Notes under the pieces: generated by a model
Told to the model about the DNA's origin: nothing
The model's database searches: none
Seen by the model: the letters and a program-made list of their open reading frames with translations, nothing else
Made by a program: the position numbers and the translations under genes
In this document: positions 1 through 42,792 of the stretch, one piece after another
How positions within the stretch are numbered: position 1 is the stretch's first letter
How the letters are laid out: each line of letters starts with the position of its first letter
IMG/VR virus record: IMGVR_UViG_3300005096_000010
Coordinates: 1-42,792 of that record
Origin: a virus
DNA length: 42,792 bases
Reading direction: 5' to 3' (one strand)

Positions 1-527
1 TAATTTTTGTAAGTTACCCAGTCAATAACGAACTTCGTTTTCACTGGCTTTGTTTCTTCAATTTTTATCATAGAGTATGGGTGTGCCATCGAGGAAAACC
101 ATGTACTGTCGGCTAAATTCCAGGTACCCGAAAACTTTGTTGTTTGCGTAGTAATCTTATACCATTTCATCCCTAAGGAATCTCCCACTGATCTCCCAAC
201 AAATTGACCTACATAAACATTCACATAAATCGAATCAATCGGTTCTGCCCGGATGCTTAATAAGGCATATCCCGACCGATTCTCAATTGGCACCGAAAGC
301 AGCGTATCCGTTTCAGAATTCATGAATTTGACACGTTTATAGGGCCACTGGTTCAAAGTGGTATTGCTGTCAGTAACGACTTCCCAGAATATACTATCAG
401 CCGGATTTTCCGGAAATAACTTAAAAGTGTCATAATATTCGAAAGCAACGTTCTTTCGAAAATTCAGATTGCCGAGAAGGATGATTACCACAATTATCAA
501 AAGAATTGTGTTAATATTATTTTTCAT
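1..527 (-). CDS. Putative surface or exported protein with N-terminal membrane anchor (runs off left edge)
   Basis: The frame starts at ATG 527 with a strong ribosome binding site (AAGGAG, 6-7 bases upstream) just after the giant gene stops at 538. 175 codons are open to the window edge. Residues 6-20 are a hydrophobic stretch (INTILLIIVVIILLGNL) typical of an uncleaved signal anchor. The rest is Thr/Ser/Asp-rich, likely beta-sheet, and resembles extracellular or virion-surface domains, but no family is recognised. If the window is circular, the gene ends after two more codons (Tyr-Gly-stop) across the junction, giving 177 aa. It lies between the ejected polyvalent protein and the tail-spike cluster, so a tail or host-surface role is likely but unproven. 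Confidence 0.75.
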   Translation of the reverse strand, partial: MKNNINTILLIIVVIILLGNLNFRKNVAFEYYDTFKLFPENPADSIFWEVVTDSNTTLNQWPYKRVKFMNSETDTLLSVPIENRSGYALLSIRAEPIDSIYVNVYVGQFVGRSVGDSLGMKWYKITTQTTKFSGTWNLADSTWFSSMAHPYSMIKIEETKPVKTKFVIDWVTYKN

Positions 528-537
528 AATCATCTCC

Positions 538-3500
538 TTATTTTGCTATCAATTCTCTTTCTTTAACCTTAAATTTATTCTGCAAATAAATATATTCAAA
601 ATATTCTTCGGGCTTAAATTTACGTGCTTTTATCTTTATTCTCAACACTTTTAATCGCTCTTTATCTTCCGTTTTCCATTTTTCAACGAGTTTCCAATTC
701 TGTGTAATAATATCTGCAATCTGTTTGTCTTTTTCCTTTTTCGTCAATTTCTTATTCCGCTGAATAGAGCGAATCCGTTTGATTGTGTATTTAATAAAAG
801 GCTCTAATGGATGCGGATTCTCTGTATTTCTGCGAATTAACATTTCACGATATTCACGATAAAATCTCTGCGTGTATTTGTTTCTTAGCGGCATATCCCG
901 TGCAAATAATGTACCGATGATAGGCAGATCTGCCAGTTCTTCGCGCTTTTCTTTTTCCTTTATACCCGTAACTGCTTCTACTGGTCTGATAATTCGGCCA
1001 AATAATCCGCCGGTATAAGCATTGAGTAAATATTCTAATTGAATTGGTGATATACCATCAATCCCCAGCGGTTTCAATATCTTTTTCACCGCCATTTCGG
1101 CTGTCTTGGTGGTCCAGGGATAAGTAATTTCAGACGGTGGTTTTGTTTCTCGCGCATATTTAGGCTCAATAGGCCTGCCCGCCCAATCCTTATTTGCCAT
1201 AACCTGCATATAGGGGCCGATTCCAGCAATATTCATTGGCAAGGGGAATAGACTTACAAATTGTTCGTAAAATAAATATTTCAAATACTCTTCGGTTACT
1301 TCGGGATCATTTTCTAATTCCAGAAGCAGCGTTTGTGTAGCCCCATGAAACAGAGCACCTATGACAAAGGGCGTAGGAATGATTAAATGCGTTCCGTTTA
1401 TCCAGAAGTGGAAATAATTATATCGGAAATGTGGTTCCAGTTTTTCCCATTCATCTCTATTCCGCAGAAAATAAGAAAGCATTGATAGCCCTACAAGCCA
1501 TACGATCCCTTTCGCGAATCGTTTTGCGGCATTAATTCGGGTGTAAACTGGTCTTTGTGTGTAAGGATCATAGCCAGTAATCTCTTTTTCTGTGAAGAAA
1601 GCACGGATAAATTTTGAGAATCCCTGGATACCCGCATTATAGAATGGAATAATCTGATTTAATTCACGACCAACGGTTCCTGCACGTGCAAAATCCACAG
1701 TCACATCCTGGCTGGCCCTGGCGGCTCTGGCAAAGGCTTCCTCTTTGTCCCCGGTCTCCTTAAGTACTTTATAGTAAACTTTTTTAAACTCATCAATGCG
1801 TGTTGCATTTTCAATGGCAGAAAACAGTAATCTTAAGCCTTCAACCGGATGTTTCATCCCAAATTTAATTACATTCCCGTCCACACGTTCGATGAGCAAA
1901 TCGGCCATGGCTTCGAGTTTCGCGCGGTCATATCCGGCCATGGTGGACATCACACCACCAGATTTTGCATAAAGCTCGGCCATCTTTGGATCAATGCCCA
2001 GTTGCTTCAACACATCCGATACTTCCTTTCCGCGCATTAGTTCGGATATTAGACCGCTAACTGTATTGTGTAATGGGATTGTTTTTCCGCTTTGTGACAT
2101 TACCAAACCTTCAAAAGAATCCCGGAGTGCGTTACGGATAAATATAAAAGAAGGATTGATACCCGTAGCGCCGAGGCGCACTGCCCTTGCAAAAGGGGCA
2201 AGAAATTTAGCAAGTCCAGTAACAGGTTTCGCGTCAATCTGCATAATGAATTTATAAAGTTCTGGGTGCAATTCATACCATTTGCGTCTTCCATTTTCCC
2301 AAACAGATACTACTGGAATACCCTGTTTGTTGAAATAAACCTGCGTAAAAAAAAGATTCAATTTTATATCGATGTCCCCGATATCTTCATTTGGTTCTAC
2401 CACGCCAAGATCTGTTAGCATATCTACTAAATTATTTACACTAATTGTCTTTGCCTCCACCGGCGGGCTGGTCTTTTTAATCAATGCAGACAGACCTTCA
2501 AAATTGGTCAAATTGACCATAGCATTCATTAACCGCGCTTTCTGGGCCCATATTACCATTCGCTCCGTATGTTTAATCCACGCATTTATCATTGGCTCCA
2601 ACGGTAAATCAGATCCCTTCGCACGCTTGATTGGTGAAGGTTGATTGGCCAAACCTCTTCGAGTAATAGCATAAACAAGGTCTTTATCACTTAATAAATT
2701 CCTGAGCAAAGGAATGTAATATGGGTATCGATCACGCATCTTCTGATAGAGCTCTTCGGATATACCACCCTCGCGCATGACCATTCGCAAAAGTTCATCA
2801 AAATATTTCGTTACTTCATCGCCGAGATCATCAAAATCCTTATTTTTGTACTTATCTACAATGTACCTTGCCTGCTCTTCGGAAATCCCCGGATTTTTCG
2901 GTTCAACACCCTCTTCCACTGGATTCCACCAGGTCAATGCATGTCTTGCATAGATGTACATCAGAAAATCATCTAATCGATGTCCGCGATCTACGACATC
3001 TTTAAGGATTTGCCGGATGCCACGGGTAATTGTTTCACCAGTATGAATATCGTAAACCCCATTATTAATCATTTCATCGGCAATCGCTCCAGCTTTCATC
3101 TTAAAATTGCGGTAAATATGAATGGGATTCTCTTTTGCCCTGAGACCATAATAGTTAGCTCCCAGCATCTTTTTAAATAACCACTCAACAACTGCCGCAT
3201 CATCAACGAATTTCTGACGCAGACGCTGATAGAGCAACGCGATACTGTTTAGCGTGTGTTCAAAAGGTGAATCCCCGATATCCTTTAGCACTTCTTTAAT
3301 TCGTTTAAGCCGATTTCTCGGTTCTGTTAGGCCCGCTTGTGCTTTGACAAAATTCTCGATCCCCTGTTCTCTAAATTTCTTAATTAATTTCCGTGCCTTA
3401 CGGAAGCTTTTATTTTTATCATGTTTTTCAAGAATCTCACTTTCAAAATATTCTGTAAAGTTAGGTGCATATCGTTTTGTATCTTCTCCAGTTAACCATA

Positions 3501-6500
3501 AACGAATGAATTCAGAAAACCCTTCGGCAGTGCGTCTCAAATCCTGATCATAGTCCAGATTTCTTAGCTCAGCGTTGAAAACTTCTTTGCCGAAGTCTTG
3601 ATCAATATCCACTTTACCAAACATGCGATTTTGCAGGTAATGACCTAATTCATGGGCAATAGCGTCAATATCTGCTTCACTTCTGGATTTGACCAATCCG
3701 TAAACGTAATATTTCGCTTTAATCTCTTTGAGCCATCGATCCAGATTTTTCTTTCTGAATTGGACCTCCGGGAACAGCTTACGTAATTTTCTGATCAAAT
3801 CCTTAGTGGACATTGCTTCCTGCTCGCCCACATCAACAATCAAATCCGCCGGAGCCTGAATCGGACGAACGGTGCCAGCTGCCACAGCAAATCCTTCTCC
3901 TTGGCGCCGTCTCCGGATGGATTTCCCCTTTTCTTCAAGAATTTCATTTACTAATGCTTCGCTGGATTCAACAATGCCTTCTTCAATATCAAGTTTTTTG
4001 ACATCCCCTTTTACCGTTGCTCCCAGCGCTTTCATTTTATAAGAAATGATTGCCTTATTCCATTCATCGACTTCTGTATCAGAAAAAATAAAGTAAACTT
4101 TTGCACGGGATTTAGTCGTTACACGAACAATACGGCCAGCCATCTGGACGTTATCCATCGCTGAAAATGGCGGCGTAATAACAATCATACTTCGCGGCTT
4201 ATCGCCGATTACATCATCCAGATTGATGCCCGTACCCCCGCTTTGTGGGGTTGCCACCAATACCTTAGTTTCACCTTTTTGAAAACGCTGGATTTCTTTT
4301 TTCGCGTCTTTATTAGAACCATATACTCTGGAAAAAGAATTTTCCCCGTATTTCTCCGTTAAAGCTTGCTCTAATTCTTTTATCGTTCCTTCAGTGGCAG
4401 AAATAACCTCCACATGGTAGTCCACGAGATTACCAGATTGATCATAAATTGGAGTTCGATGAACAACTTCTGTTGCATTAACTCTTGTGGCAAATACGAC
4501 AACTTGTCTACCTTCTTTAATCTCTCTCTCAATGATTTCCAGAGTGGAATTTACTTTGTAATATTCTAAAGCCCGGCGTTGCGCCATGAGATTCCTGGCC
4601 TTCAGCAATCCATCCATTTTTGGATCGCCGGTCATCATATTTGTATAATATTTGTCGATGGCCTCAAGATCAATGTATGCCTGATCAGGTAATTGAACCG
4701 TTACAACTTCCACATCCAGCTTATCCAATGATACTTCACGTTTAACCATCTTTCCTTCAGATGTAAGCTGGTCAAAGTAACGGGACAAATTAGCGGCCAT
4801 TTCTGCAGCAGTTACATCCGGTTTCCTGGAATAGTAAATGATTTCTTTTCTGCCATATTTCGTGTTGATTTTTCGACGTACTTCAATGACACCCAGTTCA
4901 TTAAGGATGGCCAGGAATTCATTGTAGTCTTTAAAAATCCCGAGCTTATTCAAATAATAAATTTGTTGGGGTTTGTCTAATGGTGTGGCCGAAGCATAAA
5001 GTACCCGCGCGGAATATTCGGCAAGTCTAATCCCGTTTTTCGCTTTGGCGCTTTTATCAAAATTTTTCAAATTGTGAGATTCATCGAATATTAAAACAGA
5101 TAATCTCGAACCAATAGACAATGGGATCTTTTTGCGTGTAAGGTCATGATATGTAGCTACATAAATTTTATTGTCTTCAATGTTCCCTTTGAACCTCTCA
5201 ATTTCCACTCCGAGTACAGCCGCATCCTTTTCAAACGCATCTTTGATAATTCGATCGTTTTCCGTAATGATTAGCGCAGGTTTGTTTTCTCTGTCCGCAT
5301 AATATGCCGCAATAGCAAGTTCTTGCATTGTTTTTCCTGCACCCGTTCCATCGGCAAGTAAAAAACCACCATTTTTATCAATGGATTCAATTGCCAGATT
5401 AACGCCATCTCTTTGATGTGGTTTTAAAATTCCGCTAATGCTCGGATGTAAGTGATCCTCCGACGGACTCCGGGTGAATTCCGACCGCGCTTCGACAACT
5501 TCTTCGTATTTTCTTGGACTTCGTGGTAAAAGTCGGTATTTACGTCCACGACCACTTTCTTTTGCAATGCTTTTCGAAGTCTCTTGTGATTTGCCTTCAT
5601 CTCTGGCCTCCTTATGATCTATTAATTGCTTAATTAAAACTCGATTTGCATCAACACGGAATGTTGCCAAATCATCCTCAACGAAATCCGGGTGAATCTC
5701 AACAATCTCACCATTATTAAGTACCCGAACAATTGTGCCAGTAACTTCCTTTTCCCATTCTTTTTCCGGTTTAACCAGTACCTTAGTCCCATAGAATCTT
5801 TCTTCTTCCTCAATGGGCACTTTACCGATGACTTTATCAAATGAATTTTCTTCTGCCGGTTTGTTGATAGTTACTAACCGCACCTTCACTCCAGTCGGTC
5901 TCTCGGAAGAAAGAAAAGCTCCTTCTGGCAACTTCTCACTTTCCCCACCAATTCGCGCTAACCATTCACGAAATTCGACGCTCTTTTTATCTGTTCTATT
6001 AAATGGGCCTTCACTCATGATGGCCACAAGTTTGCCACCGGGTTTAAGCAGTCGATAAGCATGCTGGACATGATCAATGTCTTGACCGTTCTCAAACGGT
6101 GGGTTCATTAAAATTTTATCGTATTCTCCTTCAAATTGCAGAAAATCCTGGCCGACGATTTTAAATCCGCGCAATTCCAGTAATTCACGCAATGTTGAGC
6201 TAATCTCGATAACATCCGGTTCAACGCCTGTTTTCTCACGTATGACCAATGCAATATTCCCTTTTCCTGCACTTGGTTCTAATACCTTATCGCCCTTTTT
6301 AATATCAGCGATTTCGACCATCCGCTCCGCAATTGGCTTTGGAGTCGGAAAGTAGCTTTCTATTTTTGTTCCGATTAATTCACGTTCACGTTCCTTAATC
6401 TTTTCTTCTTTAATTTCAGCTTCAGTTTTTGGTCTGATGTATTCATTTAATAACTTCTTAACTTTTTTTAAGTCACCCGTTGTCTCAATTCCTGCACGCT

Positions 6501-9500
6501 CAAATCGCCTGATTTGTTTGATCGTATCATCAAGTATTTTCAATGTTGGATTGATTTCACCTTTTTGTTTCTTAATCGCCTTCAGAATAGATTCTACAGC
6601 ATCGATTTCAACATCAGATAATATAGCTTTTGCCCCTTCACCGGATAATCTCTTTTCAATTTTCTTGATTATCGCTTTATCTTTGGAAATCCCTTTTACA
6701 TTTTCACTGTCTTTCAGTAAATCGTTGAGTCGGAATGGATATAAAACAACTTCCGGAAAATTTTCTAATCTGAGTACATCTTTAATAATTTGCTGAGTGT
6801 CCAATTTGAAAAGAGCAGAATTCAATTGGCCTTTTTCCGCATCTGTGATCATTCCCTTAATGATATCTCTCACTTTCTTAAGAAATTCCGCTTCCCGGGC
6901 CATACCGGCGGCAATTCTTGCCCTTCTCGGCGTAACACGTTGTTGAGCAATCGCCGGATTTTCCAGCTCATCAATTTTCTTTTCAATGCCGGGTAAAATC
7001 TTTTCTAATTTTTGAGCTAACTTCTGCTGATCAGTTGGAGGTTGTTTTTCTTCTTTCTCAGCTTTTTCAGGAACAGTTGGAGCCGTTTCAGTTGCTTCTT
7101 CAATTCCTCGGTTGATGGCATCACGACGACCTTGTTTGATTTCCTGGATGGTTTCATCCTTTACACCTTCCTCTCTTATTTCATTTTCAAGATTCTCTAT
7201 TTGACTGAATAGATCTAATTGAGATTGCCGTATTTTTTTAAGCGCTTCATCTCGGTTCTGCTTTAACTCAATTAATTCCTTTTGAATTGCGGAAACTTTC
7301 TCTTCATAAGGCTTTAGCGCATTAATTAATTGTTCACCTTCAGCCCCTTGTTTCAGAAAATATTTACGTTTTTCATCAAGCTCTTTCTTGGCATCTTTGA
7401 GTTCGCCTTCTAAATGCGCGATTTTTTCATCGTATTCAATTTCATCTGCACTACGTGGTACAAGATTTTTCAGATTAAGAGGTTGGCCTTTAATTCCACC
7501 GAAAAGTCCACCACCACGTTTCTGGATTGCGCGATTTATGAATTCTCGGAATTCTGAAGATGTACCGAATCGTTTACCAAATTCCATTAAATAATCCCAC
7601 ATCTCAGTTTCGTGGGAATCTTCAAGTTCCGTGAATTGACGCCTGGCCTCCCCAACCCATTGGGCATATTTAACTACATCCGGATCTTCACCAGTGCGTT
7701 CAAGCGCTTCAATAACTTTACCGTCTGGATTTAAGAAAGAATAAGCAAGGATTCGATTTGCGTTTCGACCTTCGTATTTTTGTGCTTCTTCAATGATTTC
7801 CTTTCTGCTTTTCCCCTGTCTTCTGAGTTCACGGTAGTATTGAGCACGTTCGACGGCCGTTTCTTTTGTGGCCAATACATTCGATCGTTTAGCGATTTCC
7901 TGAGCTTCCTGTTTACTTACTCCTCGAATGATTTTGGCAGGGATTTTCTCAAAATCCGTTAGACCCTCTTTTGCTAATCGCTTAAAAGCCTCAGTTCTTG
8001 AATGCCCGGCAAGGATATACAATTCATTCGTTTCCGGATCTTCCCACAATAAAATTGGATCGAACTCCTCAAATCGGAATTCACCCTTTTTTGCAGCCTC
8101 AACAATTCGATTTACAGACTCTTCGCTGTATTCACGTTTGCGATTTTGAAAGGCATCAACATCGGTTTTAATTTGAGATAAAGGTATATCAGAAATTTGG
8201 ATTTTTTCTGTTGGTTTAAGTTCCTTCCGTTCCTTCAATTTATTTTTGATTCTTTCATATAGGTTTTTAATTAAATTATAATTCTCCTCTAATTTTTTCG
8301 TCATTGCATCATCGGGCATCTTCTGGCGCATTTCTGCAAGAGAAGGTTCAACTCTTTTCATGTAATTTTTTAATTCCTGAAGGATTACATCAGCGTTGTT
8401 AGGTTGTTCCTGCTTCAACAATAATTCAGCACGTTCAACGAGTCCTGATATGAGATTATCTGGTTTTTCTGGTGTTCTACCTTCAGACTTCTCTAATAAT
8501 TTGTTGTTTATGTCTTCATATTTTTTAAATAAGTCTGGATAATTGCTAAGGATATCGGGTGGGACTGGATGACCTTTTAAAATCTGCTTTTCAATAGTCT
8601 TTTTATGTTGAATCAATTGAATTTCATCAAATAAGTTACTCTCAGTTAAATCTTTGCCTTTCTTTTTCAGTTCTCTTCTGGCGATCTGTTCTACTTGTTC
8701 ATCGGATAGATGGGCATATAGTGTTTTTTCTTCGGCTTCCTTCTCTTCCTGTTTTTTCCGATAGGTCTTAATTTCATCCATGAATCGTTCATATGGAATG
8801 ATCTCAACATCTTTAGCTTCTTCTTCAAATCGCTTTCGACTCTCCTTATCTAATTCATGGATTTCTGGACGATATCCAATTGTGGAACCTTGCGGATCGT
8901 TAACCAAAACAACTGCCTTCTTGGCGCCCGGGACAAACTGTAACCCTACATATTCGACCGGGATTTTCTCTTCTTTTTCTGGTACCGCTTCTTCGCCCTT
9001 TCGACCTTCTTCCGGTCGTATCCCGGATATACCGGGTTGTCCGGGTGCTGGCTGTTCCAGATCCTTGCGGCCTTCCGTTTCGCGGCCTTCAGGGGCAATC
9101 CTTCTCTCACGAATTTGTCCCTCATCTTTTCGTAACCTTTGGGCATTTTCTATTTCCTCCGCTAATGCCTTTTTGCCAATCTGGAAAATATTCCCTTTGT
9201 CATTCTTTACTGTCACTAAAGATCCTGTAATATCAGTAATCTCAACCGGGCCATATTTTTCTGTATCTACGATATTTCCGATTTTAATCTCAGCAGGCTT
9301 CTCAATTCTTTGTTTAATAGGCTCCTTCTTCTTTTTTGCGCGTTGTTTAATTCGTTCCAACTTTTCACGATCTATTTTTTCCCTGCGTTTACGCTCTTCC
9401 TCGCCGCGAACATTAATGCGTTCATGAAGTTGTCTTTGTTTAAACTCTTCCAGTGTTTCACCGAGACGAACGGGGCCACCTGGACGTTGAACATTTAATG

Positions 9501-10800
9501 CTTCGCGCTTGGCAATTTCATCAAGGATCTGTCGATATTGCTCTTCTTCTGCTCTCTCCATCCTTTGTTGTTGGATCGCATTAATTGCATCGACGTTAAT
9601 CTGTCCAACAGCTCGACCACCCAGCAAGATAGCCATGGGGCCGGCGGATTCTAAGAGTGTACGCATTACGTTTATGAAATAGTCACGGAGACCGAAGTTT
9701 TGGACATCTGTTCCAGCGATCAAATTTGATATCTTTCGTCCCACATCCTGAAAGATCATTTGCGATAATTCCTGTAAACCTTCTTCGCCAACTTCCTGAA
9801 TCCAGTCGCGCCCATATCGCTTTACCATCTGCTGGACATACTCTTTAGCCGTATCGGCGATAATACGGTTTGCTGTTTGTTTGAGGCCTGGAAAAATTTT
9901 CGCTGCCTGACTGAATTCTATGGCTGCATAGGGTAAACCACCTGCCTGTGAAACAATAGAAGCTATTTCTCTGGGTATCCCTTCACGACGAAGATCCCTG
10001 TACAAATCCCCAACACCTTGCCGATACCAATATTGTGCGGATCCAATAATAGTACCAATCGATGCTGCAGCCGGGACTGTGAAAACTTCTTCTGGAGCAA
10101 GGATTTGTGGCCCGGCCTGGCCTGCGGCAGCTGCAGCGCCTGCCAGTGCACCACCGTAAATTAAACCTTCAAGCGTACCCTTTGCCATGGGGCCAGCAAT
10201 ACCAGCGGCACCATAAACAAATTTCTCCAGCCAGTTGCGTGCTTTAATTGGATCATCTTTGTACATCTCAATAAATTTCTTTTCCGCTACCTGCCATTCG
10301 CGATCACCACTTAATCCAACTGCCGCCTGATAAGCAAGATGATCGATGTTAACATCTTCCATAGACCGCTTAAATGATTCCTTTAGATTCTCAAGGAATC
10401 CTCTCGGTCTGGGTTCAAGTTTGGGCAATGGCTTTTCTTTAACTCCCGGGGCATACTTTAAACCCGCAGGGAGAGGCGGAGGAGTAACCTCTCCCTGCTG
10501 TGGTTCGGCCGTGGGAGCTGGAGGAGGTACGGCAGAAGGAGTAATCTTTTCTTTTCGGAGTTGTGGCAACTCTCTGACTCCACCAGCAAGCGTAATTAAT
10601 TTGGCTTCTGCTGGCTCCTGTGGGCCAGGGGCTTTATATTTAATTTTTCCTGCGAATCTTAACGTGAAAGCACCCAAAAATTTATTGTAAGGGATGTCTG
10701 AATAATATTTCTTATGAATCCCTTTCAGGATTTGATCATCAGAGAGATCATTGTATTGCGGGTATTTCTCCCTGAAATTTTTGAGTGCCTGATCAATCAT
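538..10800 (-). CDS. Giant polyvalent protein: ParB-like, N6-adenine methyltransferase, SF2 helicase and metallopeptidase domains (3420 aa)
   Basis: This single 3420-residue frame fills a quarter of the window. The N-terminus (1-50) has the YPQYNDLSD-type motif seen on phage internal proteins, followed by a Pro-rich linker and an Ala/Gly hydrophobic stretch near 195-260. A ParB/Srx-like region with AGHSR at 931-935 lies within about 870-1050. A class I methyltransferase has EPSAGKG at 1508-1514 and NPPF at 1566-1569, the adenine-N6 signature. An SF2 helicase resembling Strawberry-notch proteins has Walker A DGTGAGKT near 1817-1824, DESH at 1906-1909 and MAGRIVRV near 2220. A zinc peptidase motif HELGH is at 2383-2387. 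The long C-terminus resembles large-polyvalent-protein-associated regions and has hydrophobic segments near 3080-3130. Such proteins are thought to be packaged and injected with the DNA, protecting or remodelling it on entry. The start overlaps the upstream stop (ATGA). Confidence 0.9.
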   Translation of the reverse strand: MIDQALKNFREKYPQYNDLSDDQILKGIHKKYYSDIPYNKFLGAFTLRFAGKIKYKAPGPQEPAEAKLITLAGGVRELPQLRKEKITPSAVPPPAPTAEPQQGEVTPPPLPAGLKYAPGVKEKPLPKLEPRPRGFLENLKESFKRSMEDVNIDHLAYQAAVGLSGDREWQVAEKKFIEMYKDDPIKARNWLEKFVYGAAGIAGPMAKGTLEGLIYGGALAGAAAAAGQAGPQILAPEEVFTVPAAASIGTIIGSAQYWYRQGVGDLYRDLRREGIPREIASIVSQAGGLPYAAIEFSQAAKIFPGLKQTANRIIADTAKEYVQQMVKRYGRDWIQEVGEEGLQELSQMIFQDVGRKISNLIAGTDVQNFGLRDYFINVMRTLLESAGPMAILLGGRAVGQINVDAINAIQQQRMERAEEEQYRQILDEIAKREALNVQRPGGPVRLGETLEEFKQRQLHERINVRGEEERKRREKIDREKLERIKQRAKKKKEPIKQRIEKPAEIKIGNIVDTEKYGPVEITDITGSLVTVKNDKGNIFQIGKKALAEEIENAQRLRKDEGQIRERRIAPEGRETEGRKDLEQPAPGQPGISGIRPEEGRKGEEAVPEKEEKIPVEYVGLQFVPGAKKAVVLVNDPQGSTIGYRPEIHELDKESRKRFEEEAKDVEIIPYERFMDEIKTYRKKQEEKEAEEKTLYAHLSDEQVEQIARRELKKKGKDLTESNLFDEIQLIQHKKTIEKQILKGHPVPPDILSNYPDLFKKYEDINNKLLEKSEGRTPEKPDNLISGLVERAELLLKQEQPNNADVILQELKNYMKRVEPSLAEMRQKMPDDAMTKKLEENYNLIKNLYERIKNKLKERKELKPTEKIQISDIPLSQIKTDVDAFQNRKREYSEESVNRIVEAAKKGEFRFEEFDPILLWEDPETNELYILAGHSRTEAFKRLAKEGLTDFEKIPAKIIRGVSKQEAQEIAKRSNVLATKETAVERAQYYRELRRQGKSRKEIIEEAQKYEGRNANRILAYSFLNPDGKVIEALERTGEDPDVVKYAQWVGEARRQFTELEDSHETEMWDYLMEFGKRFGTSSEFREFINRAIQKRGGGLFGGIKGQPLNLKNLVPRSADEIEYDEKIAHLEGELKDAKKELDEKRKYFLKQGAEGEQLINALKPYEEKVSAIQKELIELKQNRDEALKKIRQSQLDLFSQIENLENEIREEGVKDETIQEIKQGRRDAINRGIEEATETAPTVPEKAEKEEKQPPTDQQKLAQKLEKILPGIEKKIDELENPAIAQQRVTPRRARIAAGMAREAEFLKKVRDIIKGMITDAEKGQLNSALFKLDTQQIIKDVLRLENFPEVVLYPFRLNDLLKDSENVKGISKDKAIIKKIEKRLSGEGAKAILSDVEIDAVESILKAIKKQKGEINPTLKILDDTIKQIRRFERAGIETTGDLKKVKKLLNEYIRPKTEAEIKEEKIKERERELIGTKIESYFPTPKPIAERMVEIADIKKGDKVLEPSAGKGNIALVIREKTGVEPDVIEISSTLRELLELRGFKIVGQDFLQFEGEYDKILMNPPFENGQDIDHVQHAYRLLKPGGKLVAIMSEGPFNRTDKKSVEFREWLARIGGESEKLPEGAFLSSERPTGVKVRLVTINKPAEENSFDKVIGKVPIEEEERFYGTKVLVKPEKEWEKEVTGTIVRVLNNGEIVEIHPDFVEDDLATFRVDANRVLIKQLIDHKEARDEGKSQETSKSIAKESGRGRKYRLLPRSPRKYEEVVEARSEFTRSPSEDHLHPSISGILKPHQRDGVNLAIESIDKNGGFLLADGTGAGKTMQELAIAAYYADRENKPALIITENDRIIKDAFEKDAAVLGVEIERFKGNIEDNKIYVATYHDLTRKKIPLSIGSRLSVLIFDESHNLKNFDKSAKAKNGIRLAEYSARVLYASATPLDKPQQIYYLNKLGIFKDYNEFLAILNELGVIEVRRKINTKYGRKEIIYYSRKPDVTAAEMAANLSRYFDQLTSEGKMVKREVSLDKLDVEVVTVQLPDQAYIDLEAIDKYYTNMMTGDPKMDGLLKARNLMAQRRALEYYKVNSTLEIIEREIKEGRQVVVFATRVNATEVVHRTPIYDQSGNLVDYHVEVISATEGTIKELEQALTEKYGENSFSRVYGSNKDAKKEIQRFQKGETKVLVATPQSGGTGINLDDVIGDKPRSMIVITPPFSAMDNVQMAGRIVRVTTKSRAKVYFIFSDTEVDEWNKAIISYKMKALGATVKGDVKKLDIEEGIVESSEALVNEILEEKGKSIRRRRQGEGFAVAAGTVRPIQAPADLIVDVGEQEAMSTKDLIRKLRKLFPEVQFRKKNLDRWLKEIKAKYYVYGLVKSRSEADIDAIAHELGHYLQNRMFGKVDIDQDFGKEVFNAELRNLDYDQDLRRTAEGFSEFIRLWLTGEDTKRYAPNFTEYFESEILEKHDKNKSFRKARKLIKKFREQGIENFVKAQAGLTEPRNRLKRIKEVLKDIGDSPFEHTLNSIALLYQRLRQKFVDDAAVVEWLFKKMLGANYYGLRAKENPIHIYRNFKMKAGAIADEMINNGVYDIHTGETITRGIRQILKDVVDRGHRLDDFLMYIYARHALTWWNPVEEGVEPKNPGISEEQARYIVDKYKNKDFDDLGDEVTKYFDELLRMVMREGGISEELYQKMRDRYPYYIPLLRNLLSDKDLVYAITRRGLANQPSPIKRAKGSDLPLEPMINAWIKHTERMVIWAQKARLMNAMVNLTNFEGLSALIKKTSPPVEAKTISVNNLVDMLTDLGVVEPNEDIGDIDIKLNLFFTQVYFNKQGIPVVSVWENGRRKWYELHPELYKFIMQIDAKPVTGLAKFLAPFARAVRLGATGINPSFIFIRNALRDSFEGLVMSQSGKTIPLHNTVSGLISELMRGKEVSDVLKQLGIDPKMAELYAKSGGVMSTMAGYDRAKLEAMADLLIERVDGNVIKFGMKHPVEGLRLLFSAIENATRIDEFKKVYYKVLKETGDKEEAFARAARASQDVTVDFARAGTVGRELNQIIPFYNAGIQGFSKFIRAFFTEKEITGYDPYTQRPVYTRINAAKRFAKGIVWLVGLSMLSYFLRNRDEWEKLEPHFRYNYFHFWINGTHLIIPTPFVIGALFHGATQTLLLELENDPEVTEEYLKYLFYEQFVSLFPLPMNIAGIGPYMQVMANKDWAGRPIEPKYARETKPPSEITYPWTTKTAEMAVKKILKPLGIDGISPIQLEYLLNAYTGGLFGRIIRPVEAVTGIKEKEKREELADLPIIGTLFARDMPLRNKYTQRFYREYREMLIRRNTENPHPLEPFIKYTIKRIRSIQRNKKLTKKEKDKQIADIITQNWKLVEKWKTEDKERLKVLRIKIKARKFKPEEYFEYIYLQNKFKVKERELIAK

Positions 10801-11639
10801 AATAACCCTCTAATTCCCAGAGGATCCTTTTTATGCGCCGGCTCCGGTTCCGCACGAATACCCTTTTCTTCAATGCGCTTTATCATCGATCGATTCCGGC
10901 GATATAAATCAAAAGTTTTCATTTTATTTAAAATTTCTTCGTCCTTTTTAGTCCAATTCCCACTTTCACGTTTCTTCCGAAGCATTTCAATTTTATCCAG
11001 ATATTCGGCATAAATCTGTTCATCTACAGCACGTCGTTTAAACTTTGTTTCTGGCATCCCTGTTGTTGGGCTAATTGTTTTCTCCTCAAATGGAACACCT
11101 TTCTCATAACGTTCACGAGCTGATTGCTCTAATCGATTCAATCGTTTAATGATTGGATCTTCAGTTCTAACTTTTCCTCCTCTTGCACCTCCCGGCTTCT
11201 TTGTTAATTCTCGGTATCGTTTTGAAATAAGTCTGACTTCTTCGCGTGTCCAGTTGGCATCCGCAGGGATCCGAAAGAAATTAGCCACTTCCGGATCCAA
11301 TTTATATGTTTCGAATCTAACCGGCGCCTGGCCACTCTGGCCAACCATCCCGATTAATTCGCCCATTTTCATATAAGCCTGTTGACGAATCGCAGGATCA
11401 ATATTTTCATTATCGGCAATACTCTTCCAGTAATCGTATTCGTTTTTAGATCTCTGTAAAGTTTCCTGTCTTTTTAGGATTTCCTCTTGATATTTTCGCT
11501 GACGATTTAGAATTTCTTCCTGTCTTTTCCTCTCGGCTTCAAGACTTCGCTGGAGCTCGCGTTTCCTCAAATTCTCTTCAGCAATCATATCCACAGCGGA
11601 CATAATTTGAGAAAGATATGGATTTTGATGGATGCTCAT
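10797..11639 (-). CDS. Putative internal virion/ejection protein, coiled coil
   Basis: 280 aa. Residues 20-75 are a strongly charged Glu/Arg/Gln-rich helix that should form a long coiled coil. The remainder is Lys/Arg-rich and predicted helical. Gene order (after the nozzle and small membrane proteins, immediately before the giant polyvalent protein, with ATGA overlap) matches the place where podoviruses encode injected core proteins. No family is recognised by sequence alone. The function is inferred from context and composition. Confidence 0.7.
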   Translation of the reverse strand: MSIHQNPYLSQIMSAVDMIAEENLRKRELQRSLEAERKRQEEILNRQRKYQEEILKRQETLQRSKNEYDYWKSIADNENIDPAIRQQAYMKMGELIGMVGQSGQAPVRFETYKLDPEVANFFRIPADANWTREEVRLISKRYRELTKKPGGARGGKVRTEDPIIKRLNRLEQSARERYEKGVPFEEKTISPTTGMPETKFKRRAVDEQIYAEYLDKIEMLRKKRESGNWTKKDEEILNKMKTFDLYRRNRSMIKRIEEKGIRAEPEPAHKKDPLGIRGLL

Positions 11640-11800
11640 ACGCGCACTCCAGTATATTTTTCAAATAATTCAATCAATTCCAGCATGCGATCGGCAAGAA
11701 TCGCCGTAACCAGATTTCGGTCATTGGCATGTCGATTTGCCATCCGCTTAATCATTTTTAATCTTTCTCGATCTTTCTTATCGATCTCTTTTAAAGCCAT
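11636..11800 (-). CDS. Small basic helical protein (54 aa)
   Basis: A 54-codon frame starting at ATG 11800 fills the gap between two ejection-protein candidates. It begins MALKEIDKKDRERLKMIKRM and ends GVRV. The stop overlaps the start of the next gene by 4 bases, the same ATGA coupling used through this operon, which supports it being real. It is Lys/Arg-rich and amphipathic. No family is recognised. A minor virion component or assembly factor is possible. Confidence 0.65.
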   Translation of the reverse strand: MALKEIDKKDRERLKMIKRMANRHANDRNLVTAILADRMLELIELFEKYTGVRV

Positions 11801-11801
11801 T

Positions 11802-12296
11802 TTAACCTAATAGCCCTGCCTGCCATAATAATGCAATTTTCCCTAAACTCCCAGTTGTACCAAATAACTCATCAATTTGAGCATTACGGAATGCTGCCTC
11901 TCCCATTTTGTAACGATTCAAATAATCAAAAAATCGTCTCTCCCCTTCTTTCTTCATTTGAGCCAATCTGGCTTCAATTTTAGGTACAGCCTCAATGGCT
12001 CCGCGTCCGACTTGGTAGGTTGACCCGGCAATACCCGATAAGATGGCACCGGAGGGCATACGCCGTGCAGCCCCTGCTTGCTGTATTGCTGATACATTTT
12101 TCAGGTTCAGCATGTTCAAATTCTCGCGGACACCCGACATCGCCCCTTCACGTATTTTTGCCAGGTCGCTACCGCTGTACATGATGTAGTCCCGATATAG
12201 CTCGGGATTCAACATGCCGAATTCCATGAGAAACGGCTTGATAAAATTCAATGCCGTCATACCGCCAGCAATTAATGGTAATGCCGGGCCAGCCAT
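11802..12296 (-). CDS. Putative ejection protein, P22 gp7-like by position and composition
   Basis: 164 aa, starting at ATG 12296 with AAGGAGG upstream. The N-terminus (MAGPALPLIAGGM) is small and hydrophobic. The middle (REGAMSGVRENLNMLNLKNV...RMPSGAILSG) is Ala/Gly/Ser-rich and helical, the composition of injected DNA-transfer proteins of short-tailed phages. It lies between the small membrane proteins and the coiled-coil protein. The assignment rests on context. No catalytic motif is visible. Confidence 0.65.
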   Translation of the reverse strand: MAGPALPLIAGGMTALNFIKPFLMEFGMLNPELYRDYIMYSGSDLAKIREGAMSGVRENLNMLNLKNVSAIQQAGAARRMPSGAILSGIAGSTYQVGRGAIEAVPKIEARLAQMKKEGERRFFDYLNRYKMGEAAFRNAQIDELFGTTGSLGKIALLWQAGLLG

Positions 12297-12308
12297 GGTT
12301 TTTCCTCC

Positions 12309-12635
12309 TTAAGCAAAGTGTTTCTTCAAAAACACCAGAATTACCACCGCGATTTTGATTGCATCTTCGATGATCGGCTCAATGTTGTCCTGCGGGATAT
12401 CGAATTCCTTGGCGATGGTTTCTTTGATCACTTCAAATTCGGCTTCTTCCATGTCTTTGAGTTCTTCCGGAACCTTCTCAAAGCCAGAAAGCGCACTGGG
12501 TAACTTGGTGAGCGAATCCACAAAATATAAAAGATCCGCGACATCAAACTTCTTGTCCTGCAGGGCTTTTCCCAGGCTGTTACCAACGGCTAAACCAAAT
12601 CGGATGACATCTAATGTCTCTTGAATACCGGCCAT
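12309..12635 (-). CDS. Small acidic virion-associated protein (108 aa)
   Basis: The protein is predicted all-helical, with an acidic central region (EELKDMEEAEFEVIKETIAK) and a hydrophobic C-terminal helix (IKIAVVILVFLKKHF) that could insert in a membrane or pack in a bundle. The start has AAGGAGG at good spacing. It lies among membrane-associated small genes upstream of the ejection proteins. The function is unknown. It could take part in lysis or genome delivery. Confidence 0.7.
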   Translation of the reverse strand: MAGIQETLDVIRFGLAVGNSLGKALQDKKFDVADLLYFVDSLTKLPSALSGFEKVPEELKDMEEAEFEVIKETIAKEFDIPQDNIEPIIEDAIKIAVVILVFLKKHFA

Positions 12636-12650
12636 AACGACCTCCTTAAA

Positions 12651-12971
12651 TTAGTTTAAAATTATTTTGTTTAAATATAAAACAATCAGTGCACTGAGCA
12701 AAGCACTTAAGAAACCCAATGCACTGCTAAATATCAGCATCGATGCATCGTAGCGTCGCTTTTTTTGATTCTTTATCCATCGTTTGATTTCCCTGATTTC
12801 CTTTGAATTGTCAGCGACACTAAAAACGATGCTCTCTTTACCACCGTTCTTTTCGAAAAGAAGATTATGAATCTTCTCCAGAACGATTTGAGTAGCTTCC
12901 TGGTTATTAATGACTGTCTGCACCTTCGTTTCCAGTGCCGCAATCCGCTCTTCGATTGTGATTTTCCCCAT
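12651..12971 (-). CDS. Coiled-coil protein with C-terminal membrane helix, XhlA/holin-accessory-like
   Basis: 106 aa. Residues 5-45 form a heptad-like helix (EERIAALETKVQTVINNQEA) followed by a charged stretch. One hydrophobic transmembrane segment is at about 78-100 (ASMLIFSSALGFLSALLSAL), with a short outside tail. This layout (soluble coiled coil, then a single C-terminal membrane helix) is that of XhlA-like lysis accessory proteins and some spanin components. The endolysin itself is far away in the same transcription direction. The role is inferred from topology only. Confidence 0.7.
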   Translation of the reverse strand: MGKITIEERIAALETKVQTVINNQEATQIVLEKIHNLLFEKNGGKESIVFSVADNSKEIREIKRWIKNQKKRRYDASMLIFSSALGFLSALLSALIVLYLNKIILN

Positions 12972-12974
12972 TTC

Positions 12975-13214
12975 TCAATCCTTTGTTAAGTCCGAACTAT
13001 TTAAAGCGTCAATTAATTCATTCAACTTATCAAAAACATTTTGTAGGGTCTTACTATCGTTGCTTCCTTTTTCGGCTTTGTCGAGTTTTTTAATTCGCCT
13101 TGAATTCAGAAAACGTATCTGATCATCATAGTGCGCGAATAGCTTCTCGAAAACTTCAGGTTTGTTGGTATCTTCAGGTCTCATTATCTTTAGTGGACGA
13201 TTTTTTGTTTCCAT
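12975..13214 (-). CDS. Small charged protein (79 aa), unknown
   Basis: A hydrophilic, predicted helical protein with no recognisable motif. It starts at ATG 13214 inside the 3' end of the upstream gene (41-base overlap) with an AAAGGA-type ribosome binding site. It precedes the coiled-coil membrane protein by only 3 bases. The tight packing supports translation. The function is unknown. Confidence 0.6.
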   Translation of the reverse strand: METKNRPLKIMRPEDTNKPEVFEKLFAHYDDQIRFLNSRRIKKLDKAEKGSNDSKTLQNVFDKLNELIDALNSSDLTKD

Positions 13215-13428
13215 TGACCTTGTCCTTTATTTTATCTTTAATTTGTTTACTCTTTTCAAGGCTCTTCTCGTATCGATCCCGGATAAATTCAATGAATATA
13301 TCAAATACCTTCAAGAACAATCCCACCTGGCCACCAATAATCAATCCTAATTTATCAGATAGGGCCAAAAAATCCAGAATTGTTTTGATGATTTTCTTTT
13401 TTTTCTTTTTGTCCTTTTCTTTGGCCAT
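13174..13428 (-). CDS. Lys-rich membrane-associated protein (84 aa)
   Basis: The first 13 residues are dominated by Lys. They are followed by a hydrophobic helix (about 15-48, including LGLIIGGQVGLFLKVFDIFI) and a second Lys-rich helix. A single membrane-embedded segment flanked by positive charge is a holin-like or membrane-anchoring layout. It follows the tail nozzle gene by 9 bases. A lysis or delivery role is possible. No family is identified. Confidence 0.6.
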   Translation of the reverse strand: MAKEKDKKKKKKIIKTILDFLALSDKLGLIIGGQVGLFLKVFDIFIEFIRDRYEKSLEKSKQIKDKIKDKVNGNKKSSTKDNET

Positions 13429-13437
13429 ATTTAATCC

Positions 13438-16122
13438 TTACATGTTATTCCATTTTTCAATGATTAATTCAATTTTCTTAATTTCATTTGACACATCCGT
13501 TGAAGCCGCTTCTGCGCTAACGGTTAAATCCATCGTCTTAAACAGATATTTCGGGAAATCTTTGATTTCCTTCTCATTAGTCGCATCCGGAGTTAATGTC
13601 TTCTGATATTCCGTTTTTTGTGGATCTTTCACTTTCACAACAAGATTCTTATTTCCTTTGCCGAATATTCGAATCTCCTTTAGTTTTTTCCAGAAATAAG
13701 GTGAATCATTGTCAATAATCCGACTTTTAAGCGAAAAGGTTACACTTTCGTTGAATGTCGAATCGTTATGGCTATAATCCACAAATTTTGTTTGATTGAA
13801 CACAACAAATCGTCCGTCTGCATCAACAAAATAACCTTTTATCGGGTCAATGTCTGTGTCTCTCTCATACCATTCTTGCCGATTTGGATTATAAACGAAT
13901 ATCCGACCATTGAGGAAAAGCCATAATTCGTTATTCACTTTATCCCAGGCCAAAAAACTATTTTTGTCAACGTATTGTTTATAAATGTTCTGCATCATCT
14001 GGTTAGCGAGGATTGGTCTGGGGGCAACGCCGGTGTATTCATAGACTTCTTCACGATCCATAAAATAAAGAATGTTACCAATGACTACTGTTCCGTTTTC
14101 AGCAAATAGGCCGATCTGGTTATCAATGTAATCATGGTAAAATTGATTTCCCGCAAACTGAACCTGTGATATGCTTCTCTTCTTTAGAATCATCAGGCGA
14201 TCATCACGTTTGACGATTGAAAGATTTTTATCAAAATCGCCTGTTTCTGTTTGAATAATATTGAGGTTCGGAAACACATCAAATTGATATTCTGGGCTGT
14301 AGCGAATCACATCTTCTTCTTCGTCCTCAAGTGATGTTACAAATGCACGTTCATTCAAAACGACGTGATGACGATAATTCGGGCTAATATCTTTTGTACC
14401 TGGTGGAATACCTGTGAATTCGTGGTATTCGACACCTTTATAACCAATTGACAAATCTGTTAAATAAACATTATTATTTGTATCTTCTCTCCAGATTCTA
14501 TCGATTTCAAAAGTAGCATCGAATACCTGATCTACATCTGAATTCAATAAATTAGGATATACGTCATCTGCAAGTTGGATATACCACGCACTACCAAGAT
14601 AAGAAGATGATGCCCGTCCTTGCTTTATAACAGTTGTATCTAATCTGCCACCACCAACAACCTCAATAGTAACTTTACATCCCTCGTAAAAATAACCATT
14701 CTCCCACCAAACTTTTGTCGTGTGATTTCCTGCAGCAATATAAATTCGATCTTTAGTCGCCGTTTCGTATACGCATTCAGTATGTTCATACTTAATAGGT
14801 GTTAAAGGTTTTGTAAAATCAAAAGTGGTGACGACATACCACGGTATTTTTTCCCTTTCATATACAGACGTAGCTACATCATAAGGCGTACCCCACTCGG
14901 AGACATAAGTAATTCTTTCATTCAATCCTACTACTATAGCAATTCCGGTAATTCTTTCATCCAAATCAGTAGGTATTCCAAGGGAAATTTTTTGTGGTTC
15001 CATCTCAAGAATATAGTTTTGAGGTAACCACCTAAAACCAGAATCTGTCTTTTTGCATATCATATCCTCATGTAGAGGATATTGTCCAAAATCATATATG
15101 TAAAAATATCCCAAATACATTGTACCTGGGGCTGTATTATGTTTTTTAAATACATCATCAAACTGTGTATTCCAATAATTCTCAGCAATTTCGTTTTCAA
15201 TCCTGGCCTTTTTAAGGAACCATGCAGGACCAACTTGATCAGCGTCAATTCTTTCGACTTTTACTTCATCAATGTACAACGTTCCCGTTCCTGTAGATTC
15301 ATCACTTGGCCAGACTGCAATTTCAATTTGATTTGTTTCCGCTTTAAAAATACTTGAAGTAAATTTTATCCATCTGTCAGTTGAACTAAAGGTTCGCTCT
15401 TCTATGGTTTCAGTTCCACTTGATAAATGTTTCCATATTTTTACTTTGTAAATCCTTTGATCGTCATTACTATCCTTATACATATTTATTGAGACACGAT
15501 AATATTTGCCTACCGTAACATTTATTGGCTGACTTGTTGCGTAACCATAAGTCTGTGACTGAACAATCTTTAGAGAATAAGTTCCCTGAAAAGCATATGT
15601 CGAACTCTGCGATATATTTGCCCAATTACCAAACCAGCCATCCGTTCCACTCTCGAAAGTATCTTGTTTAATTGTTACTAAATTATGATAAAATCTTTGC
15701 CTATCGATATAACCATACCACATAGGCTCAGAAGCACCTGTAATCCTGACCACCCCACGATAATAAAAGAATTTTAATACGGCATTGGAATCAATCGTGA
15801 CATCATCAGGCAACGTTAAAGTAGTTGGCGTAGCATTGCTATATCCATTCGTTTGATCCCAATCTAATCGTTTTAGAGATGTTCCATCCTGATAAAGAAT
15901 AAACCGATCTCCGGATATATCATCCGTAACTTCAATTGCCGCCCGGATATCTGCACCGGAAAGAGCAAGAATATCCTTATAACCTTTACAGGTCACCCAT
16001 TTCCCGAATTTGTCCTGTTTGAGATTCTTGACTTCCTGATATTCGATGTTGCTGAGATCATTCTCAGAAACGTCTGTTCGCATTCCACCAGGACGCAATG
16101 TGACTTTTACCAACTCTCCCAT
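13438..16122 (-). CDS. Tail nozzle/stabilisation-like protein with inserted carbohydrate-binding-like module
   Basis: 894 aa. It begins with MGELVKVTLRPGGMRTDVSE and has repeated beta-strand blade-like segments (RFILYQDG, LWLFLNGRIFVYNP). Its length and position directly after two adaptor-like genes match T7 gp12/P22 gp10-type tail hub or nozzle proteins. Between about residues 153 and 293 lies a self-contained beta-sandwich-like insert starting ESGTDGWFGNW and ending TLYIDEVKVERI. This is the pattern of CBM4/9-like carbohydrate-binding modules, with conserved Trp, Gly and a final acidic strand. The start overlaps the upstream stop (TAATG). The insert may contact cell-surface glycans during adsorption. 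Both assignments are motif-level inference. Confidence 0.75.
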   Translation of the reverse strand: MGELVKVTLRPGGMRTDVSENDLSNIEYQEVKNLKQDKFGKWVTCKGYKDILALSGADIRAAIEVTDDISGDRFILYQDGTSLKRLDWDQTNGYSNATPTTLTLPDDVTIDSNAVLKFFYYRGVVRITGASEPMWYGYIDRQRFYHNLVTIKQDTFESGTDGWFGNWANISQSSTYAFQGTYSLKIVQSQTYGYATSQPINVTVGKYYRVSINMYKDSNDDQRIYKVKIWKHLSSGTETIEERTFSSTDRWIKFTSSIFKAETNQIEIAVWPSDESTGTGTLYIDEVKVERIDADQVGPAWFLKKARIENEIAENYWNTQFDDVFKKHNTAPGTMYLGYFYIYDFGQYPLHEDMICKKTDSGFRWLPQNYILEMEPQKISLGIPTDLDERITGIAIVVGLNERITYVSEWGTPYDVATSVYEREKIPWYVVTTFDFTKPLTPIKYEHTECVYETATKDRIYIAAGNHTTKVWWENGYFYEGCKVTIEVVGGGRLDTTVIKQGRASSSYLGSAWYIQLADDVYPNLLNSDVDQVFDATFEIDRIWREDTNNNVYLTDLSIGYKGVEYHEFTGIPPGTKDISPNYRHHVVLNERAFVTSLEDEEEDVIRYSPEYQFDVFPNLNIIQTETGDFDKNLSIVKRDDRLMILKKRSISQVQFAGNQFYHDYIDNQIGLFAENGTVVIGNILYFMDREEVYEYTGVAPRPILANQMMQNIYKQYVDKNSFLAWDKVNNELWLFLNGRIFVYNPNRQEWYERDTDIDPIKGYFVDADGRFVVFNQTKFVDYSHNDSTFNESVTFSLKSRIIDNDSPYFWKKLKEIRIFGKGNKNLVVKVKDPQKTEYQKTLTPDATNEKEIKDFPKYLFKTMDLTVSAEAASTDVSNEIKKIELIIEKWNNM

Positions 16123-16748
16123 TAGGTCAACCCATATGGATCATTTGTTTGATAAATTTTAACTGCACCGCCAATAATCTTCGGCGTTGTATGGCTGAAA
16201 TCTTTGACTTCGCTCAACCTTGCTTTGAGTTTAAAAAATAATGCCTCATCCCTCTGCCTGAATGGATAATCTGGAGATAAGTCCAATGCCGTCCCATACA
16301 CCAGAATCTGGTGAAGATCCTCCTCAACCCATTCAGGGACATTCGTTTCCCCGGTTGCAGGCGTGTCTTTATCAACGATTTCGTATCCGGTTGAATAATA
16401 CCAGGCTTCAATCGAAGTCGAAGAATCCACGTTGTAAAAGTAAATTTTATCCCCTTTGAAAGTGAAAATCTTCTGATCTGTACTGGCCAGCATAAAATCC
16501 TGTAAATCAACATAATCGTAAGCCGGATCCATCGCGAAAAACTGTATTAAATCACTGGGGCGATCGACGTAATTGACCGTATCAGTAAAGCTATTAAACG
16601 TTGTTTTACGTGTCAGGCAAAGCAATTCACGGTTCAATTGATGATATACGCGATTGATGGCCCGCAAAATAAATTTAGGGCCGTTTTCTCGCAGAACCGA
16701 AACGCCTACTCGATGAACAACATCTTCAATGATTTCAGAAGCTTTCAT
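16122..16748 (-). CDS. Head-tail adaptor-like or tail tubular protein (208 aa)
   Basis: The N-terminal helices (MKASEIIEDVVHRVGVSVLR...FILRAINRVYHQLNRELL) are followed by a beta-rich middle and a C-terminal helical region. This layout is shared by podovirus adaptor/tail tubular A proteins that bridge portal and nozzle. It sits immediately before the 894-aa nozzle-like gene, as in related genomes. It shares general layout with the 207-aa protein encoded upstream, so one may be the adaptor and the other a further connector ring. Confidence 0.7.
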   Translation of the reverse strand: MKASEIIEDVVHRVGVSVLRENGPKFILRAINRVYHQLNRELLCLTRKTTFNSFTDTVNYVDRPSDLIQFFAMDPAYDYVDLQDFMLASTDQKIFTFKGDKIYFYNVDSSTSIEAWYYSTGYEIVDKDTPATGETNVPEWVEEDLHQILVYGTALDLSPDYPFRQRDEALFFKLKARLSEVKDFSHTTPKIIGGAVKIYQTNDPYGLT

Positions 16749-16756
16749 TCTTTACC

Positions 16757-16975
16757 TCAAAAATAAATGTATTTTTTAACAGCCCATAGAAATCTTTTAA
16801 ACCAATCCCATGTTCTATGATCGTAGTAAAAACAATCGAAAATAGAGTAACCGCAAGAGAATGACCATAGTAAAGATAGCCAGTACGACCTGCCTTCATT
16901 CCGAAATGCTTTATGGTAGAGCCAATTCGGAATTCTCCTTCGAATGAACTCCAATTTCCAGTAAAGATTTATCAT
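16757..16975 (-). CDS. Small aromatic-rich protein (72 aa)
   Basis: A short frame unusually rich in Trp, Tyr and Phe (for example WSFSCGYSIFDCFYYDH). It starts 4 bases inside the end of the upstream adaptor-like gene (ATGA overlap) and stops 8 bases before the next gene, so it fits the operon exactly. No family is recognised. It could instead be a non-coding gap, but the coupling and open frame favour a real gene. A small connector component is possible. Confidence 0.5.
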   Translation of the reverse strand: MINLYWKLEFIRRRIPNWLYHKAFRNEGRSYWLSLLWSFSCGYSIFDCFYYDHRTWDWFKRFLWAVKKYIYF

Positions 16976-17595
16976 TTCTCCTCCTTTGGCAGCATGCCAT
17001 TAAGCTCATCCTGAAAAAGTTGCTGCATTGCTGAAGCCAGATTCGGCCGGTAATTTTCGATCAGGGCAGACAAAGACGTCGCATAATAAACCAGAAGATT
17101 TTTAAGGGAATATCTCAAAAGCGAATCCTGCGTTGAGGAAATATTCGGCAACGAATAAACATACCGAATTCGAATACCCTCAGTGACCGTGGTCTGTGGC
17201 TCCGGATAAATAGCAAATCCGTTCTCTACATTCAAATCAATCATTGGGAAATTTTCAGAAGCAAAGGTTTGTTTATTACCGATGTAAATAAAACGTTCAT
17301 CGGGCAGGGGAGTACAGGGTTTTCCGGGATTTGAATAGGTGATGGTGTTCTTGTAATCCACCCAGGCAGCAACAAAGCGAATATAATCATCTGGCCATTG
17401 ATAGGCAGATTGCCCGGCCTTTAAGTCCGTTTTGGACGTCTTTACCGCATTAGAGATAAACTCAAGCGGTAAAATCAAAAGCAGGTGTTCTTGAGCTTTA
17501 TTAAGATTTTCGTCGACCTGAAATCGATCTTTATCCGTTGAATCGATTTCCAGAAACCCAAGAACAGCATCCCGGAGCTCAGTGTATTTAATCAA
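16972..17595 (-). CDS. Head-tail adaptor/connector-like protein (207 aa)
   Basis: It begins with an N-terminal helix pair (YTELRDAVLGFLEIDSTDKD...QEHLLLILPLEFI), followed by a beta-rich section and a C-terminal helix bundle (LLVYYATSLSALIENYRPNLASAMQ). This resembles the gp6/gp4-type connector fold found beneath the portal. It lies after the portal, scaffold and capsid and before the second adaptor-like gene. Known relatives form a 12-mer ring on the portal. The assignment is by layout and gene order. Confidence 0.7.
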   Translation of the reverse strand: MIKYTELRDAVLGFLEIDSTDKDRFQVDENLNKAQEHLLLILPLEFISNAVKTSKTDLKAGQSAYQWPDDYIRFVAAWVDYKNTITYSNPGKPCTPLPDERFIYIGNKQTFASENFPMIDLNVENGFAIYPEPQTTVTEGIRIRYVYSLPNISSTQDSLLRYSLKNLLVYYATSLSALIENYRPNLASAMQQLFQDELNGMLPKEEK

Positions 17596-18079
17596 CTTTT
17601 GCTACCTGTTTTTCTTTAGCTTGACTAACCAGTTCCTTACACCTTTCCTCCAGCATTTTAATCTGTTTCTTTTTCGGCGCATTCGACGGGATTTTAATCC
17701 CTAATTCGCGGCCCCATTCACGGATTTGAGCCGTCTTCACGTCCTCCAGCTTCAGTCCGGCTATCTTTTGAACGACCTTAATCTTATCCCAGAATTCTTT
17801 GTCATCATCTGAATTACCGTCATTTTGCTCCTCGTACAGCGTTACAACATTCTCAGCGTCCGGATGTTTTGTTTCAGTTGCCTCTTCCTTAGTCTTTTGC
17901 AACGGCTTCGTGTCAACCAGATGCGGATTTTGCTTCAAAATTTCTCTCGCGTGATGATCAGGGATCTCGGTCGGTTCATACGGCCTTACAATGAACCCCT
18001 TCACAACACGATTCCGGTGGTCTCTATAACCAACTTCCTTCTTCTCCACATCAAGTTTACAATATAGCTTCATGTTCAC
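17588..18079 (-). CDS. SAP-like head completion or accessory protein (163 aa)
   Basis: The N-terminal half is a small beta domain beginning MNMKLYCKLDVEKKEVGY and including VRPYEPTEIPDHHARE. It is followed by an acidic linker and a C-terminal helix-extended-loop-helix (VKTAQIREWGRELGI...KKKQIKMLEERCKEL) that looks like a SAP/LEM-like DNA or protein binding motif. Phage proteins of this type are usually encoded next to the capsid gene. The ribosome binding site is GGAGG at good spacing. The gene lies downstream of an intrinsic terminator, so it may be made in smaller amounts than capsid. Confidence 0.65.
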   Translation of the reverse strand: MNMKLYCKLDVEKKEVGYRDHRNRVVKGFIVRPYEPTEIPDHHAREILKQNPHLVDTKPLQKTKEEATETKHPDAENVVTLYEEQNDGNSDDDKEFWDKIKVVQKIAGLKLEDVKTAQIREWGRELGIKIPSNAPKKKQIKMLEERCKELVSQAKEKQVAKVD

Positions 18080-18094
18080 CTCCGTTTTTAAATA

Positions 18095-18120
18095 AAGCGG
18101 GGAGCATTGGCCCCCCGCTT
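18095..18120 (-). terminator. Intrinsic terminator after the capsid genes
   Basis: An 8-bp GC-rich stem AAGCGGGG/CCCCGCTT with a 10-base loop is followed, on the minus strand, by TATTTAAAAA. It lies between the 97-aa head protein and the SAP-like gene. It should cut down read-through so that capsid message exceeds that of the tail genes. The T-tract is imperfect, so termination is probably partial, as needed for downstream late genes. Confidence 0.75.
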
Positions 18121-18127
18121 ATTCGGT

Positions 18128-18421
18128 TTATGTTACATTGCCAATGATCGTCCAGGCCGTGGTCGTACCGTTATTGTAACGGATATACCACTTTCCATCG
18201 TTCAGGTTAATCAGAATGGCGCCCAGTGGGACATCGGTACCATCGTCGTATTGGTTGAAATCCGACAGGGTCAGCGTCGCTGTGTCGACGACAATGAAAG
18301 GAATTTCCTTCTTATTGTCGCGACTCCGAAGCCAGAACATGTAGACGGTACCCGAATAATTGGAGAATTCTTTCGTCTTCTCCAGAACCACCGGGACTGC
18401 CAGACGCATTAAATCACCCAT
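18128..18421 (-). CDS. Small head protein, candidate decoration or head-fibre protein (97 aa)
   Basis: A predicted beta-rich 97-aa protein with typical surface composition (VYMFWLRSRDNKKEIPF, KWYIRYNNGTTTAWTI). It is encoded just after the major capsid protein and before a terminator, so it is expected at high dose. That position is where capsid decoration or cement proteins are commonly found. No family is recognised and the role is inferred. Confidence 0.7.
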   Translation of the reverse strand: MGDLMRLAVPVVLEKTKEFSNYSGTVYMFWLRSRDNKKEIPFIVVDTATLTLSDFNQYDDGTDVPLGAILINLNDGKWYIRYNNGTTTAWTIIGNVT

Positions 18422-18448
18422 ATTGTTCTCCTTTTTGTTTTTCAGTCA

Positions 18449-19687
18449 TTAGGTAGACGGCGGCGATTCGTAAGTGATGAACAATGCGGAACCTCGGTTG
18501 ATCAGATACTCACCACGAGTTCCGTCATCTTCATTCCAGAAATCACCGCGTGCATAACCTTCGATCGTCTGATAGGCAATACCCAGAATGGCACCGTAGT
18601 CGTCCACACGGGTCTTGAATTGATTAACAAGCCGGGATTGCGCTTTGAACAGAGCATTGATACCCAAAACGAACCCGGCTACTGCACCTGCAGAGCTGGG
18701 CAGCAATTTGGATTCGAAGTCATCCAGATCCGTGAAAGAAGACGGGCCATAAACAGGCTTGCCGCCGGACACCGAAACCGGCCAGCATACCGTTTCCGCT
18801 TCAAAAATCGCGAATCCTTCCCAGATGTACCGCGCACCGTACAAGTACGGGTTGTCTTTTGCAAAGGCCTGCGCACGTGCCGCGGCAACCTGATTGTCGA
18901 ATTGAGAATCGTTTTTCAGACTAATCAGCTGATACGGATGCGCAACTATCAGACGCAACCGGTTTCCTTCATTGGTCACGATGGGAGCGATCTTCCGAAT
19001 TTCCGGCTGCACAGCCAGAAAGCGCAGAAAACCGGTATCGAAGTTATTTGCAGCACCCAGATTCGACACTGCGGTTCCGATGTTCGTTTCGTAAGTGGAC
19101 GTACCTGGCGTTCCGGATACTTTACCGGTACCGGCCACGTAGCAATTGGGATGGGAATTCTTTTTGACGATGCTATGGCTACCCCAGTTCGAGGAATTCA
19201 GCACGTTGTAACTGAACCCGTAGTACATCGCATAAGATGCCTGCAGATATTCAGAGACACGCGCGTAGTACCGCAGCAATGCCGGTCGAGCGTTCTTCAA
19301 AAGATTGTACTGCTTCGTAATCTGCTGATCGAAAAACCCTTCATACGGCATTTCCGCATGACGCAGCACATCGATCGGTACACTTGCATGGTTGATTTTG
19401 GGCCGTTCTTCATGATCTTTCAACTGCTGATTCCCGACCCGGGGCAATTGGTTAAGATTTCGATGAACCGGAATTTGGATCAGCGATTTCCCCTGCGACA
19501 ACTCGTTCTGAATGACGACGGGAGATTCCGTCACCCGGGGAATCATCTTATCGGAGACAGGAACACCACCAGGAGTGGTAAACTTCGCCCATCGCCCCCA
19601 GAACATCTGCTTCAGAACGTCAAAGCCCATACGTTGCGCAAGGACTACCGCCGGATCACCTGTCCAACCTTGCTGAAAATTAGGCAT
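18449..19687 (-). CDS. Major capsid protein
   Basis: 412 aa, encoded directly after the acidic scaffold and portal, the standard place for the shell protein. The N-terminus is an extended arm. A conserved-looking stretch with GKSLIQIPVHRNLNQLP and later LRHAEMPYEGFFDQQITKQY resembles N4-gp56/DUF4043-type capsid proteins, in which a beta segment followed by a long helix forms the HK97-like spine. No protease gene is seen nearby, fitting a capsid assembled on a separate scaffold. The ribosome binding site is AAGGAGA. Identity is well supported by order and length; the subfamily is tentative. Confidence 0.85.
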   Translation of the reverse strand: MPNFQQGWTGDPAVVLAQRMGFDVLKQMFWGRWAKFTTPGGVPVSDKMIPRVTESPVVIQNELSQGKSLIQIPVHRNLNQLPRVGNQQLKDHEERPKINHASVPIDVLRHAEMPYEGFFDQQITKQYNLLKNARPALLRYYARVSEYLQASYAMYYGFSYNVLNSSNWGSHSIVKKNSHPNCYVAGTGKVSGTPGTSTYETNIGTAVSNLGAANNFDTGFLRFLAVQPEIRKIAPIVTNEGNRLRLIVAHPYQLISLKNDSQFDNQVAAARAQAFAKDNPYLYGARYIWEGFAIFEAETVCWPVSVSGGKPVYGPSSFTDLDDFESKLLPSSAGAVAGFVLGINALFKAQSRLVNQFKTRVDDYGAILGIAYQTIEGYARGDFWNEDDGTRGEYLINRGSALFITYESPPST

Positions 19688-19714
19688 ATTTTAATCTCCT
19701 TGTTTTCGTTTGAT

Positions 19715-20656
19715 TTACAACCCTTGTTCTTCTAACCACTTTTCATACTGAGCAATTTCTTCCTCAGTCGCGTTCATGATGTCTCGAGCAGTCCAATTCG
19801 CAAATTTTTCTTTTTCACGCCCTGCATCTGTCCGCGAAGCGCGATCGAATCGCGAACCACCCTGCCCGGCCTTTGAAATGTCCTCAACGGCTTCCTGCCG
19901 TCCATTAATGCGTTCCTGAGCCGCCAGTTTCTCGAAATTGAGCGCTTTCCATGCCATCTCCATTTGTTCCTTTGTGTAAACACCGTTCCGCGGCAGGAAA
20001 TTCTCGGTAACAAACTGGTCCAGCTTCCGAAACTCTTCAGATTGGAGAAATTTCTGGAAGTTTTCGGCATCCGATTCCGGATCGTAGCCCACAGATTTGG
20101 CAAATTCCACAATGTTTTCCCATGTCTGCTTCTGGGCCTGCTGAATCTGAGCCTCTTCTTCCATCTGCTTCTTTTCTTCCTGCAACTGTTTCCAGCGCTC
20201 ATACTCTTCTTTCTCGCGCAGATACTGGAAAGCGGCTTCAGGGTCTTCTTCTTTGAGGATTTCAAACTCTTCATCCGTGAGTTCCTCGAAATCCTCGAAT
20301 TTTTTACCTTCGAGCTCAAGAAGCTTTTTCTCAAGCTCCTCAGCTTTTTGGCGCCATTTTTCTGCTTCATCTTCGACCTCCTTTTCTTTTGACGCCTGTT
20401 CGGTACGCTCTTCACCCTTTTCCTGGGATTTTTCCCCACCTTCGTCCCCTGATTCACCTTTTTCACCTTCTCCGGTGTCGGTTTCCTGGGACTTGGCAGC
20501 TTCTTCATCCTGCGTACCGGTATCGGAACCCTGTTCGGCCTGGACTTCTTTCTCTAACTCTTCTTCGAGAGAATCCAGGTCTTCAGGGGTAAGTTCAAAA
20601 ATTTCACGATCTTCATTCTGTTCCTGATGTTCCTGATTTTTTTCCTGATCGGTCAT
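19715..20656 (-). CDS. Scaffolding protein
   Basis: 313 aa, extremely acidic and Glu/Gln/Lys-rich. The first 100 residues appear disordered. A long coiled coil spans about 95-170 (KWRQKAEELEKKLLELEGKK). A C-terminal helical, more basic part is where scaffold proteins bind the capsid shell. It lies between portal and major capsid genes, 2 bases from the portal stop. It should drive procapsid assembly and leave before maturation. Composition and order make this a confident call. Confidence 0.85.
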   Translation of the reverse strand: MTDQEKNQEHQEQNEDREIFELTPEDLDSLEEELEKEVQAEQGSDTGTQDEEAAKSQETDTGEGEKGESGDEGGEKSQEKGEERTEQASKEKEVEDEAEKWRQKAEELEKKLLELEGKKFEDFEELTDEEFEILKEEDPEAAFQYLREKEEYERWKQLQEEKKQMEEEAQIQQAQKQTWENIVEFAKSVGYDPESDAENFQKFLQSEEFRKLDQFVTENFLPRNGVYTKEQMEMAWKALNFEKLAAQERINGRQEAVEDISKAGQGGSRFDRASRTDAGREKEKFANWTARDIMNATEEEIAQYEKWLEEQGL

Positions 20657-20657
20657 G

Positions 20658-22556
20658 TTACACCTCTACGTTTTGGTTCAATCTATTTACAACCGGTTCA
20701 CTCCCATTTGTTGGGACGGAAGCAAGCCCGGCCTTTTGTTTCGCTAAATCGAGCATGGCTTTGGTAACCTGAAATGCTTCGGCCTGCTGGCCTTGCTGGA
20801 TCTGCTGTTGCACCAGTTGATACCAATTTTCGATCACCCGGCGGATGCCAGTGAGATCCAATTCACCAAGCCACCATTCCGGATCGATGATAAGCACCGC
20901 CTGCGGGCCAAAGAGCTGGAATATTTTGTCCACGATTTCGGTTTTTTGCAGAAACCTCACGTGTCGAGATGTCGGGTTGTTGTCGATCTGTTCCGGCGTA
21001 ACCTGATATTCACCGACGGTGATGTCGTTGAGGATATGATCGCCGATTCGCAAATTGATGTAAATTTCTTTTCGCTCGAATGTTTCCGGATCTGCGACAA
21101 GGAACATCCTTTCGCTGGTGTAATACATCTGGATAAGTCGGATTTCTTTGTTCAGCACGCGATTCCGCATGCGATCTATGTTTTTCACCACCGGAATGAA
21201 ACTTGTAAGCGCTCGTTGCACTTTCTGCGCGTAGAGAGAAGCCGGTTCGTTCGATGATTCTGCGAGCCCCTGCAAGTTCGGCGTGATCCCGGTCACCCGG
21301 TAAAGGAATTCAACTGCTTCTACTGAAAGCCGATCGGTGTTTGGGATCGTCTGCGGTGGATCCACTCTGCGCCATACTTTTGTGATATCATCAACGTCCT
21401 TTTTCACCACAAGGTCAACTCCAGGCTGGTGAATAAATCGTGACGCATCCTTTTCATTCACGAAAGCGCCTTGTTTTCTGATCTGCCCGGGATTCGCGGT
21501 CTTGTTTACGATATCCAGCGTTCGATTGTGTAGGTCATTGAACTCTTTTTGCGGCCCTTTGGCGTTTTTGAAAATACCAAAGTGATCAATCGCCTGTTTT
21601 GTATAGGGATAGGCGACAAATCTTATGTAATCGTAGGTGCCATCCTGCAGGTCTGCCATCCGTTCCTGCAAATAGAAGTTCAAACCGGGTATAACTTCAG
21701 TAATTTTCTTGATCTTCGCTTCTTTTTCAATAAGCTTCATCTGCGGATTCGCACGGAGAAACAGTTCGCGCCTTTTCTCTGACAGATTTTCAACGACAAC
21801 TTCCTCGCGCGTAAGCGTGTCATAGGCTACGAGCACTTTTTCGTACATGATTTCATGGAATTCGATCACCCGGTATTTTCCTTCCTTTTTGTCGACGAAG
21901 TCCGGGTGCTGCATCATTGCCGCAAGGTCAAGGGTCGCATTTTCCATATATCGGCTCTGCTCAATGTCGTCGATGATGGTCTTCAATTTCGAGCGGTGCT
22001 GGGGCCACAACCGAAAAATATCCTCGACAAGCAGGAATCGGGAACGTATCAAATACGCGGCATCGTCCAAAAAGTCCTCCCGGGCACGGGAATCGAACAT
22101 AATTTCAAATTCGTCAACGTTTTTCACGACAATAGAACCGTCGACTTGCAGTTCGTTCGAATACCGCGGGAATATGTACCCGTGTTTCACCAGACCAGCC
22201 AGAATGGTTTTCCCGAGCTCAAATTCGAATTCAGTTTGCTGATTTTCGTGCAGAATGATGTCTTCAAGAAGCGCCGCAATTTCTGGATCGCCACCACGCT
22301 TCGCAAAAATGCGAATGCGCTGTTGATTCTGATATAAATCGCCGAGAGCTTGATTGAATATCGGCAAAAGAAGGTTGAATACGTTTGTGGGGCGACGCTG
22401 GGACTCATACCACCTTTTCTGCTTCTCAGTATACTGCTCACCCGCGAGGAAAAGGTATCCCTCTTCGATTTCGTCATAGATACGCTTCCACGTTCCGTAC
22501 TCATTTAGGAACGTCTGCGCGATTCGGGATACCCTTCTGTCTTTTTCTACACTCAT
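20658..22556 (-). CDS. Portal protein, P22-like
   Basis: 632 aa. The N-terminal half has the P22-type portal layout: a helical start, then LFLAGEQYTEKQKRWYESQRRPTNVFN and NQALGDLYQNQQRIRIFAKRG, where the virus commits to a clip and wing domain. The C-terminus (QLVQQQIQQGQQAEAFQV) is helical and could form part of the barrel. It follows the terminase and zinc-ribbon genes, overlapping by 4 bases. It forms the dodecameric ring through which DNA is packaged and released. Confidence 0.9.
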   Translation of the reverse strand: MSVEKDRRVSRIAQTFLNEYGTWKRIYDEIEEGYLFLAGEQYTEKQKRWYESQRRPTNVFNLLLPIFNQALGDLYQNQQRIRIFAKRGGDPEIAALLEDIILHENQQTEFEFELGKTILAGLVKHGYIFPRYSNELQVDGSIVVKNVDEFEIMFDSRAREDFLDDAAYLIRSRFLLVEDIFRLWPQHRSKLKTIIDDIEQSRYMENATLDLAAMMQHPDFVDKKEGKYRVIEFHEIMYEKVLVAYDTLTREEVVVENLSEKRRELFLRANPQMKLIEKEAKIKKITEVIPGLNFYLQERMADLQDGTYDYIRFVAYPYTKQAIDHFGIFKNAKGPQKEFNDLHNRTLDIVNKTANPGQIRKQGAFVNEKDASRFIHQPGVDLVVKKDVDDITKVWRRVDPPQTIPNTDRLSVEAVEFLYRVTGITPNLQGLAESSNEPASLYAQKVQRALTSFIPVVKNIDRMRNRVLNKEIRLIQMYYTSERMFLVADPETFERKEIYINLRIGDHILNDITVGEYQVTPEQIDNNPTSRHVRFLQKTEIVDKIFQLFGPQAVLIIDPEWWLGELDLTGIRRVIENWYQLVQQQIQQGQQAEAFQVTKAMLDLAKQKAGLASVPTNGSEPVVNRLNQNVEV

Positions 22557-22831
22557 TTTCCCCCACTCAGGTGTTTTTCAGCAAATTCTTCCCAGGTCAT
22601 GCCGAAATCCTTTTTCAGAACGTCTACTGTAATTTTCGTCGGGATAATCGGTGTATGGAAGCCGCATTCACAGCACGAATAGAATCCGAACATAGGCGGC
22701 TCTTCCGGGTGGACCACCCAATAATTTTCCCAACGAAACCATGTTTCCATCTCACATTCTGGGCACCGACCGCGACAATAATTCGGCGCAAATGACCGCC
22801 ACACATCCTGTATCCAGCGATACAATTTCAT
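22553..22831 (-). CDS. Zinc-ribbon protein B, paralogue of the neighbour
   Basis: 92 aa with two Cys pairs, CPECEMETWFRWE (about 24-36) and SCCECGFHT, a treble or ribbon zinc site. The first motif is nearly identical to CPACEKETWFRWE in the next gene upstream, so the two arose by duplication. It overlaps both the neighbour and the portal gene by 4 bases (ATGA). A function in packaging or in host transcription is possible. The family is not known to me. Confidence 0.75.
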   Translation of the reverse strand: MKLYRWIQDVWRSFAPNYCRGRCPECEMETWFRWENYWVVHPEEPPMFGFYSCCECGFHTPIIPTKITVDVLKKDFGMTWEEFAEKHLSGGK

Positions 22832-23064
22832 TTTTCCTCCTTTCGAAAAATTTCTTCTGCCGACACACCGAAATGATCCCGGAAATCACACATTTCGGTC
22901 GGCAATACAGCCGAATACCCACCACATTCGCAACACCGATACACGCCGCACATCGTGAATTCGTCCATTTCCCAACGAAACCATGTTTCTTTTTCGCACG
23001 CAGGGCAAAGGCCACGATCGTAATGACGCGAATGCTTTCGATACATTTCAAGAAGCCTTTTCAT
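22828..23064 (-). CDS. Zinc-ribbon protein A, paralogue of the neighbour
   Basis: 78 aa with CPACEKETWFRWE at about 20-32 and RCCECGGYS near 43-51. These four or five Cys residues should bind one zinc ion. It is the shorter of two tandem copies located between the large terminase and portal genes, an uncommon place for zinc proteins. It overlaps the terminase stop by 4 bases. The function is unknown. Confidence 0.75.
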   Translation of the reverse strand: MKRLLEMYRKHSRHYDRGLCPACEKETWFRWEMDEFTMCGVYRCCECGGYSAVLPTEMCDFRDHFGVSAEEIFRKEEK

Positions 23065-24665
23065 ACGCCATCTGCTCCTACAGGTCTTTCCAGTTCAAAT
23101 ACCTCTTCGCGCCAGTTTTCAAGCGCGTAATCATCATCTTCGCGCGGTTGGCGCGGCACATGTTTTTCTGGCTCAAATAGGGCCAGAACGCTGTATCTGG
23201 TCTCATCAAGCGCGTGATCGTACACATTCGGATCATTTCCCCGGCCCTCGATATCCTCCGGCACTTTTTCATCATGCTGGGCGGCAACAATTTCCTCAAT
23301 CAGCGGATCATTGAACCCGTCAAAATACTTCCACTTTCTCTGCCGCATGAGCTGCTTCCATGCCCACCATCCCAATACCCTTTCCGTCCGCGCTTTCCGG
23401 AGCGAAAGGCCCAGGATATTTCGAAAAACGCGCTCGAACGTGTATTCATTCGAATGGATCGCAGAAGGCGAGTTCCGCTCGAATGCATCATGCCCGGCTA
23501 CGATGTAGTCCGGCATCCGCCCGCGCGTATACGGGAAATTTTCGATCATTTCACGGATGGCCCGCGCATGCTGGTCGGGGCTCGCGTCGCGAACGTAATA
23601 TGTGAAAAGCCGGTATATATTCCCTTCGAAATCCCGCGCGGAAAGGCCGAAGGAACAGGGGGAACTCCACCCAGGGTCGAGGGATCCGATGAGAGACCAA
23701 TCTTCCGGGATGATGAACGGCCGCACACATAACTGGTTCGAAAAATCGTCGAAAAAGTCGCCTGAGAAAGCATCCCAGTCGCCGTGGAGTAATGCGCGCT
23801 CATATTTCGCGCCCATGGCCCGGATATTCTGTACGTAAGTAGGGTCATTTTCCATGAGAATGCGGTTCTCATGCAGGAATCCCGGCACAAACGTTCTCGA
23901 TCGCGCGTCCGGGTGGTCCCGGTTGACCATAATGCCCATCGGGTTCACGTACGGATCGGAAACACTGCGATCGGGGGCAAAATAGTAGGTTTTTTTCGGC
24001 TCGAGGACAATATCACCGTTTCGAATGAATCGCTTCTTCACCCACAGCAAACCGGCACCGGTAGGGTTCGTGGTGGCCCGGATGCGTGGGAATAGGCCCG
24101 GAATAGTACTCCGAGCACGGGAAAAAAGGTAAAGATACTGCGTGAGCGTGAATTGGGTGAGTTCGTCAAAGCCGACAAACTGGTACTCAATTCCCTGGTG
24201 CGACTCTTTGTCTTCCTCTAACTCCATGTGACAAAAGAAGATACGCGCACCCGAGGGAAATGTAAACGAAGGGCCCGGATCTCCCCGGCGGTGGGCAGTG
24301 TATGTGGCATGGAATGGGCTGGAACAGTAGTATTTCTTCGCTTCGTCGATGAGCTTCGAGAGCTGCGTGGTCTTCCGGCGGAAGATGACAGCACGGTAGT
24401 CGGGGATTTCGACTGCCGCCTTCTGAACAGGTGTGGATCGAAACTGGAGGCCAAGTGCGTCGATCACCAGCGCCCATGATTTTCCGGGCCCAGCGGCGCC
24501 CCCGAACAGTACTTCGAATTCGCTTCGGGTAAAATATTCCCATTGCCCGCCCTTCTGGGGCTGGATCACCTTCGCATTTTTCGGTATGCGAGGCGTGCCC
24601 TTTTTCGGTCTCCCACGCTTTTTTTGCAACAGCCGAAGCGGTTTTTCAGCCTTTTTCGCCGCCAT
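23061..24665 (-). CDS. Terminase large subunit
   Basis: The motor that packages DNA and cuts concatemers, 534 aa from the chosen start. Walker A is GGAAGPGKS at 55-63. Walker B is VGFDE at 164-168. A nuclease half begins near GSLDPGWSSP and ends with NDPNVYDHALDETRYS, consistent with the RNase H-like terminase nuclease. The frame extends 34 codons upstream of 24665, but that part overlaps the small terminase with hydrophobic, unrelated sequence. MAAKKAEKPLR, just before the small-subunit stop, is the better start. Sequence GC is higher here than in the tail genes. Confidence 0.93.
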   Translation of the reverse strand: MAAKKAEKPLRLLQKKRGRPKKGTPRIPKNAKVIQPQKGGQWEYFTRSEFEVLFGGAAGPGKSWALVIDALGLQFRSTPVQKAAVEIPDYRAVIFRRKTTQLSKLIDEAKKYYCSSPFHATYTAHRRGDPGPSFTFPSGARIFFCHMELEEDKESHQGIEYQFVGFDELTQFTLTQYLYLFSRARSTIPGLFPRIRATTNPTGAGLLWVKKRFIRNGDIVLEPKKTYYFAPDRSVSDPYVNPMGIMVNRDHPDARSRTFVPGFLHENRILMENDPTYVQNIRAMGAKYERALLHGDWDAFSGDFFDDFSNQLCVRPFIIPEDWSLIGSLDPGWSSPCSFGLSARDFEGNIYRLFTYYVRDASPDQHARAIREMIENFPYTRGRMPDYIVAGHDAFERNSPSAIHSNEYTFERVFRNILGLSLRKARTERVLGWWAWKQLMRQRKWKYFDGFNDPLIEEIVAAQHDEKVPEDIEGRGNDPNVYDHALDETRYSVLALFEPEKHVPRQPREDDDYALENWREEVFELERPVGADGV

Positions 24666-25083
24666 TTCCAGCGCCACCCCCAGATTCACCGCCCCCAGAA
24701 AAACCAGGAACGACATATACAGCGTGAGAAACGTCCATCTTGCCGTCGAGGGATATGCTTTTTTCATCTTTGTACCCGAAATTGTTCCTGAGATCGAACA
24801 TTGACACGTTTGGGTTGATTTTGTTTCTGAGTGACATATCTAAGCGCTGATTCTCGATTCGCAGCAGCGCCCTCCCTATTGTGTCAGAAAATTTCTTCTT
24901 TTTTTTGAGATCGAAAATCGACTGCCGCCGTGAAAATCCGAGAAAATACGCTATACCCGGCACAGTGTAGAGCTTTCCATCTGCATCACACGCCTGGAAG
25001 TACTCGTCTATTTTCGCCTGTAGCTCTTCCGCAGTTCGATATTTTGGTGGCCTACCTACGCTTTTTTTCTCCTTTTTCGCCAT
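24646..25083 (-). CDS. Terminase small subunit-like protein
   Basis: 145 aa. The N-terminus is basic (MAKKEKKSVGRPPKYR). A helix-turn-helix region (LQAKIDEYFQACDAD...GIAYFLGFSRRQSIFDL) matches the terS DNA-binding type also seen in Terminase_6-like proteins. The C-terminus is Gly/Ser-rich. It lies directly upstream of the large subunit, overlapping it by 20 bases. It recognises the packaging site. It is the first gene of the leftward virion operon. Confidence 0.85.
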   Translation of the reverse strand: MAKKEKKSVGRPPKYRTAEELQAKIDEYFQACDADGKLYTVPGIAYFLGFSRRQSIFDLKKKKKFSDTIGRALLRIENQRLDMSLRNKINPNVSMFDLRNNFGYKDEKSISLDGKMDVSHAVYVVPGFSGGGESGGGAGNGGEKG

Positions 25084-25105
25084 ATTCCCCCCATTTTCCG
25101 CGGCG

Positions 25106-25134
25106 AAAATAAATTCACCCGATTAAAATTTCAA
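25106..25134 (-). promoter_or_regulatory. Candidate promoter for the virion operon
   Basis: On the minus strand, TTGAAA (25129-25134) and TATTTT (25106-25111) are separated by exactly 17 bases, a good sigma70-type spacing. Only about 23 bases separate the -10 from the terS start at 25083, so the message would start very near the gene. A-rich tracts lie upstream. The region is AT-rich, so chance matches are possible. Confidence 0.55.
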
Positions 25135-25194
25135 CTATTTTTTTTGAATTTAGGCCATTTCGTTAAAAAAAAATAAAAATTTTCAATTTTCCTC

Positions 25195-25223
25195 CTGACA
25201 ATTGTAGTTCTTTGTCGTATATT
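25195..25223 (+). promoter_or_regulatory. Promoter of the rightward module
   Basis: CTGACA (25195-25200) and TATATT (25218-25223) are 17 bases apart. Transcription would start near 25230, within a 5' leader containing an imperfect repeat GTGGT...ACCAC (about 25224-25244) that could be a hairpin or operator. It faces away from the virion promoter, so the two form a divergent pair. The spacing and both boxes are good. Confidence 0.65.
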
Positions 25224-25265
25224 GTGGTGGGAGCTGAAAACCACAAAACAAAAGGAGGAGAAGTC

Positions 25266-25703
25266 ATGGCAGTCCAAGTCTCTCAAAACCAAATCCAAAA
25301 GATTTTCGACAGGTTTTCTCGGAGAAACCGTGCAACTCACAGGGCCAAGGAAGATTTTTTTGCTATTCTCCGAAAGATTTCCGAACAATTCCCAGATCGT
25401 GCTTCCGGATATTGCACTCACGAAACATTCTTCGTGAAATTTTCATTCTGGTCTCAGCGCGCTGGTCATTGGGTATACGGTGAAGGTAAATGCTATCTCC
25501 GGATTGAGGATGGAAATGCCGTCGTCGTGACAGACAGAGATCCTGACTGGTCTCGTGTGCTTGAGGAAAACGAAATAGATTACTTCAACGTCAAGCAAGC
25601 CATCAAAGCACTGGATGATTTCGTAGGGAAACTTCTAAACGTGGAAACCTTCGAAATCGAATCAGAAAAGCTCGCTCAAATCCGCAAAATCCTGGAGTCC
25701 TAA
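25266..25703 (+). CDS. First gene of the rightward module, unknown (145 aa)
   Basis: The start at 25266 (MAVQVSQNQIQKIFDR) is chosen because AAAAGGAGGAG lies just upstream. A longer frame upstream crosses the promoter. It is a charged, predicted mixed alpha-beta protein with no recognised domain. It is first in an operon of regulators. It is followed by the RHH gene after 1 base (TAATATG). Confidence 0.75.
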   Translation: MAVQVSQNQIQKIFDRFSRRNRATHRAKEDFFAILRKISEQFPDRASGYCTHETFFVKFSFWSQRAGHWVYGEGKCYLRIEDGNAVVVTDRDPDWSRVLEENEIDYFNVKQAIKALDDFVGKLLNVETFEIESEKLAQIRKILES

Positions 25704-25704
25704 T

Positions 25705-25857
25705 ATGAAATTGAAATCCGATCGAACAGTAGTGCGTTCTATCCGCCTGCCACTTCGCCTGTGGCGGGCGGTTCAGAAAGAGGCCCAACGAAACTTCACC
25801 ACTCCCGCCGCCATAATTCGGAGAGCGGTGGCAGAGTGGTTAAAAAAGCGGGGTTGA
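25705..25857 (+). CDS. Ribbon-helix-helix (CopG/Arc-type) regulator, 50 aa
   Basis: A short protein with the RHH layout. A beta strand (VVRSIRLPLRLW) is followed by two helices, and AIIRRAVAEWLKKRG closes the second. Strong sequence pattern: strand then AVQKEAQRNFTTPAAIIRRAVAEW. RHH proteins bind DNA as dimers and often repress their own operon. The gene begins two bases after the preceding stop codon begins its TAA. Bases 25823-25845 look like a tRNA-Ser D-arm but encode the conserved AVAEWLKK, so that match is discounted. The divergent promoter region is a likely target. Confidence 0.8.
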   Translation: MKLKSDRTVVRSIRLPLRLWRAVQKEAQRNFTTPAAIIRRAVAEWLKKRG

Positions 25858-25870
25858 GTTTGGGGCTGGT

Positions 25871-25940
25871 CTCCCTCGCCTGGTGGCCCCAGCGGGCTGA
25901 AAACCCGCGGGCCCCGGTTCGATTCCGGGAGAGGGAGCTA
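25871..25940 (+). tRNA. tRNA-like element 1, GAA-type (Phe-like), short D-arm
   Basis: Acceptor CTCCCTC (25871-25877) pairs with GAGGGAG (25931-25937). The anticodon stem GCGGG/CCCGC has loop CTGAAAA, with anticodon GAA at 25899-25901. The T-arm CCCGG-TTCGATT-CCGGG is perfect. The D region is only 14 bases, with at most a 3-bp stem GCC/GGC, and one extra A sits between the T-stem and acceptor. The 3' end is CTA rather than CCA. It is therefore a reduced tRNA or mimic rather than a normal one. It lies in the gap before the next gene's ribosome binding site. Confidence 0.6.
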
Positions 25941-25973
25941 AAGGCTACAAAAATAAAAGGAGGATGATTCATT

Positions 25974-26228
25974 ATGTTTTACAAAAAATTTCACCGGTAT
26001 GCAGGCAGTGACGGGGTACTTTATTACTGCACATCTCCCGCCACTGCAGAAAGTTTTTTTAAATTAAAACCTGCCAGTTTTAACGCAACATGGCAGGGGA
26101 CTGTCCCTGTTTATCGCCGCGGAGATGGCGAATTATTTGCCGCCAACTTCCGCGGTGATGGGGGAGAGCAATTGAAACGAATCACCAGGGGCGTTTACGT
26201 CCGCTGGCATGGGGATGGTGTGTATTAA
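25974..26228 (+). CDS. Small protein, unknown (84 aa)
   Basis: The start is at ATG 25974, after AAAAGGAGGATGATTCATT. It is rich in aromatics and Gly (FHRYAGSDGVLYYC; PVYRRGDGELFAANFRGDGG), probably beta-rich. It is flanked by tRNA-like elements on both sides. No family is recognised. Context suggests a regulatory or accessory role in the rightward module. Confidence 0.7.
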   Translation: MFYKKFHRYAGSDGVLYYCTSPATAESFFKLKPASFNATWQGTVPVYRRGDGELFAANFRGDGGEQLKRITRGVYVRWHGDGVY

Positions 26229-26238
26229 GTTTTCAGCG

Positions 26239-26306
26239 GGCCCGTCTTGGTAGGAATGCGGGCCTTGAAACCCGCGGTCGAGGGTTCGAATCCCTCACGG
26301 GCTCCA
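26239..26306 (+). tRNA. tRNA-like element 2 with CCA end and 8-base anticodon loop
   Basis: The acceptor GGCCCGT (26239-26245) pairs with ACGGGCT (26297-26303; one G-U), followed directly by CCA at 26304-26306. The T-arm is perfect: GAGGG-TTCGAAT-CCCTC. The anticodon stem GCGGG/CCCGC encloses CCTTGAAA, 8 bases rather than the normal 7. The D region is only 12 bases and has no clear stem. The loop would place UGA (Ser type) or GAA (Phe type) as the anticodon depending on register. A degenerate or specialised tRNA is likely. Confidence 0.55.
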
Positions 26307-26318
26307 AAGGCCGGCCTA

Positions 26319-26365
26319 CCCGGGCGGAGATTTTCGGGGCAACCCCTTTGAATCCGCCGCCCGGG
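26319..26365 (+). other. Strong RNA hairpin between tRNA-like elements
   Basis: CCCGGGC (26319-26325) can pair with GCCCGGG (26359-26365), and GGCGGA with TCCGCC, competing for the same three G/C bases. The inside has a further GGGG-CAA-CCCC hairpin (26336-26346). Downstream, the run GGGGTTCAAAAAGGG can pair instead with CCCCTTTGAA from the loop, so two folds are possible. No T-run follows, so it is not a simple terminator. It could be an RNA-processing or regulatory structure. The stretch between here and 26434 holds no other feature I can identify. Confidence 0.45.
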
Positions 26366-26433
26366 GCCCCGGAAGGGGTTCAAAAAGGGATTGAAAGAGG
26401 GTTGCCAGCGCCGACGGCTGAGACGGTCGATAT

Positions 26434-26510
26434 TGCGGGGTGGAGCAGTCTGGTAGCTCATCGGGCTCATGACCCGAAGGTCGCAGGTTCGAATCCGGGA
26501 GGGGGAACTA
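26434..26510 (+). tRNA. tRNA-like element 3: initiator-Met-like (CAT) with non-matching 3' end
   Basis: The first 61 or so bases look almost exactly like a bacterial initiator tRNA-Met: TGCGGGG start, D-arm GAGC-AGTCTGGTA-GCTC, anticodon stem TCGGG/CCCGA with CTCATGA loop (CAT at 26468-26470), variable AGGTC, and T-stem GCAGG plus TTCGAAT. Total length is 77, as in E. coli tRNA-fMet. The 3' strand is CCGGGAGGGGGAACTA, not the expected complement of the T-stem or acceptor. It matches the 3' end of element 1. A hybrid or decoy is implied. It ends just before the ribosome binding site of the sigma-like gene. Confidence 0.6.
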
Positions 26511-26521
26511 AAGGAGGAGTA

Positions 26522-27166
26522 ATGAAAGCTCGCGTTTGCAAATATTGGGATTCTTCGCAAATCCAGCAATGGTTCGGGGTTTCCCGAGCCACTGCATATC
26601 GGGGGAAAAAGCGGGGCTGGATTCGACTCGGATATCATCATCGAGTTGTGATCCCGGCCCCAAATAACCCCGATATTCCTATCGAAATGATTATTATCCC
26701 CGCAATCGCCGCCGTGAAACGGCTGGCGAATTTGTGGGGATGGAAGATAGATGGATGGTTCTGGGACGCAATTCAGGAGGCATGTCTTCGCCTTCTGGAG
26801 CTCTCTGGCCATCCGGATTTTGGAAATTTTACTTTCCGATGGATCGCGGCAAGGAATGCCGCGAGTAACTTTCTCCGGATGAACATTCGGATGGTATCCG
26901 AACTTCCGGAGAATCTGGCATGGAAGCCTGCAGAAGGAAATGAGGAACTATTTGAAAAAATTTTTGCATCTCTGACGGAGAGAGAGGCGCAAATTCTGGA
27001 TAGATATTTGTCCGGCTATAGAAGGGATCTGCCGGACAAACTGGTAACGAAAATAAAAAGAACCATGTTCGGGGAAACTACCTCCGCTGGTACCGCAGTA
27101 AGTCCCCACTGCGGGTCGGGTTCGAATCCCGAACGTTCGCCGGCGTCCTCGCCAGGCGCTGGATGA
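26522..27166 (+). CDS. ECF-sigma-like protein with extra N-terminal HTH (214 aa)
   Basis: The start is ATG 26522 after AAAGGAGGAGTA. Longer upstream frames would translate element 3 and are rejected. Residues 9-34 (WDSSQIQQWFGVSRATAYRG) look like a DNA-binding helix-turn-helix. About 62-125 resembles sigma region 2, with WDAIQEACLRLLEL followed by FRWIAARNAASNFLRMN, the typical pattern where region 2 binds core polymerase and the -10. LTEREAQILDRYLSGY (151-166) begins a region 4-like segment, but the following recognition helix is shortened. The C-terminal 30 residues are encoded by tRNA-like element 4. It could redirect host polymerase. It may instead be an unrelated DNA-binding protein. Confidence 0.6.
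   Translation: MKARVCKYWDSSQIQQWFGVSRATAYRGKKRGWIRLGYHHRVVIPAPNNPDIPIEMIIIPAIAAVKRLANLWGWKIDGWFWDAIQEACLRLLELSGHPDFGNFTFRWIAARNAASNFLRMNIRMVSELPENLAWKPAEGNEELFEKIFASLTEREAQILDRYLSGYRRDLPDKLVTKIKRTMFGETTSAGTAVSPHCGSGSNPERSPASSPGAG
27068..27140 (+). tRNA. tRNA-like element 4 (overlaps gene end), weakly folded
   Basis: A perfect T-arm TCGGG-TTCGAAT-CCCGA (27116-27132) follows an anticodon-like hairpin CCGCAGT/ACTGCGG with an 8-base loop AAGTCCCC (27100-27107). A D-loop-like GCTGGTA is at 27086-27092. The acceptor strand ACGTTCG (27133-27139) has no good 5' partner. At best GAAC at 27060-27063 pairs with GTTC. It lies within the last 35 codons of the sigma-like gene, so one or the other feature may not be functional as annotated. 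It is counted as tRNA-like, not as a confirmed tRNA. Confidence 0.4.
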
Positions 27167-27214
27167 ACGGGAGCGGGGGATGGTTAATCAAAAAAAGGAG
27201 GTGCGGCGACCGTC

Positions 27215-27895
27215 ATCGTAAAGCTGGTTTGCCAGACGTGCGGGGAAACTTTCGATTTTGATCCCCACGACTACTCAATCAAAGGGCTTCAGAGCATTCC
27301 GAAGTCCTGCCCTGCCTGCTGCGACAAGCGGCAGGGGCTGGAAAAGATTGTGCTGAGCAGGAAATGTCTCCAAGAATGGGACGGAGTAAAGCTCACCATC
27401 TGGCCATGGTATTTCGAAGAAAAGGTTTCGGGGCTATATTACATCCACGGCTGGGGTGGGCGCAAATACGGAGTCTGGGGCGGTGCCCGGCATATGGGGA
27501 AAACTTTGATCTTCATTCACAAGGAAGTACTCGAAAAATTCAAAAAAGACAAGGAAGTCGTAGTGAAAATCCGGAAAATGAAAAAAACGATTTCCAAAGA
27601 AGGCATTAACGGACAGCAGATTACTGACGATTCCGAGTATCTCGTTTTCGATCCAACCGATGCCACTCCAAAGTTTTATCTTTATGAAGTTCGATCCTGG
27701 CACAAGACCACTTTGAAAGGGTTCGGCCGGGATCGGAATTACGAGGAACAAGTAAAACCCGTGGAAAGTGATATCGCCTACACAGTTACGATCGCTCATC
27801 ACAGCAGCCACGCTAACAGCATGCGGTTCGGGAATGAATACAAACTCATTATTGCCGACCGTGAGTGCGAAATTGTTGGCAAAGGTACGCCTTAA
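27215..27895 (+). CDS. Zinc-ribbon protein with probable AUC start (226 aa)
   Basis: From ATC 27215 the frame reads IVKLVCQTCGETFDF, with CQTC and then CPACC about 25 residues later, a zinc-ribbon pair. The only ATG/GTG/TTG starts in frame (from GTG 27350) would remove this ribbon, and an in-frame stop is at 27185. A perfect, extended Shine-Dalgarno AGGAGGTG (27196-27203) lies 11 bases before ATC, so initiation at ATC is the best explanation. It is otherwise a mixed protein with aromatic and Gly-rich stretches (LYYIHGWGGRKYGVWGG) of unknown function. A base error in the assembly is the alternative. Confidence 0.65.
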   Translation: MVKLVCQTCGETFDFDPHDYSIKGLQSIPKSCPACCDKRQGLEKIVLSRKCLQEWDGVKLTIWPWYFEEKVSGLYYIHGWGGRKYGVWGGARHMGKTLIFIHKEVLEKFKKDKEVVVKIRKMKKTISKEGINGQQITDDSEYLVFDPTDATPKFYLYEVRSWHKTTLKGFGRDRNYEEQVKPVESDIAYTVTIAHHSSHANSMRFGNEYKLIIADRECEIVGKGTP

Positions 27896-27902
27896 TCGAA
27901 AA

Positions 27903-27957
27903 ACGCGGCGGCCACGGCCGGAGACGAGTAAAGCCGCCCCGCGTGGCGCAAGGCGGC
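27903..27957 (+). other. GC-rich region with two alternative hairpins
   Basis: ACGCGG-CGGC (27903-27912) can pair with GCCG-CC-CCGCGT (27933-27944). Alternatively GCCGCC (27933-27938) pairs with GGCGGC (27952-27957). Only one can form at a time. It lies in the 76-base gap before the small membrane gene and ends beside its ribosome binding site (TGGAGG). It could control translation of that gene. No T-run is present. Confidence 0.4.
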
Positions 27958-27971
27958 GAATGGAGGTTGAA

Positions 27972-28157
27972 ATGTCGTTCCTAAAGTTGTTTTTCGCCAT
28001 AGTAGCGGCCATTGTGGCCGCTGTTGTAGTTACCATCGCAATATTTGGGGCAGCATATTTAACTGCCCAAAAATTCTTCGGGATTGTAGCCGGAGGCATA
28101 ATTATTTGCTTGGCGGCGATTGGCATATTCGCCAAGCACATTCACGACCATGCCTGA
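27972..28157 (+). CDS. Small two-helix membrane protein (61 aa), possible holin
   Basis: The start is ATG 27972 after TGGAGGTTGAA. Two hydrophobic segments (about 6-28, LFFAIVAAIVAAVVVTIAIF; about 36-55, FFGIVAGGIIICLAAIGIFA) are separated by a short loop, and the C-terminus is HIHDHA. Class II holins have this two-helix layout and size, but many small phage membrane proteins do too. It is last in the rightward operon, before the terminator. A longer upstream frame translates the preceding gene out of phase and is not used. Confidence 0.65.
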   Translation: MSFLKLFFAIVAAIVAAVVVTIAIFGAAYLTAQKFFGIVAGGIIICLAAIGIFAKHIHDHA

Positions 28158-28186
28158 AATACCCCTACCACCGTTTCTCTCCCCCC

Positions 28187-28212
28187 AGCCCCGCCACCGC
28201 GCGGGGCTTTTT
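28187..28212 (+). terminator. Terminator of the rightward operon
   Basis: AGCCCCGC (28187-28194) and GCGGGGCT (28201-28208) form an 8-bp stem with a 6-base loop, followed by TTTTATTTTT on the plus strand. It lies 30 bases after the final gene and just before the convergent early operon's stop at 28217. The T-run is only on the plus strand. It therefore ends rightward transcription and limits collision with leftward message. Confidence 0.85.
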
Positions 28213-28216
28213 ATTT

Positions 28217-28444
28217 TTAAATGCTCCAGAATATTTTTCCGTTAACAATCTTGTAATAGATAGAACCTTTACCGCCACACAAACCACAAGGTGCTTTTAG
28301 CTCATGATTTATTCCAAGATAGTCAGTGTATTCGAATTCGACATTCCCTTCACCATTGCAAAATTCACATTTTTTCGCATAGAATTCATCCCTGTTTTCG
28401 CACATACATCGCTTACTGTCATTTTCACAGATGGGACATGTCAT
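28217..28444 (-). CDS. DnaJ-type zinc-finger protein (75 aa)
   Basis: The start at 28444 (MTCPICENDSKRCMC) is chosen over a longer frame because GGGAG precedes it and the longer form overlaps the neighbour heavily. Two CxxCxGxG repeats, CEFCNGEG and CGLCGGKG, are the exact pattern of DnaJ zinc-binding repeats. One additional CPIC...CMC pair lies at the N-terminus. It is the last gene of the early operon. It could act as a zinc-binding adaptor or a mini chaperone-like factor. The function is unproven. Confidence 0.75.
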   Translation of the reverse strand: MTCPICENDSKRCMCENRDEFYAKKCEFCNGEGNVEFEYTDYLGINHELKAPCGLCGGKGSIYYKIVNGKIFWSI

Positions 28445-28712
28445 GTTTGTTCTCCCGATTTTTGATGAAACGATTATAGCATCTTTTGCACATTCCCCGG
28501 ACTTCCACGAGCTTTCCACATGCGCATTTCTCGCCATAATATTTTTTTCTGCTTTTGGGCAAGCTAACTTTCCCACGTACCAGTCCGAGATAATCGGCAT
28601 CAAACTTCATTTCTCGCAGACACGTCATACACCGCCAACCAAGCGGTGACCAATATCCTGGAGCAATATCACCGCAACGATAGCACTCGTGTCGAACTCT
28701 TGGCGGTTTCAT
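28425..28712 (-). CDS. Zinc-finger protein (95 aa)
   Basis: Four Cys pairs suggest two zinc sites: CYRCG and CMTC near the N-terminus, and CACGK and CKRC near the C-terminus. Otherwise it is Lys/Arg-rich. It overlaps both neighbours by a few bases, typical of this operon. Possible nucleic-acid binding. No specific family is recognised. Confidence 0.7.
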   Translation of the reverse strand: MKPPRVRHECYRCGDIAPGYWSPLGWRCMTCLREMKFDADYLGLVRGKVSLPKSRKKYYGEKCACGKLVEVRGMCKRCYNRFIKNRENKHDMSHL

Positions 28713-29173
28713 TTTTTCCTCCGTGCATAATACATTCCCAGGAGAACCGCGTCTCGCTCATCTGGTGTGAAATTGTTCCTGCGAATAATGCTTTCTGCGA
28801 TAGAATTCAGTAGCGCATTCGCTTCTTTTGATTTTGCCGGGAATTTTGTTTTTGCAAGGTAACTACGTTTCCAATGTGCTGGCATGATCTGCTGTAACTC
28901 GATGTCCTGTTCATTGCAGAATTCTTCAATTCGGCCGATGATTTGCGCAAACTGCCGGAAAACTTCCGGATTCGCCTTTTTATAGGGCCGCTCAGTCACG
29001 ATCGTTTCAATGTATCGGTAGTTGTATTTGTGGGCGTCGCGGATGAAGGCAAAGATTTCGTCAAGACCAGATGCGCCTTTTTTTTCTGTCGAACCCACAA
29101 ATACCAGCGTGTCCCCGGCAATGCCAGCATAGGCGATCGCTTTTTTCAGACCGATGTCAAGAGAAATGATCAT
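28709..29173 (-). CDS. RuvC-like Holliday junction resolvase (154 aa)
   Basis: RNase H-fold nuclease. The first strand IISLDIGLKKAIAYA carries Asp6. TERPY carries Glu61. The C-terminal TPDERDAVLLGMYYARR carries Asp138/Asp141, forming the expected acidic site. Such enzymes cut four-way junctions so that DNA concatemers can be packaged. It overlaps the DnaD-like gene by 4 bases, in a recombination and replication set that also includes SbcC- and RecA-like genes. Confidence 0.8.
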   Translation of the reverse strand: MIISLDIGLKKAIAYAGIAGDTLVFVGSTEKKGASGLDEIFAFIRDAHKYNYRYIETIVTERPYKKANPEVFRQFAQIIGRIEEFCNEQDIELQQIMPAHWKRSYLAKTKFPAKSKEANALLNSIAESIIRRNNFTPDERDAVLLGMYYARRKK

Positions 29174-30144
29174 GGCGGTTCTCCTTTCAGTTTTTCCGTG
29201 AGTATTTCATTTCTGAGCCGGATAAAAACATCCATGAACGCCGGCTCTTCCATGGCATCTTCAAAATTGCCGATCTTTTTGTAAATTTCGTAAATGATGG
29301 GGCTGGCTCTTTTCATGCGGGTGAGTGCAATATCTCTTATTTCTGTCTGCTCCGTATCTGGCATGAGTGACCACATCTCTTCAAGTTGCTTTCGTCTTTC
29401 GATTTCTTTTTTCTTTTTCTTTGTGTCTATGAGATCCTTAGGTAGCTTGTAATCCGATTCAACTGCCTTCCTAAGCCATCCGCCTGGATTTTTGATTTCA
29501 TAACCGTTTGCTAAGAGAAATTTTAGATGCTCGATTTGTTCTTTGACTTTCGTTTCTCCGAACGTCTGGAGTAATCTCCGTGTTTGCTTTTCGGTCATTA
29601 AAGAATTTAAAAAAGAAACAACACCAGTAACAGCAACAGCAACAGTTTCATTTTCTTCGCTGCAATCACGTGATTGCACAGTTTGAGCATTCCATGCCTC
29701 TGTTACTGTATCTGTATCTGTTGTTGTATCTGTATCTGTATCTGTATCTGTATCTGTATCTGTATCTGCTGGGCCGGAACTGTGCTTGCATTTCTTGTTG
29801 GAAGTATTAGCACTGTTCATGCACGGTGCAGGTATTGTGCTCGCAGGTTCTCTGATATGCGGGTTTTGATGCTTGGTGAAATTTGATATCTGAATATAAT
29901 GATTTTCATCGACTTGATATCGAATTATAAATCCTTTTTTATAAAGCATTTCTAAAAATTCATCCACATCGCAATCATCATAAGGAAGGATCGCCGCTTT
30001 AATACGCCTTGGTCTGTCCTCTAAACGGCCTTCACGGTCAGCGATTGTCCACAGACCGATAAAAAGAAGCCGGCAAAGCGGTGGTAGCTCTGCCAGCTCA
30101 TCGTTAAGAAAAAATCCCGGGCTAATCAGTCTTTTGCGTGCCAT
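29170..30144 (-). CDS. DnaD/replication-initiator-like protein (324 aa)
   Basis: The N-terminal 100 residues form a winged-helix-like domain (FFLNDELAELPPLCRLLFIGLWTIADREGRLEDRP...). A low-complexity Asp-Thr repeat linker lies at about 126-145, and a C-terminal part (GGWLRKAVESDYKLPKDLI) has the look of DnaD/DnaB2-like C-terminal sections. Such proteins recruit host helicase to a phage origin. No other replication initiator is seen in the window, and no replicase is present. The role is a family-level inference. Confidence 0.65.
   Translation of the reverse strand: MARKRLISPGFFLNDELAELPPLCRLLFIGLWTIADREGRLEDRPRRIKAAILPYDDCDVDEFLEMLYKKGFIIRYQVDENHYIQISNFTKHQNPHIREPASTIPAPCMNSANTSNKKCKHSSGPADTDTDTDTDTDTDTTTDTDTVTEAWNAQTVQSRDCSEENETVAVAVTGVVSFLNSLMTEKQTRRLLQTFGETKVKEQIEHLKFLLANGYEIKNPGGWLRKAVESDYKLPKDLIDTKKKKKEIERRKQLEEMWSLMPDTEQTEIRDIALTRMKRASPIIYEIYKKIGNFEDAMEEPAFMDVFIRLRNEILTEKLKGEPP
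29707..29768 (-). repeat. TGTATC hexanucleotide repeat inside the replication gene
   Basis: The plus strand reads TGTATC twice at 29707-29718 and then about 7.3 times at 29725-29768, broken only by TGTTGT. On the coding strand it encodes alternating Asp and Thr. A 6-base unit can slip without breaking the frame, so the linker length could vary between individuals. Confidence 0.9.
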
Positions 30145-30156
30145 ATCTCTCCCTGA

Positions 30157-31854
30157 CTATTTCTCCAGGTGAAATGTATCAAATTTTTCTGTGTCTTCAA
30201 ATGATTTATTTTGGGATCTGAAAATGAGGATAGTGTCGTACTGGCCCTGGATGCTGAAAATAGCCGCGGATACTTTGACATTTAGCGGCTCTACGAAGAG
30301 TTCAGCATTATCCAGGACCAGCAGACGTAAGTTAGAGAGGCTGGATATGGCGTGCTGCACCGCCAGAGCAATCACATGTTGCTCCGCAGTGCTGTATTGT
30401 AGGTGGGGCTTATCATTTACGAGAATTTCAAAAGTTTCTTTGCCATTTTCCTGAGTTTTAAACGTGATTTTTCCAATACCGGCAGCGTCGGAGACTTCAT
30501 TTGCCTTCTCTTCCATTTTTTTGATCACATCGCGTAGGATTTCCGCTTTGATCCCTTTTTCTCCGTAAGCTTTCTCTAAGCCGTCCCATAACTGCACTTC
30601 TTCGTTCTTCTCAGCGATCTGTTGTTCCAATTCCTTCTTCCGCTCGATTGCATTGGCTTTATCTTTCAATTCCTGAATGTAATTTTTTCCTCGCTGGATC
30701 CTGAATTCCAGCTCCTGGATCTTTTTGTTCAGTTCAGGATCTTCCCATCGCAAATCTCCGCGCTGTTTCATGAGTTCGTTCAGTTCCTGGCCGGCCTTTT
30801 TGATCTTTTTGTCGAGTTTGCTCATTGATTTTTTGATATCATCGTACATTTTCTGTGTTTCTTGAAGGGCAAACTCTTCTGCTTCTATGAGCTTCTGAAT
30901 ATCTTCGCCTGACATCGGACAGTCGATTTTGTCTGACAGCACGCACTTTTTGCCCAGTTTCTTGATTTTTTCGATCATATCCTGATGATTCGCAATATGA
31001 CTTTCGGCTTTCGCAAGGGACGCAGCTACTTCGCTTCGCTGTTTGAAGAGCTCTTCTCGCTCTTTGGTTTTTTTGTCGATCTTTTTATTGAGCTCCTCCA
31101 TCAGCTCAACCTTTTTCTGCCCTTTCTGCTCAAGCGCCTCTTTAAGCTCGGATTCCAGCTGAGATAAGAGAGCCTCTGCCTTGGGCAATAGATTTTTAGC
31201 TTCCGGATCCACTTCCAGATAGCGGTCGATTTCGGCTGACAATTTGTTTAATTCGCGTTTTATTAGTCTCCGCATATCGGTGGCCAATTTGCGGATGTAC
31301 TGCTCCTGATCCAGCTTAAAGAATTTGTCTTCTTTTTTCAGTTTCTTTATGAAGCCAGACCAGTCTTTCCCTTCGAATTTGTTATTGAGCCATTGTATTA
31401 ACTTTTCCTCTGTGATCTCGATGTCTAAAACGTCAAAGACAATTTGCTTCCTTTCATCCGGCTTCATCTGAAGAAATTTCCCGGAATCAATAACCGCACG
31501 GATAACTTTTTCGTTCGTTCCCAGCATTTCTATCAGACGTTGTTGTTTGCTGGTGTTGTTGCCGTCGAATTCACCGCCTTTGACAAATACTTTCAGCTTG
31601 GTAGGCGTGGAAGAATTGTATTCCTGCCTTTCCACAGCGAAATCTGGCGTAACCAGGGCCACCCAGCAGCTTTTTTCGCCATACTTAACCGGATGGCGTC
31701 CAATATCGCCGGTTAATGCGTAAAGGATCGCCTCTCGAATCGCACTTTTACCGGAGCCGTTCGGGCCAGTGATGATATTGATCTTCTTCTTAAAATCCAG
31801 CTCCAGACTCTCGTGGCAGATAAAATTCTTAAGCTTAATTGAATAAATTTGCAT
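30157..31854 (-). CDS. SbcC/Rad50-like ATPase (565 aa)
   Basis: The start at 31854 (MQIYSIKLKNFICHESL) is favoured over the longer frame because GGGAGGAGCT precedes it. Walker A is GPNGSGKS near residues 31-38. A long coiled coil runs through the middle and contains a zinc-hook-like Cys pair (KCVLSDKIDCPMSG). Walker B is LLVLDNAE near 520. The layout matches SbcC/T4 gp46-type exonuclease subunits that process DNA ends. No gp47/SbcD-like nuclease was recognised beside it. Likely part of phage recombination. Confidence 0.85.
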   Translation of the reverse strand: MQIYSIKLKNFICHESLELDFKKKINIITGPNGSGKSAIREAILYALTGDIGRHPVKYGEKSCWVALVTPDFAVERQEYNSSTPTKLKVFVKGGEFDGNNTSKQQRLIEMLGTNEKVIRAVIDSGKFLQMKPDERKQIVFDVLDIEITEEKLIQWLNNKFEGKDWSGFIKKLKKEDKFFKLDQEQYIRKLATDMRRLIKRELNKLSAEIDRYLEVDPEAKNLLPKAEALLSQLESELKEALEQKGQKKVELMEELNKKIDKKTKEREELFKQRSEVAASLAKAESHIANHQDMIEKIKKLGKKCVLSDKIDCPMSGEDIQKLIEAEEFALQETQKMYDDIKKSMSKLDKKIKKAGQELNELMKQRGDLRWEDPELNKKIQELEFRIQRGKNYIQELKDKANAIERKKELEQQIAEKNEEVQLWDGLEKAYGEKGIKAEILRDVIKKMEEKANEVSDAAGIGKITFKTQENGKETFEILVNDKPHLQYSTAEQHVIALAVQHAISSLSNLRLLVLDNAELFVEPLNVKVSAAIFSIQGQYDTILIFRSQNKSFEDTEKFDTFHLEK

Positions 31855-31891
31855 AGCTCCTCCCGTTAAATTTAGAGTGAATATGTATTCA

Positions 31892-32470
31892 TTATATTTT
31901 CTGGGCACAAATAAACCAGCATTGACCCTTTAAACGATCACGAATAAAGCGAATAATAGGCCTAATGCCGATGTGTTCTTTGTTCAATTGGTAAACGCGA
32001 ATCCTTTCGATCTCTATTTTTTGAAAACCTGCGTCCAGAAGCAAAAAAATGAGATCGTCTTCATCATATTCAGCGAAATGATGTTTCCCTTTGCCCATCC
32101 ACCAGCGTACTGGCGTTGTCAAATAGAATGTGCCGCCAGCATCCAGATGGTCGTAGACTTCGTGAACGAAAAGCAACGGATTCTGAAGATGCTCGATAAC
32201 TTCAAAAGCCGTAATTGTCCGATAATTGGGGATCATCTCTGGCCAGGTCCAGTTCAAATCCCAGTCTGTGTTCTGCTTTATGCCCAGTTTTCTGGCCAGT
32301 ACATTCGGTGGGCCACAATCTAAGGCAGGGTATATGATTCCACCATAATGATAAACTTTTTCAATCGTGCTTTTATACCTAACACTATTCAACTTTTCAT
32401 ATCTATCGCTGTCAACATCTTCACCAACATCGATGTATCTGGTCAAATAATCTGACAATTTTTTTGTCAT
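31892..32470 (-). CDS. Class I SAM-dependent methyltransferase-like protein (192 aa)
   Basis: A middle region AFEVIEHLQNPLLFVHEVYDHLDAGGTFYLTTP matches Methyltransf_11/23-type enzymes, in which EVIEH ends strand 4 and GGxxxLTTP marks strand 5. Earlier CGPPNV may be the degenerate motif I loop. The substrate is unknown. A protein, glycan or small molecule is as likely as DNA because no NPPY-type motif is present. It is encoded upstream of the SbcC-like gene in the early operon. Confidence 0.75.
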   Translation of the reverse strand: MTKKLSDYLTRYIDVGEDVDSDRYEKLNSVRYKSTIEKVYHYGGIIYPALDCGPPNVLARKLGIKQNTDWDLNWTWPEMIPNYRTITAFEVIEHLQNPLLFVHEVYDHLDAGGTFYLTTPVRWWMGKGKHHFAEYDEDDLIFLLLDAGFQKIEIERIRVYQLNKEHIGIRPIIRFIRDRLKGQCWFICAQKI

Positions 32471-32472
32471 TG

Positions 32473-32766
32473 CTACTCCTCCTCGATCTCTTCACACCAG
32501 TCGTAGCGACAGTAGTGGCAATAATAGTGCAAGTGTTCTTTTTTCATTTCATTGTGTGGTTGCGTAAATTTTGATCGACAACCTTTGTAAAAACCATTAT
32601 CTGGATGATAAAAGACAGTATAAACGCTCTTTTTGCACTTTGGGCAGCAGTTGTCTCTATGGCCACAAATAATCTCTTCCTTGTACTCGTATTTAAAACC
32701 ACTTTTGTCTAACAGCTTACCTAACATTTCTTCCAGTTGCTTAATTTTCGGATTTTCACCACTCAT
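32473..32766 (-). CDS. Zinc-ribbon protein (97 aa)
   Basis: Start at 32766 (MSGENPKIKQLEEML) after AAAAGGAG; the longer frame is not needed. After a short coiled helix come CGHRDNCCPKCKKS and then CHYCRYDWC, four Cys pairs fit for zinc binding. Encoded 2 bases upstream of the methyltransferase gene. The function is unknown. Confidence 0.7.
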   Translation of the reverse strand: MSGENPKIKQLEEMLGKLLDKSGFKYEYKEEIICGHRDNCCPKCKKSVYTVFYHPDNGFYKGCRSKFTQPHNEMKKEHLHYYCHYCRYDWCEEIEEE

Positions 32767-32791
32767 TTTCTTTCTCCTTTTATTAAATACC

Positions 32792-32977
32792 TTACTCCCC
32801 CCAGCCATCATCCTGTCGCCAACCCGGGCGGGGTTCATTTTCTTTTTTTATTTCGTAAACGGCCTGATAGTATCCCTCAAGGAAGAGGGAAATATGGTGA
32901 GAAGTATCGGCTTTCTGACAAGGGCCAAATAACCATCCTTCTTCGGCCAGGATTTTTTCTGCTTTTTCTGTGTTCAT
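32792..32977 (-). CDS. Small protein (61 aa), unknown
   Basis: A hydrophilic protein starting MNTEKAEKILAEEGWLFGPC, with an internal ISLFLEGYYQAVYEIKKE. Start with AAGGAGGAG upstream. No domain is recognised. It belongs to the run of short accessory genes in the middle of the early operon. Confidence 0.65.
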   Translation of the reverse strand: MNTEKAEKILAEEGWLFGPCQKADTSHHISLFLEGYYQAVYEIKKENEPRPGWRQDDGWGE

Positions 32978-33000
32978 AAGTACTCCTCCTTGTTTTTATT

Positions 33001-33243
33001 TTAACTTCTGCAGTTATCACACAAAACTTCCTCACCATCTTCATCTACCAACTCCCAGCTTTCAACCCACCAGCCACAACCTGGACAAATCTCAAGTCCC
33101 ATATTCAACATTTCTTCCTCCACATCATCGGGTTCGCAGTCCAGATCGAAATAATCAATCGCTTGTGCTGGAGAATAGCAGGTACCAAGCAAATATTCGA
33201 AAATGGCGTCCCAATCAATTTTTACAATTTTTTTCTTACCCAT
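33001..33243 (-). CDS. Zinc-finger protein (80 aa)
   Basis: The second half contains CPGCGWWVESWELV and CDNC, a treble or ribbon-type zinc site. The N-terminus (KKKIVKIDWDAIFEYLLGT) is helical. It overlaps the 38-aa small frame upstream. Accessory gene of unknown function. Confidence 0.7.
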   Translation of the reverse strand: MGKKKIVKIDWDAIFEYLLGTCYSPAQAIDYFDLDCEPDDVEEEMLNMGLEICPGCGWWVESWELVDEDGEEVLCDNCRS

Positions 33244-33338
33244 ATTTCTTCTTCCCCAAAGTAAATTTTGAAAAAGTCATTCATTCCTTCCCTGTATGCC
33301 TTTAAGAAATCGGCTATTGCTTGATATATTTTTTTCAT
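33222..33338 (-). CDS. Possible very small gene (38 aa)
   Basis: From ATG 33338 a 38-codon frame begins MKKIYQAIADFLKAYREGMN and ends EIWVRKKL. It is amphipathic and overlaps the next gene by 22 bases. It fills the only sizeable gap in this part of the operon. The ribosome binding site is weak (GGATAG). It is uncertain whether it is translated. Confidence 0.4.
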   Translation of the reverse strand: MKKIYQAIADFLKAYREGMNDFFKIYFGEEEIWVRKKL

Positions 33339-33356
33339 ATCTGGCTATCCAGCTTT

Positions 33357-33620
33357 TTATCTTTCATCCTCTTTTTTTGATTCATACTTCTGCCCACAAA
33401 AAGGACAAAAATTATGCGTTATACTTCTTTTAATTTTCCGTTTTCGCTCATTAACTTTGATTTCTATGTTACTAATGGTTTTTAAGTCAATTTCATTTGA
33501 GAAAACGATTGCCTTATCAATGAATTCTACAAATTCTACAGTAAGGCCTTCTTTCTTAAATATTTCCGTTAATTGATCTTTTACTTTGCCCTTTTCAATT
33601 TCCTCGATGCAATTACACAT
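33357..33620 (-). CDS. Small protein with C-terminal zinc motif (87 aa)
   Basis: The N-terminal helical region (IEEIEKGKVKDQLTEIFKKE) is followed by a beta region and a C-terminal CPFCGQKYE, with an N-terminal CNC that could complete a site. GGAGGAAT precedes the start. Unknown accessory function. Confidence 0.65.
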   Translation of the reverse strand: MCNCIEEIEKGKVKDQLTEIFKKEGLTVEFVEFIDKAIVFSNEIDLKTISNIEIKVNERKRKIKRSITHNFCPFCGQKYESKKEDER

Positions 33621-33622
33621 AG

Positions 33623-34024
33623 TTATTCCTCCAATAAGTCTTCATTCTCATAAATATTTCCGATTATTTCGACATGGTCAGGATCTAAAGGATATTTAGT
33701 AAAAGGGTGAAATCCAAGGTATGTATTATCCCATTTTACAATGCCTATAAATTCTCGTTCGGCAAAGTTTATTTTGAGGATATCTCCTTCGTAAATTTCT
33801 TTATCGTTTTTATCTTTTGAGCCTATATACTGCCCGATTGTTTCTTTGACGACTTCGCAAATTTGATCAGCTCCAATAGTGCCATAAGAAATGTCACCAC
33901 GATCACAAACATCACTATATGGTTCTACCAAAATATATACATCACCATCAACAGTAAGTACGAGCTGGCCATTTACAAATTGACCATTATCTACTTTTTT
34001 ACCTCTAAATTTAATCTCTCTCAT
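33623..34024 (-). CDS. YopX family protein (133 aa)
   Basis: MREIKFRGKKVDNGQFVNG and later TIGQYIGSKDKNDKEIYEGD are the diagnostic YopX (PF09643) motifs. The start at 34024 is preceded by GGAGG and overlaps the upstream stop as ATGA. Family members are common in phages and prophages. Their biochemical function is not established. Confidence 0.9.
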   Translation of the reverse strand: MREIKFRGKKVDNGQFVNGQLVLTVDGDVYILVEPYSDVCDRGDISYGTIGADQICEVVKETIGQYIGSKDKNDKEIYEGDILKINFAEREFIGIVKWDNTYLGFHPFTKYPLDPDHVEIIGNIYENEDLLEE

Positions 34025-34683
34025 TTTTCCCTCCATTTCGCAATTATCCAGTTAGGCGAACGTATTTCAATAATTTCGACTATCCCAAGCATTTCAAGCG
34101 TACGCAATGCCTCCGTGTATGAACCCATGCCTCTGCTATCCAAATTCCCATCCAAATCCGTGCACGCATCCGCAATAAGTGAAATTAAATCTTCAATAAT
34201 TTCCTCCCGCTCCTCAATCCACTGCCTCAAATAAACAGCCAGATCAAGGATTTCCTGATACGCATCCACCAGCGCATTTCTGCCATTAAATGCACGCAGC
34301 GGCTCGCCATATTTCTGTTTGCCAAGCTCTTTGCGTTTGCGGATGTCCTCTATAAGCAGGTCGTGAATTTCATTGCCATTGCCGCATGGTGTGGGCTGTT
34401 GCTGTGTGGCGGGTTCTTCGTCATCAGATTTAAATATATCATTAATCTTGTTCTCTTTACAAAATTCAAACACCCCGTTCCCGTACCGAAGCAGCCAATC
34501 ACCATAGTAAACACGTGTCTCCCCTTCTCGTGTCAAGATTATGATCCCCTCATCAAAAAGTTTTGCCGATATATTATTTTTGTTTCTTCTATTTATCCAA
34601 TGAACTATTTGAAGTGCGTTTTCTCTAATTAACTTTACAGCTTCAATAGAAATGGATCCTTTTTTAAAGCGATATTTTTTCAT
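34021..34683 (-). CDS. Fusion of a small phage domain with a MazG-like domain (220 aa)
   Basis: The N-terminus (KKYRFKKGSISIEAVKLIREN...VYYGDWLLRYGNGVFEFC) matches the N-terminal domain of the neighbouring 179-aa protein. A middle part (RKELGKQKYGEPLRAFNGRN, then ALVDAYQEILDLAVYLRQWI) has a MazG/phage pyrophosphohydrolase-like helical pattern. A winged-helix-like end follows (TEALRTLEMLGIVEIIEIRS). It may limit nucleotides or damaged nucleotides. The fusion is visible. The activity is inferred. Confidence 0.65.
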   Translation of the reverse strand: MKKYRFKKGSISIEAVKLIRENALQIVHWINRRNKNNISAKLFDEGIIILTREGETRVYYGDWLLRYGNGVFEFCKENKINDIFKSDDEEPATQQQPTPCGNGNEIHDLLIEDIRKRKELGKQKYGEPLRAFNGRNALVDAYQEILDLAVYLRQWIEEREEIIEDLISLIADACTDLDGNLDSRGMGSYTEALRTLEMLGIVEIIEIRSPNWIIAKWREK

Positions 34684-35219
34684 AACTTTCCCCTTAGGAA
34701 TTCTTGAATAATTCCAATTATTTCGTTTGCTTCCGCCCGGTCACTATCTTTTTCCTTTTCAGTTAAGTCACTATACAAAGTATTCATCTGCCTTTCCCAT
34801 CTCTTAACAGCCCATTTTGGTATCGTTACAGTCCCATCGCTGTTTTTCTTTGATTTGCTAAACAAATATTTCATCCACCCAGACCATGCTCGGTGTGCAT
34901 AATCTGCCAGTGTTTCCACCAAATCGTTTTGTGTGTGTTCATCATCAACGGGTTCGTACATCTTTTCAAATACATCAGACTTGCATGGGTAGAATTCGCC
35001 TTTAACGCCTTTAATAATCCAGTCACCTACATTCGCTCTCATCACTCCCTCAAGCGTTTTTATAAGTAAATCGTTTGAATATTTTGCATAGACAATTTTC
35101 CGTTTAATCAACTCTTTTTTTGTATCATTACTCCATTTCTCGATCTTTTCATAGGTTTCTGGTTTGCCATCCCATTGGATTGCTTCGATAATGATTGGCC
35201 TCTTGCGGTATTTTTTCAT
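34680..35219 (-). CDS. Phage accessory protein with shared N-terminal domain and RyR-like part (179 aa)
   Basis: The first 90 residues (KKYRKRPIIIEAIQWDGKPE..., NVGDWIIKGVKGEFYPCKSD) match a common phage accessory domain. The rest (AHRAWSGWMKYLFSK...WAVKRWERQMNTLYSDLTEK) matches conserved phage/RyR-like sequences with an EKEKDSDRAEA motif. The neighbour downstream has a divergent copy of the N-terminal part. The function is unknown. Confidence 0.7.
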   Translation of the reverse strand: MKKYRKRPIIIEAIQWDGKPETYEKIEKWSNDTKKELIKRKIVYAKYSNDLLIKTLEGVMRANVGDWIIKGVKGEFYPCKSDVFEKMYEPVDDEHTQNDLVETLADYAHRAWSGWMKYLFSKSKKNSDGTVTIPKWAVKRWERQMNTLYSDLTEKEKDSDRAEANEIIGIIQEFLRGKL

Positions 35220-35470
35220 TTTTCTCCCCTTTCGTCAATGAAATCATCTCGATCAATTACATATCTGGCGCGACACAATTCAATTTCAATACAATAAATT
35301 CCTTCTTGAACATCTTGGTGGGGAGAGTCGACACGGAATAAAGGGCACCACTCACCACATTCCAACATATCATCCGCCGGCCCCCGGTAAGTGTATGGGC
35401 ACCACACCGGCTTCAATTTCCCAACCCGCTCCAACCACAAATACCCACTCTTATCAACCTTCGCTTTCAT
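35216..35470 (-). CDS. Small protein, unknown (84 aa)
   Basis: Contains several Cys residues (WCPYTYRG, LECGEWCPLF, YCIEIELCRARY) that could bind a metal. It overlaps its neighbours by a few bases. No domain is recognised. Confidence 0.6.
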   Translation of the reverse strand: MKAKVDKSGYLWLERVGKLKPVWCPYTYRGPADDMLECGEWCPLFRVDSPHQDVQEGIYCIEIELCRARYVIDRDDFIDERGEK

Positions 35471-35654
35471 TGTCTCCTCCTTCTATTTCATAAATGCATA
35501 CCGGATAGGTATCAAGTCTCACAGTCGTATTAACTTTTCTATATATTAATAGCTCACCATCCTTAGAGTAAATCTCTAACACTTCCGGAGCCTTCTCTTT
35601 AAGTATTTTACGGCCTTCTTCTGGCCCGTCTGCAAAATATATGTAGTACATCAT
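35454..35654 (-). CDS. Small acidic protein, unknown (66 aa)
   Basis: Short acidic beta-rich protein beginning MMYYIYFADGPEEGRKILKE. Overlaps both neighbours. No family is recognised. Confidence 0.6.
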   Translation of the reverse strand: MMYYIYFADGPEEGRKILKEKAPEVLEIYSKDGELLIYRKVNTTVRLDTYPVCIYEIEGGDNESEG

Positions 35655-35854
35655 TTCGACCTTTCTTCTAATTGTTCTTGCAAGTCTTCTAATTGTTCTT
35701 GCAAGTCTCTTATTGTCACTTTCATATTCTCTACTTCATCTAATAAATCCTCATATTTACCTTCCAGATCCCAAATCAAATTCTTAACATCCACAATGTA
35801 GTCAATGGCCAGATCCAATTTTGTTAATGCATCATTGAAATCAAAATCGCTCAT
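35651..35854 (-). CDS. Coiled-coil protein with duplicated heptad (67 aa)
   Basis: The C-terminal half (VENMKVTIRDLQEQLED, then LQEQLEERSK) is a strong coiled coil. A 21-base sequence is duplicated in perfect tandem there (see repeat), adding exactly one heptad. It likely forms a dimer or binds another coiled coil. The function is unknown. Confidence 0.7.
   Translation of the reverse strand: MSDFDFNDALTKLDLAIDYIVDVKNLIWDLEGKYEDLLDEVENMKVTIRDLQEQLEDLQEQLEERSK
35665..35706 (-). repeat. Perfect 21-bp tandem duplication (one heptad)
   Basis: Two exact consecutive copies of 21 bases (35665-35685 and 35686-35706) within the coiled-coil gene. On the coding strand each encodes seven residues (DLQEQLE type). 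The exact match at DNA level implies a recent duplication. Confidence 0.9.
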
Positions 35855-36083
35855 CGCTTTCTCCTAATCTCTTTCTTAGTGCCTTTATTTCCTCCATCAA
35901 CATAAAATCCCCGGAAAATTCTTCAACCATGTCAACAAATGATTCCAGTTCGCGGATTTTATTTTGGTCTTTTTTCCTGAAGTAGCTGAATTCCATTTTT
36001 ATTAGTATTCCTACAATTATCAAAACGAGGAATACAAACATATAACCCAGTACAAGGGCGAATATAAGTTCGTCACAATTCAT
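35841..36083 (-). CDS. Membrane-anchored coiled-coil protein (80 aa)
   Basis: Hydrophobic helix at about 7-29 (IFALVLGYMFVFLVLIIVGI) followed by a basic and then coiled-coil-like cytoplasmic part (DQNKIRELESFVDMVEEF). Overlaps neighbours by a few bases. It could be an exclusion or scaffold protein at the membrane. Function unknown. Confidence 0.65.
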   Translation of the reverse strand: MNCDELIFALVLGYMFVFLVLIIVGILIKMEFSYFRKKDQNKIRELESFVDMVEEFSGDFMLMEEIKALRKRLGESDERF

Positions 36084-36436
36084 TTACTGCCTTCCTCATA
36101 AATTTTAATTGCTTTACTAAGTTCATAAAGTTCTATCAGTTCATTAAAAAAATCATATAATTTATCAAACGTATCACTAAAAAATTTGTCAATATTTGCA
36201 TTTGTTGGTACGTGATTCTCCACGAATTCAATAATGTAATAATCATTTTCCAAGTAAATATAACGGATGTTATACTCTTTACCCTTTGTAATAAACTTCC
36301 AAGTATCTCGTTTATTAATTGCTGGTGATAAGATTTCTTTTATGCTATAACCATGGATATAATGGTCATTGCTAATTTTAAAATACCATTTTGCAGAATA
36401 GCCGGCCTTTTTTTCGATTTTGATATTTATTGACAT
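36080..36436 (-). CDS. Unknown protein (118 aa)
   Basis: A mixed protein with Tyr/Ile-rich beta strands (YIYLENDYYIIEFVENHVP) and a C-terminal helical part. Start with AGGAGGAGAT upstream. It follows a 211-base non-coding, structured gap, so it is probably the first gene of a separately controlled segment. Confidence 0.7.
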   Translation of the reverse strand: MSINIKIEKKAGYSAKWYFKISNDHYIHGYSIKEILSPAINKRDTWKFITKGKEYNIRYIYLENDYYIIEFVENHVPTNANIDKFFSDTFDKLYDFFNELIELYELSKAIKIYEEGSK

Positions 36437-36462
36437 ATCTCCTCCTGCTATTTTTAAAACTT

Positions 36463-36496
36463 GCCCTGCCGATCTACCCGGCGGAGCCGACAGGGC
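36463..36496 (-). other. Hairpin in the leader of the 118-aa gene
   Basis: GCCCTG (36463-36468) and CAGGGC (36491-36496) enclose a GC-rich loop. On the minus strand it is followed by AAGTTTTAAAAA, so it could be a weak terminator or attenuator. The ribosome binding site comes about 20 bases later. No gene lies between here and 36647. Confidence 0.5.
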
Positions 36497-36519
36497 AGCC
36501 TTTCACGTGAATCTCATGC

Positions 36520-36580
36520 ATGGCTCTTGAAAAATCGGTTGAAAGATCAAACAATTCCCCATTTAAAAATGGAGAGCCAT
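36520..36580. other. Perfect interrupted inverted repeat with inner hairpin
   Basis: ATGGCTCT (36520-36527) and AGAGCCAT (36573-36580) are exact inverse copies. Directly inside the second arm is CCATTT-AA-AAATGG (36559-36572), a second hairpin. TGTCAA follows at 36580-36585 (a -35-like TTGACA on the minus strand, without a clear -10). Candidate operator, cruciform or replication-related site. It lies in the 211-base gap between the RecA-like ATPase and the next gene. Confidence 0.5.
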
Positions 36581-36647
36581 GTCAAAGACCATTCATCTCG
36601 CTAAACGGGATATAGCCGGGCTTTTTTATGTTATCCTACCACCACTC

Positions 36648-37874
36648 TTAAAACAGTGTCGGCTGATCATTATCTTTATTTTCAACTTTTTCAGCTTTGC
36701 TTTCAGTTTTAGCTTCATTTTCTACCGTCCTCTCTCTATCATCCGGACCGAACATTTGCTCCAGCTCTTCTTTCTCGTTTTTGGGCTTGTACAGGATTTT
36801 GTCTAAGATTTCAAATGCTTCTTCCTCTGTCCACTGAAGACCTTCGCGTTGTTGTTGAACAACGTAATAATGGAATTCCCTCTTGAATTTCTGGAGCACG
36901 TTAATCCCCCAGTCCAGAATTTCGATTGGTAAGGTCTGCACCTTGGTCCAGCTTCGAGTATTAAAAACGCGCTCAGAAAGATCCGCCCGGAATTTCTTTT
37001 CTCTGGCACTTTGTCCTGGAGCAATTTGCAGAAATAACCCTGAAATTTCTTCAGTTAAAATCTGACGCTGGGTGCGTTTATCTTCACCATCTTTCGGGAA
37101 AACATCCGGTGTTTCTTCGACTTCTTCTGGGACATATTCTCCAGCCAACATAGCGTCAATCGCGGGCTTGAAGTCTTCGAAGGTAGGATTCATGAATCTT
37201 TTCCCGTCGATAATTGTCGATCGATCTTTCAACACATTGGCATAGCGCACCAGCCGCATCGTATTCTTTTCCATGATTTTTTCTTTTTCCATCAAAACTA
37301 CGATATCCGGCTCATATTCCATCTCCGTTTCAGCACGCATTTTGATTCCGGTTTTGATCAATTGCTTCTGGCCATCCTCATCCTCTTCAAAATCGAATTC
37401 ATATCCTGCACGGCCGGTGAAAATGATATGAATCGGTGACATCACGAATTTATCACTAAATCGTTCCTTCCACTGTGGCTTGATGATCCCCCAGTCTCCG
37501 AGTGTTAGTCGATTGCGCTTCTTCTGCTTCATATATGCCTGTACAAAGCTCTCCCAGACATGAGAAATGCTGTCGATGATCAAAATATCCGCCGTCCCTT
37601 CCTCGCAATATTTCATTGTCATCTCCAGATCAGCCAGAGTTCTCGATTCCTTTACCAAAACTTTGATACCGGCCTTGTCGAACAGGGGCTTTAGGGCCTT
37701 GAGACTCCTTTCGGTATCGTAGAACACAATCGGCTTTTTTGATTTGATCATCCGGTGCAGACCTATGGCAATCTGACTCGCCGTATAAGTCTTACCGGTA
37801 CCCGGAAAACCTTCAAAGGCCATCTTCAAAAATGGCCGTGTGTTTTCGAGATCCTTAAAAAAGCTGTTACTCAT
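36648..37874 (-). CDS. RecA-fold ATPase, Sak4-like/AAA_24 (408 aa)
   Basis: Walker A GFPGTGKT at 22-29 and Walker B ILIIDS at 97-102 with following ISHVWESF match AAA_24/Sak4-like phage recombinases. The C-terminal section ends KDNDQPTLF, acidic with a final Phe as in SSB-type tails, perhaps for docking partner proteins. Sak4 enzymes work with a single-strand annealing or SSB protein. None was recognised here. It may support recombination-driven replication together with the SbcC- and RuvC-like proteins. The start overlaps the upstream gene by 8 bases. Confidence 0.8.
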   Translation of the reverse strand: MSNSFFKDLENTRPFLKMAFEGFPGTGKTYTASQIAIGLHRMIKSKKPIVFYDTERSLKALKPLFDKAGIKVLVKESRTLADLEMTMKYCEEGTADILIIDSISHVWESFVQAYMKQKKRNRLTLGDWGIIKPQWKERFSDKFVMSPIHIIFTGRAGYEFDFEEDEDGQKQLIKTGIKMRAETEMEYEPDIVVLMEKEKIMEKNTMRLVRYANVLKDRSTIIDGKRFMNPTFEDFKPAIDAMLAGEYVPEEVEETPDVFPKDGEDKRTQRQILTEEISGLFLQIAPGQSAREKKFRADLSERVFNTRSWTKVQTLPIEILDWGINVLQKFKREFHYYVVQQQREGLQWTEEEAFEILDKILYKPKNEKEELEQMFGPDDRERTVENEAKTESKAEKVENKDNDQPTLF

Positions 37875-38163
37875 TGTTTGCGTACCTCCTTAAATTTGTC
37901 AGCTCCTCTTCTATATTTAATAATGCCTGGTATATTTCTTCAGCGTCTTCGGTTTGTATCTGATATTTATATTGTATTTTATAATAAAGATCATCCAGGA
38001 TTTCTATGTACTTATGTATGATTCTTAGAAGATATGACCGGCAACACTCCATACAATACCTGCCTGCCTCAAGGTCATAAACCTGATCTTTATCGTAATC
38101 GATTTTTTCAGCGCAAATTGAACATACTGTGATGCTTTTGTTAACCTCTAACATCCCCGGCAT
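37867..38163 (-). CDS. Zinc-finger protein (98 aa)
   Basis: CSICAEKIDY and RYCMECCRSY provide two Cys pairs. The rest is helical and charged. ATG at 38163 or 38154 is possible; the first is preceded by GGAG. Overlaps the membrane protein gene by 23 bases. Role unknown. Confidence 0.65.
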   Translation of the reverse strand: MPGMLEVNKSITVCSICAEKIDYDKDQVYDLEAGRYCMECCRSYLLRIIHKYIEILDDLYYKIQYKYQIQTEDAEEIYQALLNIEEELTNLRRYANNE

Positions 38164-38569
38164 GGCTGGGCTCCAGTTCTTTTTGCAATTGAATCAAATT
38201 TTTCAGTAACGATTCAATGTCGATAATGCTGTTTTGCGGTCGGATATCCAATTCCTGAAACATTGTTTTCAGATCCTGGATTACATCAAATGCTCTTTGG
38301 AAATTCTCATGGTTAGTAAATACGAAAGCATGTGTGATCAGGCCATACATTTCATCCCGGGCTGGATTCATATTTAATTCGCCGATTTCCTCCCGCAAAT
38401 CCCACATGATTTTCATCACCCGGTGTTTAAATGATTGAATCTCTTTTTTCTTTGCACGGACGACCATTGGGGTCAGGGCCAATATCGCGCCGGAAACTTT
38501 TAATATGAGTAAAAGACTCAGAATAATCAGACTTAAGCCGATAATTAATAGAATTCGACGATCTTTCAT
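38141..38569 (-). CDS. Membrane protein (142 aa), possible exclusion factor
   Basis: Hydrophobic segments at about 6-40 (ILLIIGLSLIILSLLLILKV, then SGAILALTPMVV) form one or two membrane helices. The remaining 100 residues are cytoplasmic or periplasmic and helical (FQRAFDVIQDLKTMFQELDI). It is encoded next to the AcrIII-1-like gene in the first early genes, where superinfection-exclusion or anti-defence genes often lie. No family is recognised. Confidence 0.7.
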   Translation of the reverse strand: MKDRRILLIIGLSLIILSLLLILKVSGAILALTPMVVRAKKKEIQSFKHRVMKIMWDLREEIGELNMNPARDEMYGLITHAFVFTNHENFQRAFDVIQDLKTMFQELDIRPQNSIIDIESLLKNLIQLQKELEPSHAGDVRG

Positions 38570-38577
38570 GGCTCCTC

Positions 38578-38904
38578 CTATTTTAGTCTTTTAAGAATTC
38601 CGATTTCACAATTTTCAATGATGAAATCGATGCCAACTGAGCCTTTGATGGCGGGATCATCCAGACGGCGGGTTAAACGAAAAACCAGTGCCTCATCACC
38701 CGGTTTCATTTTAATCAATTTCCGATTAACTGGGATTTTTATTCCCACCAGCATTTCCAGTGCCTTGGCAGTTTCCTCGTAACCAAGAGTAGATTCCCAG
38801 GGATTCTCCTTTAACCATCGCCGGGCTTCATTAATGTTAATATGCAGATAAATATAATTTCCCGGTGTGGTTATCACGGCCGAATTGAGAATATAGTATG
38901 CCAT
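38578..38904 (-). CDS. DUF1874/AcrIII-1-family ring nuclease homologue, His to Tyr at catalytic position
   Basis: 108 aa, about the usual family size. The pattern ESTLGYEETAKALEMLVGIK, then IPVNRK, KPGDEALVFRL and TRRLDDPAI, ending in a short C-terminal strand, aligns with viral AcrIII-1/DUF1874 proteins such as SIRV1 gp29 (SIGHDST...NR...RLEEGK). Those proteins bind and cut cyclic tetra-adenylate to disable type III CRISPR. The catalytic His in the IGH motif is Tyr42 here (codon TAC, 38779-38781). It is the second gene after the early promoter, fitting an anti-defence role. Activity may be altered to binding only. The alignment is from memory, not a search. Confidence 0.85.
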   Translation of the reverse strand: MAYYILNSAVITTPGNYIYLHININEARRWLKENPWESTLGYEETAKALEMLVGIKIPVNRKLIKMKPGDEALVFRLTRRLDDPAIKGSVGIDFIIENCEIGILKRLK

Positions 38905-38905
38905 A

Positions 38906-39079
38906 TTACTCCTCCTTTATGATTTTTTGGACATATCGCCTAATTTGGCGAGCTTTCTTTGAATTCCTCTGGCGGGTAATTGCCATGCTAACAAATTGGC
39001 GGGAAACTCCGAATTCTTTGGCGATGTCTTCCAAGGTGATACCGCGACTCCACAGTAGTCGAACAATATAACTTGCCAT
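38906..39079 (-). CDS. HTH transcription regulator, Ner/Cro-like (57 aa)
   Basis: The start at 39079 (MASYIVRLLWSRGITLED) is chosen because the promoter -10 ends 26 bases upstream. The longer frame would begin in the promoter. A classic helix-turn-helix (LEDIAKEFGVSRQFVSMAIT) and a basic tail (KKARQIRRYVQKI) are present. It is first in the early operon and probably represses its own promoter through the palindromic site upstream. Confidence 0.8.
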   Translation of the reverse strand: MASYIVRLLWSRGITLEDIAKEFGVSRQFVSMAITRQRNSKKARQIRRYVQKIIKEE

Positions 39080-39095
39080 ATTAGATCCTGTTAAT

Positions 39096-39104
39096 GTTGT
39101 CAAC
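39096..39104. promoter_or_regulatory. Palindromic operator-like site GTTGACAAC
   Basis: GTTG-A-CAAC on the minus strand is a perfect inverted repeat around one base. It overlaps the transcription start region of the early promoter. The half-sequence TTGACAA occurs again at the -35. This is a suitable binding site for the dimeric HTH protein encoded next. Confidence 0.55.
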
Positions 39105-39133
39105 AAAATAGGGAATAAAAATAAGATTGTCAA
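39105..39133 (-). promoter_or_regulatory. Early promoter (sigma70-type)
   Basis: On the minus strand, a consensus TTGACA (39128-39133) and TATTTT (39105-39110) are exactly 17 bases apart. Transcription would start about 10 bases later, some 15-20 bases before the HTH gene. Promoter position just after the endolysin gene means that it starts the leftward early operon. The clearest promoter in the window. Confidence 0.8.
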
Positions 39134-39152
39134 GAGAAAAATTTAGGGTAGG

Positions 39153-39473
39153 CTATTTTACTTCAAAATGGTAAACATCTCTATTATTCCAATCCCCACC
39201 CCACACATGCCCGGGGCCAAGGGATTTCCAGTAACGTCCCATGGCTTCATACTGCCAGCCGTCCTCTACGAATTCCCCATTCTCAATGACCTGCAGATCC
39301 ACTGCCTTTGCCGATAGATGCTTTGACCGCATTGTCCAGCTTACACCAGATCTGAAAAGGTGTTCTTGCTCCCTCGTAGATCGGCGTACCCAGTCGATTT
39401 GTACCTGGATGCCATGGTAATAACAGAAGTTTAACAATTTCCGGACGCTTTCTGTGAATTGAATGCGTGTCAT
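39153..39473 (-). CDS. M15-family peptidase endolysin (106 aa)
   Basis: A compact VanY/endolysin-type fold: SKHLSAKAVDLQ (50-61) supplies the His52 and Asp59 zinc ligands, and WGGDWNNRDVYHFEV (91-105) supplies His102, as in L-Ala-D-Glu or D-Ala-D-Ala peptidases. It digests peptidoglycan to release progeny. No signal peptide is visible, so it needs a holin. It is last in the virion operon, overlapping the stop of the gene upstream (TAATG). Confidence 0.88.
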   Translation of the reverse strand: MTRIQFTESVRKLLNFCYYHGIQVQIDWVRRSTREQEHLFRSGVSWTMRSKHLSAKAVDLQVIENGEFVEDGWQYEAMGRYWKSLGPGHVWGGDWNNRDVYHFEVK

Positions 39474-40159
39474 TACTTATAATCAGAATCTTCAGAAATT
39501 TCTATATAATCCTTTCCAGTTATATTACTCATAAATTTAGCTAAATCTAAAATTAACTCTTCCATATTTACTTTTATCTCCCTGCCTGATTTTAGATTCT
39601 TTGAATAAAATATCCATCTGCCAGTTGAGTCGTGAGGTGATATGAGCGTAGCATTTCCTGCTCCATCATAAACGTACATTTCACCAGAAGAAACATAAAA
39701 TCCTGCGGCGTTAGTGGCAGGCGTCGTGGGAGGTTGCGCTGCATTGTACAATATAAGCATCCCAGACGCCCCTAAATCGTTAGTCGTATTAGTGAACAAA
39801 TGTACATTCTTGTCATTAACTATAAGCCTTTTATTTGAATATTGATAAGTTCCTCCAACAGAAACAACCCATGCACCACCAGCGGCCGGATTCCAAAGAT
39901 ATGTAGCGCTCCTGTAGAATTCAATAACACCACCAAATATCTTGAGATATTCAGTAGTATTCGTAAAGTCGATCTTAAATTCTTCTCCAGCATCCACGTT
40001 AAACAAGGCAGGAGCGTTGAAAATTGAATTTGAATATACACCAAGTGGTTTAGAAATAAGCACCGAGTCAGGAGCCCCACGTATGCCAGGGTGCCTAAAA
40101 AATGACCACTGTGACCACAATGAAGGAACAATTAACAAAAATAATAAAATTCTAACCAT
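39473..40159 (-). CDS. Secreted-type protein, tail fibre-like (228 aa)
   Basis: A signal-peptide-like start (MVRILLFLLIVPSLWSQ) is followed by repeated beta-rich sequences (ALFNVDAGEEFKIDFTNTTE, then NAAGFYVSSGEMYVYDGAGN), typical of tail fibre or surface-attached beta structures. It is encoded 9 bases after the spike. It is unusual for a virion component to carry a signal peptide. It may be exported to the host surface or be a virion protein with a membrane anchor. Confidence 0.65.
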   Translation of the reverse strand: MVRILLFLLIVPSLWSQWSFFRHPGIRGAPDSVLISKPLGVYSNSIFNAPALFNVDAGEEFKIDFTNTTEYLKIFGGVIEFYRSATYLWNPAAGGAWVVSVGGTYQYSNKRLIVNDKNVHLFTNTTNDLGASGMLILYNAAQPPTTPATNAAGFYVSSGEMYVYDGAGNATLISPHDSTGRWIFYSKNLKSGREIKVNMEELILDLAKFMSNITGKDYIEISEDSDYK

Positions 40160-40168
40160 TTTATCCTC

Positions 40169-42334
40169 CTACTTTAACATTATACCTGCCTTTTTAAGAT
40201 TTTCAATTAAATCGTTTAAAGTTTGGCGAATGCCCTCGGTAGTTGTAGGGGTTAAACTTGTGTCCATCGAAACAACCTTTGTAACATTGACTAAACCGAA
40301 GCTTTTCCAGACTGGGGCAGGTTGTCTAACAGTAACACCAGACACCGTTGTCGACGCCTTCTTGCTAAGCCGATATATATTCTTTTCTCTAATTACCTCA
40401 ATAACAGTAGCCTCAAGGTCAGCACCAGAAGGACCCGCACCTGGAACAATAACCCTAACCCCGGGAAACAGATTCTTATCTATAGATACTCTCAAACTGT
40501 CTTCCCCCGAGTTCATAGATGCGTTTGACCATGTAACTGCTCCGTTGCTAACGACCCAGCCAGAGTCAGGAGACACGAGAACGTACCCAAGGGTACCATT
40601 TGTGTCAGGCTTTATGTCAATAAATACGTCACCTTTTTTAACATGCTCGTAACCATTTGGATAATTATCCGCGAACTCAAGCCTATTCCCTGTTAATGTG
40701 TTTCTTTGGTTCCAGCCATAACCAAACGGTGTATTTAGATTTTGGAACACACCATGAGGCTGTGAGTAAACAAGCTCCGATACATCTTGTGACTCATAGG
40801 AAATAGCTATTACTTTGTCTAATACAACATTCACGAGATTCGCCCTTAGTCTCGAAGGCCTTGAAGCCAAGATAAAAAATGGAACGTTTGAGGATTGTCC
40901 GAAAGCCGTAACATTTCTGATAAATAACGTAGGTTGCACAGCGTCATTGCCTATCTCTGGAACGTGTATTATAGAAAACGGAGAACCAAGAGGCTTGTTT
41001 AATTCAATGCGGCCATCCGTAAGCTCTAAATAAACCCCGCCTATACCTCCGCTATCAATAACACTTATCAAACCTTTGCCGACGAAGCTCCCATCCGATG
41101 CACCGTAAGATTTTAGAAGGTTAACAGCAGTAGAATTAGCATTATTGTCCCAAGTAAAATCCTCTATAGATACTGGACGGTTTTCCATACCAGAGGGGGC
41201 AACAAACTTAACACAAAAACCGCCAAACCAACCGAACCTGATTCTATTTACATATAAGTTAACATATCCTTTGTTGAAAACTATTCCATCCCCGAAACTG
41301 CCAGAAAGAAGGACATTATCGAGTTTGAAACCCCAATCTACGCCTGCATCCCAAAATATTATATTTTCCGGCAAAACGCCAGAATTTTCATCACCAATCA
41401 TAGCTATATTAACAAACCCATAATAAGGAGTAGACCCTGAAGCCGCACTATATTTAAATATAAACGTACCAGCACCTCCCGCGCCTTTGTACACCAGAGT
41501 CGTTGACCTGACTTCCTCGCCTTTCACTAAAACATTAATAGGCAACACAACGTTCCCAACATAATAAACACCAACAGGTACATATAAAGTAGGAACTTGT
41601 GTACTATTGTTGGCGATTATTTCAATATGCTTTAAGCACTTTACGAAAGCATCAGTATCATCATTACCATCGAAACCGTTAGCGCCTGCCCATGTTACAT
41701 TAAACAATAAATTAGTGAGAAAGTCAACCCTAACCCACTGTTTACCTGACGTAGGATGATTAAAGGCGATAATGCCTTCTGGATAAGTTGAATCCATAAC
41801 AGCAAACCACCCCCCACCGTTACTGCTCGCTGAAGAAAGTCTTTCAAGATAAGCATAACTTCCTCGATCTAAAGTCTTAAGCTGTGCGGTATCAACAGCA
41901 AATGAGTTTTTAACCATTAACCACAATCCACGGCGGCCTACGGTGTCGGTGGCAGAGGTATTGCCATTAACTTTTTTATCAATATCCGTTAGCATCCAAT
42001 TCCCTGTTGTGTCTACGTATAGCGCGTTAGACTGATTCACCCGTATAGTATGATCATCTGGATTATTCGTAATAGAACCACCTCCAGATGCATCGATATA
42101 TTGGTAAACACCTGGTGATAATTTTGGCTTTGTAATTGTACTATCTTCAATACCCGTAGTTGTTAATTGATTTGAATTGTTCAAATTATCGAAAAAGGTC
42201 GTTCGATCTTTCCCTTTAACGATAAATGTATTAATCGCTTCAAGAGTTTTTACACGCCATTTGCTGATTTGCGTGAACAAAATAGATGACAATATTGTCA
42301 TTAAAGCAAGGAGTACGATGAAAAGTTTTTTCAT
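40169..42334 (-). CDS. Tail spike/depolymerase with signal-peptide-like N-terminus (721 aa)
   Basis: The start at 42334 (MKKLFIVLLALMTILSSILF) is chosen because AAAGGAGGCAAA lies just upstream. Residues 4-22 look like a signal peptide or membrane anchor. Near residue 210, WAGANGFDGNDDTDAFVKCL and then VGVYYVGNVVLPINVLVKGE are the start of a pectate-lyase-type parallel beta-helix as in tailspike depolymerases. The C-terminal half has repeated strands and a small helical end (IRQTLNDLIENLKKAG), as trimer tips have. The catalytic residues cannot be placed by eye. Probably degrades or binds surface polysaccharide. Confidence 0.8.
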   Translation of the reverse strand: MKKLFIVLLALMTILSSILFTQISKWRVKTLEAINTFIVKGKDRTTFFDNLNNSNQLTTTGIEDSTITKPKLSPGVYQYIDASGGGSITNNPDDHTIRVNQSNALYVDTTGNWMLTDIDKKVNGNTSATDTVGRRGLWLMVKNSFAVDTAQLKTLDRGSYAYLERLSSASSNGGGWFAVMDSTYPEGIIAFNHPTSGKQWVRVDFLTNLLFNVTWAGANGFDGNDDTDAFVKCLKHIEIIANNSTQVPTLYVPVGVYYVGNVVLPINVLVKGEEVRSTTLVYKGAGGAGTFIFKYSAASGSTPYYGFVNIAMIGDENSGVLPENIIFWDAGVDWGFKLDNVLLSGSFGDGIVFNKGYVNLYVNRIRFGWFGGFCVKFVAPSGMENRPVSIEDFTWDNNANSTAVNLLKSYGASDGSFVGKGLISVIDSGGIGGVYLELTDGRIELNKPLGSPFSIIHVPEIGNDAVQPTLFIRNVTAFGQSSNVPFFILASRPSRLRANLVNVVLDKVIAISYESQDVSELVYSQPHGVFQNLNTPFGYGWNQRNTLTGNRLEFADNYPNGYEHVKKGDVFIDIKPDTNGTLGYVLVSPDSGWVVSNGAVTWSNASMNSGEDSLRVSIDKNLFPGVRVIVPGAGPSGADLEATVIEVIREKNIYRLSKKASTTVSGVTVRQPAPVWKSFGLVNVTKVVSMDTSLTPTTTEGIRQTLNDLIENLKKAGIMLK

Positions 42335-42344
42335 TTTGCCTCCT

Positions 42345-42611
42345 TTAATTAACTGAATCAATCATATCCTGCCCGGGTAACCATTTCCCATTTGTACCAC
42401 TCCAGACAGAATCTTTAGAATAATTTGATCCACCGTTTGGATCAACCCATAATTCATATGGCCCGGAAACTTCGATATTGAACACATACATTCCCCAATT
42501 TGAATTGTATGTCCCCTGAATAGTAATACCAGCTGTATTTTTACCCGATACCCCGCGTAATTGTGCTGAATAACCAGAATTTGGGAGAGGAATTTTAACT
42601 GGATTTGGCAT
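42345..42611 (-). CDS. Small beta-rich surface protein (88 aa)
   Basis: A Gly/Ser/Asn/Trp-rich protein (SGYSAQLRGVSGKNTAGITI, QGTYNSNWGMYVFNIEVSGP). Starts after AGGAGGGAATTAA. Immediately precedes the spike gene, whose ribosome binding site lies in the 10-base gap. Candidate tail-surface or adsorption component. No family is recognised. Confidence 0.7.
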   Translation of the reverse strand: MPNPVKIPLPNSGYSAQLRGVSGKNTAGITIQGTYNSNWGMYVFNIEVSGPYELWVDPNGGSNYSKDSVWSGTNGKWLPGQDMIDSVN

Positions 42612-42622
42612 TTAATTCCCTC

Positions 42623-42792
42623 CTAATCATCTACATCATCATTTTTTATAACTGTCTGAAATTGAACAGCTTTGAATTCACTTTCATCATAAAACGTCGG
42701 AGTTACTGGTTTTTCAGGGGTGTAATTAGTGCTTGTCGTTTGAGAAGTCCCGTTTTTATTATTTATGTAGAAAATCGTTCCCTCATTATCCA
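42623..42792 (-). CDS. Small protein, C-terminal part (runs off right edge)
   Basis: Open frame of 56 codons to the edge, ending EFKAVQFQTVIKNDDVDD. In the circularised sequence an ATG forms exactly across the junction (base 1 with bases 42792-42791), giving a 57-aa protein starting MDNEGTIFYINNKNG. It lies 11 bases upstream of the 88-aa gene. Function unknown. Confidence 0.65.
   Translation of the reverse strand, partial: DNEGTIFYINNKNGTSQTTSTNYTPEKPVTPTFYDESEFKAVQFQTVIKNDDVDD

Follow-up and report, generated by a model that had tools for sequence, protein, structure and literature searches.

Background

The closest described counterparts of the gene considered here are AcrIII-1 of SIRV1 (gp29; structure 6SCF) and the Crn2 part of the Marinitoga Csx1-Crn2 protein (8Y7F/8Y7G), the latter of which has a His at position 495 and cleaves cyclic tetra-adenylate (cA4). 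The His of this family acts as a general acid (PMC7371418). When it is replaced by Ala in SIRV1 gp29 (H47A), the protein is inactive and binds cA4 with a KD of ~25 nM (PMC7213978); the equivalent H495A form of Csx1-Crn2 shows no cutting and binds cA4 at ~20 nM, and an S452Y substitution in the same protein strongly weakens cA4 binding (PMC7293037). That native AcrIII-1 serves as an anti-CRISPR is itself contested, according to a 2025 Nature item as it is cited in PMC13131331.

We describe here a phage gene of this family that encodes Tyr at the position of the catalytic His. It lies in a stretch of 42,792 nucleotides (IMG/VR record IMGVR_UViG_3300005096_000010), referred to below as the window. 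Its product resembles SIRV1 AcrIII-1 in fold, Pfam family, size, viral origin and the S38, G41, R61 and R80 columns (numbering of the window protein), but AcrIII-1 has the catalytic His and the Glu of an R-x-P-E-G motif, whereas the window protein has Tyr, a replacement of the Glu and a longer loop, and the two are 17% identical in a structural alignment. The equivalent of Crn2 Ser452 is retained in the window protein. The best fold match, at 30% identity, and also the best sequence match in the PDB, is AFV3-109 (2J6B), which, unlike the window protein, has the GH motif together with an R-L-P-E-G loop of regular form. Our search of the accessible literature found no description of Tyr forms.

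The window and the family assignment

The window is a contig of a tailed phage, with terminase, portal and capsid genes; a terminal repeat was looked for in it and none was found. The same sequence occurs as one contig (C494) of a 4.9-Mb, 533-contig assembly. Other features of the window include a phage protein of 3420 aa with DNA methyltransferase and helicase matches (538-10800, minus strand), two adjoining small CxxC proteins of 92 and 78 aa just downstream of the terminase (22553-23064, minus strand), which look like a tandem duplication, and a small cluster of tRNA-like genes (25870-26499, plus strand) composed of one for tRNA-Phe and two others that are odd or degenerate. The reading frame of interest is complete (Table 1). 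It follows a small HTH reading frame, listed from a TTG codon and more likely to start at an internal ATG at 39079, and it precedes a frame with a hydrophobic N-terminus, in keeping with the placement behind a regulator and beside a membrane protein that the initial annotation had given. For this downstream frame there was no PHROG match, and Pfam returned only a weak mSLOG match (E 0.05) below the cut-off.

Table 1. Coordinates of the DUF1874 gene, its flanking features and the residues discussed in the text
Feature	Position in window	Strand	Basis or remark
DUF1874/STIV_B116-like gene, GY subgroup, 108 aa (ATG at 38904, stop ending at 38578)	38578..38904	-	PF08960, AlphaFold2 model, Foldseek
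Strong Shine-Dalgarno sequence AAGGAGG, 5' of the gene's start	38911..38917	-	
Small HTH protein, directly upstream	38906..39133	-	Weak HTH/Sigma70_r4 matches; phrog_1468 repressor 3e-4
142-aa ORF with hydrophobic N-terminus, directly downstream	38141..38569	-	
Ser8	38881..38883	-	Aligned with Csx1-Crn2 Ser452
Tyr42, codon TAC, catalytic His column	38779..38781	-	Codon; subgroup alignment
Arg61, invariant in GY and GH members	38722..38724	-	
Arg80, family Arg of the R-x-P-E-G region, in all GY members	38665..38667	-	
Lys87, codon AAA, of the invariant Lys-Gly of the subgroup	38644..38646	-	L-INS-i alignment to Glu of R-x-P-E-G; register ambiguous

The assignment to the DUF1874/AcrIII-1 family, made from the letters alone in the initial annotation, is borne out by a Pfam match to PF08960 of 62.3 bits (E 5.1e-17; gathering threshold 26 bits). 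PHROG 5063, a family of unknown function, also matches (E 1.5e-15), and in the PDB the protein matches the sequences of AFV3-109, STIV B116 and the Crn2 part of Csx1-Crn2. A PADLOC profile labelled 'Csx16' (PDLC01147) matches the protein over its full length (E 1.7e-16). Models of Csx16 of the VVA1548 type gave no match to E 10 in Pfam or to E 1 in NCBIfam, PDLC01147 and PF08960 both also match the B. subtilis control genome, and the PADLOC profile thus appears to represent DUF1874 proteins. We have therefore rejected Csx16 as a family name, and the label of PDLC01147 may mislead annotation.

Predicted fold

An AlphaFold2 model of the window protein, built from a 20-sequence alignment, has a pLDDT of 91.7, with the lowest block (72) at residues 81-90, the altered loop. 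At E<=1e-3 Foldseek matched the model to 16 PDB chains, every one a DUF1874 family member, including 2j6b, 8y7f/8y7g (Csx1-Crn2), 6scf (SIRV1 AcrIII-1), 2x4i and 2j85. Two of these structures contain cA4: 8y7g, which is the H495A mutant of Csx1-Crn2, and 6scf. Matches between a predicted model and such structures establish the family fold and not the ligand. The product of the window gene thus truly belongs to the DUF1874 (AcrIII-1/Crn2) fold family, within which it falls into a distinct subgroup.

A subgroup with Gly-Tyr in place of Gly-His

Every alignment, pairwise or multiple, places Tyr42 at the GH-motif His, those with AFV3-109, STIV B116 and Csx1-Crn2 among them, and no His lies near it. 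A search of viral contigs with the window protein alone gave no match, and an alignment of the whole family was too divergent for a pattern search; small alignments recovered 13 further members that share the Gly-Tyr (GY) form. Eleven are in IMG/VR viral contigs (L028, L041, L040, L059, L060, L063, L064, L065, L071, L072 and L073) and two in bacterial chromosomes of the UBP16 lineage, namely those of UBA6123 (L013; 58% identity) and of a relative, genome G101 (L036; 56%). Gly-Tyr is present in all 14 subgroup members, and Gly-His in 21/21 other family members compared, a set drawn from archaeal viruses, phages of Fusobacterium, Vibrio and Hydrogenobaculum, and several bacterial genomes. The Tyr is thus fixed in close homologues, as the initial annotation had proposed checking, and it is a trait of the subgroup and not an oddity of a single phage.

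In an alignment of 11 members the invariant residues are N7, S8, V10, G15, Y17, Y19, W30, S38, G41, R61, M66, G69-A72, R76, L77, R80, K87-G88, E100 and G102; inspection shows that the Trp, the Tyr and the Lys-Gly are also retained in the three members found later. Trp30, Arg76 and Lys87-Gly88 are fixed in the GY subgroup, in which the family-wide columns S38, G41, R61 and R80 are also preserved (the retention of Arg80 in members with a PPG insert rests on the MAFFT register) and position 8 is Ser in every member. The initial annotation was right about the loss of the His and missed a second change, for the Glu of the R-x-P-E-G motif, found in 19/21 of the other members, is also replaced, and the loop that carries it is longer, so that the protein is not merely an AcrIII-1 that lacks its His. 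By L-INS-i this Glu aligns, across a subgroup-specific insertion, with Lys87 (11/11). In an alternative register the spacing of Asp83 to Arg80 equals that of Glu to Arg elsewhere; this acidic residue three after the Arg is absent from some members. In the structure models, the loop that leads from the strand into the last helix is ~3 residues longer in the window protein than in L014, a relative with the GH motif. Glu84 of L014 lies 3 residues after its Arg and 6 ahead of the helix. The window protein has Asp83 at 3 residues after the Arg and Lys87 at 5 ahead of the helix. As the loop insertion permits two registers, we do not claim a clean swap of Glu to Lys.

Phylogeny

In a tree made from all columns, the GY subgroup stands on one side of a branch with support of 100/99, and it falls within a supported set (96/87) that also holds a type III-B-linked sequence (L030) and three GH sequences (L014, L015 and L043). 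At the III-B-linked locus (L030/L039) the DUF1874 gene adjoins Cmr-type genes and Cas10. When the trait column and C-terminus are removed, the tree is weak (79 columns) and requires two changes, and a single clade is not rejected by the AU test (p 0.18). A single origin of the subgroup is thus likely as judged from all columns of the sequence alignment, and unproven once the trait region is left out. The two closest pairs have dN/dS values of ~0.04 and ~0.09, of which only the direction is safe since dS exceeds 1; with dN far below dS, these sequences indicate that the subgroup evolves under purifying selection.

Genomic neighbourhoods

In two of the viral contigs (L028 and L041) the GY gene adjoins a putative terminase, as read from the ORFs, and in a third (L059) a small HTH-like ORF. 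A fourth contig has a reverse transcriptase gene (L040:4054-5409, plus strand; RVT_1, E 3.6e-19) ~1.2 kb from its GY gene.

The chromosomal GY gene of UBA6123 lies between genes, on the same strand, for a JAB-type protein and for a 2138-aa fusion of the RNA polymerase beta and beta' subunits, and its contig also carries Cas1, a reverse transcriptase, the CARF nuclease Card1 and a CRISPR array of ~20 repeats. Pfam reports only JAB in the JAB-type protein, whose C-terminal extension we infer to be E2-like. The one-strand run of genes to which the GY gene belongs (contig DIVV01000024.1; L037:9762-18740 and L038:648-1178, both minus strand) consists of a 176-aa protein, the JAB-type protein, the GY-DUF1874 protein, the RNA polymerase fusion, which carries a DFDGD motif, a 299-aa protein and a sigma54-type AAA+ activator, and it adjoins Cas1, the reverse transcriptase, ThiF/E1 genes, a second JAB gene, the CRISPR array and Card1. 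A multisubunit RNA polymerase and ubiquitin-like genes of its own make this CRISPR island look highly unusual. The UBA6123 genome also has a type III-D locus, in which a Cas10d that bears a GGDD motif is accompanied by RAMPs, Cas6 and a CARF-HD-CYTH protein. This last, a 967-aa fusion of CYTH, CARF (NE0113-type) and HD-CE domains that adjoins Cas10d (L056:10840-13743, minus strand), is a candidate effector of cyclic oligoadenylate. In the G101 genome the JAB-GY gene pair and the Cas10 locus both recur. The CRISPR island together with the type III-D locus of UBA6123 ties the GY subgroup to cyclic-oligoadenylate signalling, and the CRISPR context of the chromosomal members lends indirect support to a role of the phage protein against type III systems. 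Cas10-palm matches occur in 30/82 genomes of the phylum; some of these matches may be other cyclases, since the profile also matches E. coli.

What the window protein may do

Since the His mutants described above bind cA4 uncut and Ser8 is kept, the simplest prediction for the window protein is binding of cA4 without His-driven cleavage, hence capture. Most probably, the dimer pocket of the family would still form and would hold a cyclic oligoadenylate, probably cA4; cleavage would be at most slow or altered, and fast cleavage would be absent. In a phage-infected cell with type III signalling, the free messenger would then be lowered, mainly through capture. The retained Ser8, Arg61 and Arg80, alongside the PF08960 match and the similarity of the predicted fold to cA4-bound structures, are consistent with this. 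An anti-defence role is suggested by the presence of most members in viral contigs and by the small HTH gene that precedes the window gene. The proposed working would be like that of the phage sponges Tad1, Tad2 and Acb2, in which the messenger is captured uncut; their folds are unrelated to that of the window protein. Several points weigh against this reading. A pure sponge has no need of an invariant Tyr and Lys-Gly, and if catalysis had simply been lost, position 42 could vary among several residues; an enzyme that removes the signal would serve a host CRISPR island better than a stoichiometric sponge; and a search of the host bin (G000) with a Cas10 palm profile gave no match, in a bin that is fragmented and whose link to the phage is unproven. 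Taking these together, we put the probability of this reading, in which type III signalling is dampened by a protein that binds cyclic oligoadenylate (probably cA4) and acts mainly by capture, at roughly 0.46.

The main rival reading is an active ring nuclease with a rebuilt site, in which Tyr42, Lys87 and conserved arginines would replace the His/Glu arrangement and would serve the attack of the 2'-OH and the stabilisation of the leaving group. Tyr42 and Lys87-Gly88 are jointly invariant (14/14), as working residues would be, and a copy in a host CRISPR island makes sense as a remover of signal. RelE offers a precedent by analogy for an RNA-cleaving fold that lacks the His/Glu pair: by superposition it has Lys and Arg at the catalytic Glu and His of its RNase relatives, and it cuts by means of Tyr87 and arginines (PMC2807027). 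However, changing the His to Ala abolishes cutting in two studied members of the DUF1874 family, and the correspondence of Lys to Glu varies with the alignment of the loop insertion; we consider this the leading competitor of capture and somewhat unlikely.

The fixed Y17, Y19, W30, M66 and R76 and the longer loop exceed a single catalytic change, and together with the lack of a Cas10 match in the host bin they fit a pocket re-tuned to a different messenger, which it would bind or cut: a cyclic oligoadenylate whose ring differs in size, SAM-AMP, or a cyclic dinucleotide or trinucleotide that serves some other defence system. The best-resolved chromosomal copy, however, adjoins a Card1 nuclease and a CRISPR array, and the Ser and Arg residues of cA4-binding members are retained, which makes a change of messenger distinctly unlikely. 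We hold it slightly less probable again that GY proteins are natural non-cleaving receptors built on the AcrIII-1 fold, with which hosts would detect the messenger inside a CRISPR island on behalf of an operon that has a ubiquitin-like module and an RNA polymerase of its own, the phage copies being decoys.

A role that has nothing to do with cyclic nucleotides, such as the regulation of transcription, could be read from the 'DNA binding protein' annotation of several family members (in lipothrixvirus records) and from the small HTH gene beside the window gene. A database annotation is no test, though, and the closest fold matches with a known ligand are bound to cA4, with a chromosomal relative in a CRISPR island, so that such a role seems improbable. 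Finally, private mutation or decay to a functionless AcrIII-1 that has lost its His, for which CAC to TAC would need one transition, is rejected as very improbable, for the Tyr is common to 14 sequences with identity down to ~34%, both of its codons (TAC and TAT) occur across the subgroup, and dN is much below dS.

Implications

The GY subgroup is real, widely spread and, within the literature searched, apparently undescribed. Pipelines that label every DUF1874 match as an AcrIII-1 ring nuclease may err for its members. The AcrIII-1 and Crn2 enzymes studied so far rely on the single His, and the GY subgroup, with its Tyr and loop Lys, provides a direct test of whether this fold can serve as a trap, support another chemistry or recognise another messenger.
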